Source of the DNA: Sphingopyxis sp. | Lineage (GTDB): Bacteria > Pseudomonadota > Alphaproteobacteria > Sphingomonadales > Sphingomonadaceae | Direction: 5' to 3' | DNA: 64,000 nucleotides | Assembly: GCF_016793825.1 (NCBI RefSeq) | Contig: NZ_JAEULM010000017.1 | Coordinates: forward strand, 1 to 64,000 | Shown here: positions 1-64,000 of the stretch, in pieces | Numbering within the stretch: the stretch's first letter is position 1 | Layout: each line of letters begins with the position of its first letter | Notes under the pieces: model-generated | Databases searched by the model: none | What the model saw: the letters and a program-made list of their open reading frames with translations, nothing else | Told to the model about the DNA's origin: nothing | Position numbers and translations under genes: made by a program

Positions 1-141
1 TGCGCGCGCCTCCGGTCGGGCTACGCCCGCCCTCCGCCGCACGCAGCGCAAGGCCATCTTCAACAAACCAGCATCATATTATCCGAAAAGGGGGTCCCTC
101 TTCGACGCCGATCGGGGGTCCCTTTTGAACGCCGTTTGACA
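1..141. mobile_element. Terminal fragment of an IS21-family insertion sequence
   Basis: Two near-identical 21-base repeats (90-110 and 114-134, each beginning GGGGGTCCCT and ending ACGCCG) lie 24 bases apart, and the block closes with TTTGACA at 135-141. Multiple short direct repeats next to a TG...CA terminus are typical of IS21-family ends. No istA or istB reading frame is visible in the 90 bases left of the repeats, so the body of the element would lie outside the window. The call rests on repeat architecture and remembered sequence style; an unrelated repeat is possible. Confidence 0.5.
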
Positions 142-855
142 CTTGATGCCTTCATTTTGGCGGAGCTGGGCATGACAATGTTGCCGACCCATGACGACAC
201 GCCATTTGCTATTAGCAGGTCGTCTTTGCGTAGCGGTGGCAAAATGTTTCCGAATTACTATCGCCCTGATCGTCGCCATGCCGTCGAGGAACTTCGACGT
301 CTGGGCGCCGATCTACTAGGCAATTTGGTGGATTTCATTCGCAATCAGCGCGCCATTTCGACTGACGATACGACCTATGTCGGCCTTGCCAATATCCGCT
401 CCAACACGGGCGAATTTATTGACGCTGAGGAAGAGGTTGGCGGAATGGTGTCCGTCTTCAATACCGGTGATGTCCTGTTTGCCAAGCTGAGGCCTTATCT
501 CAACAAGGTTTGGGTTGCCGATCGGCCTGGTGTCTGTTCTCCTGAATTTCACGTTTTGCGTCTGTCCTCTGGTGGACGCATTGAGTCCTCGGACTATCTG
601 GCGGCAGCGTTGCGCGCTTCGCCAACGTTGACACAGACCGTTCGAATGATGACCGGCAACACCCACCCTCGGTTGGCGCCTGAGGATGTTGCCGAATTGG
701 TCATCCCCGTCCCGTCACCTGCCGTCCAAAAGACTATTGCCGCCGAAGTCGATCGCCGCCGCACCGAGGCGCACCGCTTGCGCGCCGAGGCTCGCGTAGG
801 GTGGGCGGCGGCGCGTCAGGCGTTCGAGGATGCACTGCTGGGGCCGGCGGAATGA
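136..855 (+). CDS. Type I restriction specificity subunit (HsdS), 5'-truncated, one target-recognition domain
   Basis: HsdS subunits place a type I restriction-modification complex on its DNA target and normally carry two target-recognition domains (about 400 residues or more). Here only about 239 codons are open. One TRD-like unit is visible: a YYRP-type entry segment near residue 40, a VGLANIRS strand, the segment 'DVLFAKLRPYLNKV' and the exit segment 'LVIPVPSPAVQKTI', followed by a charged helix (about 195-235) like the HsdS spacer coiled coil. The TTG at 136 lies inside the IS end; the first ATG is at 172. It therefore looks like the 3' half of a gene cut by IS insertion. No hsdM or hsdR follows. 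The next gene starts inside its stop codon (ATGA). Confidence 0.7.
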   Translation: MTLDAFILAELGMTMLPTHDDTPFAISRSSLRSGGKMFPNYYRPDRRHAVEELRRLGADLLGNLVDFIRNQRAISTDDTTYVGLANIRSNTGEFIDAEEEVGGMVSVFNTGDVLFAKLRPYLNKVWVADRPGVCSPEFHVLRLSSGGRIESSDYLAAALRASPTLTQTVRMMTGNTHPRLAPEDVAELVIPVPSPAVQKTIAAEVDRRRTEAHRLRAEARVGWAAARQAFEDALLGPAE

Positions 856-1499
856 CGAAACTTCGCAATCTTGTCGCCGAAGTCGATGCAGCGCTTGACA
901 TCTATCTGGCCGGCCGCACCGGGCGGCAGTTCAATAAGGTCGCGTTCATTCTCGCAGATGATTGCTGCGAATTGGCGAGCAAGCTGTATTTGATTATGCA
1001 AAATCCGGGGTGGTCGGATGCACAGGGCAACGGCCGATTTAAGTCGTTCAGGACAGTAACGTCAGAAGTGCGTGCCGCGCTTCCTGCCACAGCGACTATC
1101 CTTGCCCGCATCGAAGCTCGGCGAGTGCGGCGTAATGGGTTCTTCCATTCGGCGGACTTGCTCGATCTGACTCTACAATCGCACGATGTAAATGACGCGA
1201 TGCGTGACATGCTCGATTATGGTGCGTTGCTTTTCGGTCAAGATTGGGCTGACGAAGTGACCGGAACAGGCAATATGGAAACTGCGGAGGTCATCCTCCG
1301 CCTTGATTGCGCCGCTCGCGCCGACCCCCGCATCGGCCCCAAGGTCTCTGACGTGTTCGCCAAACGCAAGCGAACCGAAAAGCAAAAGGCCAAAGGCTGC
1401 GAGGTCACGCATCACCCTGAGGACCATCACTTACGCCTCGCGATCCGCAACGGCGGCAAGGAACTGCGCGATCAATTGGCCGCATTGCTGCCGCCGTAG
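852..1499 (+). CDS. HEPN-like protein of unknown function, coupled to the HsdS fragment
   Basis: 215 residues, all-helical in appearance. Its ATG overlaps the stop of the HsdS fragment (ATGA), so the two were probably translated together. Residues 94-99 read R-N-G-F-F-H, which matches the R-N-x3-H form of the HEPN nuclease motif (R-x4-6-H), preceded by a basic stretch. The C-terminal third is charged (a KRKRTEKQKAK segment near residue 170) and could bind nucleic acid. HEPN proteins are common in defence islands as toxins or RNases; a role beside a restriction system would fit. The HEPN assignment is inference from one motif, and the family was not otherwise recognised. Confidence 0.6.
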   Translation: MTKLRNLVAEVDAALDIYLAGRTGRQFNKVAFILADDCCELASKLYLIMQNPGWSDAQGNGRFKSFRTVTSEVRAALPATATILARIEARRVRRNGFFHSADLLDLTLQSHDVNDAMRDMLDYGALLFGQDWADEVTGTGNMETAEVILRLDCAARADPRIGPKVSDVFAKRKRTEKQKAKGCEVTHHPEDHHLRLAIRNGGKELRDQLAALLPP

Positions 1500-1525
1500 A
1501 TGTCATTGGCGATCCGACTGGACGT

Positions 1526-1822
1526 TCATTTTTCCTCCGAGCGCGCGATCCGCACCGCGCATCGCGCCGGAATTTCGACGATGCCGCTTATCCGCAAATC
1601 CTTGCCGCCAACAAGCATCGCCGATCCGGCGAGGGCTTTGATGCAGTCGTCTTTGTGGATCGGGCGGCCGACCGACAGGCGGGTTTGCGTCCTGCCGGGC
1701 TCGAAGTCGGGGTAGTCGATCCAGCTGCCGTCGGGTTCGCGCGGCTGGATCCATTCGATCGCTACGGTGCGGGCGAAGCGGGCGGCGATGCGGCCCGCGC
1801 GGGCGTCGTCGAGGGGGCTCAT
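1526..1822 (-). CDS. Small unknown protein, coupled to the terminase-like gene
   Basis: 98 residues, not recognised. Its ATG overlaps the stop codon of the upstream gene (ATGA at 1819-1822), which sets the start and indicates a two-gene operon. It contains an 'IEWIQP' segment and a glycine/lysine-rich centre (VGGKDLRI), with no signal peptide or membrane segment. It converges on the HEPN-like gene with 26 bases between their ends. Confidence 0.6.
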   Translation of the reverse strand: MSPLDDARAGRIAARFARTVAIEWIQPREPDGSWIDYPDFEPGRTQTRLSVGRPIHKDDCIKALAGSAMLVGGKDLRISGIVEIPARCAVRIARSEEK

Positions 1823-3162
1823 GCTTCGCCTGCCGGCTGCGGCTGGTTCGTGTCGACGGCGGCGTTGACGGGGTCGCCGTTCGCCGCCCGCCCTGCCTTC
1901 CACGCCGCCCAGCTTTCTTCGCTGTAGGCGGCGTTCCATTCGCGTTCCAGTGCGGCGATCGTGTGTTCGATGCGGCGGCGGGTGCCGTCGCGTTCGCGGC
2001 CCGTGTCGCCGCCCCGCAGCGTCGTGTTGGCGAGGAAGCCGTGGGGGTGCTGGTAGATCGGCTGGCGCGCAGCTTGCCAGGACTCGGCGCGTTCGCGCAG
2101 GGTGTGGGCGGCGAGGCGCATGTCGCCGCGGGTGAGCTTGACGGTTGCCGGTGTGTCGGCGGTTGTGGGGGTGCCGGCGGTTGTGGGGGCGGGGTCGCTC
2201 TCGCCGGCTTCGCCTTCGATCAGATCGTCCGCATAGCGTTCAAACCAGATTTCGTCCTCCGCGCCGCCCTCGGTCCCGGGGACGTAGTCGGCGGGGGGCG
2301 GGTTCGGGCTCGACAGGTCGCCGCCTTCCTCCGCATCCCAGTCGATATTGCCGGACCCTGCGGCCAGCGGGATGATCATGTCGGGGTGGAACATGTGCCA
2401 TTCATGCTTCTGCGGGTTCGTATAGGCGTCCTCTTTGCGCACCGCGTCCCAGTCGGTGCCGGGGCCGGTGAGCATGTCCCATGCGGCGCGCTTGACCGGG
2501 TCGTGCGAGATCTTGCGCTGATAGGCGGTGCGGATGACGCGAAGGCGGTCGTCGAGGTCGGTCTCCTGCCGCCTGGCGCGCCGGTTGTGTTCGACCATCG
2601 CGGCCCGCCGCTCGGCTTCCCACTCGGCGCGCCATTTCTCGCGCAGGCGGCGGACCGCGTGCGGGATCGCGCTGGCGGGGCGACCATCGACGGGGTCGAT
2701 GCTGCCGAAATTCTCGGGAAAGCGGCTGGCGGCGATATGCTGCATCGCGCGAATGTTCGGGCGGCGCCGCTCGAGGATGACCTGTCCTCGCTTCGAGATC
2801 GTCTCGGGCACGCCATAGATGGCATATTCCATGAGCAGATCGGCGACGCGGCGCGCGCCCGCCTCGACCGCGCGGTCCCATGCCGCGGCGAAGCTCTCCG
2901 CGCCGGCGCGCTTGCGCAGCTGGTAGAGCGCGGACGTGCTGTGGCCGATCGCCTTCGCCGCCATGCTGACCGCGCCGGTCGCGGCGAGCCGGGCGATGAA
3001 GAGGCGCTGCTTCGTCGCGGTTATCCCGGTCCAGCGCTTGCTCTGGCGCGCGACGGGCGTGAATTCCAGCTCCTCGGGCAAGTCGTCGATCGCCGTCCGG
3101 TCCGCCGGATCGGGGTCGGCCGGCGTCGGAAGAGGCAGCGGCGGGAGGATTTCCTGCGACAT
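1819..3162 (-). CDS. Terminase-like helix-turn-helix protein, function unknown
   Basis: 447 residues. A proline/aspartate-rich N terminus is followed by a helix-turn-helix region at about residues 49-88 (TATKQRLFIARLAATG, AAKAIGHSTSALYQL), resembling the DNA-binding part of phage terminase small subunits, then a long charged helical region and an acidic linker near 300-350. The start at 3162 is chosen because AGGAG lies seven bases upstream; in-frame ATG codons further out lack a Shine-Dalgarno. It is the first gene of a pair with the 98-residue gene, and an XRE regulator lies 103 bases upstream on the same strand. It may be a prophage remnant or a small mobile module; no capsid, portal or integrase gene is present. 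Confidence 0.6.
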   Translation of the reverse strand: MSQEILPPLPLPTPADPDPADRTAIDDLPEELEFTPVARQSKRWTGITATKQRLFIARLAATGAVSMAAKAIGHSTSALYQLRKRAGAESFAAAWDRAVEAGARRVADLLMEYAIYGVPETISKRGQVILERRRPNIRAMQHIAASRFPENFGSIDPVDGRPASAIPHAVRRLREKWRAEWEAERRAAMVEHNRRARRQETDLDDRLRVIRTAYQRKISHDPVKRAAWDMLTGPGTDWDAVRKEDAYTNPQKHEWHMFHPDMIIPLAAGSGNIDWDAEEGGDLSSPNPPPADYVPGTEGGAEDEIWFERYADDLIEGEAGESDPAPTTAGTPTTADTPATVKLTRGDMRLAAHTLRERAESWQAARQPIYQHPHGFLANTTLRGGDTGRERDGTRRRIEHTIAALEREWNAAYSEESWAAWKAGRAANGDPVNAAVDTNQPQPAGEA

Positions 3163-3265
3163 ATTTGCTCCTGTGGTTCGATAAATTTGCATCAACGAAC
3201 CATATGGGAACAATGTAGGAAAGCGAATCGTGCGGGACGCGGGGAGGGGCGCGTGGGGAGGGGCG

Positions 3266-3670
3266 TCAGACCTCGATGACGATCTTTACTTTTTCGGGGG
3301 CGATTCCGGCGGCCTTTGCGATCTCTATCCGTGCGCGGGCGACCAGATGTTGAAAATCCTGCGGTGCGGGCGCGCGGGCGGGTTCGGTCAGCGTGGACAA
3401 CCCGACCTCGAGCGCGCTGGCGAGCGCATGCAGCCGCGCGCGTTTCGGCTGCGACCGGTCCTGTTCCCAATAGCAGACCGCGGTCATGCTGACGCCCAGC
3501 CGCTGCGCCAGATCGGCCTGCGTCAGCGCGGCGATCCGGCGCAGCCGCGCGAGTCGCTCGCCAAAGCTTTCGACGTGGGGCGCGACCGCGACCAATGCGG
3601 CCTCTTCGGGCGGGAGGTCGTCCAGCGGGAGGGCGCCGGGGGTGGCGGGAGACAGGGGGGCATTGTGCAA
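3266..3670 (-). CDS. XRE-family helix-turn-helix transcriptional regulator
   Basis: 134 residues with a Cro/C1-type HTH at about residues 36-92 (FGERLARLR, LTQADLAQRLGVSMTAVCYWE). The C-terminal tail (about 95-134) has no recognised domain. It sits upstream of the terminase-like gene on the same strand and may control that module. The upstream region to 3886 is relatively AT-rich, as expected of a promoter, but no operator could be fixed. Confidence 0.85.
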   Translation of the reverse strand: MHNAPLSPATPGALPLDDLPPEEAALVAVAPHVESFGERLARLRRIAALTQADLAQRLGVSMTAVCYWEQDRSQPKRARLHALASALEVGLSTLTEPARAPAPQDFQHLVARARIEIAKAAGIAPEKVKIVIEV

Positions 3671-3886
3671 GGAGGCGACCTTTTATCCGGTTTCGATGCC
3701 CCCGGCCTATCCTGTTAAGATTCGCGCGACTTTCAACATTTCCCAATATTTCATCGGATCGCCGATCGGGCTTCGCACCGTCGGGGATGTTGCAGCGACG
3801 GCGGGAGCGAGGTTGCGGGGCGCGGCGCGGCCGGTTAGCCTGCATGGGTCGCAGCCCGCCCGCCGCGACCGCTGTACAAAGGGGAT

Positions 3887-4519
3887 ATGCCCGTGGCCCA
3901 TGCCCGCGCCCGCCCGCTCGACGGCATTGTCGTGCATAGCGTGCTGAATGACGGCACGGCGGTGTGCCTGCGCACGATTACCCCCGACGACGAAGCGCTG
4001 ATCCGCGAGGGGATCGCGAAGCTGTCCGACGGCGCCCGGTATCTGCGCTTTTTCTCCGCGGCGCCGGCGCTTCCCGACGAGGTGCTGCACCGGCTCGCCG
4101 CAGTCGACGGGCACGACCATATCGCGTGGGGCGCGATCTGCAGCGACTGCCCGGGGGAGCCCGCGATCGGCGCGGTCCATGCCGTGCGCTATCCCGACGA
4201 GGCGGATGGGACGGAGCGGCGCGTCGGCGAATATTCGGTCGCGGTGCTCGACGCCTTTCACGGCAAGGGGCTGGCGCGGATGATGACGGCGGCGCTGCTC
4301 GTCGATTGCCGTGCCGCAGGGCTGGCGGTGCTCGACGTTCATACGCTGTCGGAAAATCGGGCGGCGGTGAGCCTGGTTCATGCGCTGGGCGCAAGCTGGA
4401 AGAGCGAGAGCGCGGGGGTGGCGGAATATGCCCTCGATGTCGGGCGCGCGCTGGCGGCGCTGCGTGCCGATACCGACGCGCGCGGGGTGCAGGATGTGCT
4501 GGCGCAATTGGGGGCGTAG
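3887..4519 (+). CDS. GNAT-family N-acetyltransferase
   Basis: 210 residues with one GNAT fold. The acetyl-CoA pyrophosphate-binding loop is visible at 125-130 (H-G-K-G-L-A, the Q/RxxGxG/A motif), after the strand VGEYSVAVLD. The N-terminal segment 'LRTITPDDEALI' is the usual GNAT entry. The start has AAGGGGA five bases upstream. The substrate cannot be read from sequence; the segment 'LSDGARYLRFF' (47-56) resembles the acetyltransferase domain attached to ADP-forming acyl-CoA synthetases (Pat-type protein acetyltransferases), so protein lysine acetylation is possible. It stands alone between divergent and convergent neighbours and ends before a strong hairpin. Confidence 0.85.
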   Translation: MPVAHARARPLDGIVVHSVLNDGTAVCLRTITPDDEALIREGIAKLSDGARYLRFFSAAPALPDEVLHRLAAVDGHDHIAWGAICSDCPGEPAIGAVHAVRYPDEADGTERRVGEYSVAVLDAFHGKGLARMMTAALLVDCRAAGLAVLDVHTLSENRAAVSLVHALGASWKSESAGVAEYALDVGRALAALRADTDARGVQDVLAQLGA

Positions 4520-4527
4520 CGGCTGGT

Positions 4528-4566
4528 CTCTCCCGCCGCGAGGGGTCGCTTCTCGCGGCGGGAGAG
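4528..4566 (+). terminator. Hairpin after the acetyltransferase gene
   Basis: A 15-base perfect inverted repeat (CTCTCCCGCCGCGAG and its complement) with a 9-base loop lies eight bases after the stop of the acetyltransferase gene. There is no T-tract, so it is either a weak terminator or an mRNA-stabilising stem. Confidence 0.5.
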
Positions 4567-4687
4567 TGTAAGGTTGCGGCCGAAGCATCGCCTCCCCACG
4601 CCCGGCGTTTAGACCGGGCGCCATGACGGCGCGGTGACATGGATCACAAAAATCGAAAATGGTGCGGATGCTGGCTCCGCAGGCACG

Positions 4688-4722
4688 AAAAAGGGCGCCG
4701 GGACAGGTCCGGCGCCCTTTTT
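4688..4722. terminator. Bidirectional rho-independent terminator
   Basis: AAAAAGGGCGCCGG, six-base loop, CCGGCGCCCTTTTT. The A- and T-tracts on both sides let it work in either direction; it lies 20 bases after the lipoprotein stop and downstream of the acetyltransferase. Confidence 0.85.
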
Positions 4723-4742
4723 GCTGTCCTTTCGGGACAGGC

Positions 4743-5027
4743 TTATTTCTTCGCGGGGTCGGCGGCCGGGGTCTTGCCGACTTCCGACGGGGCGATCTCG
4801 CCCTTGTCGTCGATGGCGTTCGCCTTTTCCTCGCCGGCCGCTTCGACCGCGTCGGCCCGGGCTTCGGTCGCTTCCTTGGCGGGGCCTTCGGGCATCGCGT
4901 CGGCCTGGGCGTCGATGGCGTCGGCCTTGGCTTCGGCCTGGTCCTCGACCTGATCGGCCTGCTTGCTCTGGCAGGCGCCGAGCGCGAGGGCCGAGGCGGC
5001 GGTAAGGGCGATGATCGTCTTGCGCAT
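4743..5027 (-). CDS. Small Ala/Asp-rich lipoprotein
   Basis: 94 residues. A signal peptide ends in the lipobox L-G-A-C (C19), so the mature protein should be lipid-anchored in the envelope. The mature part is a low-complexity, mostly helical, acidic chain rich in Ala, Asp, Glu and Gln with short quasi-repeats (QAEAKADAIDAQADA), as in small entericidin- or Lpp-like structural lipoproteins. It is monocistronic, with its own terminator. A near-EcfG promoter (GCAAC-N16-CGTT, one mismatch to GGAAC) sits on its strand at 5062-5086, 35 bases before the start, hinting at stress induction. Confidence 0.8.
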   Translation of the reverse strand: MRKTIIALTAASALALGACQSKQADQVEDQAEAKADAIDAQADAMPEGPAKEATEARADAVEAAGEEKANAIDDKGEIAPSEVGKTPAADPAKK

Positions 5028-5154
5028 ATCGAGTTCTCTCCAATGATTGACTCAGGCGCTCAACGCCGGGCAGCCCTCGGAGTTGCACGGGCGGGGTCGA
5101 ATTCCCGAATCCCGCACGGGTTTTTGGCGGAAATCCGCGGCATCGGCGCGGCGC

Positions 5155-5183
5155 AAAAAAGAGGGCGCCCGCAGGCGCCCTCC
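5155..5183 (-). terminator. Rho-independent terminator of sciP
   Basis: Read on the minus strand: GAGGGCGCC, short loop, GGCGCCCTC followed by TTTTTT. It lies about 30 bases after the sciP stop. Confidence 0.85.
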
Positions 5184-5214
5184 CGATAACCCTTGCGGGT
5201 GCGTCCTTCCGCTC

Positions 5215-5520
5215 TCAGAAGCGCTGCTGGCGCTCGTAGAGGTCGCGATAGTGCTGGATGCGCGTGACGCGCAGCCCCGGCATGCCGCTGCGGTCGATCG
5301 ACCGCTGCCAGCCGGCGAATTCCTCGAGCGTCAGGCCGTAGCGTTCGCAGACTTCGTCAACGGTCAGCAGCCCGCCGTTGACCGCCGCGACGACCTCTGC
5401 CTTGCGGCGCACAACCCAGCGGGTCGTCGTCGGCGGCGGCAGCGAATCGAGCGTCAGCGGTTCGCCGAGCGGACCGATAACCTGAGCGGGCCGGATTTTC
5501 TGATTCTCGATCATGTTCAT
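5215..5520 (-). CDS. sciP: SciP, CtrA inhibitor (DUF1153)
   Basis: 101 residues. SciP is a small helix-turn-helix protein that binds DNA and the cell-cycle regulator CtrA and blocks activation of CtrA-dependent promoters in alphaproteobacteria. The DUF1153 hallmark is intact: 'PLTLDSLPPP' followed by 'RWVVRRKAEVVAAV', an HTH with 'LTVDEVCERYGLTLEEF' and the ending 'LRVTRIQHYRDLY'. The start at 5520 overlaps the stop of the upstream gene (ATGA); a second ATG lies at 5514. It is followed by a terminator, so it is the last gene of a two-gene operon. Confidence 0.93.
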   Translation of the reverse strand: MNMIENQKIRPAQVIGPLGEPLTLDSLPPPTTTRWVVRRKAEVVAAVNGGLLTVDEVCERYGLTLEEFAGWQRSIDRSGMPGLRVTRIQHYRDLYERQQRF

Positions 5521-5900
5521 TCCATATTGTCTTCGTCGTGGGGGATCGGTTGGACCGACCCCCAAGGCTCTATATCAGCGGAGTTCAACATCGGCTGAAA
5601 CCCTCTGGTAAACAGGCTATTCATAGTTTCGGGCAGGTCGTTCGCTTCGTCGGACAGATCGAAGAAACGAACCGGCCGAACGGCGTCCTGTTCGGTCGCC
5701 GCAGGGGCCGCGGCCAGAAAATGGCTGAGGGCGTTAACCCGCTCCGCATGCACCGCGCGAGTCGCCTGCGCTTTCAGCATCCGCACCGTCGGCAGCGCCG
5801 CCTGCCGCGCCGCCGATACCGCCAGCAGGATATCGAAGCCGGGGCTTTCCAGGCCTGCCGCGCCGGAGAGCTGCGGGATATTTGACGGGTTAGCGTTCAT
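5517..5900 (-). CDS. Unknown protein co-transcribed with sciP
   Basis: 127 residues, not recognised. A helical N-terminal half (about 20-75, rich in Ala/Leu) is followed by an acidic, probably disordered tail (FDLSDEANDLPETMNSLF, PHDEDNME). Its stop overlaps the sciP start, so translation is probably coupled. Codon use matches its surroundings. A weak Shine-Dalgarno leaves the start uncertain. Confidence 0.6.
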   Translation of the reverse strand: MNANPSNIPQLSGAAGLESPGFDILLAVSAARQAALPTVRMLKAQATRAVHAERVNALSHFLAAAPAATEQDAVRPVRFFDLSDEANDLPETMNSLFTRGFQPMLNSADIEPWGSVQPIPHDEDNME

Positions 5901-6032
5901 GCTGCCGGTCTAGCGCCGAGGGCCTAAGGTCCCGTAAATGCCTGTTTCAGCACCTGTTAGCGAAGCTTAACTTGCGTCAATATCTTGACAGGCGGCGCAG
6001 AAAAGCTGGCATTTTCGGGTCCGCATCCCTAG

Positions 6033-7181
6033 ATGGCGCCGACCATGATCGACATGATTTCCGCCCCAGCCGCCTCTGCGCAGGCCGACTTTCAGTTAAG
6101 TGGACCCCTGAAGGACCGCCGAATCGTCGTCGCGATGTCGGGCGGAGTCGATTCGAGCGTCGTCGCGGCACTGGCCGCGCGGTCGGGCGCCGAGGTCATC
6201 GGGGTGACGCTCCAGCTCTATGATCATGGCGCGAAGGCAAAGCGCGTCGGTGCGTGCTGCGCGGGGCAGGATATCCGCGATGCGCGGGCGGTCGCCGACC
6301 GCCTGGGCTTCGCGCATCATGTCCACGACCATGAAAGCCGCTTTCGCGACACGGTGATCGACCAGTTCGCCGACGAATATCTTGCGGGCCGCACGCCGAT
6401 CCCCTGCGTGCGCTGCAACATGGGTGTTAAGTTCACAGACCTGTTCAAGTTGGCGAAGGATCTGGGCGCCGACTGTCTGGCGACCGGCCATTATGTCCGG
6501 CGCATCATGGGACCCGCCGGCGCCGAACTGCACCGCGCGGTCGATCCGGCGCGCGACCAGAGCTATTTCCTGTTCGCAACGACGCAGGATCAGCTCGACT
6601 TCCTGCGCTTTCCGCTGGGCGGGCTGGAGAAGAGCGTCGTTCGCGAGATCGCGCGCGACCTGGGTCTGGGTGTCGCGGGCAAGCCCGACAGCCAGGACAT
6701 CTGTTTCGTCCCCGACGGCGATTATGCGACGCTGGTCCGCAAACTGCGCCCCGAGGCGGACGATCAGGGCGCGATCGTCCATGTCGATGGCACGGTGCTG
6801 GGCGCGCACAAGGGCCTGATCCACTATACGGTCGGCCAGCGGCGCGGGATCGAGATCGGCGGGCAGGCCGAGCCGCTGTACGTCGTGCGCCTCGACGCGG
6901 CAAAGCAGGAGGTCGTGGTCGGACCGCGCCGCGCGCTTGCCGTATCGGGCGCGCGACTGACCGAAGCCAACTGGCTTGCCGAGGTCGAGGGCCGTTCCGT
7001 GCTGGCGAAGGTGCGCAGCATGGCGAGGCCGGTGCCGGCGCAGGTCGCGGGCGACCGGCTGGTCTTCGCGGCGCCCGAATATGGCGTGGCGCCGGGACAG
7101 GCGGCGGTGCTGTACGACGCGGCCGACGAAAGCCGCGTGCTGGGCGGCGGCTGGATCGACGAGACGTTCCCCGCGAAATGA
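6033..7181 (+). CDS. mnmA: tRNA-specific 2-thiouridylase MnmA
   Basis: MnmA makes the 2-thio group of uridine 34 in tRNA(Lys), tRNA(Glu) and tRNA(Gln), using ATP and sulfur relayed from a cysteine desulfurase. The PP-loop SGGVDSS lies at 36-42, the catalytic cysteine pair corresponds to C128 (in CVRCN) and C224 (in DSQDICF), and ATGHY (150-154) and DQSYFL (175-180) are conserved. At 382 residues it has a slightly long N terminus; ATG 6045 is another possible start. It stands alone; a TTGACA at 5984-5989 could be its -35, without a clear -10. Confidence 0.95.
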
Positions 7182-7252
7182 TTGCCCCCGCAGAATAGAT
7201 TGCACTTTTCCCGACGATGCCGCAGCCTGCGGGCAACAGAGGGAGACGATCG

Positions 7253-7672
7253 ATGGTCAACTGGGTCTTGCGCGGCGCCGTCCTGTTGTGGGCGCTTTTC
7301 TTCCTGATCGTCGGAGCGCGGGGGTTGCTAGACCCGGCGAGCTATACCGAGACGTTCGGCATCATCGTCGATGGCCCGGCGACCAACACGATCCGCGCCG
7401 ACCTGTCGTCCTTCTTCCTCGTCGCGTCGGGTGCAGCGGCGATCGGCGCGCTGGTGCCGGGATGGCTGCGCGCGCTGCTTGTCCCCGCCGCGCTTTATGG
7501 AACCGCACTGGCGGGCCGGCTGTTCGGCGTGGCGAGCGGCGATCCGGTCAATTCGGGGATCGTGCAGGCGATGATCATCGAAGCGCTGTCGGTGGCGCTG
7601 ATGGCGGGAAGCTGGTGGGTGCTGTCGCGGCCCGCCGTGGTGGCGGAGGTGCCGCCCGATACCGTGCACTGA
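7253..7672 (+). CDS. Four-helix integral membrane protein (DUF4345-like)
   Basis: 139 residues with four predicted membrane helices (about 4-22, 46-66, 70-88, 105-125). The segment 'GLLDPASYTETFGI' after helix 1 is typical of DUF4345-type proteins; function unknown. The start at 7253 has GAGGGAGA seven bases upstream and is preferred to the ATG at 7217. A strong inverted repeat follows. Confidence 0.75.
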   Translation: MVNWVLRGAVLLWALFFLIVGARGLLDPASYTETFGIIVDGPATNTIRADLSSFFLVASGAAAIGALVPGWLRALLVPAALYGTALAGRLFGVASGDPVNSGIVQAMIIEALSVALMAGSWWVLSRPAVVAEVPPDTVH

Positions 7673-7754
7673 GCGCAAAGGGGGCGGCGGCTGTTCGGCC
7701 GGTTGCGGGTAAGAATTCCTCCCCATCGCTGCGCGACAGGAAAGATATTCCTTA

Positions 7755-7829
7755 TCGTCATCCCGGACTTGATCCGGGATCCATTTCTGCAGTGCTGCTG
7801 TGGATCCCGGATCAAGTCCGGGATGACGA
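7755..7829. repeat. REP-like inverted repeat, TTGATC subtype
   Basis: A perfect 29-base inverted repeat (starting TCGTCATCCCGGACTTGATC) with a 17-base loop. Related copies lie at 14128-14223, 14577-14665, 17714-17793, 30998-31026 and 42623-42703. As RNA it folds into one long stem and may also act as a transcription end or stability element for the DUF4345 gene. Confidence 0.85.
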
Positions 7830-7965
7830 AGGTGAAGGACGAACCGCATCCCACGCCGTTCCTGCCTTTCGCTCCCACTCCGGATGCATTGACGGCAATC
7901 GACCGGTTGTGGACATTCGCTCTGCGCCCCATAAGGCTGCGTCGGTAGCATTTGGGAAAAGGGTA

Positions 7966-8430
7966 ATGCAGCGGAAGCTTACCGCCCAGCTCGCAATTCA
8001 GGGCGGATTAGAGGTAATCTCGTTTCAGCATTGTGACTGCCTCGTCTTCGAGCGCAGAGAAACCTTGAAGATGCTTTCTCCCCATTCGAGCAGAATGCTC
8101 GGAGGAAACGCGCAGTATCGAAGAGTCGCGGGCGATCTGATAGTGATTTTCGAGGCAGATCTCGAACGTCTGCGTCCACCGTCAAAGCGATTTAAATTTG
8201 GCGGCTTTGTGACCTTCATGCCAACGGCGAATTTTCCGTCGACCATCACTGGCTCGGAGATCATCGAGGGCGAAGTCGACCGGAACTTTTTTGGGAAGAT
8301 TCGCGACCTCCTGAATGCACTTCCCGATAGTAAATCAGAATGGATATCCAAATTCGGAGAAGATTTTTTCTCCCGCACCCTGACCGACCGCTGCGTTGAC
8401 ACCGTCAGATACCTGAGGTCCTGTGAATGA
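7966..8430 (+). CDS. Unknown protein, base composition unlike neighbours
   Basis: 154 residues, not recognised, no signal peptide or membrane segment. The start at 7966 has GGGAAAAGGG just upstream. The amino-acid pattern (alternating hydrophobics, 'GDLIVIFEADLERL', 'FGGFVTFMPTANFPS') looks like a folded mixed alpha/beta protein, but its G+C is clearly below its neighbours and synonymous choice less GC-biased, suggesting recent arrival. It stands alone after a REP-like repeat. Confidence 0.6.
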   Translation: MQRKLTAQLAIQGGLEVISFQHCDCLVFERRETLKMLSPHSSRMLGGNAQYRRVAGDLIVIFEADLERLRPPSKRFKFGGFVTFMPTANFPSTITGSEIIEGEVDRNFFGKIRDLLNALPDSKSEWISKFGEDFFSRTLTDRCVDTVRYLRSCE

Positions 8431-8543
8431 TTTTCGATGTCCGCTCTCCACCCCAAAACCGCCGCCGCCTTGTGTTTTTGACAGGAGTGTGAGTAACTGG
8501 CGGCGGGTCGCTTCTGTTTCCTTTGGTTGGAGGGGAGAAGCGT

Positions 8544-8684
8544 ATGTCCGTGGAAAAATCGCGCAGACCGGCAGACCGGCGCGCAGCGGATCGCAGGGTG
8601 GCCGACGATCCCGACTATGCCGGACCCGAGCGGCGCCAGGGCGACCGTCGGACAGGCAAGGATCGGCGGACGCCGTCGACCTGA
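8544..8684 (+). CDS. 46-residue Arg/Asp-rich small protein
   Basis: 46 residues with repeated DRR/ERR motifs (PADRRAADRR, PERRQGDRRTGKDRR) and a 'DDPDYAGPERR' centre. A strong Shine-Dalgarno (GAGGGGAG) six bases before the ATG supports translation. Highly charged, probably disordered; function unknown. It ends 44 bases before the DsbA-family gene and may share its mRNA. Confidence 0.55.
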   Translation: MSVEKSRRPADRRAADRRVADDPDYAGPERRQGDRRTGKDRRTPST

Positions 8685-8728
8685 GTTTTGGAAGGCAGGG
8701 CGTGGCCGTGCCGGCGGGAGATTTTGCC

Positions 8729-9415
8729 GTGAACGACGTGCCGCGCCTGTCAGTCGATATCGTGTCCGATGTGATGTGCCCCTGGTGCATCATCGGCTGG
8801 CTGAAGTTCGAAAAGGTGATGGCGCATTTCGAAGGGCGACTGGCGTTTCGCGTCCAGTGGCATCCGTTCGAGCTCAATCCCGACATGCAGCCCGAGGGCG
8901 AGGACGCCGCGGAGCATGTCATGCGCAAATATGGCGTCACCGCGGAGCAGAGCCGTGCGAACAGCGGCAAGATGGGCGGCATCGCCACCGAATTGGGTTT
9001 TGCGTTCAACCGGGGCCCGGGTTTCCGGATGCGCAACAGCTTCGATGCGCACCGGTTGCTGACCTGGGCGGGCGCGCTTGAATCGCCCGACCAGCAAAGC
9101 GCGACCGGCGTGCAGACGGCGCTGAAACTCGCGCTGTTCCGTGCCCATTTCACCGACAACCGCGACGTTGGCGATCACGCGACGCTGGTCGATATCGCGG
9201 CGTCGGTCGGGCTCGATCGCCAGAAGGCGGAGGCGATCCTTGCGGGCGACGAGTTTGGCGAGATGGTCCGCGCCGAAGAAGGATATTGGGCCGACCAGAA
9301 TGTGACGGGCGTTCCCGCTTTCATTCTCGGCGGGCGGATGCTGATCCCCGGCGCGCAGGATCCCGAGGTCTTCATTCGGATCATCGAGAACAAGGTGCTT
9401 GCCGCCGCGGCCTGA
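8729..9415 (+). CDS. DsbA-family (FrnE-like) thiol oxidoreductase
   Basis: About 228 residues of the DsbA-like thioredoxin fold with helical insertion. The active site C-P-W-C sits near the N terminus (DVMCPWCIIGW), and the family cis-proline is in 'GVPAFILGGR'. No signal peptide, so it is cytoplasmic, as in FrnE and 2-hydroxychromene isomerase-like members. GTG 8729 is preferred because strong similarity begins there; GTG 8702 has an AAGG Shine-Dalgarno and would add nine residues. The substrate is unknown. Confidence 0.88.
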   Translation: MNDVPRLSVDIVSDVMCPWCIIGWLKFEKVMAHFEGRLAFRVQWHPFELNPDMQPEGEDAAEHVMRKYGVTAEQSRANSGKMGGIATELGFAFNRGPGFRMRNSFDAHRLLTWAGALESPDQQSATGVQTALKLALFRAHFTDNRDVGDHATLVDIAASVGLDRQKAEAILAGDEFGEMVRAEEGYWADQNVTGVPAFILGGRMLIPGAQDPEVFIRIIENKVLAAAA

Positions 9416-9517
9416 CGGCCGTTCCGTGCGAAGCGGTGCCACGGCGGACAGGGTTGGCCGGGCAGGACCGCGTTGCGGAGCAGGTCGTTCGCACTTTGCT
9501 AAGCCCCGGCTGGCAGA

Positions 9518-10105
9518 ATGGCCGCAATGGCCAATCGTCGATTTTCCGCGAAACGATCGCGCGTTGCCCCCGCGGGCGGCAAAAGCCGGTTCGGGTTGGG
9601 GCTGTTTCTGGTCGTCGCGGGCGGGTTCGCCGGCACGTTCGGGGCCTTGCAGATGGAAGGCGATGTTCCCGAAGCCGCGGCGTCGGTGGCGCTGCCGCTT
9701 AGAGGGGAGATGCCACCCCCGCGCGGCGAGGTGGCCCCGCCGGCTTCCCCCGACCGGCTGTCGGCGCGCTTTGGCCTGTGCCATCGGGGCGGGGGGCGCA
9801 ATTGCGTGGTCGATGGCGACACCTTCTGGTTCGAGGGCGAGAAATATCGCATCGCCGACATCGACACGCCCGAAACGCATCCGGCCCGCTGTGCCGAGGA
9901 GGCGGCGCTGGGCGAGGCCGCGACCCGCCGGCTGCACGGCTGGTTGAATGAAGGTGCCTTCACGCTGGAGACAATCGACCGCGATACCGACCAATATGAT
10001 CGCAAGCTGCGGATCGTCCGGCGCCGCGGCGCCAGCGTCGGCGACGCGCTGGTCGACGCCGGACTGGCCCGGCGCTGGGAAGGCTATCGGCAGCCCTGGT
10101 GCTAG
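9518..10105 (+). CDS. Membrane-anchored thermonuclease-family (SNase) protein
   Basis: 195 residues: a basic N terminus, a membrane helix at about 26-44, a proline-rich linker (50-80), then a staphylococcal nuclease-like domain from about 95 (VVDGDTF, YRIADIDTPETH, with R/E residues in 'YDRKLRIVRR'). The D-T-P-E and D-G-D-T motifs are those of Ca2+-dependent SNases, so it is probably a periplasmic, inner-membrane-anchored nuclease. Three cysteines (88, 96, and one in PARC near 125) could form disulfides. ATG 9527 is an equally possible start. Confidence 0.85.
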   Translation: MAAMANRRFSAKRSRVAPAGGKSRFGLGLFLVVAGGFAGTFGALQMEGDVPEAAASVALPLRGEMPPPRGEVAPPASPDRLSARFGLCHRGGGRNCVVDGDTFWFEGEKYRIADIDTPETHPARCAEEAALGEAATRRLHGWLNEGAFTLETIDRDTDQYDRKLRIVRRRGASVGDALVDAGLARRWEGYRQPWC

Positions 10106-10129
10106 GGTCCTGACGCTAGCGTTCCGGCC

Positions 10130-10795
10130 CTAGTCCTGCGGCGGTGGGGGCAGGGCGTCCTTCAACGGCCGGTTTGGGCCGTCGAGCTGGCGCTGGATGT
10201 CCGCTGCCATCAATTGCGCGACGGGATCGGCACCCTGCGCGCCGAGTTCGTCGCGGCGGGCGATGAGTGCGGCGGTGCGGTCGGCCGCCGGACGCGCGGC
10301 AACGTCGGCATAGAAGCGCACGAGCTGGAGCCAGGGGGCATCGTCGGTCATCACGTCTTCGGCCCAGCGGCTGAATGGGCCGCCCGCCTCGTGCCATTCG
10401 CCGCCCTGTCGCCTCAGGAAGAAGAGGACGCGCGATCCGTCGGGGAACATGGTGCGGGTGCAGGCGCCGGCGAAGCTTTGCGGATGTGCTTCGTTCAGTT
10501 CGTAGGGGTTGCTGAGGATCGCATCGTCGCCGGGCGCGATCGAGGCCGCAAGCGCGATCGGCGCGGCGGGACGGTCGCCCTTCAGAACCGCGATCGGTTC
10601 GACCGCGATCATCTGTTGCGGCGTGCTGTCGGGCGCGAAATCGCCCGAGGTGACTTTGCCGAGCAGGATCAGGTCCGCGCCTTCAACGAGTTCGAGATTG
10701 GTCGGGACGCGATACCCGCTGGCGACCGAACAGGCGGCGGCGGGAAGCGGCGCAGCGGCCAGCGCCAGCGCGGTGAACGGAGCGAGGTTGCGCAT
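10130..10795 (-). CDS. Secreted protein of unknown function
   Basis: 221 residues with a cleavable signal peptide (LALAAAPLPAAAC; cleavage after AAA). The mature N terminus 'CSVASGYRVPTNLELVEGADLILLGKV' resembles short secreted OB-like proteins (tissue-inhibitor-like start with an N-terminal Cys), but the rest is not recognised. ATG 10795 is chosen as the signal peptide begins there. Convergent with the nuclease gene. Confidence 0.7.
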   Translation of the reverse strand: MRNLAPFTALALAAAPLPAAACSVASGYRVPTNLELVEGADLILLGKVTSGDFAPDSTPQQMIAVEPIAVLKGDRPAAPIALAASIAPGDDAILSNPYELNEAHPQSFAGACTRTMFPDGSRVLFFLRRQGGEWHEAGGPFSRWAEDVMTDDAPWLQLVRFYADVAARPAADRTAALIARRDELGAQGADPVAQLMAADIQRQLDGPNRPLKDALPPPPQD

Positions 10796-10947
10796 CGGCG
10801 AAGGGTAGCGCTGCGATGCGGTGTTGGGAAGCCGGCGCGGCTTTCGGGCATTTTGTCGAAGGCTATGGAGCCGACTCGCGGGTGGTGCGTATGATCGACA
10901 TCGCTTCCATCCCCTGAAGCGGCCCTCTAGCGGCAAGGAGACATAAA

Positions 10948-11187
10948 ATGGCCGATCATGACCATAGCGCGATCAAGGAACAGATGACCGTCGTCGGCGC
11001 CGACGGCGTCCATATCGGCACCGTCGACCATCTCGACGGTGAGCGCATCAAGCTGACCAAGGCCGACAGCGGCGATGGCAAGCATCACTATCTTCCCGCC
11101 GGGCTGGTGGCGGCGGTCGAGGGCGATACGGTTCGTCTGTCGGCGAACGCGGCGAACGCGGTCGACCTGTTCGAAGAAGCCGAATAG
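10948..11187 (+). CDS. DUF2171 small protein
   Basis: 79 residues. The DUF2171/PRC-barrel-like pattern is clear: 'VVGADGVHIGTVDHLDG', 'IKLTKADSG', 'HHYLPAGLVAAVEGDTVRLS'. These small beta-barrel proteins are often stress-associated in alphaproteobacteria; biochemical role unknown. AAGGAG nine bases upstream fixes the start. A strong stem follows the stop. Confidence 0.85.
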   Translation: MADHDHSAIKEQMTVVGADGVHIGTVDHLDGERIKLTKADSGDGKHHYLPAGLVAAVEGDTVRLSANAANAVDLFEEAE

Positions 11188-11239
11188 GTCCGGATCATCA
11201 GATGGCCCCCGCGCGATCCGGCGCGGCGGCACTGAAACT

Positions 11240-11284
11240 GGCCCGCCCTCTCCCGACCGCTGTCGGGGAGGGGCGGGCCATTTT
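11240..11284 (+). terminator. Terminator of the DUF2171 gene
   Basis: An 18-base stem (GGCCCGCC..CGAC paired with GTCGGGG..GGGCC, four-base loop) followed by ATTTTC, 53 bases after the stop codon. Confidence 0.7.
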
Positions 11285-11306
11285 CGTGGGTGGCGGGCGA
11301 AACGGT

Positions 11307-11456
11307 TCAGTTCGTCCGCGGCGCCCGGGCAATCAATTTGTTGAGTGTCGCGATCCGCGTCCGCACCGCGCTCCAGTCGCGTTCGGGGTGCGCCTGTATC
11401 CGGCCAAGAAGCGTATGGAGTTCCTTGCGCCGATCGCCTTCGGTTACCGCCTGCAT
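11307..11456 (-). CDS. 49-residue small protein
   Basis: 49 residues, helical and charged (LHTLLGRIQAHPERDW, IATLNKLIARA). AAAGGAG nine bases before the ATG gives an excellent start and there is no competing frame of similar quality. Not recognised; probably a soluble small protein conserved in the lineage. Confidence 0.65.
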   Translation of the reverse strand: MQAVTEGDRRKELHTLLGRIQAHPERDWSAVRTRIATLNKLIARAPRTN

Positions 11457-11545
11457 GCACTGTCTCCTTTCCCTGCCGATATAAGGGCGCGGGGCATCCC
11501 GTGCCGACGCCCTGCCGCGCGGACGGGGCACCCTGTCGCCAAAGG

Positions 11546-12184
11546 TCAGATCACCTCCTCGGTAAGGTCGCGCTCGCACAGTCCGGTGATGTCCCGCTGC
11601 CTGGCGAGCATGTTCACGACATGGTGTGCGTGGAGGGCGCGCAGCCCCGCCATGTCGAGCGGGAAATGCCAGGCGACGCGCGCCGCCTGCCGGCCCTTCG
11701 CGCCGTACAGCGTCACGGTCCAGTCGTGCGCGGCGAGCAGCGCGGCGATATCGGCGCGGTCCCGCACCCGAATATAGACGAAGGGTGCGCCGCCGTCGGG
11801 CGGCGAGGACGATCCCGTGAACGCCACCCGCACGGGCGCGGCGCCGGCGCGCTGGAACACCGCGGTGCCGCGCTTGATCGGCGCCGGCACGTCGAGGTTG
11901 ATCGACATGTCGTCGGGCGCGAGGAAGGGCGCGTCGAGGCGGTCGTAGCGGTTGTACCAGCCGGTGTAGAAGCCGCCTCCCGACACGATCTGATACGGGC
12001 CGGCGATCGGCCGGGGCGGCTGGAACGGCGAGTGATAGCTTTGGCGGAAGACCGACCAGATGCCGCCTTCCTCGATCCGGTCGCCGCAATTCCAGCTTTC
12101 GGCATGGGCCGGCGCCGAAAGGGCCAGCGCGGCGCAGGCGTGGGCGAGGGCGAGGACAGGGACGATGCGAAACGGGCGGCGCAT
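11546..12184 (-). CDS. Secreted protein of unknown function
   Basis: 212 residues with a signal peptide (cleavage after AHA near residue 28). The mature chain has aromatic-rich beta segments (GGGFYTGWYNRYDRL) and two cysteines (one near the mature N terminus, one near the C terminus) that could pair. No family recognised. Confidence 0.65.
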   Translation of the reverse strand: MRRPFRIVPVLALAHACAALALSAPAHAESWNCGDRIEEGGIWSVFRQSYHSPFQPPRPIAGPYQIVSGGGFYTGWYNRYDRLDAPFLAPDDMSINLDVPAPIKRGTAVFQRAGAAPVRVAFTGSSSPPDGGAPFVYIRVRDRADIAALLAAHDWTVTLYGAKGRQAARVAWHFPLDMAGLRALHAHHVVNMLARQRDITGLCERDLTEEVI

Positions 12185-12284
12185 GGCGCCATGCTATCAG
12201 CTTCGCTCCGTTTCGGCGAGGGGACGACTCCCGTCGCGACGCGATTCGGCGTATAGGATGCGCTCCATGGGAGGGAGAGGGACC

Positions 12285-12683
12285 ATGCCGACACGCGAGG
12301 AGATGATCGCCACCATCGACCGGGCCTTCCGCGCGCGCGCGGCGGGCGATATCGAGGTGATGAACGCGATCTGGGCGGACGGGGCGACCTATGCGATGGA
12401 AGGCGCCGAGGAGCTGATGACGCGCTATCCGACCGGGCCGGGCGACGCATCGGACGCGATCGAGCGGCTCGCCGACCTGCTCGATGCCGCCGATATCGAG
12501 CGTGTCGATACGATCGTCGAGGGACATCGCGCCGCGGTGCTGTGGCGCGCGTCCTTTTCGAACGGCCGCGAGGCCCGCACGCTGCAGCTTTTTTCGCGCT
12601 GGGAGTTCGACGAGGATGGCCGCGTCGCGACGATGCACGAATATGCCGACACCGCGACGATCGCCGCGCTGATCGCCGAATAG
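12285..12683 (+). CDS. NTF2-like / SnoaL-like protein
   Basis: 132 residues. Pattern of the NTF2 fold: helix 'EMIATIDRAFRARAAGD', 'WADGATYAMEG', a central helix and the beta-sheet 'RTLQLFSRWEFDEDGRVATMHEYAD'. This fold hosts small-molecule isomerases, hydrolases or binding proteins; substrate unknown. The start at 12285 has GGGAGAGGG upstream; ATG 12267 is less likely. Confidence 0.75.
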   Translation: MPTREEMIATIDRAFRARAAGDIEVMNAIWADGATYAMEGAEELMTRYPTGPGDASDAIERLADLLDAADIERVDTIVEGHRAAVLWRASFSNGREARTLQLFSRWEFDEDGRVATMHEYADTATIAALIAE

Positions 12684-12776
12684 GGGCGGCCCACGCGACC
12701 GGCCGGCCCCCGCGCCGCGAGCGACGGCGCGCAGGAAACTGGCGCAGCCTGTCCGTCGTCCCTATCTGTACCGGCG

Positions 12777-13283
12777 ATGCAGTATCGTAACCGGAACCCT
12801 ATCGTGATCGCGCGGCTGAAGGGAAAGCCGCTGCTGGCCGGGCAGTTGGTCGCCGCGCTGGCGCTTGCCGGGCTGGTGTGGAGGCAGGCCTGGCCGGTGC
12901 GCGCCGACGGGGTGGGGGAGATGATCTGGTCGATCCTGTTCGGCGATGCGGTGGCGTCGGCGGCGATCGTCGGCGCGGCGTTGGCCCTTTCGACCTGTCG
13001 GCGGCTGTGGCGCCAGCGCGACACCTATATCTTTCACGACGGCGCGCGGCTGTACCGCGGCAGCAGCCTGTCCTGGCCGCTGGAGGCGATCCGCGACGTG
13101 GTGATCGATCGCGGCGCGCTGGGCCTCCCCACGCTGCGGCTGGTCGTCGACGACGACAGCGAGGTCACGCGCGCGCTGGTGCCGCTGCCCCTGCTCGAAG
13201 GCTCGGTCGAGGCGGTGCGCGGCGGGGTGCTGTTCGCGGCATCGGGCCTGCGCGGGGTGCCGGTCGGCGTGACGGTGAACTGA
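12777..13283 (+). CDS. Membrane protein with PH-like cytosolic domain
   Basis: 168 residues. Two membrane helices (about 19-37 and 54-76) precede a soluble part with 'YIFHDGARLYRGSSLSWPLEAI' and 'VVIDRG', the pattern of bacterial PH (YdbT/YbbC-like) domains. Function unknown. Confidence 0.6.
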   Translation: MQYRNRNPIVIARLKGKPLLAGQLVAALALAGLVWRQAWPVRADGVGEMIWSILFGDAVASAAIVGAALALSTCRRLWRQRDTYIFHDGARLYRGSSLSWPLEAIRDVVIDRGALGLPTLRLVVDDDSEVTRALVPLPLLEGSVEAVRGGVLFAASGLRGVPVGVTVN

Positions 13284-13315
13284 ACCGCCGCGGGCGCCGT
13301 TCGGGCGCCGTCGAA

Positions 13316-13363
13316 GCCCGGGCCAAAGCTCGGGCCAAGGTTCGGGCCAAAGTTCGGGGACGT
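13316..13363. repeat. 12-base tandem repeat, about four units
   Basis: Units of the form GYYCGGGCCAAR begin at 13316, 13328 and 13340, with a partial fourth from 13352. It lies in the 233-base gap between two converging genes; no gene or terminator was found in that gap. Confidence 0.8.
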
Positions 13364-13516
13364 TCAGCCTTGTCGTCATCGCGGATCGGGATCTCCGGGG
13401 ATGCCGATACGCTGCACGGCGGTGGTGCCGGGCGAGGGGATGGGCGAGGTGGCTCATTCGCCAGTTTGGGGCATGGCCGGGGGCTGCAGGACAGGGGCTT
13501 TTGGGGTGTGGGGCGC

Positions 13517-14059
13517 CTAGCGCTTCGGTTCTGCGCCGGGCGTGGGGGGATAGGGCGCCGCGGCGGCATGATCGTAGCTGTAGCTTTGCGACAGGCGGAA
13601 GCGGCCCTCGGCGGGCATCCATTGCCAAAGATGCATGTAGCGCGCGCCGCCGACCATGTCCCAGCGGGCGTCCCGCGCGTTCCATTCGAAGAAGATATGC
13701 GCCGCCTCTTCGAGCGCGCCCCAGTCGCCCATCGTGCGGATCGTACGCGATCCGGGGGCGAGTTGGCGGCGATTCCTGTACCCCGCCTGCGCGCCGCCGG
13801 GCTGGCGCGCGGCGCAGCTTTTGGTCACGTCGGCGATCATCGCATCGCGGCTCGGCTCGACCAGCCCGCCCTTGTCGTGGATCATCCGGAAGTCGGGGGC
13901 GAGGAGGTCGGGCAGCGCCTTTGCGTCGCAACCCTCGAACACCGCCCAGAAGAGGCGCGCGTCGTTATCGGCGATCTGGCGGGTGAGCGCCTCGCCGGTG
14001 GGCATGGGAGCGGGTGATGCGGCGGTCAGCGCGGCGGTGAGGAGGAGAGTGAGGGGCAT
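13517..14059 (-). CDS. Secreted NTF2-like (DUF4440-type) protein
   Basis: 180 residues with a short signal peptide (about 1-17). The mature part begins 'ALTRQIADNDARLFWAVFEGCDAKALPDLLAPDFRMIHDKGG', the characteristic DUF4440/SnoaL start, and continues with 'YMHLWQWMPAEGRFRLSQS'. Likely periplasmic; ligand unknown. AAGGA precedes the ATG. Confidence 0.75.
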   Translation of the reverse strand: MPLTLLLTAALTAASPAPMPTGEALTRQIADNDARLFWAVFEGCDAKALPDLLAPDFRMIHDKGGLVEPSRDAMIADVTKSCAARQPGGAQAGYRNRRQLAPGSRTIRTMGDWGALEEAAHIFFEWNARDARWDMVGGARYMHLWQWMPAEGRFRLSQSYSYDHAAAAPYPPTPGAEPKR

Positions 14060-14127
14060 GGGTGCGTCCTTGCTGTGTTGCCTACCTCATACAGTCGGGC
14101 GTCGACAAGACAAGGCCCTCCAACTCG

Positions 14128-14223
14128 TCGTCACCGCGGACGAGGCACGTGGCTCCTCTGCCTTGATCCGGGGTCCATGCCACGGCCGTAGTTATGGATG
14201 CCGGATCAAGTCCGGCATGACGA
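14128..14223. repeat. REP-like inverted repeat, imperfect
   Basis: The right arm (14194-14223, GATGCCGGATCAAGTCCGGC) is intact; the left arm (CTTGATCCGGGG near 14162) is interrupted by about 25 extra bases. Same family as 7755-7829. Confidence 0.7.
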
Positions 14224-14240
14224 AGGAGGGGAGGGCAGCG

Positions 14241-14555
14241 TCACCCGGCCAGCGGCAGCAATCCCAGCTCCTCCGCCAGATCGCGCCAATCCGGGTTCGC
14301 CGCCTCGATCAGGCCGATCTTCCACTTGCGCTGCCAGTTCTTGATCTGCTTCTCGCGCGTGATCGCGGCGTGCATCGTCGCGGCGAGTTCGAACCAGACG
14401 AGCGTTTTTACGCCATAGCGTTTGGTGAAGCCGCCGAAACTGCCATCGCGGTGCTGGCAGATGCGCTGGATCAGGTGCGAGGTGACGCCGGTGTAGAGCG
14501 TGCCATGCCGCGCGCTCGCCATGATATAGGCGCAGGGCTGGAAGTCGGCGTGCAT
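14241..14555 (-). CDS. GIY-YIG nuclease-family protein
   Basis: 104 residues, a single GIY-YIG domain: 'AYIMAS', 'GTLYTGVTSHLIQRICQHR' (the second half of the motif and the catalytic Arg), 'FTKRYGVKTLVWFE' and 'REKQIKNW'. This stand-alone UPF0213/YhbQ-like group has unknown cellular role, possibly DNA repair. It lies between two REP-like repeats. Confidence 0.88.
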   Translation of the reverse strand: MHADFQPCAYIMASARHGTLYTGVTSHLIQRICQHRDGSFGGFTKRYGVKTLVWFELAATMHAAITREKQIKNWQRKWKIGLIEAANPDWRDLAEELGLLPLAG

Positions 14556-14576
14556 GGGTGGAGGCTAGGGCGGCGA

Positions 14577-14665
14577 TGGACCCCGGATCAAGTCCGGGGT
14601 GACGAGGTTAGGCCGAACCGGATGCTTCTCTTCACATCGTCATGCCGGACTTGATCCGGCATCCA
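14577..14665. repeat. Pair of REP-like units in opposite orientation
   Basis: TGGACCCCGGATCAAGTCCG (14577-) and TCGTCATGCCGGACTTGATC (14637-) face each other 31 bases apart. Each is itself palindromic. The arms differ at the GGGG/GGCA positions, so they belong to different subtypes. Confidence 0.8.
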
Positions 14666-14678
14666 TGCCGCCCCGCGA

Positions 14679-14876
14679 TCAGCGATAACCGTACTGATCG
14701 CGGATGTTGTCGTTGAAATATTCGCCTTTCGATGCCGCCGCCAGCAGGCCGTTATAGATATACTGCGGCACCCCATAGTAGTCGTAGGTACGACCGCTGG
14801 TGAACGTGATCGCCAAGGTGTGGCTGGCGGGATTGTATTCCGCTGCGCGGATTGCCGAGGAAGAAAAGTAGGGCAT
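14679..14876 (-). CDS. KTSC-domain protein
   Basis: 65 residues comprising one KTSC domain: 'SSAIRAAEYNPASHTLAITFTSG', 'YDYYGVPQYIYNGLL', 'SKGEYFNDNIRDQY'. These small domains are linked to RNA or tRNA-synthetase-related roles but the function is unproven. The start at 14876 is chosen from the domain boundary. A terminator separates it from the next gene upstream. Confidence 0.8.
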   Translation of the reverse strand: MPYFSSSAIRAAEYNPASHTLAITFTSGRTYDYYGVPQYIYNGLLAAASKGEYFNDNIRDQYGYR

Positions 14877-14888
14877 TAGCCTGCTCCC

Positions 14889-14920
14889 AAAAAAAGAGGG
14901 CGGGCATTTCTGCCCGCCCT
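14889..14920 (-). terminator. Rho-independent terminator
   Basis: On the minus strand: AGGGCGGGCA, four-base loop, TGCCCGCCCT, then C and TTTTTTT. It ends transcription of the 59-residue gene just upstream. Confidence 0.85.
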
Positions 14921-14924
14921 GCAA

Positions 14925-15104
14925 TTAGGCGTACTGGATCAGCACCCAGACGACGGCTTTGCCGGCGTAGGGGGGCATGCGGTTGCCCTTGGCGATCGGG
15001 GCGGTCGTGGAGGGCGTCCCCTCGACCTTCCAGACGCCGCTTTCAGGGCAAATCGTACCAGTGGAGGCGCGGGTCCCGATGCGAGATTTGGTCGTGTGAT
15101 TCAT
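14925..15104 (-). CDS. Small YjzC-like protein
   Basis: 59 residues. 'GTICPESGVWKVEGTPSTTAPIAKGNRMPPY' and 'VVWVLIQYA' resemble the short YjzC-type proteins: compact beta structures with a Cys-Pro-x-Ser-Gly motif; function unknown. The start at 15104 has GGAG upstream. Its own terminator follows. Confidence 0.7.
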   Translation of the reverse strand: MNHTTKSRIGTRASTGTICPESGVWKVEGTPSTTAPIAKGNRMPPYAGKAVVWVLIQYA

Positions 15105-15497
15105 GTTATTAAACTCCATACAGTTGCAAGAATGCAAACTGAGGAGTAACGACACGCTTGAAAGCGGGCGTGGAGTTTACTCCTCAACCCGACAGGAAGA
15201 GGTGGTTCCAACACCTATTTCCGATCAGGAGGCGAGAGTCGCGATGCGGCTCTCGCCTTTTGCATTTCCGCCATAGGTCATGGGCTACTGGTGGGTCAAG
15301 AAAAATCACCGTAATTGGGCGTTATTTTAGGCTGTTAAAAATGGTGCGTCTTTCGATTTTTCCTGAGTCTAACCCGGACCTGAAAAATTAGCTAGAAAAT
15401 TCCATTATAAAACAGCATGTTATATGACTCGCCTGAGCTTGAAAATTTTGGTGAGTCGTGATAGTTTTCCAATAAATAAGCTTTGGAGGATAGTTCT
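15105..15497. other. Intergenic AT-rich region
   Basis: 393 bases without a convincing gene. It holds a terminator at 15231-15261, and from about 15290 it becomes markedly AT-rich, a character that continues into the next gene. An imperfect inverted repeat (GACTCGCC and GGTGAGTC, about 15426-15457) sits 40 bases before that gene and could be an operator. The 77-codon frame at 15158-15391 lacks a Shine-Dalgarno and is not called. Confidence 0.6.
15231..15261 (+). terminator. Rho-independent terminator without an obvious gene
   Basis: GGCGAGAGTCGC, three-base loop, GCGGCTCTCGCC, TTTT. It reads on the plus strand, where no upstream coding gene is seen; it may close a short RNA from 15110-15260 or isolate the AT-rich island. 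Confidence 0.7.
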
Positions 15498-16232
15498 ATG
15501 AGTAGCTTAAGTGCGCGAGATAGAAGCCGCAGCCCTCGCTTTCCAAGCCAATCGCTCGAAGAGTCGCTCCGACACGCGGAAGCGATTTATGACTCCGTGC
15601 ATAGGAGTTCAGTAGACTCGTCAACGATTTATCGATTGATGGGCTTTTCGGGAAAATCAGGTACAAGTGCCAAGGCTCTTGGGGCATTGCGGCAATATGG
15701 TTTGATTGAAGGAATTGGCGAAAAAACCAGAATATCTGACTTGGCTCTCGCAATTTTGGAACCGGAAACGCCCAGCGAGAAATCTCATGCTATTCAGCTT
15801 GCTTCAAAGAGCCCCGATGTATTTGGGGAAATTCTCGGACGGTTTGATGGAAGGGTTCCCCAAGCAGATGAAGCGATCCGCGCATTCCTAATTCGTGAGT
15901 TAGGCTTTCAGAAGAACTCGGCAGACGAGTGCATAAAGTCACTCCGCCAAAGCTTGGCGTTTGCCGACAACTTTAGAGCACCTGAAATTGCTATTGATGC
16001 TGAGTCGATAGAGACGATTGCAGCCTCCGAGGCTGCAAAACCCGTTGGGCAGGTGCAGACAGCCCCCTCCTCAGCCCAAGCTGCGGGCGGGGAGATAATG
16101 GTGTTGCCTCTCACAAAAGATTGTCGTGCCGAATTGAGAATTTTTGGTGAGCTCAACTCTCGCGCAATTCACAACCTAATTCGCCACATTAATTTGTTCG
16201 CCGAGGTGTGGGCTGAGGACGAATCGGGCTAA
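15498..16232 (+). CDS. Unknown protein with winged-helix-like N terminus, probably acquired
   Basis: 244 residues. TGGAGGA ten bases upstream sets the start. The first 90 residues ('FPSQSLEESLRHAEAIYD', 'TIYRLMGFSGKSGTSAKALGALRQYGLIEG') look like a winged helix, followed by a helical middle, a low-complexity Ala/Ser linker (about 175-200) and a C-terminal module ('LRIFGELNSRAIHNLIRHINLF'). The arrangement matches a widespread group of conserved unknown proteins, often beside mobile elements. G+C is far below the window average, as is the DNA upstream, so it is very likely transferred. Confidence 0.7.
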   Translation: MSSLSARDRSRSPRFPSQSLEESLRHAEAIYDSVHRSSVDSSTIYRLMGFSGKSGTSAKALGALRQYGLIEGIGEKTRISDLALAILEPETPSEKSHAIQLASKSPDVFGEILGRFDGRVPQADEAIRAFLIRELGFQKNSADECIKSLRQSLAFADNFRAPEIAIDAESIETIAASEAAKPVGQVQTAPSSAQAAGGEIMVLPLTKDCRAELRIFGELNSRAIHNLIRHINLFAEVWAEDESG

Positions 16233-16240
16233 CGCATCAC

Positions 16241-16468
16241 TCAAACCGAAAACCCGCCCGAGTTGCGCCGGTTCGAGCTGGCCGCCAGCACCTTCTTGCC
16301 CGTCGGGGTCAGCGCCCATTTGGCGCCCTGCTTGACCACCAGACCCAGCGTGACGAGTTCGTCGCGGATGGGGTCGGTGGGGAGTTGGGGGCGGCGGTTG
16401 GAGAGGCCCTCCAGCGTTGCGCGCTGGGGCTGGCTGAGATGTACGAGCTTGGGTTTCTTGTCGGTCAT
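16241..16468 (-). CDS. 75-residue protein, winged-helix-like
   Basis: 75 residues. 'PQRATLEGLSNRRPQLPTDPIRDELVTLGLV' plus 'WALTPTGKKVLAAS' is the pattern of a minimal winged helix (recognition helix followed by a beta wing, as in MarR-like C-terminal halves). AAGG upstream of the ATG. Function unknown; it converges on the AT-rich island gene with eight bases between them. Confidence 0.65.
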   Translation of the reverse strand: MTDKKPKLVHLSQPQRATLEGLSNRRPQLPTDPIRDELVTLGLVVKQGAKWALTPTGKKVLAASSNRRNSGGFSV

Positions 16469-16499
16469 TCGGGTGGCCTTTTTGACTCTGTTCCTGCGC

Positions 16500-16615
16500 G
16501 GGGTGCGTAAGCGGTCTTGCCCTCCCCGCTGCGACTAGCGGGCATGGCCCGCAAGTCTCGTGGTCGGAGCCACGTGTCTCCGACCACCCCTCCCGCAGGC
16601 GGGAGGGGGTTTGGA
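16500..16615. repeat. Palindromic intergenic unit
   Basis: Two stems in a row: GTGGTCGGAGCCACG.. paired with ..TCCGACCAC, then CCCCTCCCGCAGGCGGGAGG. It resembles the 41325-41455 unit in its CCTCCC arms. It lies after the nrdB stop and may also help end the nrd transcript. Confidence 0.55.
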
Positions 16616-16621
16616 GCGTGG

Positions 16622-17686
16622 TTATTCCGCGGCGATGCCGGCTTTCGCGAACATGTCCTCGCCATCGCTTTCGGCGTCGTTGACCGGCGCGGGGTCGTCG
16701 CTGGTCCGGGCTTTCTTGCGGCTGTCGAAGCTGGTCCACACCGTGTTCCAGTCGCCGCGTGTCGCGCCCTTGCTGTACTCGGTCGCGCGGGTTTCGAAGA
16801 AGTTCGCGTGCTCGACGCCGTTGAGCAGCGGGGCGAGCCAGGGGAGCGGGTGTTCGTCGATCATGTAGATCGGCTGGAAGCCGAGCTGCCCCAGGCGCCA
16901 GTCGGCGATGTAGCGGATGTAGCGCTTGATCTCCTTCGGCGTCATGCCGGGGACGGGGCCCTGTTCGAACGCGAGGTCGATGAACGCATCCTCGAGCCGC
17001 ACCGTTTTCTGGCAGGTGTCGATGATGTCTTCCTTCACCGCCTTGGTCAGGCAGTCGCGTTCCTTGGTGAAGGTGTGGAACAGCTTGATGATGCCTTCGC
17101 AGTGCAGGCTTTCGTCGCGGATCGACCAGCTGACGATCTGGCCCATGCCCTTCATCTTGTTGAAGCGCGGGAAGTTCATCAGCATCGCGAAGCTGGCGAA
17201 AAGCTGGAGGCCCTCGGTGAAGCCGCCGAACATCGCGAGGGTACGCGCGATATCCTCGTCATTCTCGACCCCGAAGGTGCCCATATAGTCGTGCTTGGCG
17301 CGCATCTCGTCATATTCGAGGAACATGCCATACTCGCTTTCGGGCATGCCGATGGTGTCGAGCAGGTGGCTGTACGCCGCGATATGCACCGTTTCCATGT
17401 TGCTGAACGCGGTCAGCATCATCTTGATCTCGGTCGGCTTGAACACGCGGCCGTATTTTTCGTGGTAGCAATCCTGCACCTCGATATCGGCCTGGGTGAA
17501 GAAACGGAAAATCTGCGTCAGCAGGTTGCGTTCATGGTCGCTGATCTTTTGCGCCCAGTCGCGGCAATCCTCGCCCAGCGGCACTTCCTCGGGAACCCAA
17601 TGGATCTGCTGCTGGCGCTTCCAGAAATCGAACGCCCAGGGATATTCGAAGGGCTTGTAGGTCTTGCGGGCTTCTAGAAGGGGCAT
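16622..17686 (-). CDS. nrdB: Ribonucleotide reductase class I, beta subunit NrdB
   Basis: 354 residues. Beta subunit carrying the di-iron/tyrosyl radical cofactor that NrdA uses to reduce ribonucleotides. Metal-ligand segments are seen: 'QADIEVQDCYHEKYG', 'NMETVHIAAYSHLL' (E, H and the radical Tyr in the Y-S/T-H context) and 'SIRDESLHCEG' (E..H). AAGGA precedes the start. The C-terminal tail is acidic and ends 'MFAKAGIAAE'. nrdA lies upstream on the same strand, 117 bases away, with a REP-like pair between. Confidence 0.96.
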   Translation of the reverse strand: MPLLEARKTYKPFEYPWAFDFWKRQQQIHWVPEEVPLGEDCRDWAQKISDHERNLLTQIFRFFTQADIEVQDCYHEKYGRVFKPTEIKMMLTAFSNMETVHIAAYSHLLDTIGMPESEYGMFLEYDEMRAKHDYMGTFGVENDEDIARTLAMFGGFTEGLQLFASFAMLMNFPRFNKMKGMGQIVSWSIRDESLHCEGIIKLFHTFTKERDCLTKAVKEDIIDTCQKTVRLEDAFIDLAFEQGPVPGMTPKEIKRYIRYIADWRLGQLGFQPIYMIDEHPLPWLAPLLNGVEHANFFETRATEYSKGATRGDWNTVWTSFDSRKKARTSDDPAPVNDAESDGEDMFAKAGIAAE

Positions 17687-17713
17687 TGCGGGCTTCCTTG
17701 GATCAAATCTTGT

Positions 17714-17793
17714 TCGTCATTCCGGCGAAAGCCGGAATCCATCGATGGGTTACGCTTCCCCGCGTGGACCCCGGATCAAGTCCGGGGTGACGG
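17714..17793. repeat. Two REP-like units of different subtype between nrdA and nrdB
   Basis: Left unit (17714-17741) has the core CCGGCGAAAGCCGG, right unit (17765-17793) the core CCGGATCAAGTCCGG. They point toward each other. Sitting inside an expected operon, they may set the nrdA:nrdB mRNA ratio. Confidence 0.85.
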
Positions 17794-17803
17794 GGGAGAA
17801 GAC

Positions 17804-19756
17804 TCACTGGCAGGCCAGACACTCGTCGTAGTCGGTGCTTTCGGCGCTGAGTTCATATTTCGGAGCCTCGGCGGTGTTGTCGGCCTCGACCCCGCCCGCG
17901 AAGCCGGCGCGCTGCACCGATTTCGAGCGGAGGTAGTAGAGCGATTTGATGCCGAGTTCCCACGCGCGGTAGTGGAGCATCAGCAGGTCCCACTTTTCGA
18001 CGTCGGCCGGGATGAACAGGTTCAGCGACGCCGCCTGATCGATATAGGGCGTGCGGTCGGCGGCGAGTTCGAGCAGCCAGCGCTGGTCGATCTCGAAGCT
18101 GGTCTTGTAGCAGTCCTTCTCGTCCTGCGTCAGGAAGTCGAGGTGCTGGACACTGCCGCCGCGTTCGAGGATCGAGTTCCAGATCGCGTCGCTGTTCTTC
18201 GCCTTGTCGACGAGCAGCGCCTCGAGGTGCGGGTTGCGGATCGAGAAGCTGCCCGAGAGCGTCTTGTGCGTGTAGATGTTCGCCGGGATCGGTTCGATGC
18301 ACGCGCTGGTGCCGCCGCAGATGATGCTGATCGACGCGGTCGGCGCGATCGCCATCTTGCACGAAAAGCGCTCCATCACGCCCTGATCGGCGGCGTCGGG
18401 ACAGGGGCCGCGTTCCTTGGCGAGCAGCATCGACGCCTGATCGACCTGCGCGCGGATATGCTTGAAGACGCGCAGGTTCGACGATTTCGCCATCGCGCCC
18501 TCGAACGGCAGGCCGCGCGCCTGAAGGAAGCTGTGGAAGCCCATCACGCCGAGGCCGACCGAGCGTTCGCGGCTGGCGCTGTACTTGGCGCGGGCCATTT
18601 CGGGCGGGGCGCGGTCGATATAATCCTGGAGGACATTGTCGAGCATGCGCATGACGTCTTCGATGAAGACCTTGTCGCCGTTCCACTCGTCCCAGGTTTC
18701 GAGGTTCAGGGACGAGAGGCAGCAGACGGCGGTGCGATCCTTGCCGAGATGGTCGCGGCCGGTCGGCAGGGTGATTTCCGAGCAGAGGTTCGAGGTCGAG
18801 ACCTTGAGCCCAAGGTCGCGATGATGCTTCGGCATCATGCGGTTCACCTGGTCGATGAAGATGATGTAGGGCTCGCCGGTCGCAAGGCGCGTTTCGACGA
18901 GCTTCTGGAACAGGCTGCGCGCGTCGACGGTGCCGCGCACGCTCTGGTCCTTGGGGCTGCGCAGGTTGAATTCGGCGCCGTCGCGGACGGCCTCCATGAA
19001 CTCGTCGGTGATGAGGACGCCGTGGTGGAGGTTCAGCGCCTTGCGGTTGAAGTCGCCCGAGGGTTTGCGAACCTCGAGGAACTCCTCGATCTCCGGATGC
19101 GAGACGTCGAGGTAGCAGGCGGCCGAACCGCGGCGCAGCGAGCCCTGCGAAATGGCGAGGGTCAGGCTGTCCATCACGCGGACGAAGGGGATGATGCCGC
19201 TGGTCTTGCCGTTCAAACCGACGGGTTCGCCGATGCCGCGCACCGCGCCCCAATAGGTGCCGATGCCGCCGCCGCGGCTGGCGAGCCAGACATTCTCGTT
19301 CCAGGTGCCGACGATGCCTTCGAGGCTGTCGTCGACCGAGTTGAGGTAGCAGGAAATGGGCAGGCCGCGGCCGGTGCCGCCGTTCGAGAGAACGGGCGTC
19401 GCGGGCATGAACCACAGCTTCGAGATATAGTCGTAGAGGCGCTGGGCATGGTCCTGATCGTCGGCATAGGCGTCGGCGACGCGCGCGAAGAGGTCCTGAT
19501 AGGATTCGCCGGGGAGGAGGTAGCGGTCCTCCAGCGTTTCCTTGCCGAAGTCGGTGAGCAGCGAATCGCGGCTGCGATCGACGACGATGTCGAATCGGCG
19601 CGCATGAACTTTCGCATCGCCCGAATCATTCAGCTTCGCGGACGAATCCCCCTTCGCCTCTCCCGTCGATTCGGGAGCGGCCGGAGCCTCTGTTTTCGTC
19701 AGTTCCACCGTCGCCACGTCGTTCGTCTCCACCCGTTCCGTCTCACGAAAATCCAT
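17804..19756 (-). CDS. nrdA: Ribonucleotide reductase class I, alpha subunit NrdA
   Basis: 650 residues. Catalytic subunit of class I ribonucleoside-diphosphate reductase. Visible landmarks: substrate-site cysteine in 'NLCSEITLPT', the radical-site loop 'CCLSSLNLE', 'APTASISIICG', and the C-terminal re-reducing pair in 'DECLACQ'. The N terminus is a 45-residue low-complexity Glu/Thr/Ala stretch and no ATP-cone (overall activity domain) is apparent, unlike longer enterobacterial NrdA. Candidate NrdR boxes lie about 180 bases upstream. Confidence 0.96.
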   Translation of the reverse strand: MDFRETERVETNDVATVELTKTEAPAAPESTGEAKGDSSAKLNDSGDAKVHARRFDIVVDRSRDSLLTDFGKETLEDRYLLPGESYQDLFARVADAYADDQDHAQRLYDYISKLWFMPATPVLSNGGTGRGLPISCYLNSVDDSLEGIVGTWNENVWLASRGGGIGTYWGAVRGIGEPVGLNGKTSGIIPFVRVMDSLTLAISQGSLRRGSAACYLDVSHPEIEEFLEVRKPSGDFNRKALNLHHGVLITDEFMEAVRDGAEFNLRSPKDQSVRGTVDARSLFQKLVETRLATGEPYIIFIDQVNRMMPKHHRDLGLKVSTSNLCSEITLPTGRDHLGKDRTAVCCLSSLNLETWDEWNGDKVFIEDVMRMLDNVLQDYIDRAPPEMARAKYSASRERSVGLGVMGFHSFLQARGLPFEGAMAKSSNLRVFKHIRAQVDQASMLLAKERGPCPDAADQGVMERFSCKMAIAPTASISIICGGTSACIEPIPANIYTHKTLSGSFSIRNPHLEALLVDKAKNSDAIWNSILERGGSVQHLDFLTQDEKDCYKTSFEIDQRWLLELAADRTPYIDQAASLNLFIPADVEKWDLLMLHYRAWELGIKSLYYLRSKSVQRAGFAGGVEADNTAEAPKYELSAESTDYDECLACQ

Positions 19757-19934
19757 TTAATCCGCCCCCGATTGCTCTTGCGCCGCAGCGCAAATGTTCC
19801 CGTCTTGTTCGACTCGGGGCGAGACCCCGGTCTTAGCATCTAAACCGACCGCGGGGGCACATATTTTTGGCCGCACGAAGCGCTTTCCCGTGCCCATATG
19901 CTGTGGGCGACGGAAATCCGCCATTCCTGGCCAA

Positions 19935-19982
19935 ACACTAATTCTTGGGGTGCCCCCATAGTCTACCCACCATCCATAGTGC
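19935..19982. promoter_or_regulatory. Candidate NrdR box pair upstream of nrdA
   Basis: Two 16-base elements, ACACTAATTCTTGGGG (19935-19950) and CCACCATCCATAGTGC (19967-19982), match the palindromic NrdR consensus at about 10-11 of 16 positions each. Their starts are 32 bases apart, about three helical turns, the spacing known for NrdR repressor sites on ribonucleotide reductase promoters. Confidence 0.5.
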
Positions 19983-20179
19983 CACGTCGGCGCCGCGATG
20001 CAAGACGGTAAATGACAGATTAGGGACTCGGTTCGTCGATATTTTGATTCGTCTCGTCGCGCGGGACGAGGGCGTCATCGGAGGATTGCGCGCATTTCCG
20101 CCGGCTTTGCGCGGCGCGGCGGCGGCTGACGAAAATTGTCGGCGCGAGGGTCCCGGATCGATGCCGTCGAAGGGCAAAG

Positions 20180-20206
20180 AAAAAAGGCCCCGGAATATCC
20201 GGAGCC
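20180..20206 (-). terminator. Rho-independent terminator after the tiny gene
   Basis: On the minus strand GGCTCCGGAT and ATTCCGGGGCC form a stem with one mismatch, followed by TTTTTTC. It lies 23 bases after the 20-codon frame. Confidence 0.65.
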
Positions 20207-20228
20207 CTCTTCCTAATTCTTTTTCGAC

Positions 20229-20291
20229 TTAGGCGCGGCCGCCGGCACTATCAGTGTCCGCACCGCCCAGCCATCTCCAGAACCAACCCAT
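20229..20291 (-). CDS. Candidate 20-residue Trp-rich peptide
   Basis: 20 codons beginning M-G-W-F-W-R-W-L-G-G and ending G-G-R-A-stop. AGGAG lies seven bases before the ATG, and a terminator follows, so the unit has a complete miniature gene layout. The amphipathic aromatic N terminus could insert in a membrane. It lies 108 bases after the EAL gene on the same strand, behind an AT-rich stretch with several TTAA motifs that could be its own promoter. Too short for similarity evidence by eye. Confidence 0.45.
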   Translation of the reverse strand: MGWFWRWLGGADTDSAGGRA

Positions 20292-20399
20292 GTCAGATCT
20301 CCTGTTGGAACTGTCTACGCAGGACAGTTAACGCAGCATATACCTTAATCGATATGGTAAAGCGAGTCTTAACTATAAGGATTGGCGCCAGTTTGGTGG

Positions 20400-22691
20400 T
20401 TATGCGGAGCGGCTGTGGGGGGTGTCGCCGAGGCTGTTCAGGAGGTCTGAAAATAGCTGCGGCTTTCCAAGCAGATATCCTTGCCCCACGTCGCAGCCCA
20501 ATTGTTCGAGAAGCGCCAAAGTCGGCGCGTCTTCAATGCCTTCGGCGACCGCGACGGCACCCAGGCGATGGGCAAGGTCGATCGTCGATTTGACGACCTC
20601 CAGGTTCCGCTGCGAATCGCGCATCGTCATCACGAACCGCTTGTCGATCTTGATCTCGTCGGCCTCGATCTCGGTCAGATATTCGAGGTTCGACTGGCCG
20701 GTGCCATAATCGTCGATCGACAGGCGGATCCCCGCGCGGCGAAGCTGGGCGAGCGTCTGGCGCGCCTGTCGGCTGTTTTCGATCTGCGCGGTTTCGGTGA
20801 TCTCGATCGTGAGCAGTTCGGGACGCAGATGGTGCGCGGTCAGCATCACGCGGATCGTTCCGACGAGATCGCTGTGGTCGAGCAGGGTCGCCGACAGGTT
20901 CACCGACATATGGATGTCATGTCCCTGCGCATGGAGCTGCGCCGCCGAGCGGATCGCCTGATCCATCACGAACAGGGTGAGGCGATAGATGTCCTGGCTC
21001 TTTTCGGCCTGGACGATGAATTCGTCGGGAGGGATCGGGCCGCGCGTCGGGTGCGTCCAGCGTACCAGCGCCTCGGCACCGATAAGCTGGCGCGTGGCGA
21101 TATGATACTGCGGCTGGAACGCGACCCATATATCGCCGCCGGTGAGCGCGTCCTCGAGCTGCGAGTGGAAGGAGAGCTGCCAGCCGGCGTCTTCCTTTTC
21201 GCGCGGCGCATATTTGGTCCATAGCGCGCGGCTGCGGATCGACTTTTCGGCCGCGACCAGCGCGGCGGCAAGCCGCTGCGCATTCGATCCCTCGAACTCG
21301 TCATTGACGCCGAAGGCGATCGCGACGTCGATCCGCTGCTCGCCGATCGTCAGCGGGGCGTTGAACAGCGCGGCGAGGCCCGCAAGCTGCGTTTCGATCT
21401 GGCTGTGCTGATAATAGGGGACAAGCCAGGCGAAGGTGCCGTCGAGGTCGTGGTGGAGCTGGGTCCCGTGGCAGGCGAGCGCGAGGCGTCGCGCGACCTG
21501 ATCGACCATCTGCTTGCTGCCTTCGCCGGGGAGGAAGGCGGCGAGATCTTCGAAATTGACGAGCTTTGCGGCGATGATTGTCGCGCTGCCAAAGGGTGGC
21601 TGGGTGCGCATCGCCTCGAACGTAGGCAGACCCGATACGGGATTTTCACGTTGCGCAGAAGCACGGCGACGCTTGCGTGACACCATTGCGGTGATCACGG
21701 CGATGAAAAATAGACCTGCTCCGATCCAACTGGTGACCAGCGTCAAGGCAAGCATGACCTTGCTAACGATCAGTAGTATCGCCGTCCCGATTGCGGTCGG
21801 CAGAAAGGCACGTTGAAATCGCGACAACAGGACTGCCGCCAAGGGCGCTACGGCAATGAACAAACCCGGAAGCCAACCGACATCCACCGGATTTCCGCGC
21901 GTCAGGGTCTCTGCGGCAATTACGTGAATATACCCGCCCGGCAGGCGATCATGACCGGGCAGATAGAAAGTATCCTGGAAATTCGGCGCGGTCGGCGCGA
22001 AGATCACGTTCCTGCCGCCAAGCTCGCGTGTGCCAATTTTACCCGACAACAGGTCCATCGTGCTGTAGACCGAAATCGTCGAGGTGTCATAGGAGAGGTC
22101 GAGCCGAAAAGTCGCGGGCTCTTTACTGTATTTTCCAGCAATTACCGATGCGAAGCTCGGCAAGGGCCGACCGCCGGCGACATAAGTGATCGGCATGCTC
22201 CAGACCTGCCAGAACTCGGTGTCTAGTGCGATACTTGCAATCGGCGTGTCTGGTCCGAATTTCGCACTGGGAAAGATCGTTGTGCTTTCCCCCGTGCCTG
22301 ATACCGCTCGTGTCGGCACCGCAAGGACGATGCGATCACCCATCCGGCGGACCGCTGAAACGAAATTGATGAAGTCGCGATCCTGTTCGCGGCGGTCGAA
22401 GTAGAAATCGATCAACAACCGCTTCGCCCCCGCGCGATTGGCGGCGTCGACTACATTTGCATATTGCGTCATCGTAAAGTCGCGGTTGGGGGACGCGGTT
22501 ATGGTGCGGTCGTCTAGTGCTAGAACCACGGTCTCGCCAGAAACGGGTCGAGATGCCATGCGGCCGGCACCGACGTCGATCAGTCGGTCGACCACCTCGC
22601 CGGCGGACGAGATGCCGACAAGCAGGCTGATAAGCAGCGTGATCGCAAAGCTGCGCCAGCTGATGATCATCCGATTCATTTCAAGCGGCAC
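20400..22691 (-). CDS. CHASE2-(degenerate GGDEF)-EAL cyclic-di-GMP phosphodiesterase
   Basis: 763 residues: one N-terminal membrane helix, a periplasmic CHASE2-type sensor (about 30-270), three further membrane helices (about 270-345), a degenerate GGDEF domain (about 355-495; the signature is replaced by 'LDGTF', so no cyclase activity) and an EAL domain (about 505-755). The EAL catalytic set looks complete: GAEALVRW, SVNLSA, ITET, DDYGTG, KIDKRF, AEGIE, GQGYLLGKP. Expected to hydrolyse c-di-GMP in response to an envelope signal. A GTG start at 22691 has GGAG upstream; ATG 22679 is possible. Confidence 0.92.
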   Translation of the reverse strand: MPLEMNRMIISWRSFAITLLISLLVGISSAGEVVDRLIDVGAGRMASRPVSGETVVLALDDRTITASPNRDFTMTQYANVVDAANRAGAKRLLIDFYFDRREQDRDFINFVSAVRRMGDRIVLAVPTRAVSGTGESTTIFPSAKFGPDTPIASIALDTEFWQVWSMPITYVAGGRPLPSFASVIAGKYSKEPATFRLDLSYDTSTISVYSTMDLLSGKIGTRELGGRNVIFAPTAPNFQDTFYLPGHDRLPGGYIHVIAAETLTRGNPVDVGWLPGLFIAVAPLAAVLLSRFQRAFLPTAIGTAILLIVSKVMLALTLVTSWIGAGLFFIAVITAMVSRKRRRASAQRENPVSGLPTFEAMRTQPPFGSATIIAAKLVNFEDLAAFLPGEGSKQMVDQVARRLALACHGTQLHHDLDGTFAWLVPYYQHSQIETQLAGLAALFNAPLTIGEQRIDVAIAFGVNDEFEGSNAQRLAAALVAAEKSIRSRALWTKYAPREKEDAGWQLSFHSQLEDALTGGDIWVAFQPQYHIATRQLIGAEALVRWTHPTRGPIPPDEFIVQAEKSQDIYRLTLFVMDQAIRSAAQLHAQGHDIHMSVNLSATLLDHSDLVGTIRVMLTAHHLRPELLTIEITETAQIENSRQARQTLAQLRRAGIRLSIDDYGTGQSNLEYLTEIEADEIKIDKRFVMTMRDSQRNLEVVKSTIDLAHRLGAVAVAEGIEDAPTLALLEQLGCDVGQGYLLGKPQLFSDLLNSLGDTPHSRSA

Positions 22692-22807
22692 GCACAGGTC
22701 TCCGACGATGAGCCGCCGGCACTATGCGAATTTGGTTATCATCGCGTTAATCATGAACGGAATCCTACCGACCCGCGCGGGTGGGGACGGTAGGGTTTCC
22801 GTGGGGT

Positions 22808-24550
22808 TCAGGCGATCTTCGGGATTGGCGCGAGCGCTGCGTCGCCTGCCAGCGCGGATGCCGCGAGACCGGTCGCGGCAGGGACGATCTGGTCCAGATA
22901 GAAGCGCGTCGAGACCAGCTTCGCCTCGAGGAACGCACGATCGCCTTCGCCCGCTTCGATCCCCGCCTTCGCGGCCTGATGCTGGATCGCCATCAGCCAG
23001 CCGCATGTCGCGGTCGAAAGCATGGTGAGATAGGGATAGCTGCCCGCCAGCCGGTCGGGCGTGTTCGCCTGTTCAAGCCAGTCGGTTACATGACGGCACG
23101 CCTCGACGAGCTGGACGAGGGCCGGAAAATTGCCCGCACTGCGTTCGATGTCGTCGATCAGGCCGCGCACGCCGTCGCCGCCCGCCATCCCGAGCTTGCG
23201 GCCAACGAGATCGGCCGCCTGGATGCCGTTGGTGCCTTCGTAGATCGGGGCGATGCGCGCATCGCGATAATGCTGTGCCGCCCCGGTTTCCTCGATGAAA
23301 CCCATGCCGCCATGGACCTGTACGCCGAGGCTTGCGACCTCGCAGCCGATGTCGGTGGCGTGCGCCTTGGCCAGCGGGATCAGCACCTCGGCGCGCAGCG
23401 CGGCGGCTTCGTCGCCGAGTTTGCCGAAATCGGTCTGCGCCGATGCGTAATAGATGAGCGCGCGCGCCGCCTCGGTCTGCGCGCGCATCCGCCACAGCAT
23501 GCGGCGGACGTCGGGATGCTGGTCGATGGTGACGGGCGTGCGGTCGGCGCTGCCCGCGAGCGACGACTGGACTCGCTCCGCGGCGAAACGCTGTGCCTGC
23601 TGGGTCGCGCGCTCGGCGATCTGGACCCCCTGGCACCCCACCATCAGCCGGGCGTTGTTCATCATCACGAACATCGCCTTCATGCCGCCCATCTCGTCTC
23701 CGACGATCTCTCCCAGGCAATCCTCGTCCTCGCCATAGATCATGACGGCGGTGGGCGATCCGTGAATGCCGAGCTTGTGCTCGATCGAGGCGCAGCGGAC
23801 GCCATTGGAAATCGTCGGATTGCCGTCGGCGTCGAGGCGGTATTTGGGAACGAGGAACAGCGAGATGCCGCGCGTACCCTCCGGCGCGCCCGGCGTGCGG
23901 GCGAGAACGAGGTGGACGATATTGTCGGTCAGGTCATGTTCGCCAAAGGTGATGAAGATCTTTTGTCCCCTGACCTTGTAGAGGCCCGCGTTCGGTCCCT
24001 CGGTCACCTTTTCGGCGGTCGAGCGGAGCGCGCCGACGTCGCTGCCCGCAGCGGGCTCGGTCAGGTTCATCGTGCCGTTCCAGGCGCCGGTGACGAGTTT
24101 GGGCAGCCAGGTCTGGCGCTGCTCTTCGGTGCCATAGGCCATCAGCGCGTGGATCGCGCCGGGGGTCAGGATGCTGCACAGGGTGAAGCCCATGTCGGCG
24201 GTGCCCAGCGCCTCGATCACCACGGTCGCGAGCGTGAAGGGCAGGTCCTGGCCGCCATATTCGCCGGGGCCATCGAGGCTGCCCCAGCCCGCCTCGACGA
24301 ACTGGCCGTACGCTTCCTTGAAACCCGGGGGCATGGTGACCTTGCCGTCGTCCCACTTCGGGTTCTGGACGTCGCCGACGCGGTTGAGCGGGGCATAGAC
24401 CTCTGCCGCGAAGTCGCCGATGCCGGTGACGATCGCCTCGACCATGTCGGGACTGGCGGCGGCATATTTGTCGTGGGTGGCCATCGCGTCGATGCGGGCG
24501 ATATGATCGAGGACGAAAAGCTGCTCGGTGGTGGGCGGCGTGTAGGTCAT
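22808..24550 (-). CDS. Acyl-CoA dehydrogenase, DmdC-like
   Basis: 580 residues, FAD-dependent. The long form: N-terminal extension (1-40), acyl-CoA dehydrogenase core with 'NLTEPAAGSDVGALRSTAE' (FAD/substrate loop), 'GQKIFITFGEHDLTDNIVHLVLART', 'GVQIAERATQQAQ', 'HPDVRRMLWRMRAQTEAARAL' and the catalytic-region 'YRDARIAPIYEGTNGIQAADLVGRKL', plus a C-terminal helical extension. This build is shared with 3-methylmercaptopropionyl-CoA dehydrogenases (DmdC), but most such paralogues act on ordinary acyl-CoAs; the substrate is uncertain. Confidence 0.9.
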   Translation of the reverse strand: MTYTPPTTEQLFVLDHIARIDAMATHDKYAAASPDMVEAIVTGIGDFAAEVYAPLNRVGDVQNPKWDDGKVTMPPGFKEAYGQFVEAGWGSLDGPGEYGGQDLPFTLATVVIEALGTADMGFTLCSILTPGAIHALMAYGTEEQRQTWLPKLVTGAWNGTMNLTEPAAGSDVGALRSTAEKVTEGPNAGLYKVRGQKIFITFGEHDLTDNIVHLVLARTPGAPEGTRGISLFLVPKYRLDADGNPTISNGVRCASIEHKLGIHGSPTAVMIYGEDEDCLGEIVGDEMGGMKAMFVMMNNARLMVGCQGVQIAERATQQAQRFAAERVQSSLAGSADRTPVTIDQHPDVRRMLWRMRAQTEAARALIYYASAQTDFGKLGDEAAALRAEVLIPLAKAHATDIGCEVASLGVQVHGGMGFIEETGAAQHYRDARIAPIYEGTNGIQAADLVGRKLGMAGGDGVRGLIDDIERSAGNFPALVQLVEACRHVTDWLEQANTPDRLAGSYPYLTMLSTATCGWLMAIQHQAAKAGIEAGEGDRAFLEAKLVSTRFYLDQIVPAATGLAASALAGDAALAPIPKIA

Positions 24551-24601
24551 GCGGGTGCCACTTTCCTGATGATTCCGTTGCAGGCGGCGCTATAGCGCGG
24601 C

Positions 24602-25561
24602 ATGATCGACGGTCAATCGAACGAGTCTTTCAGGACCGAAATCCTTGCTTATGGCGCCGACGCGATCGCGCAGGCCGCCGCCTGCGTCCTGCGCGGACGG
24701 CCGGTCGCGGTGCCGACCGAGACGGTCTATGGCCTTGCCGCCGATGCGCGCGATGCCGCGGCGGTGGCACGCATCTATGCCGCCAAGGGACGGCCCGATT
24801 TCAACCCGTTGATCGTCCATGTCGCCGACCTCGACGCGGCGGAAAAGCTGGGCGTGTTCGACCTCACCGCGCGCAGGCTTGCCGCGACATTCTGGCCGGG
24901 GCCGCTGACGATCGTCGTGCCGCGCACCGCCGATTGCCCGGTTTCGAGCATCGCCACCGCGGGGCTGGACACCATTGCGCTTCGCGTGCCGGCCCACCGC
25001 GCGATGCGCGCCTTGCTCGCGGCGACGGGCGCGCCATTGGCCGCACCGAGCGCCAACGCCAGCGGCCGCATCAGCCCGACGCGGGGCGAGCATGTGCTGG
25101 TCAGCCTCGACGGGCGGATCGCGATGGTGATCGATGACGGACCGACGGGCGCGGGAGTCGAATCGACCATTGTGCGGGTGACGGACGGCGGGATCGAGAT
25201 TTTGCGGCCGGGCCCGGTGACGGCCGCGCGGCTGCATGAAGCGTCGGGGCTGGACGTGACCGGGCGGAAGGAAGCGGGCGTTGTCGCGCCGGGAATGCTC
25301 GCGAGCCATTATGCGCCGGGCAAGCCGGTGCGGTTGAACGCCACCGCGTTCGGGGCCGACGAGTTCGGTATCGGGTTCGGCGGGCTTGCAGGCGATTATC
25401 AACTCAGCGCCGAGGGCGACCCGGTCGCGGCGGCGGCGCGGCTGTTCGATGCGCTGCACGCCGGCGCGGCGAGCGCAAAAGCGAAGATCGCGGTTGCGGC
25501 GATTCCAGCCGAAGGGCTGGGCGCCGCGATCAACGATCGTCTGGCGCGCGCCGCGGTCTGA
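24602..25561 (+). CDS. sua5: L-threonylcarbamoyladenylate synthase (Sua5/TsaC2)
   Basis: 319 residues. Makes threonylcarbamoyl-AMP from threonine, bicarbonate and ATP for the t6A37 tRNA modification. The YrdC domain (about 15-205) shows 'VAVPTETVYGLAADA', 'KGRPDFNPLIVHV', 'WPGPLTIVVPR', 'LAAPSANASGRISPT', 'VESTIVRV' and 'ILRPGPV'; the C-terminal Sua5 domain starts after 'PGMLASHYAPGKPVRL'. Divergent from the acyl-CoA dehydrogenase with a 51-base gap. Confidence 0.95.
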   Translation: MIDGQSNESFRTEILAYGADAIAQAAACVLRGRPVAVPTETVYGLAADARDAAAVARIYAAKGRPDFNPLIVHVADLDAAEKLGVFDLTARRLAATFWPGPLTIVVPRTADCPVSSIATAGLDTIALRVPAHRAMRALLAATGAPLAAPSANASGRISPTRGEHVLVSLDGRIAMVIDDGPTGAGVESTIVRVTDGGIEILRPGPVTAARLHEASGLDVTGRKEAGVVAPGMLASHYAPGKPVRLNATAFGADEFGIGFGGLAGDYQLSAEGDPVAAAARLFDALHAGAASAKAKIAVAAIPAEGLGAAINDRLARAAV

Positions 25562-25573
25562 CACGGGTTCGCG

Positions 25574-26476
25574 TTAAGCCGCTGCCGGCTCCACCGGGTC
25601 GCCGTGCGGCGTCTTGCGGGCGACGATCAGGCACGCTGCGACGATGAGCAGCGCGCCGGCGATCGTCGGCCAGGTGACCGGTTCGTTGTAGAAGATCCAG
25701 CCGAAAAGCATCGCCCACAGGAAGCCCGTATATTCGGTCGTTGCGAGGATCTGCGCCTCGGCACGGGCATAGGCCCAGCTCAGCAGCAGCAGCGACAGCG
25801 TTGCGAGGATCGCGGCGCCCGCGATTTCAGGCGCGAGGTGCATGCCGGGGACGGCCAGAAACCACGGTGCGCCGATGGCCAGGAACAGCGTCACGAAAAG
25901 GTTCTGGAAGAAGGCGATTTCCATCGGCCCCGCCATCTTGGCCTGCCGCCGGGCGAGGATGAGGTTATAGGCGTAGAGCATCGCGGAAAAGAACACTGCG
26001 CCCACCGCCCACAGCGCCTCGGGCGCATAGTCGCCGCGGCCGAGCTTGCCCGCGACGATGACGATGACGCCGACGAGGCCCAGTGCCGACGCCGCGATCG
26101 AGCGCCGGCCGATCGTCTCGCCGAGAAAGATCGCGGCCATGTACAGCGTCATCAACGGGGCGACGAAGGCGAGCGCGATCGCTTCGGCCATCGGTAGCCG
26201 CGCCAGCGCCCAGAAGAAGGTGATCGCCATCCCCGCCACGAACAGCGCGCGCCAGGCGTGAATGCGCATCGTCGGCCGGTCGGGCATTGTGGGACGCATG
26301 GCAAGATAGGCGAGCCCGCTGACGAGGGCGCCCGCGCCGGTGCGCCACAGCACCGCGTTATAGGCGCCGATGTCGATCGACAGCCCCTTCATCAGCACAT
26401 CCATCGTCGAGAAGGTCGCGATGCCCGCGCAAGCGACGAGGAAGGGAATGACGGGAGAAGGCGAATCGGGGCGCAT
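25574..26476 (-). CDS. DMT-family (EamA) inner-membrane transporter
   Basis: 300 residues with ten predicted membrane helices in two EamA repeats ('GALVSGLAYLA', 'MAEAIALAFVAPLMTLYMAAIFLGE', then 'ATTEYTGFLWAMLFGWIFYNEPVTWPTIAGALLIVAACLIV'). Drug/metabolite exporter family; substrate unknown. Convergent with sua5, 12 bases apart. Confidence 0.9.
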   Translation of the reverse strand: MRPDSPSPVIPFLVACAGIATFSTMDVLMKGLSIDIGAYNAVLWRTGAGALVSGLAYLAMRPTMPDRPTMRIHAWRALFVAGMAITFFWALARLPMAEAIALAFVAPLMTLYMAAIFLGETIGRRSIAASALGLVGVIVIVAGKLGRGDYAPEALWAVGAVFFSAMLYAYNLILARRQAKMAGPMEIAFFQNLFVTLFLAIGAPWFLAVPGMHLAPEIAGAAILATLSLLLLSWAYARAEAQILATTEYTGFLWAMLFGWIFYNEPVTWPTIAGALLIVAACLIVARKTPHGDPVEPAAA

Positions 26477-26510
26477 GGTGGGGCTGTAGCCGAGATTGCA
26501 CCGACGGGCG

Positions 26511-28112
26511 CTAGTCGATCCCGTCGGTCCGGCGGATGAAGTCTGCGGCGTCGTTTCGCATTTCGGCCAGCAGTTCGGGTTTCACGTAGACCATGTGGCC
26601 GGCGGCGTAATATTTATACGCTATATTTGCCTGCAAGTCCTTGGGCACGGGGAGGTGCCGGAGCTCGTAGCGGCCTGCGAAATACGGCGTAGAGACGTCG
26701 TAGTAGCCGCCGGTGACGAGCAGTTTCATCTTCGGATTCTGCTTCATCGCGACCGCGAGATCGGGCAGCACATTCGGCAGCGCGATCAGCGCTCGATCGG
26801 CGCCGGGCGGGCGGTGCCTATAGTCCCAGCTGGAATAGACATCGAGCCCGGCTTCATAATGCCGGCCCGCGCCATAACCGAGTGTGCCGCGGACGTAATC
26901 ATTGAGCCCGGCGATATAGGCCGCCGCGATCGCCGAGCTCTGTGGGTCGTTCGACGCGACCTTGCTCAGCGGGTCGAGCGTTGCACCGGTAAAGCGTGTG
27001 TCGAGTGTTCCCGTCGTCAGTCCCTTGTCCGCGAGCAGTTCCTTTTGCAGTGCCCCATATTCGATGCGAAGGTTGGTTTTCAGCAGATACTCGACCGAAA
27101 GCCCGGTGTAGGAGTGGAGTCGCATCGCGATCGCCTGTCGCTCGGCGTCGGGAAGATCATTCCCTTTCATCAGCGCCAGTGCATACTCCGTCGTGGCGAA
27201 CGCTTCGGTTTCGGCAAGCCAGGACGAAAGATCACGGCCTGCGCCGGCGCGCTTATGGTACCAGGCGGTCGCCGCATAGGTGGGAAGCGTGACGACGTAG
27301 GGAAGATCGACCCCCGGATTGATCTGCGGATCGTCGGGCAACAAGTCCCAATTCAATATGTCAGAGAGCAGGATGACGCCATTGAGATCGATGTCCTGGT
27401 TCTGCAGCGCGAGCGTCATTCCCGCTGCGCGCATCGTCCCGTAGCTTTCGCCGTAGAGATATTTGGGCGATTTCCAGCGGCCGTATTTCGACAGGAAATC
27501 GCGGACGAAGATGGTGAAGGCGTGGATATCCTGATCGACCCCGAACCATGCCTTGTCCTTGTCCTTCCCGGCGACGCGGCTGAAGCCGGTTCCGGGCGCA
27601 TCGACGAAGACGAGATCGGAGACATCGAGCAGGCTCTGGTCGTTGGCGACGGTGCGGTAAGGAGCGCTGCCATGCTCGCGATCGGGCGTTTCGACGCGTA
27701 CCGGACCATAGGCGCCCATGTGCAGCCACAGCGTCGGTGAGCCAGGGCCGCCATTGAAAAGGAAGGTAATCGGTCGGGTTTCTGCGGACGCGCCTTCCTT
27801 GAAATAGGCAGTGTAGAACATCGACGCTTCGGAGTTCGGGACGTCTTCGACGGCATCCTTGTCGCGCTTGCGTTCGATCGGCACCGTATCGTTCCATCCG
27901 ATCGGATGGACGACAAGCGTGCCCGCTATCGCGCGATAAGGGATTGCGACACCCCCCACCGTCACGGACCCGTGGCTTTCGATTTCGGTCGGTTCGAACA
28001 TCGGCGCATCGGGCGCCGGTTTGTCGGCCGCAGGGCGCGCCTCTTTCGATTGTGCGGCTGCGCAGCCAGCGAGCGAGATGGCGACGGACGCCGCGAGAAG
28101 GATCCGTCTCAT
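26511..28112 (-). CDS. S10-family serine carboxypeptidase-like lipoprotein
   Basis: 533 residues. Signal peptide with lipobox L-A-G-C (C18), so probably envelope-anchored. The alpha/beta hydrolase fold of peptidase S10 is clear: 'FNGGPGSPTLWLHMGAYGP' (oxyanion region), 'VFVDAPGTGFS', nucleophile in 'GESYGTMRA', acid in 'GGYYDVSTP' and His in 'GHMVYV'. It may trim C-terminal residues of imported peptides. Its ATG overlaps the stop of the upstream SDR gene (ATGA). ATG 28112 is chosen because the signal peptide begins there. Confidence 0.9.
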   Translation of the reverse strand: MRRILLAASVAISLAGCAAAQSKEARPAADKPAPDAPMFEPTEIESHGSVTVGGVAIPYRAIAGTLVVHPIGWNDTVPIERKRDKDAVEDVPNSEASMFYTAYFKEGASAETRPITFLFNGGPGSPTLWLHMGAYGPVRVETPDREHGSAPYRTVANDQSLLDVSDLVFVDAPGTGFSRVAGKDKDKAWFGVDQDIHAFTIFVRDFLSKYGRWKSPKYLYGESYGTMRAAGMTLALQNQDIDLNGVILLSDILNWDLLPDDPQINPGVDLPYVVTLPTYAATAWYHKRAGAGRDLSSWLAETEAFATTEYALALMKGNDLPDAERQAIAMRLHSYTGLSVEYLLKTNLRIEYGALQKELLADKGLTTGTLDTRFTGATLDPLSKVASNDPQSSAIAAAYIAGLNDYVRGTLGYGAGRHYEAGLDVYSSWDYRHRPPGADRALIALPNVLPDLAVAMKQNPKMKLLVTGGYYDVSTPYFAGRYELRHLPVPKDLQANIAYKYYAAGHMVYVKPELLAEMRNDAADFIRRTDGID

Positions 28113-28888
28113 CGAAACGTGGCCTGTCCCGCGCCGTCGATGTTGAGCTTTTGCCCCGAGCAATAGGGGTTCGCGTCGCTGACGAACCAGAGCACCGCCG
28201 CGGCGACGTCGGCGGGGACGGCGACTCGGCCGAAGGGCATTTTCGCGGCCAGATGCTGGATATCATCCTGTCCGGTGATGGCGCGCGACAGGCGTTCGCC
28301 CATGTCGCTGACGGTCAGTGCGGGGGCGACGACGTTGACGCGGACGCCGTTCGCCAGTTCTTCCTTCGCCAGCGCATAGGCCATCGCTTCGCCCGCTGCC
28401 TTCGCCATCGTGTAGGGCGCGCCGTTGGCGGTGTGGTGCAGCGTCGCGATGCTGGAGATGACGATGATGTCGCTGCGCGCATGCTGGCGGAGCTGGGGAA
28501 GCGCGAGACGGCTGAGCCGGTGCGGGCCGACCGCATGGACGGCGAGCAGCTTTTCGACCTCGGCCGCGTCGGTGTCGATGACCGCCTTGCCCCGGCTGGC
28601 GATGCCGGCGTTGTTGACGAGGATCGACATCGGGCCGAAGTCGGCTTCGACCGCGGCGACCATCGCGGCGCACGCGGCTTCGTCGGCGACCGAGGCCTGA
28701 TAGGCTTTGGCCTTGCGGCCCAGTGCGCGGATCGCCGCGACGGTTTCGGCGGCGGCGTCTTCGCCGCGGGTGTAGTTCACCGTCACGTCGGCGCCCGCTT
28801 CGGCGAGGCCGATCGCGATGCCGCGGCCGATCCCGCGCGAGGCGCCCGTGACGAGTGCGGTTCGGCCCGCAAGGTTCATTTCGGCCAT
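28109..28888 (-). CDS. SDR-family NAD(P)-dependent oxidoreductase
   Basis: 259 residues, classical short-chain dehydrogenase: cofactor loop 'TGASRGIGRG' (about 14-23), 'NNAGIA', catalytic Ser in 'ISSIA', and Y-x3-K in 'YTMAK'. The C terminus 'YCSGQKLNIDGAG' is typical. Closest in style to 3-oxoacyl-ACP reductase-like enzymes, but the substrate is not predictable. GGGAGA precedes the start. First gene of a pair with the S10 peptidase. Confidence 0.92.
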   Translation of the reverse strand: MAEMNLAGRTALVTGASRGIGRGIAIGLAEAGADVTVNYTRGEDAAAETVAAIRALGRKAKAYQASVADEAACAAMVAAVEADFGPMSILVNNAGIASRGKAVIDTDAAEVEKLLAVHAVGPHRLSRLALPQLRQHARSDIIVISSIATLHHTANGAPYTMAKAAGEAMAYALAKEELANGVRVNVVAPALTVSDMGERLSRAITGQDDIQHLAAKMPFGRVAVPADVAAAVLWFVSDANPYCSGQKLNIDGAGQATFR

Positions 28889-28902
28889 CTTTCTCCCTCT
28901 CC

Positions 28903-29397
28903 CTATTTCATCAATTCGGCATAGGTTTCATCGTCGCTGCGGCTTGCCGCATTGCGCCACTTCGGTGCGGCCCTGCGGTTGAGGACATGGCCGCTGGAAT
29001 CGAGGATCGCGACGGTCGGCGTGCCCTTGATCCTGAAGCCGAAGCGCTTTGCGACCTCGGGATGTTTTCCCCGGCCTGCGGTCTGCGGCATGCCGATGTC
29101 GGCATAGACGACCTCGTAGCGCGCACGCACCGGCGCGAACCGTTCGGTCGCGATCAGGTTCGCGAACCACGCGCTGTCGTGGCAGCCGTTCGTTCCCATC
29201 ACCAGCAGGACGCGCTTGCCCGATCGCCCTGCCGCCGCGAGCGCCGCGTCGATCGCCGCCATCGGGTCGGCGGCGGGATCGAAGGCGTCGGTCCTGTAGG
29301 GATCGGCGACCCCCGGCATCTCGCGCGGCGCGAAGGCGAGCGCGGGGGAAAGCGAGAGGCACGAGGCGGCGACAGCGAGGGTGATTTTCCGGATCAT
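28903..29397 (-). CDS. Secreted thioredoxin-fold protein with CxxS site
   Basis: 164 residues, signal peptide (cleavage after ALA near 22). Thioredoxin-like core 'KRVLLVMGTNGCHDSAWFANLI', 'VVYADIG', 'FRIKGTPTVAILDSSG' with the cis-Pro in 'GTPTV'. The active site reads C-H-D-S, so only one cysteine is present; a monothiol role (isomerase, chaperone or thiol trapping) is more likely than dithiol oxidation. Same strand as the SDR gene, 14 bases upstream of it, and probably in its operon. Confidence 0.85.
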   Translation of the reverse strand: MIRKITLAVAASCLSLSPALAFAPREMPGVADPYRTDAFDPAADPMAAIDAALAAAGRSGKRVLLVMGTNGCHDSAWFANLIATERFAPVRARYEVVYADIGMPQTAGRGKHPEVAKRFGFRIKGTPTVAILDSSGHVLNRRAAPKWRNAASRSDDETYAELMK

Positions 29398-29453
29398 GGC
29401 GCAACGATAGGTTTTGCATGACGTTTCCGTCAACGTCAGTTAGCACGGGCGAC

Positions 29454-30971
29454 ATGAGCTGGAAAAAGGAAGTCGGTGAACTCGCCGCGCGGCGCCAGAT
29501 GGCCGAGAAAATGGGCGGCGAGGAAAAGGTCGCGCGCCAGCATGGACGCGGCAAGATGGATGCGCGGGCGCGGCTCGCGGGAATCGTCGATGCGGGTAGC
29601 TTTCGCGAGATCGGCAAGATCGCGGGACGCGGGACCTATGGCCCCGACGGCGAACTTGAAAATCTGGCGGCGTCGAATTTCATTTTCGGCCGCGCCGACA
29701 TCGACGGCCGGCCGGTGGTTGCGTCCGCCGACGATTTTACCGTGCGCGGCGGCGCGGCCGATGCGGCGCTGCATCGCAAGTTCGTCCAGTGCGAGGCGAT
29801 GGCGCATGAATATCGCCTGCCGCTGATCCGCATGATCGACGGCACCGGCGGCGGCGGGTCGGTGAAGACGCTGGAGGATATGGGATATACCTATATCCCG
29901 CATGTTCCCGGCTGGGACCAGATCATCGCCAACCTCGACACCGTGCCGGTGGTGGCGCTCGCATTGGGGCCGACCGCCGGGCTGGGCGCGGCGCGGGTCG
30001 TTGCGAGCCACTACAGCGTGATGGTGCGCGGCCTGTCGCAGCTTTTCGCGGCAGGTCCGGCGGTTGCCGCGGCGATCGGCGACACGCTCGACCGCGAGGA
30101 GCTGGGCGGCAGCGATGTCCATACGCGCAACGGCGTCGTCGATGACGAAGTGGCGAGCGAGGCCGACGCCTTTGCCGCGGCGCGGCGTTTCCTGTCCTAT
30201 CTGCCGTCGTCGATCCATGACCGGGCGCAGCGCATAGAGTGCAGCGATCCGGTCGACCGGCGCGAGGAGGCTTTGCTGTCGGTCGTGCCGCGCGAGGCGA
30301 AGCAGGTCTATTCGATGCGGCGTATCGCCAATGCGGTCTTCGATCAGGGCAGCTTTTTCGAGATGGGCGCGCGCTGGGGACGCGCGGTGATCACCGCCTT
30401 CGCGCGTCTCGACGGCTATCCGGTCGCGGTGCTGGCGAGCGATCCATCGTACCTCGGCGGATCATGGGATGCCAAGACGAGCGAGAAGGCCGAGCGCTTT
30501 GTGAAGATGGCGGACCAGTTCCGCCTGCCGATCGTCCATCTGGTCGACAATCCGGGCTTCATGATCGGCGGCGAGGCCGAGCGGACGGGGACGATCCGCT
30601 ATGGCGTGCAGGCGATGAACGCAATCTACCGCGCGACCGTGCCGCTGGCGTCGGTGGTCGTGCGCCGCGCCTATGGCATCGCGGGCAGCGCGATGAGCAA
30701 CGCCGAACGGTTCCAGTATCGTTTTGCCTGGCCGTCGGGCGACTGGGGCAGCCTGCCGATCGAGGGCGGGGTCGAGGTGGCGTACAAGAGCGAGCTGGAG
30801 GCGGCCGAGGATCCGGCGGCGCATCTGGAGGCAATCCGCGCGCGATTGAACCGCGTGCGCTCGCCATTTCGCACGGCCGAGAAATTCGGGGTCGAGGATA
30901 TCATCGACCCGCGCGACACGCGGCCGCTGCTTTGCGAATTTGCGGAGCTGGCGTGGCGGACGCTGAAATAG
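29454..30971 (+). CDS. Acyl-CoA carboxylase, carboxyltransferase (beta) subunit
   Basis: 505 residues with the two crotonase-fold halves of biotin-dependent carboxyltransferases: 'RLPLIRMIDGTGGGGSV' and 'GPTAGLGAARV' in the N-half; 'MAIAGSAMSNAER'-like 'YGIAGSAMSNAERFQYRFAWPSGDWGSLPIEGGVE' and 'FVKMADQFRLPIVHLVDNPGFMIGGEAE' in the C-half. It transfers CO2 from carboxybiotin to an acyl-CoA (propionyl-, methylcrotonyl- or similar). No biotin carboxylase or biotin carrier gene is adjacent, so the partner lies elsewhere. Confidence 0.9.
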   Translation: MSWKKEVGELAARRQMAEKMGGEEKVARQHGRGKMDARARLAGIVDAGSFREIGKIAGRGTYGPDGELENLAASNFIFGRADIDGRPVVASADDFTVRGGAADAALHRKFVQCEAMAHEYRLPLIRMIDGTGGGGSVKTLEDMGYTYIPHVPGWDQIIANLDTVPVVALALGPTAGLGAARVVASHYSVMVRGLSQLFAAGPAVAAAIGDTLDREELGGSDVHTRNGVVDDEVASEADAFAAARRFLSYLPSSIHDRAQRIECSDPVDRREEALLSVVPREAKQVYSMRRIANAVFDQGSFFEMGARWGRAVITAFARLDGYPVAVLASDPSYLGGSWDAKTSEKAERFVKMADQFRLPIVHLVDNPGFMIGGEAERTGTIRYGVQAMNAIYRATVPLASVVVRRAYGIAGSAMSNAERFQYRFAWPSGDWGSLPIEGGVEVAYKSELEAAEDPAAHLEAIRARLNRVRSPFRTAEKFGVEDIIDPRDTRPLLCEFAELAWRTLK

Positions 30972-30997
30972 TTCGCCCCTTGTTGCGCGACGGTGCA

Positions 30998-31026
30998 TGG
31001 ATCCCGGTTCAGGTCCGGGATGACGA
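30998..31026. repeat. Single REP-like unit
   Basis: TGGATCCCGGTTCAGGTCCG..., the TTGATC subtype with two substitutions, between the carboxyltransferase and acyltransferase genes. Confidence 0.7.
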
Positions 31027-31035
31027 GGGAGCGGG

Positions 31036-32181
31036 ATGAGCACAGGCATGACCTCGCAGCGCCATCTGGGCATGGACTGGCTGCGGATCGGCGCGTTCGC
31101 GCTGCTGATCCTGTATCATATCGGCATGTATTTCGTGCCGTGGGGCTGGCATGTGAAGATTGCGGAGCCGCTTGAATGGGTGGCGATCCCGATGCGGGCG
31201 CTGAACAGCTGGCGGCTGCCGTTGCTGTTCCTCGTGTCGGGCTATGCCAGCGCCGCGCTGTTCGCGAAGCTGGGCAGCGCGGGGCGTTTCGTTCGTTCGC
31301 GCAGCGCCCGACTGCTGATCCCGCTGGTGTTCGGTATCATCGTCATCATCCCGCCGCAGCCGTGGATCGATCTGACGGGCCAGCACGGCTATACCGCCGG
31401 GTTCGGGCATTTCTGGCTGCACGATTATTTCCGCTTCGGCGCGCTGGACGGGATCGTGCTGCCGACCTGGCAACATCTGTGGTTCGTCGTCTATCTGTGG
31501 GTTTACACGCTGCTCGCGGCGGCGGTGCTGGCGTGGGTTCCGGAGCGGACGCGGGCGATGGTCGCCGATGGCGCGGCGCGCTGGCTGGCGGGGCTCGGCA
31601 TGCTTGCCATCCCGCTGATCGGCTGGTTGCTGATCTTTGCCCTGGTTCCGGGCGAGCATGAAACGCATGCGCTGGTCGACGATTGGCCGACGCACGCCCA
31701 TTATCTGATCCCCTTTGCGGTCGGCTGGCTGCTGCGTGTCCGGCCCGCCCTGTTCGCGGCGGTCGCGCGTTGCTGGCGCATCGCGCTGACGATCGGGATC
31801 GTCGCATTCGGTTTCATCACCTGGGCCGAATATATGTGGCCCGGCAACACCCCGTCGCCGCCGGGTGTGTGGGAAGCCTTCGACATCGCCCGGCTGCTGC
31901 ACGGCTGGACGACGATCATCGTGCTGGTCGCTTTCGCCGACGCCTATTGGAACCGCGACCATCGTTGGCGCGCGACGCTGGCCGAGGCGGTATTTCCCTT
32001 TTATATCATCCACCAGACGATCATCGTCGTCGTCGGCTGGTATCTGCGCCAGGCCAGCGTCGCGGCGCTCCCCTCGTTCCTGACCCTTGTCGCCACGACC
32101 GTTGCCGGATGCTGGCTTTTCTATTGGATCGGGCGCAACATCGGCTGGCTTCGCCCGTTGATAGGGCTGCAGCGTACGTAA
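31036..32181 (+). CDS. Acyltransferase-3 family membrane protein
   Basis: 381 residues with about ten membrane helices. The family start 'GMDWLRIGAFALLILYHIGMYFV' carries the conserved Arg and His; 'NSWRLPLLFLVSGYASAALF' and 'WQHLWFVVYLW' are also typical, and the close is 'AVFPFYIIHQTIIVVVGW'. Members O-acylate sugars, glucans or lipids at the inner membrane. GAGGGAGCGGG precedes the start. A small membrane-protein gene follows within 10 bases. Confidence 0.88.
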   Translation: MSTGMTSQRHLGMDWLRIGAFALLILYHIGMYFVPWGWHVKIAEPLEWVAIPMRALNSWRLPLLFLVSGYASAALFAKLGSAGRFVRSRSARLLIPLVFGIIVIIPPQPWIDLTGQHGYTAGFGHFWLHDYFRFGALDGIVLPTWQHLWFVVYLWVYTLLAAAVLAWVPERTRAMVADGAARWLAGLGMLAIPLIGWLLIFALVPGEHETHALVDDWPTHAHYLIPFAVGWLLRVRPALFAAVARCWRIALTIGIVAFGFITWAEYMWPGNTPSPPGVWEAFDIARLLHGWTTIIVLVAFADAYWNRDHRWRATLAEAVFPFYIIHQTIIVVVGWYLRQASVAALPSFLTLVATTVAGCWLFYWIGRNIGWLRPLIGLQRT

Positions 32182-32191
32182 GGAGGCAGTC

Positions 32192-32398
32192 ATGGGAGCG
32201 CTGAAAGGGATTGCGGCCATCGTCGGCATCGTCGCGGCGATGATGGGGAGCCTGTTCCTGTTGCAGGGGCTGGGCGTCGTCCGTTGGCCGTCCGACAGCT
32301 TCATGGTGGGGAACCGCGACTGGGTCCTGTACGGAGCGATCATCGCGCTGGCAGGGGGCCTGTTGGTGGCGCTGGCGAACCGGCGACCGGGACCCTGA
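32192..32398 (+). CDS. Small two-helix membrane protein
   Basis: 68 residues, two membrane helices (about 4-26 and 43-62) joined by 'RWPSDSFMVGNRDW'. AAGGAGG eight bases upstream and only 10 bases from the acyltransferase stop: probably the second gene of that operon. Not recognised. Confidence 0.75.
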   Translation: MGALKGIAAIVGIVAAMMGSLFLLQGLGVVRWPSDSFMVGNRDWVLYGAIIALAGGLLVALANRRPGP

Positions 32399-32471
32399 TC
32401 GACTACATTTGTAGTTGATCCGTATTGTTATCCTGATACACCTTGTCCGATCCGGGGTTGGATTGGAGCTG

Positions 32472-33599
32472 ATGATGATTCGTTCTTCGCGCCTTTTGCC
32501 CGGCCTGTTGCTCGCTGCCGCGACGATGGCTGTCCCCCTGTTCATACCGTCCCCCGCCTATGCCGCCGACGAGGCGAGCGGCGATGTCGTCGCCGAGGCC
32601 TATGCCGTCCTGCTGGACCGCGATTATGTGTATCCCGAAACCGGCAAACGCTATGCCGAGGCGCTGCGCGCAGGCATCCGGGCCGGACGGTACCGCGCGC
32701 TTAGCGGGGAAGCGCTGGGCGCCGCGATCGACGCCGATGTCCGCGCCATCGCGGCCGACGGCCATTTGCGGCTGCGCGTTCCCGACGCCGCGGTTCCCGC
32801 CGCCGGGTCCGCGACCCCCGCGACGCCGCCGCCCGCGGCGCGTGCGCGAAAGGAGCCGGTCGAGCAGGCGGGCTGGATCGCACCGGGTATCGCCTTCGTA
32901 CGGTTCAATGTCTTTCCGGACGATCCGGCGGTGACCGCCGAAGCGGCGAAATTCATGGCCGATCACGCCGATGCGAAGGCGATCATCTTTGACGTTCGCA
33001 CCCATAATGGCGGCGGGCTGGCCCAGATGGACGCGATCTTTCCTTGGCTGTTCGCCAAGCCGACGCGGCTCGTCACCATGGCGACGCGGGCGTCGGTTGA
33101 TGCCGAGGGCGGTTCGCCGATCGACGGCATCGCCTCGATGCGGCTCGTGAAGGGCGAGGCGGGCATGGTGACGCGCGAACATTGGGCGACGCCCAATGGC
33201 GACGCGCGACTCAAACAAGCGAAAGTCTATGTGCTGACCTCGGGCGCCAGCGCGTCGGCGGCCGAGCATTTCGCGCTGGCGATGAAGCACACGGGGCGCG
33301 GCACACTGGTCGGCGCGCCGACCGCCGGTGCCAACCACTTCGGGCGCGGCGAAGATCTGGGCGGCGGCTATGCCGCGTTCATACCCGTGGGGCGGACCTA
33401 TGACCCCGCGACGGGCAAGGATTGGGAAGGCGCGGGCGTCCAGCCCGATATCGCGGTGCCTCCGGCCGAGGCCCTGATCCGCGTGCTGACCGATCTCGGC
33501 GTGACAGCGGCCGAAGCGAAGGCGCTGTCGGACGCGCACATGCCGCGCTGGCCAATGGAGCGGCGGAAGCCGCGGGTGCAGCCGCCTTCGACGCCCTGA
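32472..33599 (+). CDS. S41-family peptidase, secreted
   Basis: 375 residues, signal peptide (cleavage after AYA near 30). C-terminal processing peptidase core: N-terminal helical 'EAYAVLLDRDYVYPETGKRYAEALR' region, 'GIAFVRFNVF', 'IIFDVRTHNGGG', nucleophile region 'TSGASASAAEHFALAM' and 'GTLVGAPTAGANHFG'. No PDZ domain is obvious. Periplasmic. GGAG precedes ATG 32472; ATG 32475 is adjacent. It shares family with the gene at 51496-52827. Confidence 0.88.
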   Translation: MMIRSSRLLPGLLLAAATMAVPLFIPSPAYAADEASGDVVAEAYAVLLDRDYVYPETGKRYAEALRAGIRAGRYRALSGEALGAAIDADVRAIAADGHLRLRVPDAAVPAAGSATPATPPPAARARKEPVEQAGWIAPGIAFVRFNVFPDDPAVTAEAAKFMADHADAKAIIFDVRTHNGGGLAQMDAIFPWLFAKPTRLVTMATRASVDAEGGSPIDGIASMRLVKGEAGMVTREHWATPNGDARLKQAKVYVLTSGASASAAEHFALAMKHTGRGTLVGAPTAGANHFGRGEDLGGGYAAFIPVGRTYDPATGKDWEGAGVQPDIAVPPAEALIRVLTDLGVTAAEAKALSDAHMPRWPMERRKPRVQPPSTP

Positions 33600-33765
33600 C
33601 CGCGGGTTTCGCATCGACTTGCCGTCCGTCCGCCGGTCGGCATTTCATGTGTGTTGGTCGAATAACACAGCATGGGGCGATGAAACGCGCTTAGGCATCG
33701 CGATGCATCCAATCGCCGCGCTGCGTGCGTCTAGCCAATGTTCAAGTAAACCAAGGGAGGTTTTC

Positions 33766-34518
33766 ATGCCGATATCGCCATCGTTCCGCCGCGGTCCCGC
33801 TCTTCTGGCGGCCTGCGGCATCATGTTCGCCGCCGTTGCGACGATCCCCTCTGTCACCGGAGTGGCGGGAGCCGCGACATCGTCGCAACCCAATCGTCCC
33901 GCGAGCGATATCGAGCAGGATGGTCTGCGCAAACCCGGACTGATGATGCGGTTCGCCGGCATCAAGCGGGGGCAGACGGTCGTCGAGATCCTGCCGGGGG
34001 CGGGCTATTTCACGCGGGTCTTTTCGAACGCGGTGGGACCGAGCGGCAAAGTGTTTGCCGCGACCCTCAAGGATTCGGAGGATCTGAACGCGCTGAGCCG
34101 CGAGCCGGGCCATCGGAATGTCCGCGTGCACGTTGGCCCGTTCACCGAGATCGTGCCGGCCGGTTCGGCGAATGTCGTCTGGACGTCGCGCAATTATCAC
34201 GACCTTAAAGGCGCAAAGGCGCCGGAGGGCGCCGCGGCCGCCGTGAACAAGGCGGCTTTTGCCGCGCTCAAGCCCGGCGGCTATTACATCGTGCTGGACC
34301 ATAGCGCGGCTGCCGGCACCGGCTTTCGGGATGTCGATACGCTGCATCGCGCAGACGCCGAAGCGGTGAAAGCGGAAGTGCTGCAAGCGGGCTTTGTCTT
34401 TGATTCGGAAAGCAAGGACCTCGCCAATGCCGGCGACGACCGGACCAAGCCGGTGTTCGACCCGTCGATCCGCGGGAAGACCGACCAGTTCGTCCTGCGC
34501 TTTCGCAAACCGAAATAG
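33766..34518 (+). CDS. Secreted class I SAM-dependent methyltransferase-like protein
   Basis: 250 residues. A signal peptide or anchor (about 10-36) precedes a Rossmann methyltransferase fold: 'GQTVVEILPGAGYFTRVFSNAVGPSGKVFA' (motif I), 'VWTSRNYHDL' and 'LKPGGYYIVLDHSA' (motif post-II). The export signal on a SAM-binding fold is unusual but is known for this group of proteobacterial homologues. Substrate unknown. GGGAGG precedes the start. Confidence 0.83.
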   Translation: MPISPSFRRGPALLAACGIMFAAVATIPSVTGVAGAATSSQPNRPASDIEQDGLRKPGLMMRFAGIKRGQTVVEILPGAGYFTRVFSNAVGPSGKVFAATLKDSEDLNALSREPGHRNVRVHVGPFTEIVPAGSANVVWTSRNYHDLKGAKAPEGAAAAVNKAAFAALKPGGYYIVLDHSAAAGTGFRDVDTLHRADAEAVKAEVLQAGFVFDSESKDLANAGDDRTKPVFDPSIRGKTDQFVLRFRKPK

Positions 34519-34524
34519 CGCGGA

Positions 34525-35010
34525 TCAGGCGGCGCTGGCAGCCAGCCTGTCCAGCGCCGCCCCGTCGACGCGCATGACGGTCCATTCGTCCATCAACTTC
34601 GCGCCGAGGCTCTGGTAAAAGCCGATCGACGGGGTGTTCCAGTCGAGTACCCACCATTCGAGGCGCGCGCAGTCGCGTTCGACACACAACCGGGCGAGAT
34701 GGGCCAGCAGCGCCTTGCCGAGACCCGAGCCGCGCGCTTCGGGCCGGACGAACAGATCCTCAAGGTAGATGCCGGGGCGCCCCTCGAACGTCGAGAAATT
34801 GTGGAAGAAGAGCGCGAAGCCCTGCGCCGCGCCGTCGATCTCCCCGATCACCACCTCCGCATAGGGACGCGGGCCGAACAGGTTGGCGGCGAGCTTTGCC
34901 TCGTCGAAGCGCACCTCATCGGCGAGCTTTTCATAGTCGGCGAGGTCGCGGATGAACTGCGTGATCAGGGGCAGGTCGGCGGGCGTGGCGGGGCGGATCG
35001 AGACGGTCAT
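34525..35010 (-). CDS. GNAT N-acetyltransferase, SSAT/thialysine type
   Basis: 161 residues. 'PADLPLITQFIRDLADYEKLADEV', 'GFALFFHNFSTFEGRPGIYLEDLFVRPEARGSGLGKALL' and 'LEWWVLDWNTPSIGFYQSLGA' closely follow the spermidine/thialysine acetyltransferase pattern, with the acetyl-CoA loop R-G-S-G-L-G. It probably acetylates a polyamine or amino-acid side-chain amine. AGGAGG five bases upstream fixes ATG 35010. Confidence 0.9.
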   Translation of the reverse strand: MTVSIRPATPADLPLITQFIRDLADYEKLADEVRFDEAKLAANLFGPRPYAEVVIGEIDGAAQGFALFFHNFSTFEGRPGIYLEDLFVRPEARGSGLGKALLAHLARLCVERDCARLEWWVLDWNTPSIGFYQSLGAKLMDEWTVMRVDGAALDRLAASAA

Positions 35011-35041
35011 ATCCACCTCCTGTCGCGCACCGCCGCGGCTG

Positions 35042-35461
35042 TCAAACCCGCTTTCGCACCCTCAATATCGCCAGCGCGGCGATGACGAGCGCCGGTTGGC
35101 CGATGACGGCGGGCGCGTCGGCCCAGAAGGTCGCGGGCCCGCAGATGCCGGCGGCGACCTCATAGATGTGGAGCAGGCCGTGGAAGGTGAGCCACAGGCC
35201 GCCGACGACCGCGGCGCGCCAGCGGGCGGCAGGGTTGGCGGCCGCGTAGAGAAGGATCAGTCCCGACCCGATGTAGGCAAGCCCGATGTCGCGGATGAAA
35301 TGGGCGTTGGGCGGGCCGGTGGTGACCACGGTAGGCACGAACACGTACCAGTCGAGCGGCTTTGCCAGCATGAAGACGCCGTTGGCGACGGTGGTGACGG
35401 CGGCAAGGAACAGGAGAAGCTGGACGAGGCGATCGAGGGCATCGGGTTTTGCGGCGATCAT
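35042..35461 (-). CDS. Four-helix membrane protein, last gene of the ispG operon
   Basis: 139 residues with four predicted helices (about 13-33, 58-75, 85-103, 115-134). Its ATG overlaps the stop of the preceding gene. Function unknown; 'FIRDIGLAYIGSGLILLYAA' resembles DUF4345/DoxX-like small membrane proteins. Confidence 0.7.
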   Translation of the reverse strand: MIAAKPDALDRLVQLLLFLAAVTTVANGVFMLAKPLDWYVFVPTVVTTGPPNAHFIRDIGLAYIGSGLILLYAAANPAARWRAAVVGGLWLTFHGLLHIYEVAAGICGPATFWADAPAVIGQPALVIAALAILRVRKRV

Positions 35462-36183
35462 CGGGGCGTCCTTCCGTGAAAACGGTCATAGGCGACGAAC
35501 ATCGCCGCGCCGACCGACGAGGCCATGAGACCGACGACCAGCGCGTCGAACATCATCAGCGCCCAGACCGCGATGTCGGGCATACCGAGCGCCCATCGGT
35601 GGTTCATGCCGTGGAGCCACGACAGCGGCGCGAAGCCGAGCGGGAGTAGAAGCGCGAGTAGCAGAAGCCAGGGCCAGCTTTGCAGGATCAGCGCCTTGAG
35701 CGGCGTCGCGCGGTCGCCGAACAGGCCGGCGAGCATCACGAACAGGAAGGGCAGGGACAGCAGGCTGGCGACGATCGGGACGGCGATCGGCGCCTTGGTC
35801 CCGGTGAACAGCGGGACAAGCTCGCCAACCGATCCGATCGCCATGAACAGCGCGAAGCCGAGCAGCAACCGGCCCCAGGCGAATTGGCGCGGATCGTACC
35901 AGCGTCCGCCATGCTTGCGGCACCACCAGAAGCGGGCCGACGCGATGAAGGCGAGGACCAGCCCGGCGATCTTGGCATAGCCGAACGCCCAGCGCAGCGG
36001 ATCCTGCCCCGCGATTTTCGCCGCCGCGAGACTGTCGAACATGCCGAGGTGGATTTCGGCGATATGCTGGGCGAACTCGGGCACGACGACGAGGGCGACA
36101 ACGAGGGGACCGACCAGAAACAGGCTGAACGCCAGGCGGAAATAATCGGCAATGGCACCCCCCAGCGCACGCAGAACCGTCAT
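35458..36183 (-). CDS. Multi-pass membrane protein of unknown function
   Basis: 241 residues with about seven membrane helices. The ATG overlaps the stop of the preceding gene (ATGA at 36180-36183), and its own stop overlaps the next start. 'GPLVVALVVVPEFAQHIAEIHLGMF' is a distinctive N-terminal motif. No family recognised. Confidence 0.75.
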   Translation of the reverse strand: MTVLRALGGAIADYFRLAFSLFLVGPLVVALVVVPEFAQHIAEIHLGMFDSLAAAKIAGQDPLRWAFGYAKIAGLVLAFIASARFWWCRKHGGRWYDPRQFAWGRLLLGFALFMAIGSVGELVPLFTGTKAPIAVPIVASLLSLPFLFVMLAGLFGDRATPLKALILQSWPWLLLLALLLPLGFAPLSWLHGMNHRWALGMPDIAVWALMMFDALVVGLMASSVGAAMFVAYDRFHGRTPR

Positions 36184-36440
36184 ATATTCTCCCGGTCAGT
36201 TCGGATGATTTTCCCCACCTCGAGTTCGTCGATCCGGAGCTTGCGGATGCGGGCCTTGCCGATACGCAGGCGGCCGATCGCGAGGGCGCCGACGGCGAAG
36301 GCACCGAGCGCGAAGGCGCCGATCGCCAGCGCGGCAACCGCGCCCGAACCCAACGCCGCGGTTCCCGTCGCCGCGGCGCCGGTCGCGACGGCCTTGCGCG
36401 CCGCCGGCGGATCGATGGCGATGTCGGTTCCGGCCGTCAC
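36180..36440 (-). CDS. Glycine-repeat protein coupled to ispG
   Basis: 86 residues starting at a GTG whose last two bases begin the ispG stop (GTGA). About residues 30-75 form a five-residue quasi-repeat ([35 protein letters not shown]), which changes from hydrophobic to basic along its length. This is the pattern of a right-handed beta-helix like pentapeptide-repeat proteins. Function unknown. Confidence 0.75.
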
Positions 36441-37588
36441 GCCGCCTTGCCGTGCAGCGTGTCCATGCTGACCGCGCTGCCGGCGTCGATCTCGGCCGCC
36501 TTGGCTTCGACCAGCCGGACGATATGCGCGATCATGTCGGCGTCCTCGACATGGTGGTCGGTTACGCCAGAGAGATAGACCATATGCTTGCCGTTGCCGC
36601 CGCCGGTGATGCCGATGTCGGTCTCGCGCGCTTCGCCCGGACCGTTGACGACGCAGCCGAGGACCGAGAGCGACATTGGGGTCTTGATGTGCTGAAGCGC
36701 GTCTTCGAGCGCCTGGACGGTGCGGATCACGTCGAAACCCTGGCGCGCGCAACTGGGGCAGGAGACGACGCGGACGCCGCGGGTGCGCAGGCCCAGCGCC
36801 TTCAGGATTTCATAGCCGACGCGCACTTCCTCTTCGGGTTCGGCCGAGAGGCTGACGCGGATCGTGTCGCCGATCCCGGCCCAGAGGAGGTTGCCGATGC
36901 CGAGCGCCGATTTGACGGTGCCGCCGATCAGGCCGCCGGCCTCGGTGATGCCGAGGTGGAGCGGGCAATCGACCGCGTCGGCAAGCTGCGCATAGGCGGC
37001 GACCGCGAGGAAGACGTCGCTGGCCTTCACCGCGACCTTATAGTCGTGAAAATCATGATCCTGGAGCAGCTTGATATGATCGAGCGCGCTTTCGACCAGT
37101 GCCTCGGGACAGGGTTCTCCATATTTTTCGAGCAGATCCTTTTCGAGGCTGCCGGCGTTGACGCCGATGCGGATCGCGCAGCCGTTCGCCTTGGCGGCGC
37201 GGACCACTTCGCCGACCCGCTCGCTGCTGCCGATGTTGCCGGGGTTGATGCGCAGGCAGGCGGCCCCGGCGTCGGCGGCTTCGAGCGCGCGCTTGTAGTG
37301 GAAATGGATATCGGCGATGATCGGGATGCGCGCCGCCCGCACGATCTGGCCCAGCGCCGCAGTGGAATCGGTGTCGGGGCACGACACGCGGATCAGGTCG
37401 GCGCCCGCTTCCTCGCAGCGGCGGATCTGGTCGATCGTCGCGACCGGGTCGCTGGTCAGCGTGTTCGTCATCGTCTGGACGCTGATCGGCGCGCCGCCGC
37501 CGACGGGGACATTGCCGACCATGATCTGGCGGCAGGTCCGCCGCGCAATATCGCGCCAGGGGCGCAGGCCGGGGTTGTGATCGCTCAT
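36437..37588 (-). CDS. ispG: 4-hydroxy-3-methylbut-2-enyl diphosphate synthase IspG
   Basis: 383 residues. Penultimate enzyme of the MEP isoprenoid pathway, a [4Fe-4S] enzyme. Seen: N-terminal TIM-barrel motif '[19 protein letters not shown]', 'VRVSCPD'-like '[10 protein letters not shown]', '[11 protein letters not shown]', '[17 protein letters not shown]', and the cluster ligands in '[11 protein letters not shown]' and '[11 protein letters not shown]'. First gene of an operon in which the next three genes each overlap by four bases. Confidence 0.96.
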
Positions 37589-37726
37589 GAATCCGCTCGA
37601 AACAAGGGGGGTGTGCGCCGCTCTTTAGCCGCCTGCGACCGTCTTGGCAAAGCGCAACCGCTGCGACACACCCTGTGGCGCGAAAGACACAGGAAGCGCC
37701 CGATATGACCGTTTTGCGCAGATTTT

Positions 37727-37754
37727 ATTTGTGCGCCGCAAAAATTTGGGCGAC
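37727..37754 (+). promoter_or_regulatory. Upstream element shared with the second TorF gene, copy 1
   Basis: A 28-base element beginning ATTTGTGCGCCGCA and containing AATTTGG, 23 of 28 positions identical with 38804-38831. It ends 91 bases before the first torF-like start, almost the same distance as copy 2. The core TTGTGCGSCGCA is partly palindromic, as for a protein-binding site. Confidence 0.6.
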
Positions 37755-37844
37755 TTTCCGCCGTCGGCCGTATGGCGCCCGTTTTCGAGGCGGCAATGCC
37801 GGCAGCAGGTTGGACGTGCGTTTCCATAGATAGGGGCTTCCCAG

Positions 37845-38597
37845 ATGACGTTTGCTACCAAGGCGTGCTACGGCCTGTTGCTTGCCGTTTCGGCCATGTC
37901 CACGCCGGCTTTTGCCGAGGAAGAAGAGGGCGCGAGCGGCCCGTTCACGCTCTCGGGCGGCGCCGACCTGGTTTCCGATTACCGGTACCGCGGCATATCG
38001 TTGTCGAACGAAAAGGTGGCGGTGCAGCCCAGCCTGACGCTGACCCACGAAAGCGGCTTTTACGTCAGCGGCTGGGGATCGACCCTTCCGGACAGCCCGC
38101 TGTACGGCAAGTTCGAGCTTGACCTGATCGCGGGCTTTTCGACCGAAGTGGCGCCCGGAACGACCGTCGACCTCAACACCACTTATTACACCTATCCCGG
38201 CCACCGCAACGGTGCCGGACCGGCGAACTATGTCGAGTTCATCGGTTCGCTTTCGCACGACATCGGTCCGGTGTCCGCGACCGGCCTGGTCGCCTATGCG
38301 CCGAGCCAGAAGTCGCTGGGCAGCGACGACAGCGTCTATCTGAACCTGGGACTGGGTTATGCGATCGCCAATTCGCCGGTCACGCTGAACGCGGGCGTCG
38401 GTTATACCGACGGTTCGCTCGGTGTGGCGGCACCCGATGGCAATTACCTGGACTGGTCGATTGGGGCATCCTTCGCGGCGGGCCCGGCCACCCTTTCGGT
38501 CGCCTATATCGACACCGACATCAAGAAGACGGGCGTGAAAGCCGACGATACACTCTATGATCCGACCGTGGTCTTTACGCTGGGCGTCGCTTTCTGA
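37845..38597 (+). CDS. TorF-family putative porin
   Basis: 250 residues. Signal peptide (cleavage after AFA near 24), acidic mature start (EEEEGAS), then amphipathic beta strands beginning 'LSGGADLVSDYRYRGISLSNEKVAVQPSLTL', the defining TorF motif, and ending in an aromatic C terminus (VFTLGVAF) as for outer-membrane beta-barrels. The substrate is unknown; the family often accompanies ammonium transport genes, none of which is seen here. A terminator follows. Confidence 0.88.
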   Translation: MTFATKACYGLLLAVSAMSTPAFAEEEEGASGPFTLSGGADLVSDYRYRGISLSNEKVAVQPSLTLTHESGFYVSGWGSTLPDSPLYGKFELDLIAGFSTEVAPGTTVDLNTTYYTYPGHRNGAGPANYVEFIGSLSHDIGPVSATGLVAYAPSQKSLGSDDSVYLNLGLGYAIANSPVTLNAGVGYTDGSLGVAAPDGNYLDWSIGASFAAGPATLSVAYIDTDIKKTGVKADDTLYDPTVVFTLGVAF

Positions 38598-38628
38598 TCG
38601 CACCGGCGGGTCAGCGACCACGCGCTCG

Positions 38629-38665
38629 AGGGGGCGGCTTTCGGGGGGAAGCCGCCCCCTTTTCG
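38629..38665 (+). terminator. Rho-independent terminator of the first TorF gene
   Basis: AGGGGGCGGCTT, loop, AAGCCGCCCCCT, TTTTC, 31 bases after the stop. Confidence 0.9.
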
Positions 38666-38803
38666 TTGGGGCCGGGGCATCCCCTCGCACCATCGCCAGC
38701 ATCGACCGTGTAATATTATTCCACTCGATGCGCCTTCTGCGATGCCGGTTGTTGCGAAAAAGTCGCATACGCGCGTCTTTTGTACGCCGCCCATGCATTT
38801 TTC

Positions 38804-38831
38804 ATTTGTGCGGCGCAGCAATTTGGAGGAC
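38804..38831 (+). promoter_or_regulatory. Upstream element shared with the first TorF gene, copy 2
   Basis: Begins ATTTGTGCGGCGCA; aligns without gaps to 37727-37754 with five substitutions and ends 92 bases before the second porin start. The equal spacing suggests a common promoter or operator. Confidence 0.6.
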
Positions 38832-38923
38832 AGACATCGCACGCGGGACCAGATCAGCCCAGACAGAGGCTGACAATCCGGCGGCAGGCAGGGACGATCC
38901 ATCAACCGATAAGGGATCTGTCC

Positions 38924-39655
38924 ATGAAAAATCTCTCCCGCGCGTGCCTCGGCATGCTCCTTGCGCTTTCGGCGCTTCCCACCGCCGCCCATGCCGACGA
39001 AGAGGAATCGACCGACGGCATCACCATCACGGGCAGCGCGACCGTCGTCAGCGACTATCGCTTCCGCGGTTTCAGCCAGTCCAACGAGAAGGCCGCCATT
39101 CAGGGCGGTTTCACGATCGGCCACGACAGCGGCCTCTATGCCGGCACCTGGGGGTCGAGCATCGGCTTCAACAATGGCACCGAAATCGACGTCTTCGCCG
39201 GTTTTGCGAAGGAAGTGACCCCGGGGCTGACCGCAGACGTCGGCGCGACATTGTATCTTTATCCGGGCGTCAACAACACGACGGTGATCGAACCCTATGC
39301 GTCGCTGACCGGCACGGTCGGACCCGCATCGATCAAGGGCGGCATTGCCTGGGCGCCCGGCGGCCAGAATTCGCTGGGCGATGCGAGCGCGGTCTATCTC
39401 TATTCCGATGTCGGGGTTCCCCTGGGCGACCTGCCGGTCAAGCTGAAGGGGCATTTCGGTTATGCCAAGAGCGACAGTTTCCTGGGGGGACTCGATGGCG
39501 ACGTGATCGATTATTCGGTCGGCGTCGATTTCACCTGGAAGGTGCTGACGCTGGGCGTCGCCTATGTGAACACCGATGCCCCGAAGCTCGGCGGATACAA
39601 GGAAGGCGTCGGTGCCGACGGCGCGGTCGTGTTCTCGCTCGGCGCGGCTTTCTGA
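38924..39655 (+). CDS. TorF-family putative porin, paralogue
   Basis: 243 residues. Signal peptide (cleavage after AHA near 24) and the same layout as the upstream gene: acidic mature start, 'ITGSATVVSDYRFRGFSQSNEKAAIQGGFTI', then beta strands to the C-terminal 'VVFSLGAAF'. The two are clear paralogues from local duplication, with separate terminators and matching upstream elements. AAGGG precedes the start. Confidence 0.88.
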   Translation: MKNLSRACLGMLLALSALPTAAHADEEESTDGITITGSATVVSDYRFRGFSQSNEKAAIQGGFTIGHDSGLYAGTWGSSIGFNNGTEIDVFAGFAKEVTPGLTADVGATLYLYPGVNNTTVIEPYASLTGTVGPASIKGGIAWAPGGQNSLGDASAVYLYSDVGVPLGDLPVKLKGHFGYAKSDSFLGGLDGDVIDYSVGVDFTWKVLTLGVAYVNTDAPKLGGYKEGVGADGAVVFSLGAAF

Positions 39656-39716
39656 CACGCACGCGAGGCGGTTTCCGTAGCGGGGCCGCCTCTTGTCCGG
39701 GTATCGAAAGACGAAA

Positions 39717-39744
39717 GGGGCGGCCCGTCGGGCCGCCCTTTTTT
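39717..39744 (+). terminator. Rho-independent terminator of the second TorF gene
   Basis: GGGGCGGCCC, three-base loop, GGGCCGCCC, TTTTTT, 62 bases after the stop. Confidence 0.92.
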
Positions 39745-39833
39745 GCGAGCAGGCGCTTCGTCGCAAGCCGGCTTGACGAGCATCGATGAACCGTGCAATT
39801 TCATCGATGAGTTGAATAGCTGGAGCTACCTGA

Positions 39834-41318
39834 ATGTCTCAAGCCTCTCAATCCCCCCAAAATGTTTCCGTTCCTCCCCCGGTTCCACCCGCGCGCAGCG
39901 GGGAACGGAGCCCCGGCGTGAAGCTGGTGATCGCGGTGCTGATCGCGGTCGCGCTGATGGTGCCGCTGCTCATGGTCTATGGCCTGCTCTGGGATCGCCA
40001 GCAGCAGGCCGAAACCGCCCAAGCCTCGATCGGGCAGGGCTGGGGCGGGCAACAGACGATCGGCGGGCCGGTCATCGTCATTCCCTATCGCGCGACCGAA
40101 ACGCAGACGGTGCAGGAGAATGGCCGCGACGTGACGCGGACGGTGAACATGATCCGCAACCTTTACCTCTCTCCGCAGGCGAACAAGGCCGATGTCGTCA
40201 TCAAGCCGGAGAAGCGGCGGAAGGCGATCTATGAGACCGTGGTCTATGAAAGCCAGATTTCGGGCAGCGCCGATTTCGTGCTGCCCGCCGATATCGCACG
40301 CTATGGCGTGACGCGCGAGGCGCTGATGCTCGACCGCGCCGAAGTCCGGTTGGGGATCAGCGATGCGCGGGGTCTGGTCGACGGGAACAGCCTGTCGGTG
40401 AACGGCACGCCTGCCGCGCTCCTGCCCGGCAAGGGGCTGGCCTCGACAGGCAATTCGGGGACCTTCGCGTTCGTCGACTGGACCGGCGCGGTGCCGTTGA
40501 AGATCGATTACAAGATCGGCGTTCGCGGACTTGGCGATTTCAAGCTGATCCCGCGCGGTGTCGATACGCGCTGGACGGTGAAATCGAGCTGGCCGAATCC
40601 GAGTTTCGGCGGCGACTTCCTGCCCGCGAAACGAAATGTGTCGGGAAGCGGTTTCACCGCGACCTATGCGATCCCCAACCTCGCGCTGGGACAGGCACAG
40701 GTTCTGACCGGCGATTTGTCGCCGCCGGTGCAGACGAATTACGCCAATGGTACGCGCTATGCCGAGGCGGTCGAGGTCGCGGCGCCCGCTGCCGACAACG
40801 GCGCCATGGAAAGTTCGGGCGGCACCGCGAAGGCGGTGGCGATCAGCCTGGTCGAGCCGGTCGATCTCTACAGCCAGGTCGATCGCAGCATCAAATACGG
40901 GTTCCTGTTCATCGGCTTTACCTTCGTCGCTTTCCTGATGTTCGACATCATCGCGGGGGCGCGGGTCGCGGCGGCCGAATATCTGCTGACCGGTGTCGCG
41001 CTGGTGCTGTTCTTCGTGCTGCTGCTGGCCTTTGCCGAGGTGATCGGGTTCACCTTTGCCTATCTGCTCGCATCGGCGGCGATCATCGGGTTGCTTGCGT
41101 TCTATAGCGCGGCGGTGCTCAAGAGCTGGAAGCGCGCGCGCTTCCTCGCGGCGATGCTGATCGGGCTTTATGCGCTGCTCTATGTGCTGCTCAACCTCGA
41201 AGCCTATTCGCTGCTGATCGGATCGGTGCTGATGTTCTTCGCGCTGGCGGGCGTGATGTACATGACGCGCAACATCGACTGGGGCGGGCTGGGCAAGAAG
41301 GAGGCGGTTGCGGCCTAG
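39834..41318 (+). CDS. creD: CreD-family inner-membrane protein
   Basis: 494 residues. One N-terminal helix (about 28-50), a large periplasmic domain with the CreD signatures 'GGPVIVIPYR', 'GTRYAEAVEV'-type strands and 'SVLLVEPVD'-like 'SLVEPVDLYSQVDRSIKYGFLFIGFTFVAFLMFDI', then five to six helices near the C terminus ('GVALVLFFVLLLAFAEVIGF'). CreD is linked to envelope integrity and, in E. coli, is a target of CreBC; no creBC genes are nearby. GGAG precedes the start. Confidence 0.92.
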   Translation: MSQASQSPQNVSVPPPVPPARSGERSPGVKLVIAVLIAVALMVPLLMVYGLLWDRQQQAETAQASIGQGWGGQQTIGGPVIVIPYRATETQTVQENGRDVTRTVNMIRNLYLSPQANKADVVIKPEKRRKAIYETVVYESQISGSADFVLPADIARYGVTREALMLDRAEVRLGISDARGLVDGNSLSVNGTPAALLPGKGLASTGNSGTFAFVDWTGAVPLKIDYKIGVRGLGDFKLIPRGVDTRWTVKSSWPNPSFGGDFLPAKRNVSGSGFTATYAIPNLALGQAQVLTGDLSPPVQTNYANGTRYAEAVEVAAPAADNGAMESSGGTAKAVAISLVEPVDLYSQVDRSIKYGFLFIGFTFVAFLMFDIIAGARVAAAEYLLTGVALVLFFVLLLAFAEVIGFTFAYLLASAAIIGLLAFYSAAVLKSWKRARFLAAMLIGLYALLYVLLNLEAYSLLIGSVLMFFALAGVMYMTRNIDWGGLGKKEAVAA

Positions 41319-41324
41319 GCTGAT

Positions 41325-41455
41325 AATCCTCCCTGTGCCGCAGGCATGCGGAGGTGGCAGCGCGAAGAGCTGACGGAGGGGCCGTTGCACAGCGCAGCAG
41401 CCCCTCCACCACCTTCGGTGGTCCCCCTCCCCACGGCTGCGCCGCAGGGAGGATT
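41325..41455. repeat. 131-base palindromic intergenic element
   Basis: Terminal inverted repeats AATCCTCCCTG (41325-41335) and CAGGGAGGATT (41445-41455) enclose a GC-rich body with an inner hairpin (CACCACCTTCGGTGGT near 41409). It fills the gap between creD and the convergent dehydrogenase gene and is unlike the TTGATC-type repeats: possibly a small non-autonomous mobile element. Confidence 0.65.
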
Positions 41456-41456
41456 T

Positions 41457-42605
41457 TTACCGCCAGCGTAAATTGTGGGGGCCGAGATCCGCGAGGGTTT
41501 TGGCCCCCATCAATTTCATGCCGCGTTCGATCTCGGCGCGGAGCAGGCCGACCGCGCGGCTGACGCCCTCTTCTCCTGCCGCGGCGAGCGCGTAGAGATA
41601 GAGGCGGCCGCCCGAACAGGCCTTCGCGCCGACCGACAGCGCCTTCAGCACATGGGTGCCGCGCGTGATGCCGCCGTCGCAGATCACCTCGATCCGGTCG
41701 CCGACCGCGTCGACGATCTCGGCGAGCGCGTCGAAAGGCGAAATGCTGCCGTCGAGTTGCCGCCCGCCATGGTTCGAAACCATGATCGCGGTCGCGCCAA
41801 TGTCGACCGCCCGCTTCGCATCCTCGACCGCGGCGATGCCCTTGAGGCAGAAGGGGCCGCCCCATTGCTTGCGGATCGACTCGGCGCGTTTCCAGTCGAG
41901 GCTCTGGTCGAGCATCGTGGTGAAATATTCGGCGACCGATTTGGGCACGCTCGACCCTTCGGTGACGTGGGTCGCGAGGTTGGGCAGGCTGAATTTTTCG
42001 CGCAGGACGTAGTTGAGGCCCCAGCCGGGCTTGATCGCGTAGCTCAGCATGTTGCGCGCCGTGAAGCGCGGCGGCGAGGTGAAGCCCGAGCGCAGGCAGC
42101 GTTCGCGATTGCCGCCGACGATCGTGTCGACGGTGAGCGCGACGGCGTCGAACCTTGCCGCGCGCGCGGCGTCGAGCATGGCCTTGTTGAGACCCTCGTC
42201 ATGGTGGACGTAGAGCTGGAACAGCTTGGGGCCATCGGTCAGCGCGCCCGCTTCGGCAAGCCCGATCGTCGCGAGGCTGGAAATGCCGGCGACCGTGCCC
42301 GCGTCGGCGGCGGCGCGAAGGACGGCGCGCTCGCCCTGCCAGTGGAACAGCCGCTGGAGCGCGGTCGGCGCGAGAAAGAGCGGCATCGCGATCTCGCGCC
42401 CGAAGAGCGTGGTCTTCATGTCGACGCTCTCGACCCCGGCGAGGACGCGCGGAATGAGGTCGCATCGGTCGAAGGCGGCGCGGTTGCGGCGGCGCGTGAC
42501 CTCGTCGTCGGCGGCGCCGTCGATATAGTCGAACACCGGCCAGGGCAGGCGGCGCTTTGCGAGCGCCCGGAAATCGTCGATATTATGGCAATCGGTCAGG
42601 CGCAT
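41457..42605 (-). CDS. lldD: FMN-dependent alpha-hydroxy acid dehydrogenase (L-lactate dehydrogenase type)
   Basis: 382 residues. TIM-barrel flavoenzyme oxidising an L-2-hydroxy acid, probably lactate. Motifs: 'RRLPWPVFDYIDGAADDEVTRRRN', 'APTALQRLFHWQGERAVLRAA', 'PKLFQLYVHHD', the FMN/active-site 'SNHGGRQLDGS' (catalytic His) and 'VICDGGITRGTHVLKALSVGA'. Over 350 residues with no signal peptide; membrane association is likely via surface helices. Substrate could be another 2-hydroxy acid. Confidence 0.9.
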   Translation of the reverse strand: MRLTDCHNIDDFRALAKRRLPWPVFDYIDGAADDEVTRRRNRAAFDRCDLIPRVLAGVESVDMKTTLFGREIAMPLFLAPTALQRLFHWQGERAVLRAAADAGTVAGISSLATIGLAEAGALTDGPKLFQLYVHHDEGLNKAMLDAARAARFDAVALTVDTIVGGNRERCLRSGFTSPPRFTARNMLSYAIKPGWGLNYVLREKFSLPNLATHVTEGSSVPKSVAEYFTTMLDQSLDWKRAESIRKQWGGPFCLKGIAAVEDAKRAVDIGATAIMVSNHGGRQLDGSISPFDALAEIVDAVGDRIEVICDGGITRGTHVLKALSVGAKACSGGRLYLYALAAAGEEGVSRAVGLLRAEIERGMKLMGAKTLADLGPHNLRWR

Positions 42606-42622
42606 GCTTATCTACCCCCAAA

Positions 42623-42703
42623 TCGTCATCCCGGCGAAGGCCGGGATCTCACCCTCTCGTTCTGCTGCACCGGCGAGATCCCGGCCTTCGCCGGGATGAC
42701 GGA
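42623..42703. repeat. REP-like inverted repeat, GCGAAGGC subtype
   Basis: Left arm (42623-42650) and right arm (42675-42703) both carry CCCGGC(GAA)GGCCGGG-type cores and face each other across 24 bases. It lies between the oxidoreductase stop and the dehydrogenase start. Confidence 0.85.
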
Positions 42704-42724
42704 GAGGGTATGAGTTCGCCGTCG

Positions 42725-43990
42725 TCAGAACACCGTCCGCGCCGCGACGGCGCCCTTGGTCGCGTAGCTGAAGCGCGGTTCGACGGGCAAGGCGGGATCG
42801 AGGATGTGCGCGGCGACCCGTTTCCCCACGGCCGGGCCATTCTTGAACCCGTGGCCCGACCCGCCGCCCACGAGCCAGATGCGATCCTGTCCCGGCAACC
42901 GGTCGATCAGATAGTCGCCGTTCGAGCTGTTTTCGTACTGACAGACGCGCGCGCCGATCAGCGGTGCGTCGGTGAGGCCGGGGAAGCGCTGCGCGATATA
43001 GGCGCGCGCTTCGGCAATGCCCGCCGGCGTCGGCGCGCGGTCCTGGGTGTCGGGGTCCACCACCGGGCCGTGGACGTCGATCGCGATCTTGAACCCCGCG
43101 CCTTCGAGGTCGGGAATGCCATAGACGATGCGTCCGTTGTTGAAGTCGGCCCAGACCGGCAGTTCGGGCGGGGCGAAGCGCGTGTCGCCCTGCGGCGCGC
43201 CGAAATGATAGACTTCCTGCCGTGTCGCGACGATCTTGTTCATGAGCTGCTGCGGGAACAGCTCGGCGAGCCAGGGGCCGCAGGCATAGACGAGATGGTC
43301 CGCGGTTCCGCCGTCGGGCAGCGTGTGCTTCTTGATCTTCTTGGCGATCAGCGGCGCGGGCATGACGACGCGCTCGACCTCGATCTGGGCGTCGGCGATG
43401 ACTTCCTGCACGCCGCGGCCGGCGATCAGCGCGCCGCAATCCTTTTCGAGTATCCCCGTCTCGCCCTGATAGAACTGGATCTGGCGCCAGTTTCTTTGCA
43501 GCCAGTGAACGTCGCCATGATCGTGATCGACCCGGTTCGCCCTGAGCCAGTCGAGCGATTGCGCGGTATAGGTGTCGCCCTGTGGTGCGAACCAGAGCAC
43601 CCCGGTGTTGTGAAAGATCGGCAGGCTGGCGGTGTCGGAAAGATCCTTCCAATATTCGAGCGATTCCTGCGCCATCTCCGAATAGATGCTGTCCGCGCCA
43701 TATCCCATGCGGATGACGCGGCTCTCACCGCCGGACGAGGCGCGCCAATGACCAGCACCATAGGCGTCGAACAGCCGCACTGATTTGCCAGCGCGCAGCA
43801 GGTGCCAGGCGGTCCACGCGCCGAAGACCCCTGCGCCGATGATCGCGACATCGACATGCTGGACCTTTGGCCGCGCGGGTTTGCGTTTCTTCGATTTGCG
43901 TTCCCTGCCGTCGGCGGCCGTCGCGGCGGCGGCGACCGGGAGCGCGGCAAGGCCGGTCAGGACGGCGCGGCGGGACGGGCTATCGGCCAA
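42725..43990 (-). CDS. FAD-dependent amine/sarcosine oxidase-like oxidoreductase, exported
   Basis: 421 residues. A twin-arginine-type leader (SPSRRAVLTGLAALPVAAAA) precedes the DAO flavoprotein fold: 'HVDVAIIGAGVFGAWTAWHLLRAGKSVRLFDAYG', 'RASSGGESRVIRMGYG' (as in sarcosine oxidase) and 'LVGGGSGHGFKNGPAVG'. Likely a Tat-exported FAD enzyme acting on an amine or amino acid. The TTG start at 43990 overlaps the amidohydrolase stop and has AGGGCGGG upstream; no ATG fits the leader. Last gene of a three-gene operon. Confidence 0.83.
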   Translation of the reverse strand: MADSPSRRAVLTGLAALPVAAAATAADGRERKSKKRKPARPKVQHVDVAIIGAGVFGAWTAWHLLRAGKSVRLFDAYGAGHWRASSGGESRVIRMGYGADSIYSEMAQESLEYWKDLSDTASLPIFHNTGVLWFAPQGDTYTAQSLDWLRANRVDHDHGDVHWLQRNWRQIQFYQGETGILEKDCGALIAGRGVQEVIADAQIEVERVVMPAPLIAKKIKKHTLPDGGTADHLVYACGPWLAELFPQQLMNKIVATRQEVYHFGAPQGDTRFAPPELPVWADFNNGRIVYGIPDLEGAGFKIAIDVHGPVVDPDTQDRAPTPAGIAEARAYIAQRFPGLTDAPLIGARVCQYENSSNGDYLIDRLPGQDRIWLVGGGSGHGFKNGPAVGKRVAAHILDPALPVEPRFSYATKGAVAARTVF

Positions 43991-45644
43991 GCGTCCCGCC
44001 CTCGCTTTTCTTGTAGTAGCGGTAGCCGCCGATCCAGGTTTCGAGCGGGGCCATCCGGCGAATCTCGTCGGGACTGGCGAGCAGCGGGTCGGCATCCAGC
44101 ATCAGGAAATCGGCGCGCATCCCGGGCATCAGCGTCCCGAGCCGGTCCTCGGCGAAGGCGGCAAAGGCCGCCGTGCGCGTAAAGCCGTCGAGCGCGCTCT
44201 CGCGGCTTACCGTTTCCTCCGGATGCCAGCCGCCGATCGGCTGGCCCGCGGCGTCGGTGCGCGAAATCGCGGCGGCGATGCCGGGGAACGGATTGGCGCT
44301 TTCGACCGGTACGTCGGAACCGAAGGCAAGGCGGACGCCGGCCTTTTCCATGCTGCGCCAGGCGTAGGCGCCCTTCAGCCGGTCGGGGCCGAGCCGCGCC
44401 TCGGCCATCGTGCGGTCCGACGTCTGGTGCGTCGGCTGCATCGAGGCGATGACTTTCAGTTCGGCGAATTTCGGGATGTCGAGCGGGTCGACGATCTGCG
44501 CATGTTCGATCCGCCAGCGGCGCTCGCCCGGTAGGTCTCGGCTGAGATCGTCGATCGCCGCGAGCGCTTCGGCATTGGCGGCGTCGCCGATCGCGTGGAT
44601 CGCGACCTGGAACTTGTCCATCGACGCGCGCACCATCTTGTTGCGAAGCTGCGCGGGCGTGAGCAGCGGCAGGCCTTTTTGCCCCGGCGCATCGCTGTAC
44701 GGCGCCTTCAGCCAGGCGCCGCGCGACCCGAGCGCGCCGTCGAGATAGAGTTTGACCCCGACCATGCGCAGCTTGTCGTCATAGAGCCAGGGCGTGGGTT
44801 CCGAGCCGGCGATCAGCGCCATATTGTCGATGTCGCCGCCATAGGAGAGGATACGGATCGCGAGCTGTTTCTTGTCGCCGGCGCGGCGATACGCCTGCCA
44901 CTCGGCGATCGAGGTGCCCATGTCGGCGATGCTCGTGATGCCCTGTGCCATCAGTTTCTGCTGCGCGAGCAGGAAGGCGCGGTCGAGATCGCGGGCGAGC
45001 GGTTTCGGCTTGGCGCTGTCGATCAGGCCCATCGCGGCATCGACGAAGACGCCGCTCGGCTTGCCGGCGACCATTTCGATGCGGCCGCCCTCCGGCGCCT
45101 TGGTCGTCGCGGTGATCTTGGCGGCATTCAACGCCGCCGTATTCGCCCAGCCGGCATGACCGTCGACACGTTCGAGCCACACCGCGCGGTCGGGAACGGC
45201 GGCGTCGAGGTCGGCGGCGGTGGGAAAGCGGCCGAGCCCCCATTTTTCCTGATTCCAGCCGAAGCCGATGATCCACGGCATTTCGGGATTTTCGGCCGCA
45301 TATTTGCGGATCGCCGCCTGCGCCTCGGCCAGCGACGCGGTGTCTGACAGGTCGAGCAGCATGAGCTGGAAGCCCAGCCCCATGACATGGCCGTGCGCAT
45401 CGATCAGGCCGGGGATCAGGGTGCGACCCTTGCCGTCTTCCTTGAAATCGGGGCGTTCAGGGCGCTTGTCCTTGCGGTCGAGGAGCTGCTTGACCTTGCC
45501 TTGCGTATCGATGACGAGGCCGGTGAAGCGCACGACCTTGCCATCCTGGTCGAGCGTGATGCCGTTGACATTATCGACCAGCGTGTCGGCATGCGCGGGG
45601 GCGGCGATCGCAAGCGCCAGTAGCGCAAAGGTCAGGCGTTTCAT
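43980..45644 (-). CDS. Secreted YtcJ-like metal-dependent amidohydrolase
   Basis: 554 residues. Signal peptide (cleavage after AHA near 19), then amidohydrolase superfamily: H-x-H in 'LIDAHGHVMGLG', 'GGDIDNMALIAGSEP', 'HAIGDAANAEAL', 'RIEHAQIVDP' and 'AFGSDVPVESANPFPGI' (metal Asp). YtcJ-type enzymes hydrolyse N-acyl or imide bonds; the substrate is open. ATG 45644 overlaps the stop of the preceding gene (ATGA). Confidence 0.9.
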   Translation of the reverse strand: MKRLTFALLALAIAAPAHADTLVDNVNGITLDQDGKVVRFTGLVIDTQGKVKQLLDRKDKRPERPDFKEDGKGRTLIPGLIDAHGHVMGLGFQLMLLDLSDTASLAEAQAAIRKYAAENPEMPWIIGFGWNQEKWGLGRFPTAADLDAAVPDRAVWLERVDGHAGWANTAALNAAKITATTKAPEGGRIEMVAGKPSGVFVDAAMGLIDSAKPKPLARDLDRAFLLAQQKLMAQGITSIADMGTSIAEWQAYRRAGDKKQLAIRILSYGGDIDNMALIAGSEPTPWLYDDKLRMVGVKLYLDGALGSRGAWLKAPYSDAPGQKGLPLLTPAQLRNKMVRASMDKFQVAIHAIGDAANAEALAAIDDLSRDLPGERRWRIEHAQIVDPLDIPKFAELKVIASMQPTHQTSDRTMAEARLGPDRLKGAYAWRSMEKAGVRLAFGSDVPVESANPFPGIAAAISRTDAAGQPIGGWHPEETVSRESALDGFTRTAAFAAFAEDRLGTLMPGMRADFLMLDADPLLASPDEIRRMAPLETWIGGYRYYKKSEGGTLGR

Positions 45645-46519
45645 TTCGGCAGTCTCGTCACCAGCGAGCTGGTATCGCGGCGGCCGTTTCCGGCCTTCTG
45701 CACATCGGCGTAGAATTGATCGACGAGGCTGGCGACCGGCAGCGTGGCGCCGTTGGTGCGCGCCTCGTCGAGCGCGAGGCCGAGATCCTTGCGCATCCAG
45801 TCCACCGCAAAGCCGAAGTCGAATTCGTCCTTCGACATCGTTGCCCAGCGATTGAGCATCTGCCAGCTTGCCGCCGCGCCGCCCGACACCGCTTCGAACA
45901 CCTTGTCGGTGTCGAGCTTCGACACCTGCGCAAAGCGCAGCGCCTCGGACAGGCCCTGCAGGACGCCGGCGATTGCGATCTGGTTCACCATCTTGGTCGT
46001 CTGCCCGGCGCCGGGCCCGCCGATATGGGTGATCCGGGCGGAATAGGCGCGCATGACGGGTTCGGCGGCGGCGAAGGCATCCTTCGTGCCGCCGCACATG
46101 GCCGAGAGCGTGCCCGCCTGCGCGCCCGATTCGCCGCCCGAGACGGGGGCATCGACGCTGAGCAGGCCCAGCCCTTCGGCCTCGACCGAGAGCTGGCGCG
46201 CGATGCGGGCAGAGACGGTCGTGTGGTCGATGAAGAGGGCACCCCGCCGCATCGCGCGAAACGCGCCGTCGCGGCCGAGCGTGACTTGCGCAAGATCGTC
46301 GTCGTTGCCGACACAGGTCAGGACCACGTCGGCGTCCTTCACGGCTTCGGCGGGTGTTGCCGCCGCGGCGCCGCCATATTGTGCGACCCAGGCGTCGGCC
46401 TTGGCCCGGGTGCGGTTATAGACGGTGAGGGCGTGGCCCGCGTTCACGAGATGCCCTGCCATCGGCCCGCCCATGACGCCGGTTCCGATGAAGCTGATGC
46501 GCAATTTCTGTTCGTCCAT
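45641..46519 (-). CDS. Beta-hydroxyacid dehydrogenase (3-hydroxyisobutyrate dehydrogenase-like)
   Basis: 292 residues. NAD(P)-binding 'FIGTGVMGGPMAGHLV', 'NRTRAKA', 'DAPVSGGESGAQAGTLSAMCGG', and the catalytic Lys in 'GAGQTTKMVNQ'. Reduces or oxidises a 3-hydroxy acid such as 3-hydroxyisobutyrate, tartronate semialdehyde or a relative. ATG 46519 is preferred over 46537. First gene of the operon with the amidohydrolase and FAD oxidoreductase, diverging from ilvA by 59 bases. Confidence 0.9.
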   Translation of the reverse strand: MDEQKLRISFIGTGVMGGPMAGHLVNAGHALTVYNRTRAKADAWVAQYGGAAAATPAEAVKDADVVLTCVGNDDDLAQVTLGRDGAFRAMRRGALFIDHTTVSARIARQLSVEAEGLGLLSVDAPVSGGESGAQAGTLSAMCGGTKDAFAAAEPVMRAYSARITHIGGPGAGQTTKMVNQIAIAGVLQGLSEALRFAQVSKLDTDKVFEAVSGGAAASWQMLNRWATMSKDEFDFGFAVDWMRKDLGLALDEARTNGATLPVASLVDQFYADVQKAGNGRRDTSSLVTRLPK

Positions 46520-46578
46520 GCGGCAATCCATAACCATGGTTTGCGCGGCGCGCCAGATAGGCTAGGGCGCTTGCCGTT

Positions 46579-47829
46579 ATGACCGATCAACTGACCCTGA
46601 CCTCCGCCGCCGATTTTCCGGCGATCACATTGGACGATGTGCGCGCGGCGGCCGGGCGAATTAACGGCGCGGTCGTGCGGACGCCGACGTTGAAGTCGCT
46701 GACGCTGTCCGAACTGGTCGGCGCCGAGGTCTGGCTGAAGTTCGAGAATCTGCAATTCACGGCGGCATACAAGGAGCGCGGGGCGCTCAATGCGCTGCTG
46801 CTGCTCAGCGATGAAGCGAAGGCGCGCGGGGTTATCGCGGCGTCGGCGGGCAATCATGCGCAGGGCCTTGCCTATCACGGCAAGCGGCTGGGCGTGCCCG
46901 TGACGATCGTGATGCCGAAGACGACGCCGCAGGTGAAGGTGTCGCAGACCGCGAGTCACGGTGCGGAGATCGTGCTGTTCGGCGAAAAGTTCGACGACGC
47001 CTCGGCCCATGCGCGGGTGCTGGAAAAGGAACGCGGGCTTACGTTCGTGCATCCGTTCGATCACCCCCATATCGCGGCGGGGCAGGGGACGGTCGCGCTC
47101 GAAATGCTGGAGGATGTGCCCGAACTCGACACGCTGATCGTGCCGATCGGCGGCGGCGGCCTGTTGACCGGCATGGGAACCGCGGCGCGCGGGATCAAGA
47201 ACGACATGCGCCTCGTCGGCGTGCAGGCCGAGCTCTATCCGTCGATGTATGCCCGGCTGAACGGCGTCGACATGGCGTGCGAGGGCGACACGCTGGCCGA
47301 GGGGATCGCGGTCAAGGAACCCGGCGAATATACGCGCAAGATCGTCGCGGCGCTGAACGACGACATCGTCCTTGTCGCCGAACGCCACCTGGAACGCGCC
47401 GTCAGCCTGTTGCTCCAGATCGAGAAGACGGTGGTGGAGGGAGCCGGCGCGGCCGGCCTCGCGGCGATGCTCGCGCACCCCGAAGCGTTCGCGGGGCGCA
47501 AGGTCGGGCTGGTGCTGACCGGCGGCAATATCGACACGCGGCTGCTCGCCAACGTGCTGCTGCGCGACCTTGCGCGTTCGGGCCGCATCGCGCGCCTGCG
47601 CATCCGGCTGCAGGATCGGCCCGGCGCGCTGTTCAAGGTGATGAAGCTGTTCGACGAGAAGCAGGTCAACATCATCGAAATCTATCACCAGCGCATCTTC
47701 ACGACGCTGCCCGCGAAGGGGCTGATCACCGACATCGAGTGCGAGGCGCGCGACAAGGACCATCTCGACAGCCTCGTCGCCTCGCTGCGCGATGCCGGCT
47801 ATATGGTGACGACGGTGGAGCTGGCTTGA
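46579..47829 (+). CDS. ilvA: Threonine ammonia-lyase, single C-terminal ACT-like domain
   Basis: 416 residues. PLP enzyme converting threonine to 2-oxobutanoate for isoleucine synthesis. PLP lysine in 'FTAAYKERGALNALL', PLP phosphate loop 'IGGGGLLTGMGTA', 'ASAGNHAQGLAYH', and a C-terminal regulatory domain starting 'RLRIRLQDRPGALFKVMKLFDEKQVNIIEIYHQR' (one ACT-like unit rather than the two of E. coli IlvA). A catabolic role is possible. Its stop overlaps a TTG start for the thioesterase. Confidence 0.93.
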   Translation: MTDQLTLTSAADFPAITLDDVRAAAGRINGAVVRTPTLKSLTLSELVGAEVWLKFENLQFTAAYKERGALNALLLLSDEAKARGVIAASAGNHAQGLAYHGKRLGVPVTIVMPKTTPQVKVSQTASHGAEIVLFGEKFDDASAHARVLEKERGLTFVHPFDHPHIAAGQGTVALEMLEDVPELDTLIVPIGGGGLLTGMGTAARGIKNDMRLVGVQAELYPSMYARLNGVDMACEGDTLAEGIAVKEPGEYTRKIVAALNDDIVLVAERHLERAVSLLLQIEKTVVEGAGAAGLAAMLAHPEAFAGRKVGLVLTGGNIDTRLLANVLLRDLARSGRIARLRIRLQDRPGALFKVMKLFDEKQVNIIEIYHQRIFTTLPAKGLITDIECEARDKDHLDSLVASLRDAGYMVTTVELA

Positions 47830-48224
47830 GGGAATTCACTCTCGACTTCGTCGCGACGCCCGGGAGCATCGACGAACTCGGCCACGTCAACAATGCGGTG
47901 TGGGTCCAGTGGATTCAGCAGGTTGCGACGGGGCATTGGGATACCGTCGCGCCGCAGTCGCACAAGGACGCCTATGTCTGGGTCGTCGTGCGCCACGAGA
48001 TCGACTATCTGCGCGCGCTTGGTCCCGGCGAGACGGTGACGGCGCGAACCTGGGTTGCCGACAGGCCGCAGGGCGCAAAGTTCGACCGCTTCATGGAATT
48101 CGTCGGAGCCGACGGGAAAGTGCACGTCCGCGCGCGCACGGTGTGGGCGCTGCTCGACAAGGCGAGCGGCCGGCCGCTGCGCGTGACCGACGCGATCGTC
48201 GCGCCGTTTCTGGGCGCCAGCTAA
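47826..48224 (+). CDS. Hotdog-fold acyl-CoA thioesterase
   Basis: 132 residues, 4-hydroxybenzoyl-CoA thioesterase-like: 'TPGSIDELGHVNNAVWVQWIQQVATGHWD' with the active-site Asp/Asn region, and 'VRHEIDYLRALGPGETVTARTWV'. The TTG start (47826) overlaps the ilvA stop by four bases; no ATG or GTG fits closer. It hydrolyses a short acyl-CoA, identity unknown. Convergent with the SIMPL gene, whose stop it overlaps. Confidence 0.88.
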   Translation: MREFTLDFVATPGSIDELGHVNNAVWVQWIQQVATGHWDTVAPQSHKDAYVWVVVRHEIDYLRALGPGETVTARTWVADRPQGAKFDRFMEFVGADGKVHVRARTVWALLDKASGRPLRVTDAIVAPFLGAS

Positions 48225-48934
48225 ATCTTCGTCAATTCGAACACGACGCCGACCGATACCATGACGTTGTCGTCGGCTGGATCGATCCGCGTCGGCGACG
48301 ACGCCGCCACGTTCATGACCGTGGGGCGGGGTGCGCGATAGCCCGAACTGTCATTGATCGACACGATACGGCGAATCTTCATGCCCAGTGTCCTGGCATA
48401 TATGTTCGCGCGATCCATGGCGTCGGTTACGGCAGCCTTGCGGGCGCGGGCGGCCGATGCCGGATCGGCGTCCCAGGTCATTATCGGTCCACGAATATTG
48501 GTGGCGCCTGCATCGACAAGGCGGTCGATGATCATACCGGCGTCCTCGGGCTTGCGAAACGTGATCGACAGCGAGTGCGAGACCTGAAAGCCTTCGATAC
48601 TTTCGCCCCTCTCATGCTTTCGCGTCGGCGACAGGGTCAGAGCGGACGTCGAGAAATCCTTTTCCGTGACACCATATCGTTTGAGGGTACGCCGCATCTG
48701 ATCAAGATTGTCGGCATTGCGGCGTACCGCGTCCGATGCCCGCGGCGCGAATTCCTCGACACCGGCCATGATCTGAAGGGAGGCGGCAGGCTGGCTGTCG
48801 AACCCCTGGCCGGTGATCGAGAGCCTGGTGGAGGTGTCGTCGATACCGTCCCCCGCGGTCGCCCCCCACAGGAGAGGCGTGGCGCCGATAACGGCAGCGG
48901 CGGCGAGCAATCTGTAGTGATTTTTCCCGAGCAT
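48221..48934 (-). CDS. SIMPL-domain (DUF541) periplasmic protein
   Basis: 237 residues. Signal peptide (about 1-25); SIMPL pattern: 'LSITGQGFDSQPAASLQIMAGVEEFA', 'LDQMRRTLKRYGVTEKDFSTSALTLSP', 'GFQVSHSLSITFRKPEDAGMIIDRLVDAGATNI' and 'ARTLGMKIRRIVSINDS'. Oligomeric periplasmic proteins associated with oxidative stress resistance. AGGAGGG precedes the ATG. It overlaps the thioesterase gene at the stop codons. Confidence 0.9.
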   Translation of the reverse strand: MLGKNHYRLLAAAAVIGATPLLWGATAGDGIDDTSTRLSITGQGFDSQPAASLQIMAGVEEFAPRASDAVRRNADNLDQMRRTLKRYGVTEKDFSTSALTLSPTRKHERGESIEGFQVSHSLSITFRKPEDAGMIIDRLVDAGATNIRGPIMTWDADPASAARARKAAVTDAMDRANIYARTLGMKIRRIVSINDSSGYRAPRPTVMNVAASSPTRIDPADDNVMVSVGVVFELTKI

Positions 48935-49040
48935 ATGTCCCTCCTGCTTTGATATCGTTCGATACTTGTCCGTAGTTAAGGAATGTCGAATCCACGAAAG
49001 GCGAGTTGAACCGGCGGCAAATGCCCGCATATGATGCGGC

Positions 49041-49529
49041 ATGCGGATCCGGGCTGCCAATCATGACGATGCCGCTGCCATCTGGGCGATCATCGAACCG
49101 GTGATCCGGGCGGGCGAGACCTATGCGCTCGACCGCGACATGGGCCGGGCGGATGCGCTTGCCTATTGGTTCGGCGCGGACAAGGAGGTGTTCGTCGCCG
49201 AAGAGGATGGCGTCCCGCTTGGCACCTATTATCTGCGCGCCAATCAGGCCGGCGGCGGAGCCCATGTCTGCAACGCCGGCTATATGACAGCGGCGGCGGC
49301 GACGGGGCGCGGGGTTGCGCGGGCCATGGCCCGGCATTCGATCGACCTTGCAACAGAGCGCGGGTTTCGCGCGATGCAGTATAATTTCGTGGTGAGTTCG
49401 AACGAACGGGCGGTGCGGCTATGGCAGGCGCTGGGGTTCGAAATCGTCGGGCGTTTGCCGCAGGCTTTCGATCATCCGGCGCTGGGGCTTGTCGATGCGC
49501 TGGTGATGGTTCGTCAGCTCCAGCCCTAG
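49041..49529 (+). CDS. GNAT N-acetyltransferase
   Basis: 162 residues. GNAT fold: 'IRAANHDDAAAIWAIIEPVIRAGETYALD' (as in phosphinothricin acetyltransferase-like proteins), 'GTYYLRANQAG', acetyl-CoA loop 'ATGRGVARAM' and 'YNFVVSSNERAVRLWQALGFEIVG'. Substrate unknown. Weak Shine-Dalgarno. Confidence 0.85.
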   Translation: MRIRAANHDDAAAIWAIIEPVIRAGETYALDRDMGRADALAYWFGADKEVFVAEEDGVPLGTYYLRANQAGGGAHVCNAGYMTAAAATGRGVARAMARHSIDLATERGFRAMQYNFVVSSNERAVRLWQALGFEIVGRLPQAFDHPALGLVDALVMVRQLQP

Positions 49530-49558
49530 GGTCCTCACACAGGCCGATCGATCCGCCA

Positions 49559-50929
49559 TCAGGTGTGGCTGGGCGCCCGCGTCCTGCCGGCCGGCGCCGC
49601 TCCCGTGGCGTGCCCCGCCTTGCTGCGCAGGAGGATCCACGGAACATGGCTTTCGTCGAAGCGCACGCGGCTGTCGCGATCGAAAAGCGGCGGCATATGG
49701 TCGCCGACGATCAGGATGTCGGTCGGCGGCAGCGCGGGATCCATCGCCATCGCGTCGAGCGCCGCGGCCAGTTGATGATGAACCGAGAACAGGCGGCAAA
49801 GCTGCTGGTTCTCGGCGCTCCATTCGGCAGGTCCAAGACGGCAGCCGATCGTACCCAGCGTCTGGTCCTCGACCACCGGCACATGCGAATTGAGCGTCAG
49901 CCAGTAGATCATCTGCGGTTCGGTGGCGTTTGCGAGCCGCCGGGCGATCAAGGCCGGTACATCCTTGTCGCAGGCTCCGGGAAACATGCCGCCACAGGGT
50001 CGCGCGCCATCCTTGATCAGGTCGGACGCAAACTCGATCCGGTCGAAATGGAGCTTGGGATACCAATGGGTGCGGTCGAAGAACTCGCCGGTAAAGCTGT
50101 GCATCGCCGTCGTCTTGTAACCGGCCTTGCGATACCGGCCGGGCAGGCAGTCCGACTTTGCGAAATCGAAGTTCATGTAGAGGCCCCACACCCCGCACAG
50201 CTCGCGGATTTCGGCGTTTGTCGTCGAGCCGTAATAGGGGACGCTGCCCTGTGAGACGTCGTACCGCGTTCGCCAACCGGGCCGGTTCCAGTCGGCGTCG
50301 AACAGGGCCTTTTCGACCCGGCTCGTCGGTCGTCCCAGTGCCTCGACCACGATGATGACGACATTGCGTTTTCCGGCGGCCGGTTCCTCCAGACCCGCCA
50401 TGGTCGTCGCGGCGTGAAAGGGCTCTCCTGCTGCGGGAACCGCATGGTAGCTGTCCTTGGTGGAACGGGCGGCGACATCGTCGATCATGCTCATCGCATA
50501 GATCGACGAAATAGCGACCAGCATCGACAGCAAGGATGGAAAACGCTGGACGCGAGGCGCGTGACGGAGAGTGATCAGCACCACGCCGAGGAATAAAAGT
50601 CCCCCCAGCAGATAGATGGACACCAGCCAGGGGCGCACTTCGACCGCAAATTCGGGCAGATACTGGATAGCCCATATCGGCAGGTTGAAGGTGAGGCAGA
50701 TGTAGTAGGACATCATGGTCCCCATCATGCCGAGCAGCAAGGTCTGCTTCACCCGCTTCCAGGGAAGCTGCGACACCAGAAGACCAGAAAAACCGAACAG
50801 CTTGAGGACGTTGGTCATCGACGGGCCGCCGAGGGGCCATGTCAGGATGATGATCAGATTTGGGATCACCAGCCAGTACAACGCCCATCGCCACGGTATC
50901 GACCGTTCGAGAAATGCTCCGATTTGCAA
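49559..50929 (-). CDS. Membrane-bound sulfatase-like (LTA synthase/phosphoethanolamine transferase-type) protein
   Basis: 456 residues: four or five membrane helices in the first 170 residues, then a periplasmic alkaline-phosphatase-fold domain. Metal and nucleophile region: 'VVIIVVEALGRP' (first metal Glu), 'PYYGSTTNAEIRELCG' (nucleophile Thr in the GxT-x-E context of LTA synthase-like enzymes) and 'ILIVGDHMPP' (Asp-His pair). It probably transfers a phospho-head group from a lipid to an envelope glycan. A TTG start at 50929 has GGAGGGG upstream. Confidence 0.82.
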   Translation of the reverse strand: MQIGAFLERSIPWRWALYWLVIPNLIIILTWPLGGPSMTNVLKLFGFSGLLVSQLPWKRVKQTLLLGMMGTMMSYYICLTFNLPIWAIQYLPEFAVEVRPWLVSIYLLGGLLFLGVVLITLRHAPRVQRFPSLLSMLVAISSIYAMSMIDDVAARSTKDSYHAVPAAGEPFHAATTMAGLEEPAAGKRNVVIIVVEALGRPTSRVEKALFDADWNRPGWRTRYDVSQGSVPYYGSTTNAEIRELCGVWGLYMNFDFAKSDCLPGRYRKAGYKTTAMHSFTGEFFDRTHWYPKLHFDRIEFASDLIKDGARPCGGMFPGACDKDVPALIARRLANATEPQMIYWLTLNSHVPVVEDQTLGTIGCRLGPAEWSAENQQLCRLFSVHHQLAAALDAMAMDPALPPTDILIVGDHMPPLFDRDSRVRFDESHVPWILLRSKAGHATGAAPAGRTRAPSHT

Positions 50930-51035
50930 AACGAACCCCTCCGCTTCAAGGCCGACCTTAAGCAGTTTTGGTTAGCAGACGGTAAAGGGCGTCATCGGAT
51001 GTTGGCGCGGGGCTTATACGGGTGGCGCCCGTGGG

Positions 51036-51512
51036 TCAGGCGAGGTCCTGTCTCGCCCGCTCGCGAAGCGGTCGGTCGGCGAGCGCCTTCAGCGACCTCA
51101 GAATCGCGCTGTGGACATCGCCGACTTCGTCGAACAGCCGTTTGTACACGATCCCGATATCGGCGCTGTAGGTGTCGAGCCTCGCAAGCTGTGCGAGCCC
51201 TTCTTCGGTCAGGCGGAACAGCTTGCGGCGCGCATCGGCAGGATCGGGGCGCTGATCGATGAGGTTCAGCCGCAGAAGCGCCGGACATTTTTGCAGGACA
51301 AGCTGGTGCGATTGACCGAGGGCGCGCGCCAGTTCGGCTGCGGATGCTTCCCCCGCCTGTCCCAGCGCAGTGAGAAGCGAGCAGGATCGCACGGGGACGA
51401 TAATGCCCGATGCGGCGAACAGATCGCGCGTCTGCTCCTCGATCGTCTGGCTCAGCAATTCGCTGAGCCGGCCGAGGAAGGAGATGTCGTTAAGGTCAGT
51501 CGAGGCGGGCAT
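51036..51512 (-). CDS. MarR-family transcriptional regulator
   Basis: About 158 residues. Winged helix: 'LLTALGQAGEASAAELARALGQSHQLVLQKCPALLRLNLIDQRPDPADARRKLFRLTEEGLAQL', with the wing 'DPADARRKLFRLT'. Its start lies within the 3' end of the S41 peptidase gene (overlap 17 bases; 35 if ATG 51530 is used), so the two are an operon. The palindrome upstream of that operon is the natural candidate operator. Ligand unknown. Confidence 0.88.
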   Translation of the reverse strand: MPASTDLNDISFLGRLSELLSQTIEEQTRDLFAASGIIVPVRSCSLLTALGQAGEASAAELARALGQSHQLVLQKCPALLRLNLIDQRPDPADARRKLFRLTEEGLAQLARLDTYSADIGIVYKRLFDEVGDVHSAILRSLKALADRPLRERARQDLA

Positions 51513-52827
51513 AGGTCTGGCTGGTTCCATCGCGGTTTATGCGTTCGAGGGCGATGATCCTGCCCGCCTTTCGCGCGAGGCGAAAGCGGAAGTCGTCGAT
51601 CCCTTCGATCGCCAGCAGATCGGCGCCGAGCGGTTCCAGTCGCAGGCGGAACCTCTCGCGCCAGGTGTAGACGAGCTTGCCGTCCGCGACGTCGATCCGG
51701 CGCCCTTCATAGCGCCCGGCAATGGCCTTCATGCGATCGGGTGGGAGAGTGACGGGGGCGGCGCGGGCCGACAGCAGGGGGGCCAGCCAGTCGGCATCGG
51801 CCTGTCGGGCCGGATCCGATCTGGCGAGATCGGCGAGTGCCAGGCGGTGCGCGAAGAGCAGGGCGTCGGCGGACGCAACCTCATGGTCGGGTTTCACGCC
51901 CTGTCCTTCGAAATCGCCGTGATCGACGGGGTCGCGTATCTGGCCGATCGGCACCTGCACGAAGAAATCGCGCCCCACCGGCTTGCGGTCGACGGGATGC
52001 GCCCCACCCGCCGTGCGTTCGCCGATCAGCGTCGCGCGGCCAAGTTTATGGAGCGAATAGGCGAACCATTCGGCAGCGGAGAAGGAGGTTGAGCCGGTGA
52101 GGACATAGACGGGTTTGCCGGTCAGCCGTTTCGCCGGAAGCGCGGGCAACACCCATTGTCCGCGCTCGACCCGGCGGCCATCCTCGACATAATAATAATC
52201 GAACAGTTCCTGGTCCTTGTCGCCGCGAAACAACTGGCTTGCCAGAAGCTGCGCCATCTCCAGCGTTCCGCCATTGTTGTAGCGTAGGTCGTAGATGACC
52301 GCGTCGCTGTTCTCGATGAAGCGCATCGCGGCGGCAGCGGCGTCATAGCCAAGCTCCGGATCGGCAAAGTGAGACAGGCCGACATAGGCAATATTCCCGT
52401 CGAGCCGGCGGAGTTCGCTGAAGCCGAAATTGTCACGCTCCTCGGCGCGCCGTTCCTTGTCGCGGGTCGCGGCCGCGCGTGCGGGGTCGGCCTTGGCGGC
52501 ATGATCGGCCGCAAATTCGGGGTCGACGCCGACAAAGAAATGAAGGTCGTTGCTGGCCGCGACCACATCGGCGGACAAGGCCTGCGCGAGCGCCTCCTTG
52601 TCGGCGGCATCGTCATAGTCCCCCTTGTCCAGATGCGCGCGCAGCGCAGCGGCGATGTTCCTCGCCTTGTCGGGGAACACATAATTCGCCTCGATCGTCT
52701 GGCTCAGCTGATCGACGATCGCGCGCTTGTCTTCGGCGGTCAGCGGTGCGGCGCCGCCGGCTGCGACGCACGAAAGCCAGGCGGCTGCGACGAGGAGGAT
52801 CGATCCGGGGCGGTGGTAGCGTGGCAT
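51496..52827 (-). CDS. S41-family peptidase with C-terminal accessory domain
   Basis: 443 residues. Signal peptide (cleavage after AGGAA near 26); N-terminal helical 'AIVDQLSQTIEANYVFPDKARNIAAALRAHL'; protease core 'VIYDLRYNNGGTLEMA', nucleophile region 'TGSTSFSAAEWFAYSL' and 'ATLIGERTAGGAHP'; a C-terminal beta domain (about 350-443, 'IAGRYEGRRIDVADGKLVYTW') like those of secreted beta-lactamase-like proteins. ATG 52827 is preferred over GTG 52836 because AGGTG lies eight bases upstream. Followed by the overlapping MarR gene. Confidence 0.88.
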   Translation of the reverse strand: MPRYHRPGSILLVAAAWLSCVAAGGAAPLTAEDKRAIVDQLSQTIEANYVFPDKARNIAAALRAHLDKGDYDDAADKEALAQALSADVVAASNDLHFFVGVDPEFAADHAAKADPARAAATRDKERRAEERDNFGFSELRRLDGNIAYVGLSHFADPELGYDAAAAAMRFIENSDAVIYDLRYNNGGTLEMAQLLASQLFRGDKDQELFDYYYVEDGRRVERGQWVLPALPAKRLTGKPVYVLTGSTSFSAAEWFAYSLHKLGRATLIGERTAGGAHPVDRKPVGRDFFVQVPIGQIRDPVDHGDFEGQGVKPDHEVASADALLFAHRLALADLARSDPARQADADWLAPLLSARAAPVTLPPDRMKAIAGRYEGRRIDVADGKLVYTWRERFRLRLEPLGADLLAIEGIDDFRFRLARKAGRIIALERINRDGTSQTYARLD

Positions 52828-52847
52828 GATTTTCACCTGCGGTCTTA

Positions 52848-52879
52848 ATATACAATATATTGCGCAATATATTGTATAT
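52848..52879. promoter_or_regulatory. 32-base perfect palindrome, candidate MarR operator
   Basis: A fully symmetric AT-rich element (half-site ATATACAATATATTGC). It contains two copies of the self-palindrome CAATATATTG (52853-52862 and 52865-52874), 12 bases apart, so two repressor dimers could bind about one helical turn apart. It lies 21 bases before the S41-marR start codon, where it would cover the promoter. Confidence 0.8.
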
Positions 52880-52929
52880 CGGCGTGGCGCAAGATCGATT
52901 CTGCCGTTCGGTTCGCGAAATCCGATACT

Positions 52930-53265
52930 CTAGCGCGCGACGGCGCGAATATTCTGCCGTTCGACCCAGCCGTTCGCGCAGGTCGAGGCAACGCGGCCGT
53001 CGAGACCGTTCGCGGTGCCCTGACACGAATAGCGGCCGCTGCGATAATGGACCCAAAGCCAGCGGGGGTTTTCGCCGCAGACATAAATGACCGAGCCGGC
53101 CTTCAGCTTGCCGGTCTTTCGCGCGGCGCGCGACGGAGTGCGATAGACCGAAACCTCGGCATCGCGTGGACCGCCCGCGACGATCGCATAGGGGCAGGTC
53201 GCCGCAACGGCGGGCGCCGGGCTTTGCAGCATGATCGCCAGCACGGCGCTTGTCATCGTCAGCAT
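52930..53265 (-). CDS. Secreted SH3-like protein
   Basis: 111 residues. Signal peptide (cleavage after VAA near 22); mature part 'AEVSVYRTPSRAARKTGKLKAGSVIYVCGENPRWLWVHYRSG' is a bacterial SH3-like fold, with four cysteines probably in disulfides. Such domains often bind cell-wall peptides. AAGGA precedes ATG 53265. Confidence 0.75.
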   Translation of the reverse strand: MLTMTSAVLAIMLQSPAPAVAATCPYAIVAGGPRDAEVSVYRTPSRAARKTGKLKAGSVIYVCGENPRWLWVHYRSGRYSCQGTANGLDGRVASTCANGWVERQNIRAVAR

Positions 53266-53307
53266 ATCAGTCCTTCCCGTGCGGCGGCGATGCGCGCTTG
53301 TGGCACA

Positions 53308-54048
53308 TCAGTCTATGTCTTCGGTTAACGCCTGGACGATCGCGGCAACCGATGTCGGTGCATAGGCGAACCCCATATGCCCGCAATCGACCTCGACCTG
53401 CCGGTCGCTTTCATGGCTTTGGCCGCGCGCGCTGTTCACCGCGACGACGCCGTCATGTTTTGACCACAGCGCGAAGGTCGGCATTGACGGGCGCGGCGCG
53501 GGGTGAAAGTCGAGCGGCGGATTGTCGACGGGGTGCCGCGCGATCAGATGATAAAGGCGCCACGCGCGATTGGCGCGGCGGCTGCCCGAAAAGGGCGAAC
53601 CGAGCGTCACCACGCGGGCGACCTTGCCCGGATGATGCTTTGCGTATTCGCGCGCGTAGATGCCCCCGAGGCTCCAGCCGACGAGCGCGGGCGCATGGCC
53701 GGTGCGGTCGATGATCCACTGCACGCGGCCATCGATCCGATCGATGATATCGGCGGTCGCGCCACGATTGAAGCCGAGGCCCCAGGCGTAACAGCGGAAT
53801 CCCGAGCGGCGGAGGTCGGCGCGCAGGGCCTTCGTCGCCCAGTCGCCCGACAGGAAGCCGGGAAGCACCATGACCGGCGGATGTGCGCTGTCGGGATTGG
53901 GTTCGGGCGGCATCGCGCGGATGCGGCCGGCCATCGCGCGCGCGAGCGCCCCGATCTCGCGCCACAACAACGAGAGCGGCGGCGGTGCGTCCGGATCGGG
54001 TATGCGCGCCGGCCATTCGGCCCGCCGGGCGAGGAAGCCGCGGATCAT
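53308..54048 (-). CDS. Alpha/beta hydrolase, lipase-like
   Basis: 246 residues. 'VMVLPGFLSGDW' (oxyanion region), nucleophile elbow 'LVGWSLGGIYAREYAKHHPGKV' (G-W-S-L-G), 'SKHDGVV' (acid) and 'CGHMGF' (His). The PGRP-like/PGAP1-like start resembles lipases acting on acyl esters. No signal peptide. Substrate unknown. Confidence 0.88.
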   Translation of the reverse strand: MIRGFLARRAEWPARIPDPDAPPPLSLLWREIGALARAMAGRIRAMPPEPNPDSAHPPVMVLPGFLSGDWATKALRADLRRSGFRCYAWGLGFNRGATADIIDRIDGRVQWIIDRTGHAPALVGWSLGGIYAREYAKHHPGKVARVVTLGSPFSGSRRANRAWRLYHLIARHPVDNPPLDFHPAPRPSMPTFALWSKHDGVVAVNSARGQSHESDRQVEVDCGHMGFAYAPTSVAAIVQALTEDID

Positions 54049-54078
54049 GAAAGGGTCAGCCCCATAAACGTCCCGACC

Positions 54079-55254
54079 CTAGCCCTTCGGTACGAGCTTC
54101 AGCAGCTTGCCGCCCGCGCCATCGGTGAGCAGCCAGACGGTGCCGTCCTCGCGTACTTCCACCTCGCGGATGCGCTGGCCGAAATCCCAGCGATCCGCCT
54201 TGTGCAAGGTGTCGCCGTCGATGGCCATGCGGATGAGCCCCTGGCCCGAGAGCGCGCCCATCAGCAGGCTGTTCTTCCAGCCGGGATAGGCATCGCCGCC
54301 GTACCAGACGAGTCCGGCGGGCGAAACCGAGGGGTTCCACCACAGTTTCGGCGCGGCGAATTCGGGGCGGGTCGGGTGGTCCGGGATATCCCGGCCGTCA
54401 TAATGGTCGCCGTTCGACACGATCGGGTAGCCATAATTGGCCTTTGGTGCGACGAGATTGACCTCGTCGCCGCCCTTCGGCCCCATTTCCTGCTGCCAGA
54501 GCCGGCCACCGCCATCGAAGGCGAGGCCGAGGATGTTGCGGTGTCCGAGCGACCAGATTTGTGCAGTGACGCCGCCTTGCGACGCAAAGGGATTGTCGGC
54601 GGGGATGCTGCCGTCGGGTTTCAGGCGAAGGACTTTGCCCAGATTGGCCTTCATGTCCTGCGCGGGGTCGAACTTCTGCCGCTCGCCCGATCCGATGAAG
54701 AGATACTGGCCGTCGGGCGAGAAGGCGAGGCGGTGCGAGAAATGGCCGCGCCCGGGGACCTTGGGGTCCTGTTTCCAGATCGTCTGCAGGCCTTCGATCC
54801 GCGGGCTGGCGCCATTCACGAATCTGGCCTTGCCGACGACGGCGCCGAAGGTATCGCCGCTGCCGGCTTCGACCCAGCTCAGGTAGATCGTGCCGCTGGT
54901 CGCGAAATCGGGCGCCAGGATCACGTCGCCGAAGCCGCCTTGACCGCCATAGGCAACCGCGGGAACGCCCGCGACATCGAGCGTCGGGCTGTCTTCTCGC
55001 CACAGTTTGAGCTTGCCCGCTCGTTCGGTGACCAGCGCCTGCCTGCCGCCCGGCAGAAAGGTCATCGCCCATGGCTCGTTGAAGCTTGCGATCTCCCGCA
55101 CGGTGAACGGAGCGCTGGCGAGCGGGGCGGCGGGCTGGGCGCCCGAGGCGTCCAATCCGGCACCATCGGTGGGCGCCGCGCCGCTGGGCGAACCGGCCGA
55201 ACAGGCGGCAACGATCATCGCCGTCGACAGGGCGAGGGTTGGTATCTTTCTCAT
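54079..55254 (-). CDS. PQQ-dependent sugar dehydrogenase-like lipoprotein (YliI/Asd type)
   Basis: 391 residues. Lipobox A-A-C at the end of the signal peptide (C18). Six-bladed propeller of soluble aldose sugar dehydrogenases: 'FNEPWAMTFLPGGRQALVTERAGKLKLW', 'GGQGGFGDVILAPDF', 'GRGHFSHRLAFSPDGQYLFIGSGER', 'LGHRNILGLAFDGGGRLWQQEMGPKGGDEVN' and 'PSVSPAGLVWYGGDAYPGWKNSLLMGAL'. Oxidises sugars in the periplasm with PQQ, assuming the cofactor is available; no pqq genes are in the window. ATG 55254 is chosen from the signal peptide. Confidence 0.9.
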   Translation of the reverse strand: MRKIPTLALSTAMIVAACSAGSPSGAAPTDGAGLDASGAQPAAPLASAPFTVREIASFNEPWAMTFLPGGRQALVTERAGKLKLWREDSPTLDVAGVPAVAYGGQGGFGDVILAPDFATSGTIYLSWVEAGSGDTFGAVVGKARFVNGASPRIEGLQTIWKQDPKVPGRGHFSHRLAFSPDGQYLFIGSGERQKFDPAQDMKANLGKVLRLKPDGSIPADNPFASQGGVTAQIWSLGHRNILGLAFDGGGRLWQQEMGPKGGDEVNLVAPKANYGYPIVSNGDHYDGRDIPDHPTRPEFAAPKLWWNPSVSPAGLVWYGGDAYPGWKNSLLMGALSGQGLIRMAIDGDTLHKADRWDFGQRIREVEVREDGTVWLLTDGAGGKLLKLVPKG

Positions 55255-55324
55255 TGGAAGCTCGCTTTGCTGGGGGGAATACCGATCATACTGACAACCC
55301 CTCTCGGCAAAGTCGAGAGGGCGA

Positions 55325-55975
55325 TCAATGGTCGGGCGCCTCGCGGCGGGCCGTGATTTCCTCGACGCTGTCCATGATCGCGTCGATCGCTTCGCTGGCG
55401 GGTGGGGCGTCGGCGCGTTTCTGGACAAACTGGCCGCTGTTCATGATCTCTTCCAGCGCGGCGCGCGCGCGAGAGACGCGGCTTTTCATGGTGCCGAGGG
55501 CGCAGTCGCAGATGTTAGCGGCTTCTTCGTAGGAAAGGCCACCGGCGCCAACAAGAATCAGGGCTTCGCGCTGGTCCTGCGGCAGTTCCATCAGCGCACG
55601 CTGGAGGTCGGCCATCTCGCCGCTTTCTTCCTGCGACGCCGGGGTCGAGAGCGTGCGTTCGACCGTCACTTCGTCATATTCGCCGTGAAACTTGTTGCGG
55701 CGCATCTGCGACAGGAACGTGTTGCGCAGGATGACGAATGTCCACGCCTTGATAGACGTGCCGCGTTCGAAGCGGTCGCGCGACGCCCATGCCTTGACCA
55801 TCGTGTCCTGCGTCAGGTCGTCGGCGAGATCGGGGTTACCCGACAGGCTGCGGCCATAGGCGCGCAGATGGGGGATGACGCCCGCCAGCAGCGCCTTGAA
55901 CTCGTCGTCCGGCAAGGCTTTGTCCGATCGAATCTGTTCGGCCTGCGACCGCGGCGCAGCTTGGGTATCCGCCAT
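55325..55975 (-). CDS. ecfG: EcfG-family general stress response sigma factor
   Basis: 216 residues. ECF sigma factor of the EcfG group: region 2 'LLAGVIPHLRAYGRSLSGNPDLADDLTQDTMVKAW', 'KAWTFVILRNTFLSQMRRNKFHGEYDE', region 4 'ALMELPQDQREALILVGAGGLSYEEAANICDCALGTMKSRVSRARAAL'. It directs transcription of the alphaproteobacterial general stress regulon and is held by NepR until PhyR is phosphorylated. Its ATG overlaps the nepR stop by one base (TAATG), so the two are translationally coupled. Confidence 0.95.
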   Translation of the reverse strand: MADTQAAPRSQAEQIRSDKALPDDEFKALLAGVIPHLRAYGRSLSGNPDLADDLTQDTMVKAWASRDRFERGTSIKAWTFVILRNTFLSQMRRNKFHGEYDEVTVERTLSTPASQEESGEMADLQRALMELPQDQREALILVGAGGLSYEEAANICDCALGTMKSRVSRARAALEEIMNSGQFVQKRADAPPASEAIDAIMDSVEEITARREAPDH

Positions 55976-56241
55976 TATTGCTTCGGGCTTTTCGATGGCG
56001 TCTTCCGGTCGAGTTCCGACAAGAGGTCGAGCATGGTGTCGGGAAGCTGTTCCGCGACGATATTGCCATAGATCATGCGCAGCTTCGCACTCACGGGTTC
56101 GGGCGACTGACGCCCGGTCAGCGTCCGGTGCCACTGGTCGCTGCCGGTGCCGGGAAAGGTTCCCTGCCGCCGCCGAGCGCCATCGCTTTCGGCGAAGGGC
56201 CGATCCTTTCCGTTGAGCCTGTTGTTGCCGTGCGTAGCCAT
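55975..56241 (-). CDS. nepR: NepR anti-sigma factor
   Basis: 88 residues. The NepR core is unmistakable: 'LRMIYGNIVAEQLPDTMLDLLSELDRK', the two helices that bind EcfG and, when released, PhyR. The N terminus is disordered and charged, as usual for the family. Overlaps ecfG. An EcfG-type promoter (GGAAC-N16-CGTT) lies just upstream, so it is autoregulated, with little or no 5' leader. Confidence 0.93.
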   Translation of the reverse strand: MATHGNNRLNGKDRPFAESDGARRRQGTFPGTGSDQWHRTLTGRQSPEPVSAKLRMIYGNIVAEQLPDTMLDLLSELDRKTPSKSPKQ

Positions 56242-56250
56242 GTCCTGAGC

Positions 56251-56275
56251 AACGAGGAAAGACGGCTGCGGTTCC
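56251..56275 (-). promoter_or_regulatory. EcfG-type promoter of nepR-ecfG
   Basis: On the minus strand GGAAC (56275-56271), 16 bases, CGTT (56254-56251), a perfect match to the alphaproteobacterial EcfG consensus. CGTT ends ten bases before the nepR ATG, so the transcript begins a few bases before or at the start codon. Confidence 0.85.
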
Positions 56276-56414
56276 ACGGCTCATCGCTTTTTGCGCGGAA
56301 TGCGTTGCCAAGAAACCACAGTCTTCCTAACCTGATCCCGGCGCGGACCGTCCGGCACGCGGCGAGGGGTCTGGGAGATGTCCGCCGCAAGGTGGAGCCG
56401 GGAGGGCGTGCCAC

Positions 56415-56819
56415 TTGCTGTCCGTCATCTATGTCAGTGTCGCCGACCCGCTGATCCGCGACGAGGATATCGCCGCGATCCTGCTTGCCGCGCGGCGGAA
56501 CAATCGACGCGACGACCTGACCGGCGCGTTGATCTATAACGGCCATAATTTCATGCAATTGCTGGAGGGGCCGGCGAAGAAGATCGAAGCTTGCCTCGAT
56601 GCGATCCGCCGCGACCCGCGGCACAGCGGCATGACCGAAGTGCGCCGGCGTAACGTCGAGACGCGCGACTTCGCCGATTGGTCGATGCTGTATAACCCCG
56701 ATTTCGACGGCCACGCCGAGGATCTGGCGCGGCTTGCCGCCGACGGGCGGATCGACGCGCAGGACGAACGGATGATCGGCAATTTCATCGCCCTTGGCCG
56801 GCACCGTCCTTCCCGCTGA
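56415..56819 (+). CDS. BLUF-domain blue-light receptor
   Basis: 134 residues, a stand-alone BLUF domain (sensor of blue light using FAD). The flavin-binding network is complete: Y6 (in VIYVS), N30 (in RRNNRRD), Q48 (in NFMQLLEG), and W89/M91 (in DFADWSML). No effector domain is fused, so it must act on a partner. It lies between nepR-ecfG and a second ecfG, and 132 bases before the latter on the same strand. A TTG start has GGAGGGCG upstream. Confidence 0.93.
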   Translation: MLSVIYVSVADPLIRDEDIAAILLAARRNNRRDDLTGALIYNGHNFMQLLEGPAKKIEACLDAIRRDPRHSGMTEVRRRNVETRDFADWSMLYNPDFDGHAEDLARLAADGRIDAQDERMIGNFIALGRHRPSR

Positions 56820-56952
56820 TCCGGCCGGCGCTTGCATTGAGATTTCAAGGCGCTAAGCCTGATGTAAGCTTATCGTCCGACGCCGCAGCAAAGGCATATT
56901 TATCAGCGAAGACACACCTCAACCGCTCGACGATGCCAGCTTCAAGCAGGAA

Positions 56953-57516
56953 TTGGCGACGATGCTCCCGCACCTGCGCGCGTTCGGGCGCAGCCTTACG
57001 GGCAATGCCGATCTGGCCGACGATCTGGTCCAGGAAACGATGTTGAAGGCCTGGAAGGCGCGCGCGAGCTATATTCCCGGCCCGGCGAGCATGAAAAGCT
57101 GGGCGTTCGTTATCTTGCGCAACTGCTTCCTGTCGCAGATGCGGCGCAAGAAGTTTACCGCCGAATATGACGAACTCGCCGCCGAGCGGCTGCTCGTCGC
57201 GCCCGACGACCAGACCGACAGCCTGCACCTCGCCGATGTCCAGCGCGCGCTGCTGATGCTGCCCGTCGACCAGCGCGAGGCGTTGATCCTGATCGGCGCG
57301 GGGCAGCTTTCCTATGAAGAGGGCGCCGAGATTTGCGGCTGCGCCGTCGGCACGATGAAAAGCCGCGTGTCGCGTGCGCGGGCGGCGCTGCATGCGATCC
57401 TCGACGGCAGCGACATGCCGCTGCGGAGCACCGACCCGCTGGCGCCGAGCGATGCGTTCGCGTCGATCATGGGCAATGTCGATCGGCTGACCGGCGGCGG
57501 GCCTTCGCCCGACTGA
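56953..57516 (+). CDS. Second EcfG-family sigma factor
   Basis: At least 187 residues and clearly paralogous to the 55325-55975 gene across its length: 'LPHLRAFGRSLTGNADLADDLVQETMLKAWKAR', 'WAFVILRNCFLSQMRRKKFTAEYDEL', 'LLMLPVDQREALILIGAGQLSYEEGAEICGCAVGTMKSRVSRARAAL'. Similarity continues upstream of the first conventional start (TTG 56953): DASFKQELATM aligns with DDEFKALLAGV, and the frame is open from 56863. An ATC at 56902, seven bases after AAAGG, would give a better length. No nepR gene is next to it. Confidence 0.88.
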   Translation: MATMLPHLRAFGRSLTGNADLADDLVQETMLKAWKARASYIPGPASMKSWAFVILRNCFLSQMRRKKFTAEYDELAAERLLVAPDDQTDSLHLADVQRALLMLPVDQREALILIGAGQLSYEEGAEICGCAVGTMKSRVSRARAALHAILDGSDMPLRSTDPLAPSDAFASIMGNVDRLTGGGPSPD

Positions 57517-57532
57517 CGGAGTCCGGCCCCGT

Positions 57533-58324
57533 TCAGGCGGCCAGTTGCGGGGTGAACAACAGGCTCTGGCTGATCGCCGCGCGGACGGTATTTTCGCCGA
57601 AGGGCTTTGAGATCAGGAAAGTCGGTTCAACGCGATTGCCGGTGAGCAATCGTTCGGGAAACGCGGTGATGAAGATGACCGGCACCGGCGCGATCGCCAA
57701 TATGTCCTGCACGGCGTCTATTCCCGATGACCCGTCGGCAAGCTGGATGTCGGCGAGGACAAGCCCGGCATCGGTGTCGCGGAACGCCGCCACGGCATCG
57801 TCGTGCGTCGTCGCGACGCCGGCGACCTCATGCCCGAGGCTGCGGACGATCTGTTCGAGATCTATCGCGATCAGCGGCTCGTCCTCGATGATCAACACCG
57901 ACGTACGCGCTTCGCGATCCATCTCGCCGACGGCTTCGGCAAGCAATGTTTCGACCATGTCGCAGTGGGTACCGGTGATCGTTGCGGTTTCGGAAACCGA
58001 AAAGCCTTCGAGCGCGGTGAGCAGCAATATCTGGCGACCCAGCGGCGTGATGCGCGCGAGGCGGCGGTTGGCGGCGCGGACGAGCGGGTCGCTCTCGTCG
58101 TCGCCCTCGCCGTCGGACAGGAAGGCGCTTTCCCAGATGCGGTGGAAATTGCGGTAAAGATCGATGCGCGTGTCGGGGCCGGTGCGGAATTCGTCGGGGG
58201 CGGCGACGATGACTTCCAGCGTCGTGTGAACGAAATTGTCGCCATGTTGCTGGCTGCCCGTCAAGGCGCGCGCATAGCGGCGCAGGAACGGCAAATGCCC
58301 GCGGATTTCTTCACCCAAGCTCAT
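57533..58324 (-). CDS. phyR: PhyR, anti-anti-sigma response regulator
   Basis: 263 residues: an EcfG-like sigma domain (about 1-135) with 'LPFLRRYARALTGS' and 'ILLLTALEGFSVSETATITG', then a receiver domain (about 140-255) with E147/D148, phosphorylatable D192 (in LADIQLADG) and K240 (in ISKPF). Phosphorylation exposes the sigma-like part, which takes NepR away from EcfG. It converges on the second ecfG, 16 bases apart, and has an EcfG-like promoter. GAGGGAGAG precedes the ATG. Confidence 0.95.
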   Translation of the reverse strand: MSLGEEIRGHLPFLRRYARALTGSQQHGDNFVHTTLEVIVAAPDEFRTGPDTRIDLYRNFHRIWESAFLSDGEGDDESDPLVRAANRRLARITPLGRQILLLTALEGFSVSETATITGTHCDMVETLLAEAVGEMDREARTSVLIIEDEPLIAIDLEQIVRSLGHEVAGVATTHDDAVAAFRDTDAGLVLADIQLADGSSGIDAVQDILAIAPVPVIFITAFPERLLTGNRVEPTFLISKPFGENTVRAAISQSLLFTPQLAA

Positions 58325-58351
58325 GCGCGCTCTCCCTCTTTCAAGCTGTCA

Positions 58352-58376
58352 TACGCGGCGACGGGCGGTCGGTTCC
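58352..58376 (-). promoter_or_regulatory. EcfG-type promoter of phyR
   Basis: On the minus strand GGAAC (58376-58372), 16 bases, CGTA (58355-58352); the -10 differs from CGTT by one base. A second GGAAC overlaps six bases further out. The start codon follows 28 bases after the -10. Confidence 0.7.
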
Positions 58377-58530
58377 GGTTCCGGTCCGAAAAAGCGGGGT
58401 TTCGGATTGCAACTGTTGTCGCCGCAGTGCGTAGAGTCAGCCGGGACGCGATCGGGCTTGCGCATAGGGGACGGATTTTATCCATTTTCCTTCGCTGCCG
58501 GGCCACCACGCTTTTGTAGGGACCATTTTC

Positions 58531-60069
58531 ATGGCAGAGCGGCCCGCAATGAAGATCGATGCGTCGGCATCGGCAGGAGGCGAGGGGCGGATCTTGCAGG
58601 AAGGTGGCGAACGCGATCCGGTGCAGCGCGAACGCTGGCGACTGGATACGCTGCACGAATACCGGATCATGGATACGGAGCCCGAAGCAGGGTTCGACCG
58701 CGTGACCAAGCTGGTCGCCGACCTGTTCGACGTCCCCATCGCGCTTGTCTCGCTCATCGACGATTGCCGCCAGTGGTTCAAATCGGCGCACGGGCTGGAT
58801 GTTCCCGAAACGACGCGCGATATCAGTTTCTGCCAGTTCGTCGTCACCGAGGAAAAGCCGATGGTGGTGGCCGACGTCCTGGGCGACGCGCGGTTCGCCG
58901 ACAATCCGCTCGTCACCGGAGATCCCTTCATCCGCTTTTATGCCGGGGTTCCCCTGCGCGCCTATAATGGAGCGATCCTGGGCACGCTGTGCATCATCGA
59001 CCGCAAGGAGCGCCAGTCGCCCGACGTCCGCGAGATGGAGCGGCTGGAAGACTTTGCCGCGATCATCATGGCCGAGGCGGAGCTGCGCCGGACGAGCGCC
59101 GAGCGCGATCATGCGCGCCGCGCGCTTGAACGCGCGCTGGATTTCGCGGGCATCGCCACGTGGCAATATGATCCGCGGACCGATCGGCTGCGCACGCAGG
59201 GCGCCGGCGCCGAGCTGTGGGGGTCGGAGTTCGGGGCGACGCTTGCGACAGGCGACGGCTTTTTCGACCTGGTCCATCCCGACGACCGGGCGACGGTGCG
59301 CGCTGTCCTTCAGGAATCGGTCGCGAATGGCACGCCCTATATGGCGGAATATCGGGTTCTGAACCCCGAACGCGGCGTCCGCTGGAACGCGGTCCGCGGG
59401 GACTGGGACGTGCGGTCGAACGACGCCATGCTGACCGGCGTCAGTATCGACATCACCGAACAGAAAAGCCGGCAGGAAAATGCCAATCTGTTGATGCGCG
59501 AGTTGCATCACCGGATGCGCAACCTTTTTGCGACGGTGAGTGCGATCATCTCGCTGACGCGCCATGCGGCGGTCGACGTCGACGATTATGTCGAGCGGAT
59601 CGGCAGCCGCCTCGATGCGCTGAACCGCGCGCAGAATGTGCTGCTCAGCGCGAATTTCATGACGGGATCGATGCATGCGCTGATGCGCGAGGTCGAAGCG
59701 GCCTTTCCCCGTGTCCACTGGTCGGGTCCCGACCTTCTGCTGCCCGAGAATGCACTCGTCGCGATGGCGCTGTTTTTCAACGAGCTCGCGACCAACGCGG
59801 CGAAACACGGGGCGCTGACCGGCGACAAGGGCCGTGTCGAGGTAAGCTGGACGCAAGAGACCGAAGGCGCGGACGATCGCATGTTCCGTCTGACCTGGAC
59901 CGAAAGCGGCGGCGACCGGACGGTGATCGCGCCCGAACGGACGAGCTTCGGCACCTTGCTGATGGAACGCAGCGTCCGCAACAATCTGGGCGGCACGATC
60001 GAACGGCATTGGGAGCCGGCGGGATTGATCGTCGAGATTGCCCTTCCGGCGCGCTGGCGCGAGGCTTGA
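58531..60069 (+). CDS. GAF-PAS HWE/HisKA_2 histidine kinase of the general stress response
   Basis: 512 residues: GAF domain (about 40-180), PAS domain (about 200-310), dimerisation/phosphoacceptor helix with 'ELHHRMRN' (H327 expected) and an ATPase domain with 'FFNELATNAAKHG' (N box) and a C-terminal 'GGTIERHWEPAGLIVEIALP'. No membrane helix: a cytosolic sensor. Kinases of this family phosphorylate PhyR; position beside phyR makes that its likely target. GGGACC precedes the start. Confidence 0.92.
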   Translation: MAERPAMKIDASASAGGEGRILQEGGERDPVQRERWRLDTLHEYRIMDTEPEAGFDRVTKLVADLFDVPIALVSLIDDCRQWFKSAHGLDVPETTRDISFCQFVVTEEKPMVVADVLGDARFADNPLVTGDPFIRFYAGVPLRAYNGAILGTLCIIDRKERQSPDVREMERLEDFAAIIMAEAELRRTSAERDHARRALERALDFAGIATWQYDPRTDRLRTQGAGAELWGSEFGATLATGDGFFDLVHPDDRATVRAVLQESVANGTPYMAEYRVLNPERGVRWNAVRGDWDVRSNDAMLTGVSIDITEQKSRQENANLLMRELHHRMRNLFATVSAIISLTRHAAVDVDDYVERIGSRLDALNRAQNVLLSANFMTGSMHALMREVEAAFPRVHWSGPDLLLPENALVAMALFFNELATNAAKHGALTGDKGRVEVSWTQETEGADDRMFRLTWTESGGDRTVIAPERTSFGTLLMERSVRNNLGGTIERHWEPAGLIVEIALPARWREA

Positions 60070-60086
60070 TCGCGACGGAAGTATTT

Positions 60087-60101
60087 GTTCTCTTTATGTT
60101 C
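60087..60101 (+). promoter_or_regulatory. LexA (SOS) box of the DNA-repair operon
   Basis: GTTCTCTTTATGTTC, an exact GTTC-N7-GTTC, the direct-repeat LexA site of alphaproteobacteria. It ends 19 bases before the radical SAM gene start, in the promoter position. Confidence 0.8.
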
Positions 60102-60119
60102 GCATGATAGGCAGCGGAC

Positions 60120-61370
60120 ATGGCAGCCAAACCGATTCTCGAAAAGCTGGCGGTGCTGGCCGACGCGGCCAAATATGATGCGTCATGTGCCTCGTCGGGC
60201 ACCGTCAAACGCGATTCGGTCGCCAGCAAGGGGATCGGGTCGACCGAGGGAATGGGCATCTGCCACAGCTATGCGCCCGATGGCCGGTGCATCTCGCTGC
60301 TCAAGATCCTGCTCACCAATTTCTGTATCTATGACTGCCGGTTCTGCATCAATCGCGCGTCGAGCAATGTGGAGCGGGCACGGTTCAGCCCGCAGGAGGT
60401 CGTTCGGCTGACGCTCGATTTCTACAAGCGCAACTACATCGAAGGATTGTTCCTGTCGTCGGGCATCATCCGGTCCGAGGATTATACGATGGAGCAGCTT
60501 GTCGAAGTCGCGCGCATCCTGCGCGAAGAGCATCGCTTTGGCGGCTATATTCATTTGAAGACGATTGCGGGCGCCGATCCGGAACTGATCGCGCTGGCGG
60601 GTCTGTATGCCGATCGCCTGTCGACCAATGTCGAACTGCCGACCGCAGCGGGATTGGAGAGCTTCGCGCCCGAGAAAAGGCCCGAGACGATCCGCAAGAC
60701 GATGGCATCGGTGCGCGTCGGTACCGAGGATGCGATCGACGCGGCGAAGAGTCGGCTGATCGGCAAGGCGAAGCCGCCGCGTTTCGCGCCCGCCGGACAA
60801 TCGACGCAGATGATCGTCGGCGCCGATGCGGCGCGCGACGACGACATTCTGGAATCCGCGACGAGCCTCTATTCGGGGTACCGGCTTCGCCGCGTCTATT
60901 ATTCGGCGTACAGTCCGATCCCCGACGCGAGCAGCGACCTGCCGCCTGTGCGGCCGCCCCTGATGCGCGAGCACAGATTGTATCAGGCCGACTGGTTGCT
61001 GCGCTTCTATGGGTTCGAACGCGCGGAGATCATGGAGGGCGCGCGTGGGGGAATGCTCGATCTTGCGATCGATCCGAAGCTCGCCTGGGCGCTCCAGCGG
61101 CGCGAGGTCTTTCCGGTCGATATCAATCGTGCGCCGCGCGAAATGCTGCTGCGCGTGCCGGGGCTCGGGACACGCGCGGTCGACCGTATCATCGCGGCGC
61201 GGCGTCTTGGCAGGCTGCGGCTCGGCGATCTGGCGAAGGTGACCGCAACGGTGAAGAAGCTGCTGCCCTTCATCGTCACCCCAGACTGGCGGCCGGGTAA
61301 CCTGACCGACAGCGCCGGCCTTCGCGCGCGCTTCGCACCGCCGGCCGAACAACTGGCGCTCGCGCTGTGA
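60120..61370 (+). CDS. Radical SAM protein linked to UdgX (putative DNA modification/repair)
   Basis: 416 residues. Radical SAM cluster motif C69-x3-C73-x2-C76 (CIYDCRFC), preceded by 'DGRCISLLKILLTNF', then the TIM-barrel ('GLFLSSGI', 'GYIHLKTIAGAD', 'LSTNVELP') and a C-terminal helix-hairpin-helix DNA-binding region ('MLLRVPGLGTRAVDRIIAARR'). The family is almost always beside the UdgX-containing partner and is annotated as putative DNA modification/repair; the reaction is unknown. Its stop overlaps the next start (GTGA). Led by a LexA box. Confidence 0.92.
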   Translation: MAAKPILEKLAVLADAAKYDASCASSGTVKRDSVASKGIGSTEGMGICHSYAPDGRCISLLKILLTNFCIYDCRFCINRASSNVERARFSPQEVVRLTLDFYKRNYIEGLFLSSGIIRSEDYTMEQLVEVARILREEHRFGGYIHLKTIAGADPELIALAGLYADRLSTNVELPTAAGLESFAPEKRPETIRKTMASVRVGTEDAIDAAKSRLIGKAKPPRFAPAGQSTQMIVGADAARDDDILESATSLYSGYRLRRVYYSAYSPIPDASSDLPPVRPPLMREHRLYQADWLLRFYGFERAEIMEGARGGMLDLAIDPKLAWALQRREVFPVDINRAPREMLLRVPGLGTRAVDRIIAARRLGRLRLGDLAKVTATVKKLLPFIVTPDWRPGNLTDSAGLRARFAPPAEQLALAL

Positions 61371-62794
61371 GGGAGGTGATCCTGAAGGCGCCCGGCGATT
61401 TTGCCGAATGGCGGTGCGCGGCGCGCGGGCTGCTCGCGAGCGGCGTGACGCCCGACGAGGTAAGCTGGCGTGGCGGCGTGGAGGGGGCTTCGCTGTTCGG
61501 CGATGTAGGGTCGGGAGCGCCCGCGGGGCCGCTCAGCCTGCCGCGCGAATTGGTCGAGATTGCCGAACGGGTGATTTGTCATCGCGACCCCGAGGTGCCA
61601 GCGCGACTTTACCGGATCGTCTGGCGCGGGGCGCGCGACCGGCAACTTCTCGCGCGGACGACAGACCGCGAAGTCGCCTGGCTGCGCAGCGCCGACAAGG
61701 CGATCCGCCGCGACGTGCATAAGATGCATGCGTTCGTGCGTTTTCGGCGGCTGGGCGAGGAAGCGGGGCGCGAGAGTTTCGCGGCGTGGTTCGAGCCATC
61801 GCATCGCATCCTGCGGCTGACCGCGCCTTTCTTCCAGCGGCGCTTCTACGGCATGGACTGGGCGATCGTGACGCCGGATGCACGTGCGATCTGGCAGGAC
61901 GAAACGCTCAGCTACGGCCCCGGCGGGTCGAAGGACGAGGTGCCCGAGAGCGATATCGTCGAGGACCAGTGGCGGACCTATTACGGCGCGATTTTCAATC
62001 CCGCGCGGGTCAAGGTCGATGCGATGCGCGCCGAGATGCCGAAGAAATATTGGAAGAATCTGCCTGAGGCGCGGGATATCGCACCGTTGCTCGCGGGGGC
62101 GGAGGCGCGGGTGGAACGCATGCGCGAAGCGGCCGTTTCCATCGCGAACCCTCTGACCGACAAATGGCGGACGCGCGTGCCCGACGAACTGCTGCTCGAC
62201 GATGATGTGAAGACGCTGGACGATCTCGCGCGCGCCGTCGATCGCTGCACGCGCTGTCCGCTGCACTGCCGTGCGACGCAAGGGGTGTCGGGTGAAGGGC
62301 CGGCGGATGCGCGCATCATGGTCGTCGGCGAGCAGCCGGGCGACCAGGAGGATTTGCAGGGGCGGCCCTTTGTCGGCCCCGCCGGGCAGGTGCTGGACGC
62401 GGCGCTGGAGGAAGCGGGGATCGACCGGAGCCGGCTGTTCCTGACGAACGCGGTCAAGCATTTCAAGTTCGAGCCGCGCGGCAAACGCCGTCTCCACCAG
62501 AACCCGACGACGGGCGAGATCGACGTCTGCCGCTGGTGGCTCGACAAGGAACGGGCGTTCGTCCGGCCCGCACTGATCGTCACGCTGGGCGTGAGCGCGC
62601 TGCGCGGGGTAACGGGCAAAAGTGCGCGCATCGCGTCGATGCGTGGCGCGGTGCATGGACTGGAGGGCGGAAGCAAGTTGGTCGCGACGATTCACCCGTC
62701 CTTCCTGCTTCGCCTGCCCGACCGCGAACGCGCGGCCGAAGAGCGTAAGGCCTTCGTTGCCGACCTGATCCGCGCACGGCGGCTCGCCGCCTGA
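61367..62794 (+). CDS. UdgX-family uracil-DNA binding/crosslinking protein, fused form
   Basis: 475 residues. The N-terminal half (about 1-275) is the partner domain seen with the radical SAM protein; the C-terminal half is a family 4-like uracil-DNA glycosylase of the UdgX type: Fe-S cysteines at 294, 297 and 388, 'GEQPGDQED', and the UdgX-specific loop 'KRRLHQNP' with H377, the histidine that bonds covalently to the abasic sugar after uracil excision. 'HPSFLLRLPD' is the second motif. UdgX traps uracil in DNA rather than releasing it. GTG start overlaps the previous stop. Confidence 0.93.
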   Translation: MREVILKAPGDFAEWRCAARGLLASGVTPDEVSWRGGVEGASLFGDVGSGAPAGPLSLPRELVEIAERVICHRDPEVPARLYRIVWRGARDRQLLARTTDREVAWLRSADKAIRRDVHKMHAFVRFRRLGEEAGRESFAAWFEPSHRILRLTAPFFQRRFYGMDWAIVTPDARAIWQDETLSYGPGGSKDEVPESDIVEDQWRTYYGAIFNPARVKVDAMRAEMPKKYWKNLPEARDIAPLLAGAEARVERMREAAVSIANPLTDKWRTRVPDELLLDDDVKTLDDLARAVDRCTRCPLHCRATQGVSGEGPADARIMVVGEQPGDQEDLQGRPFVGPAGQVLDAALEEAGIDRSRLFLTNAVKHFKFEPRGKRRLHQNPTTGEIDVCRWWLDKERAFVRPALIVTLGVSALRGVTGKSARIASMRGAVHGLEGGSKLVATIHPSFLLRLPDRERAAEERKAFVADLIRARRLAA

Positions 62795-63807
62795 TGGCGC
62801 AGGCGAAAACCTGGATCGAGCCGCATTCGGGCGGCATTTACGTCAAGCCTGCCGACCTGTGGATCGACCCCTCGCGCCCGGTCGAACGCGCCGCGGTGAC
62901 GCACGGCCATGCCGACCATGCGCGCAGCGGCCATGGCGCGGTGTTCGCGACCCCCGAAACGCTGGCGATCATGGCCCTGCGCTATGGCGTCGATACCGAG
63001 GCGAGTCACAATCAGGCCTTCGTCTATGGCGACGGCTTCGAGCGCGGCGGGGTGCGCTTTTCCTTCCACCCCGCCGGGCATGTCCTCGGCAGCGCGCAGA
63101 TTTTGATGGAATATGCGGGCGAGCGGATCGTCGTGACCGGCGATTACAAGCGGCGTCCCGACCCGACCTGCGCGCCGTTCGAGGTCGTGCCGTGCGACAT
63201 CTTCGTCACCGAGGCGACCTTTGGCCTGCCGGTGTTCCGCCATCCGCCGACGTCGGGCGAGATCGCCAAGCTGATCGGCGCGGTGCGCGCCGAGCCGGAC
63301 CGTTCGGTGCTTGTCGGCGCCTATGCGCTGGGCAAGGCGCAGCGGGTTATCGCCGAACTGCGCGGCGCGGGGTGGGACGCGCCGATCTTTATCCACGGCG
63401 CGCTTGATCGCATGTGCGCGCTCTATGCGATGCACGGCGTCGACCTTGGCGAGCTGCGGCTGGTGAGCGAGGCCGACAAGGGCGAGATGGCCGGGCAGAT
63501 CGTGCTGGCGCCGCCCTCCGCGCTGAACGACCGCTGGTCGCGGCGGCTGCCCGATCCGGTCACCGCGATGGCGTCGGGGTGGATGCGCGTGCGCCAGCGC
63601 GCGCGGCAGCGGATGGTCGAACTGCCGCTGGTGATTTCCGACCATGCCGACTGGGACGAACTCACCACGACGATCGCCGAGGTGAACCCGGCGGAAAGCT
63701 GGATCACCCATGGCAGCGAGGACGGGCTGCTGCGCTGGTGCGAACTCACCCAGCGCAAGGCGCGCGCGCTGCACCTTGTCGGGCGCGATCTGGAGGAAGA
63801 GGCGTGA
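62794..63807 (+). CDS. Ligase-associated DNA exonuclease (metallo-beta-lactamase fold)
   Basis: 337 residues. Beta-CASP-like metallo-beta-lactamase: H37-x-H39-x-D41-H42 (THGHADH), 'FHPAGHVLGSAQI', 'VTGDYKRRPD', 'TEATFGLPVFRHP' and 'ISDHADWDEL'. Homologues sit next to LigC-type ATP-dependent DNA ligases and process DNA ends. Start overlaps the UdgX stop (TGATG) and its stop overlaps the ligase start (GTGA). Confidence 0.93.
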   Translation: MAQAKTWIEPHSGGIYVKPADLWIDPSRPVERAAVTHGHADHARSGHGAVFATPETLAIMALRYGVDTEASHNQAFVYGDGFERGGVRFSFHPAGHVLGSAQILMEYAGERIVVTGDYKRRPDPTCAPFEVVPCDIFVTEATFGLPVFRHPPTSGEIAKLIGAVRAEPDRSVLVGAYALGKAQRVIAELRGAGWDAPIFIHGALDRMCALYAMHGVDLGELRLVSEADKGEMAGQIVLAPPSALNDRWSRRLPDPVTAMASGWMRVRQRARQRMVELPLVISDHADWDELTTTIAEVNPAESWITHGSEDGLLRWCELTQRKARALHLVGRDLEEEA

Positions 63808-64000
63808 AGCGTTTCGCGGCGCTGATCGACCGGCTGGTCTATACGCGATCGCGCAACAGCAAGCTGGCGCTGATCGTCGATTACCTGCGTCATACGCCCG
63901 ATCCCGACCGCGGCTGGGCGATCGCCGCGCTGACCGAGAGCCTCGACTTTCCGGCGGTGAAGGCGGGCACGGTGCGGGCGCTGCTGGCGACGCGGATCGA
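63804..64000 (+). CDS. ATP-dependent DNA ligase, 5' part only
   Basis: 65 codons before the window end. 'MKRFAALIDRLVYTRSRNSKLALIVDYLRHTPDPDRGWAIAALT' matches the N terminus of the bacterial ATP-dependent DNA ligases that are associated with the exonuclease above and with cisplatin resistance. The nucleotidyltransferase motifs lie beyond the window. GTG start within the exonuclease stop. Confidence 0.88.
   Translation, partial: MKRFAALIDRLVYTRSRNSKLALIVDYLRHTPDPDRGWAIAALTESLDFPAVKAGTVRALLATRI

Follow-up and report, generated by a model that had tools for sequence, protein, structure and literature searches.

In Sphingopyxis, a LexA-type box leads a four-gene repair operon in which a radical SAM (rSAM) enzyme and its DUF4130 partner are followed by a ligase-associated exonuclease (Exo) and an ATP-dependent DNA ligase. 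We consider it somewhat more probable than not that this is a LexA-repressed late-repair operon composed of two modules with a shared edge. One half of the operon, an SOS-controlled radical SAM-UDG pair, is already known. What looks new is the addition of the Exo and ligase genes behind the box of this pair and the fact that relatives show which operon parts are separately lost. The constant pairing of DUF4130 with rSAM, the boxes before Exo in two other families and the clamp-like rSAM tail look newer.

The operon occupies the (+) strand at the end of the window, i.e. the complete stretch of 64,000 nucleotides that was analyzed. The box GTTCTCTTTATGTTC (60087–60101, +) is an exact match to GTTC-N7-GTTC, and 18 bases separate it from the ATG of the first gene. 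This gene (60120–61370) codes for an rSAM protein of 416 residues with a helix-hairpin-helix element, which was assigned by NCBIfam to TIGR03916 (rSAM_link_UDG); we take this family to be the HHH/radical SAM family COG4277. The second gene (61367–62794) was called UdgX in the first-pass annotation. A UdgX/TIGR03914 domain is indeed present (residues 238–468; 62078–62770), but the protein of 475 residues is a fusion that begins with a DUF4130/TIGR03915 domain (residues 8–235; 61388–62071). The third gene (62794–63807) codes for Exo, a TIGR04122 protein of 337 residues from the metallo-beta-lactamase family. The fourth gene is the ligase (TIGR04120), whose first 197 bases lie in the window (63804–64000); the complete gene (C40 63804–65372; 522 residues) crosses the window edge. 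All starts and stops overlap, namely in GTGA (61367–61370), TGATG (62792–62796) and GTGA (63804–63807), and both the overlaps and the box had been correctly recognized in the annotation. The four proteins exceed their NCBIfam cut-offs and their signatures are intact: CxxxCxxC in rSAM (residues 69–76; 60324–60347), three UdgX motifs, HGHADH and KWDG. Among named rSAM proteins, the one from Sphingopyxis bauzanensis is closest (89.6% identity); this species and another member of the genus (G420) have identical Exo proteins. By sight, the gene after the ligase codes for a superoxide dismutase. A role in anti-phage defence was considered and dropped; the PADLOC models gave 0 families for the four proteins.

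The bare pattern GTTC-N7-GTTC is not rare. The window contains four copies versus 1.78 expected, and at least four were found in 6 of 100 shuffles; genome-wide, there are 112 copies versus 57 for the reversed control. The sub-pattern GTTC-N5-WTG-TTC, which includes the operon box, is rare, with 21 copies genome-wide versus 2 for the reversed control. A single lexA gene over cut-off is present in the genome (C43:308551–309225), and it possesses its own box GTTCCACTATCGTTC starting 66 bases ahead of the lexA match. Further AT-rich boxes adjoin recA, two imuA-like genes, SRAP, radA, an rmuC-like gene and ribonucleotide reductase.

The box was compared across the loci of relatives. It precedes rSAM in all 41 genus loci examined (the own locus plus 29 and 11 others), and in L089–L117 its position relative to the start of rSAM is −32 to −36. 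The same holds for 26 of 29 class loci, whose combined 121 kb contain just 27 such sites, and for 74 of 80 named loci. The case of an absent box with the genes still linked, which the first-pass annotation had named as refuting its own proposal of an SOS-induced pathway, was encountered at none of the 41 rSAM loci inspected in the genus. Outside these groups, the box type upstream of rSAM tracks the LexA type of the lineage. For beta- and gammaproteobacterial loci this is mostly CTGT-N8-ACAG: CTG[TC]N8[AG]CAG was found within 150 bases in 19 of 31 loci and a one-letter variant in 5 more, and all 183 kb of these loci contain 36 such sites and 10 one-letter variants. No exact known box was detected at 3 class rSAM loci, 4 beta/gamma loci and 1 alphaproteobacterial named locus; the beta/gamma loci with none of the sites searched for are 4 of 31 (L327, L351, L355, L370). 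The comparison strongly supports SOS (LexA) control of the operon, which shows the features of an alphaproteobacterial LexA regulon: a direct repeat near the start that is conserved before orthologues, and a LexA with its own box. One could regard the box as a random match and the operon as free of LexA control, citing the genome-wide counts of the bare pattern (112 versus 57). This view is nevertheless scarcely credible, given that position and sequence are conserved in every genus locus examined and that most beta/gamma loci carry the local LexA site type.

At Xanthomonadaceae-type loci, the palindrome GTCTCA-N5-TGAGAC or its core TCTCA-N5-TGAGA replaces the known LexA box; it was seen by eye in 3 of 3 such loci, occurs in 3 of 3 f176 loci and was found 0 times elsewhere in the beta/gamma loci. 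Ten phage records contain rSAM-like genes, and five of them were examined. An exact GAAC-N4-GTTC lies at most 200 bases upstream of the rSAM-like gene in 2 of the 5, and the next ORF is DUF4130-like in 5 of 5 by eye and in 3 of 5 by tblastn match. The DNA looks bacterial in at least one case (L380, which carries glyS and glyQ), and these records give a hint for other phyla only.

DUF4130 is the constant partner of rSAM, and UdgX is optional. DUF4130 occurs in 29 of 29 genomes with rSAM versus 1 of 51 chosen genomes lacking it. Of the 29 class loci, 9 have rSAM-DUF4130 without the UdgX half, and 7 of these 9 genomes contain no UdgX over cut-off anywhere. Among the beta/gamma loci, 30 extend far enough downstream to be judged (L377 is cut and was left out), and 18 of these likewise lack the UdgX half. 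UdgX over cut-off also occurs in class genomes without rSAM. These distributions make it unlikely that rSAM acts on the UdgX adduct, as the first-pass annotation had supposed.

UdgX proteins cap uracil-derived abasic sites covalently. The motifs of the family are conserved in the fusion protein: motif A GEQPG at residues 321–325, the R-loop KRR[IL]H as KRRLH at 373–377, and motif B HPS..LR as HPSFLLR at 443–449. Moreover, H377 is invariant across 53 alignment rows. Judging from these motifs, the protein of the operon would also bond covalently to uracil-derived abasic DNA. A search of solved structures with the DUF4130-UdgX profile gave 31 matches, which are all located in the UdgX half; the best PDB matches are UdgX entries. 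As far as it is described in the accessible part of PMC10359453, MsmUdgX shares the GEQPG, KRR[IL]H and HPS motifs, but the solved entries comprise a single UDG domain, whereas UdgX is fused to DUF4130 here.

In rSAM, the further cysteines 23, 48 and 57 upstream of CxxxCxxC are invariant. The helix-hairpin-helix corresponds to an HHH_3 match below the Pfam cut-off. At E <= 0.001, the protein matched only TIGR03916 of NCBIfam and Radical_SAM and HHH_3 of Pfam, and not the photoproduct lyase (SplB) family; a search of solved structures with the rSAM profile gave no match at E <= 0.01. Sliding-clamp-binding proteins carry a QL[SD]LF-type or hexapeptide motif at one terminus. The rSAM C-terminus resembles such a motif: it ends in QLALAL (61350–61367, +), and many relatives have a QLSLF-type sequence, which makes it a candidate for binding the sliding clamp. 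A loose clamp pattern was found in 25 of 29 class, 76 of 80 named, 31 of 31 beta/gamma and 29 of 29 genus proteins, and in 1 of 270 control C-termini of neighbouring families. The strict pattern was found in 21 of 29, 68 of 80, 24 of 31 and 0 of 29 of these proteins, respectively; those of the genus are of the QLALAL type. For ImuB, the clamp motif QLPLWG has been described (PMC10421592). In the rSAM tree, Sphingopyxis is joined to Henriciella and Hellea with a support of 100/99. Because a grouping with other sphingomonads was not rejected (AU p 0.056), we do not claim a horizontal gain of rSAM by Sphingopyxis.

The order rSAM-UdgX followed by Exo-ligase was found in 40 of 42 rSAM-bearing genus genomes, but in most genomes elsewhere the two gene pairs are apart. 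Exo lies within 10 kb of rSAM in 1 of the 24 other class genomes with both over cut-off, and in 1 of the 79 other named loci; note that 15 of the 80 named loci are cut within 5 kb on one side. The one class genome is G281, where Exo and rSAM are divergent with a gap of 3.3 kb and a box at rSAM only; in Brevundimonas bullata, a box lies between the divergent Exo and rSAM genes. In raw genome counts, which ignore descent, Exo is present in 25 of 29 genomes with rSAM versus 88 of 358 without, and in 21 of 22 versus 76 of 171 if only genomes of at least 3 Mb are counted.

Within the genus, the parts are lost separately. In G437 and G431, box, UdgX, Exo and ligase are kept, the locus has lost rSAM and DUF4130, and no rSAM over cut-off exists anywhere in the genome. 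With G408 and G390, there are four genus genomes in which UdgX still accompanies Exo where rSAM is gone, and the box is present in two of the four. Eight further genus genomes (G414, G392, G427, G442, G388, G424, G395, G417), which have no rSAM over cut-off, retain Exo-ligase without UdgX at the locus; a neighbouring UdgX is therefore not needed by Exo-ligase. Linkage of Exo to a LexA-type box has occurred repeatedly. Among 113 class Exo places outside this genome (two of which, L241 and L310, hold little upstream DNA), 8 have a strong upstream box, 3 have a doubtful one and the rest have none. The strong boxes belong to two families: f103 (3 of 3) and f31 (3 close to Exo and 2 before small upstream ORFs). 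Boxed Exo genes are also found in genomes without rSAM over cut-off, namely G190 and G103 of f103 and G289, G221, G140 and G351 of f31.

The ligase-associated repair cluster of Ejaz and Shuman is reported to consist of Lhr-Core, MPE, Exo and Lig. The adjacent Exo (TIGR04122) and ligase (TIGR04120) agree with this cluster. In contrast, the helicase (TIGR04121) and the phosphoesterase MPE (TIGR04123) are not adjacent to them here; both are located together on contig C33, and the examined stretch around them contains no GTTC-N7-GTTC.

The radical SAM half has a precedent. The available part of PMC8565304 reports LexA control of the two-gene UDG system COG1573-COG4277 in Bacteroidetes, cites Verrucomicrobia and Alphaproteobacteria for it as well as Caulobacter work, places the operon under various LexA site types, and proposes that base excision removes nucleotides misinserted by SOS polymerases. 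Since the operon occurs there under other site types, the switch of the LexA site is not counted as new. The Sphingopyxis operon likewise has both genes adjacent behind a LexA-type site; it differs in the DUF4130 fusion partner of UdgX and in the downstream Exo and ligase genes, the latter two not being mentioned in that part of the paper. PMC3765255, in the portion at hand, names DUF4130, an SplB-like radical SAM protein and UDG together in an SOS context and calls DUF4130 a predicted mutagenesis-related enzyme, but it contains there neither an Exo of the TIGR04122 family nor a LexA site analysis of the operon. The literature search returned no publication pairing UdgX with LexA or with radical SAM, a single paper for DUF4130, and no reaction assigned to rSAM-DUF4130. 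Among the matches listed, which include few subscription papers and were available in part, UdgX or rSAM-UDG is nowhere joined with Exo-ligase. The remark in the first-pass annotation that it knew of no description as one pathway is half right, the SOS pair being in print.

How could such an operon function? According to the two-module model, rSAM and DUF4130 form a widespread SOS pair. The clamp-binding tail and the helix-hairpin-helix of rSAM would bring this pair to sites of repair or lesion bypass, where it may act by radical chemistry on bases or nucleotides that have been damaged. Exo and the ligase form the second module, which is usually located elsewhere, with or without SOS control, and which in Sphingopyxis sits behind the box of the first. 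UdgX, fused to DUF4130, would be the joint of the modules and would covalently cap uracil-derived abasic sites. Exo might then trim a strand that is capped or blocked in another way, and sealing by the ligase would come once SOS polymerases have resynthesized. Clamp binding, substrate and each enzymatic hand-over are what we infer within this model.

A less probable but serious possibility is that the genes are merely co-regulated, i.e. that Exo-ligase came to lie behind a strong SOS promoter and that each module deals with lesions of its own, with no hand-over between them. This would be in line with the lack of linkage in most genomes, with the boxed Exo genes in genomes devoid of rSAM and with the eight genus genomes in which Exo-ligase remains at the locus without UdgX and rSAM. 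It accounts less well for the nearly constant gene order in the genus, for the persistence of UdgX with Exo after rSAM loss and for the co-occurrence of rSAM and Exo across genomes. The single dedicated line of the first-pass annotation, in which UdgX locks uracil sites, rSAM modifies the adduct, Exo processes it and the ligase reseals, is quite improbable, although all four genes share one operon and the UdgX signatures are intact; the base-excision proposal of PMC8565304 is a published relative of it. It is at odds with the seven class genomes that have rSAM-DUF4130 and no UdgX over cut-off, with the frequent absence of the UdgX half at beta/gamma loci, with UdgX in class genomes lacking rSAM, and with the survival of UdgX-Exo-ligase after rSAM loss. 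A pathway limited to UdgX, Exo and ligase is plausible, and the loci of G437 and G431 lend it support.

UdgX serves as a tool for mapping uracil, and its precise physiological role has been called largely unknown in the part of PMC10359453 at hand. The operon and its naturally deleted forms in relatives reveal rSAM-DUF4130 and UdgX-Exo-ligase as separable, and this series tells which genes belong together in tests. A bolder, rather doubtful extension of the two-module model is that rSAM-DUF4130 is an ancient, widespread SOS pair that, in the manner of a translesion polymerase, rides on the replication clamp and uses radical chemistry to mend or rewrite base lesions in post-replicative gaps; UdgX would then be a fallback cap for sites that cannot be mended, and in Sphingopyxis the SNM1-like Exo would clear the adduct before the ATP ligase seals. 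If true, the clamp-like tail would tie radical SAM chemistry to the replication fork, and the clamp-riding pair together with UdgX-Exo-ligase would constitute an inducible crosslink-type repair line in bacteria.

Re-reading of the sequence confirmed both the LexA-type box GTTCTCTTTATGTTC (60087-60101) and the four overlapping genes behind it that the first-pass annotation had reported for this 3.86 Mb genome (G000, which contains window C40:1-64000). All four products exceeded NCBIfam cut-offs: a radical SAM protein (TIGR03916, rSAM), a DUF4130 domain (TIGR03915) fused to UdgX (TIGR03914), an exonuclease (TIGR04122, Exo) and a ligase (TIGR04120), which NCBIfam names cisplatin damage response ligase. 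For the second gene, the UdgX assignment held and the DUF4130 half had been overlooked. The sequence signatures are intact in 4/4 proteins. An HWE histidine kinase gene lies 5' of the operon on the same strand; the ligase ends at C40:65372, beyond the window, and is followed 3' by a gene judged by eye to encode superoxide dismutase. The nearest named rSAM is that of Sphingopyxis bauzanensis (89.6% identity), whose Exo matches that of genus member G420 in every residue. Exo belongs to the metallo-beta-lactamase proteins; among solved structures, CPSF73-type nucleases are closest to it in sequence. In the rSAM alignments A1 and A2, three additional invariant cysteines (23, 48 and 57) precede the CxxxCxxC motif; they could constitute a candidate second metal site.

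The plain repeat GTTC-N7-GTTC is only about twofold enriched in the genome (112 sites vs 57 for the reversed control), and the stricter form GTTC-N5-WTG-TTC about tenfold (21 vs 2). Sites of the latter form adjoin recA, SRAP, radA, ribonucleotide reductase, two imuA-like genes and an rmuC-like gene, the imuA and rmuC assignments resting on matches below NCBIfam cut-offs; lexA is preceded by a plain repeat. Because of these neighbours, the genome is predicted to carry the usual LexA regulon, and the four-gene operon looks like a member of it. A second SOS gene of the window is likely that of the ribonucleotide reductase large chain, of which at least the stretch 18296-19756 lies on the reverse strand, 39 bases from a preceding GTTC-N7-GTTC box that ends in TTG-TTC (19796-19810). 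The two imuA-like genes are separate (L015 on C15, L020 on C35), each with a strong box, suggesting two translesion cassettes.

TIGR03916 scored over cut-off in 29 of 387 alphaproteobacterial genomes. Of the 29 genomes, 26 carry an exact GTTC-N7-GTTC no more than about 110 bases from the start of rSAM, and only 27 such sites occur in all 121 kb of the 29 loci. The three genomes with no exact repeat near the start (G385, G166 and G374) measure 1.1-2.4 Mb. Among loci from named organisms, 74/80 have the box; the other six belong to five non-alphaproteobacteria and one Niveispirillum, in which a site with one mismatch was seen by eye. Within Sphingopyxis, the box is present at 41/41 rSAM loci examined (our own, 29 and a further 11; a 42nd, in G444, is cut by a contig end and was left out). 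The 31 beta- and gammaproteobacterial loci instead divide into 19 with CTG[TC]-N8-[AG]CAG, 5 with a one-letter variant, 3 with a palindrome and 4 with no site of these three kinds; over their full 183 kb, 36 sites of the first kind and 10 one-letter variants were counted. An element that tracks the LexA code of each lineage beside a constant gene would be hard to explain other than by LexA. At six loci of Stenotrophomonas/Xanthomonas type (L161, L198, L214, L353, L364 and L373), the palindrome GTCTCA-N5-TGAGAC or its core replaces the LexA box 5' of rSAM. Upstream of a distant rSAM on a gut contig (L382, 1-1860) are two exact GAAC-N4-GTTC boxes, the Gram-positive LexA type, hinting at SOS control in one more phylum. 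One rSAM-DUF4130 locus filed as Acinetobacter phage (L380, CAKLQH020000003.1) also carries glyS and glyQ and looks like a bacterial chromosome.

The pairing of rSAM with DUF4130 is constant. A DUF4130 match adjoins rSAM at 29/29 alphaproteobacterial, 79/80 named and 31/31 beta- and gammaproteobacterial loci, the one named exception (L178) being cut. Whole-genome searches detected DUF4130 in 29/29 genomes with rSAM vs 1/51 chosen genomes lacking it, and that single genome (G152) has an rSAM fragment beside DUF4130. UdgX is an optional companion of this pair. It exceeded the cut-off at 20/29 alphaproteobacterial rSAM loci, away from the locus in G026 and G217, and nowhere in the genome in the remaining 7; it also occurs in alphaproteobacterial genomes devoid of rSAM. 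The UdgX half was detected at 72/80 named loci and was absent from 18 of the 30 beta- and gammaproteobacterial loci with sufficient downstream sequence. Among the Sphingopyxis loci scanned for it (29 and L384), every rSAM was accompanied by a UdgX match. In L384 (G441) and L034 (G339), the UdgX matches are split over two reading frames, which may reflect gene decay or assembly error.

The C-terminus of rSAM resembles a clamp-binding motif, with endings such as QLSLF, QLELF, QMALW and QLALAL. In partly overlapping protein sets (G227 and L187, for example, are identical), the loose pattern was matched by 25/29 alphaproteobacterial, 76/80 named, 31/31 beta- and gammaproteobacterial and 29/29 Sphingopyxis proteins, and the strict pattern by 21/29, 68/80, 24/31 and 0/29, respectively. 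Of 270 C-termini from the neighbouring families used as controls, many of which are closely related, one matched the loose pattern and none the strict. The corresponding motif of Pol IV is QLVLGL. Mycobacterial ImuB uses QLPLWG (PMC10421592). Since the genus form QLALAL is of the weaker, hexapeptide-like kind, the tail of the window's own rSAM is a lead only.

Exo and ligase constitute a separate module. Exo exceeded the cut-off in 113/387 alphaproteobacterial genomes; of the 25 that have both Exo and rSAM, only two (G000 and G281) place them no more than 10 kb apart. Uncorrected for descent, Exo occurs in 25/29 genomes with rSAM vs 88/358 without, and in 21/22 vs 76/171 when only genomes of 3 Mb or more are counted. 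The helicase TIGR04121 and phosphoesterase TIGR04123 that usually accompany Exo-ligase sit together on C33 of our genome, with no GTTC-N7-GTTC around them in the retrieved stretch. Among 60 Sphingopyxis genomes, 42 have rSAM and 56 have Exo over the cut-off. By comparison of positions, Exo is 3' of rSAM-UdgX in 40/42 (including G426, whose rSAM is split across two contigs); the exceptions are G432 and G441, the latter having a separate box before each gene.

At this locus, the 14 Sphingopyxis genomes with Exo and without rSAM provide a naturally occurring series of deletions. Box, UdgX, Exo and ligase are retained in G437 and G431, and box, Exo and ligase in G414, G392, G427 and G442. In G408 and G390, UdgX still precedes Exo, with no AT-rich box nearby. 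In G388, G424, G395 and G417, Exo directly follows the kinase with no intervening box, and the deep branches G401 and G403 are also without box. Where present, the box starts about 18-36 bases past the end of the kinase match and is therefore very likely the one that precedes rSAM elsewhere. By eye, UdgX of G437 and G431 directly follows the leader and start codon that are used for rSAM elsewhere; its GEQPG, KRRLH and HPSFLLR motifs are intact. On the Exo tree, most of whose inner branches are weak (10/40 starred), these two genomes do not group as sisters. Thus, rSAM-DUF4130 can be lost from the locus while UdgX stays beside Exo-ligase.

Judged by its boxes, SOS capture of Exo-ligase appears to have occurred repeatedly. 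The survey covered 30 alphaproteobacterial Exo loci and 83 upstream stretches (L241 and L310 contain little upstream DNA). In family f103, a box precedes Exo at -34 (G263, G190 and G103); in family f31, it lies close to Exo in G289, G221 and G140 and before small upstream ORFs in G031 and G351. Such ORFs sit between box and Exo in the f31 loci L229 and L256; that of L229 (G031) encodes a Cro-type helix-turn-helix (Pfam), and that of L256 has no Pfam match. In Brevundimonas bullata, Exo and rSAM are divergent with a box in between; the other named Brevundimonas loci have no Exo within the available stretch. A GC-richer, doubtful site precedes Exo in L260, L296 and L297, and the remaining places surveyed have no box.

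COG1573-COG4277 has already been described as LexA-controlled, with other types of site (PMC8565304), and a figure legend of PMC3765255 mentions DUF4130 together with an SplB-like rSAM and UDG. Among the entries listed by our literature search, whose coverage left out most subscription papers, none dealt with a link to Exo-ligase, with rSAM and DUF4130 as constant partners and UdgX as an optional one, or with the clamp-like tail. Proteins of the UdgX family bind covalently to uracil-derived abasic DNA via an R-loop His; the authors of PMC10359453 propose that abasic sites are thereby shielded from breakage and that the complex is resolved by RecA pathways or proteases. The published guess for the UDG system is that it removes nucleotides misincorporated by SOS polymerases (PMC8565304). 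In the pathway that we propose, strands capped by UdgX or otherwise blocked would be trimmed by Exo, filled by SOS polymerases and closed by the ligase, and rSAM-DUF4130, working at the clamp, would deal with a base lesion in a parallel reaction.
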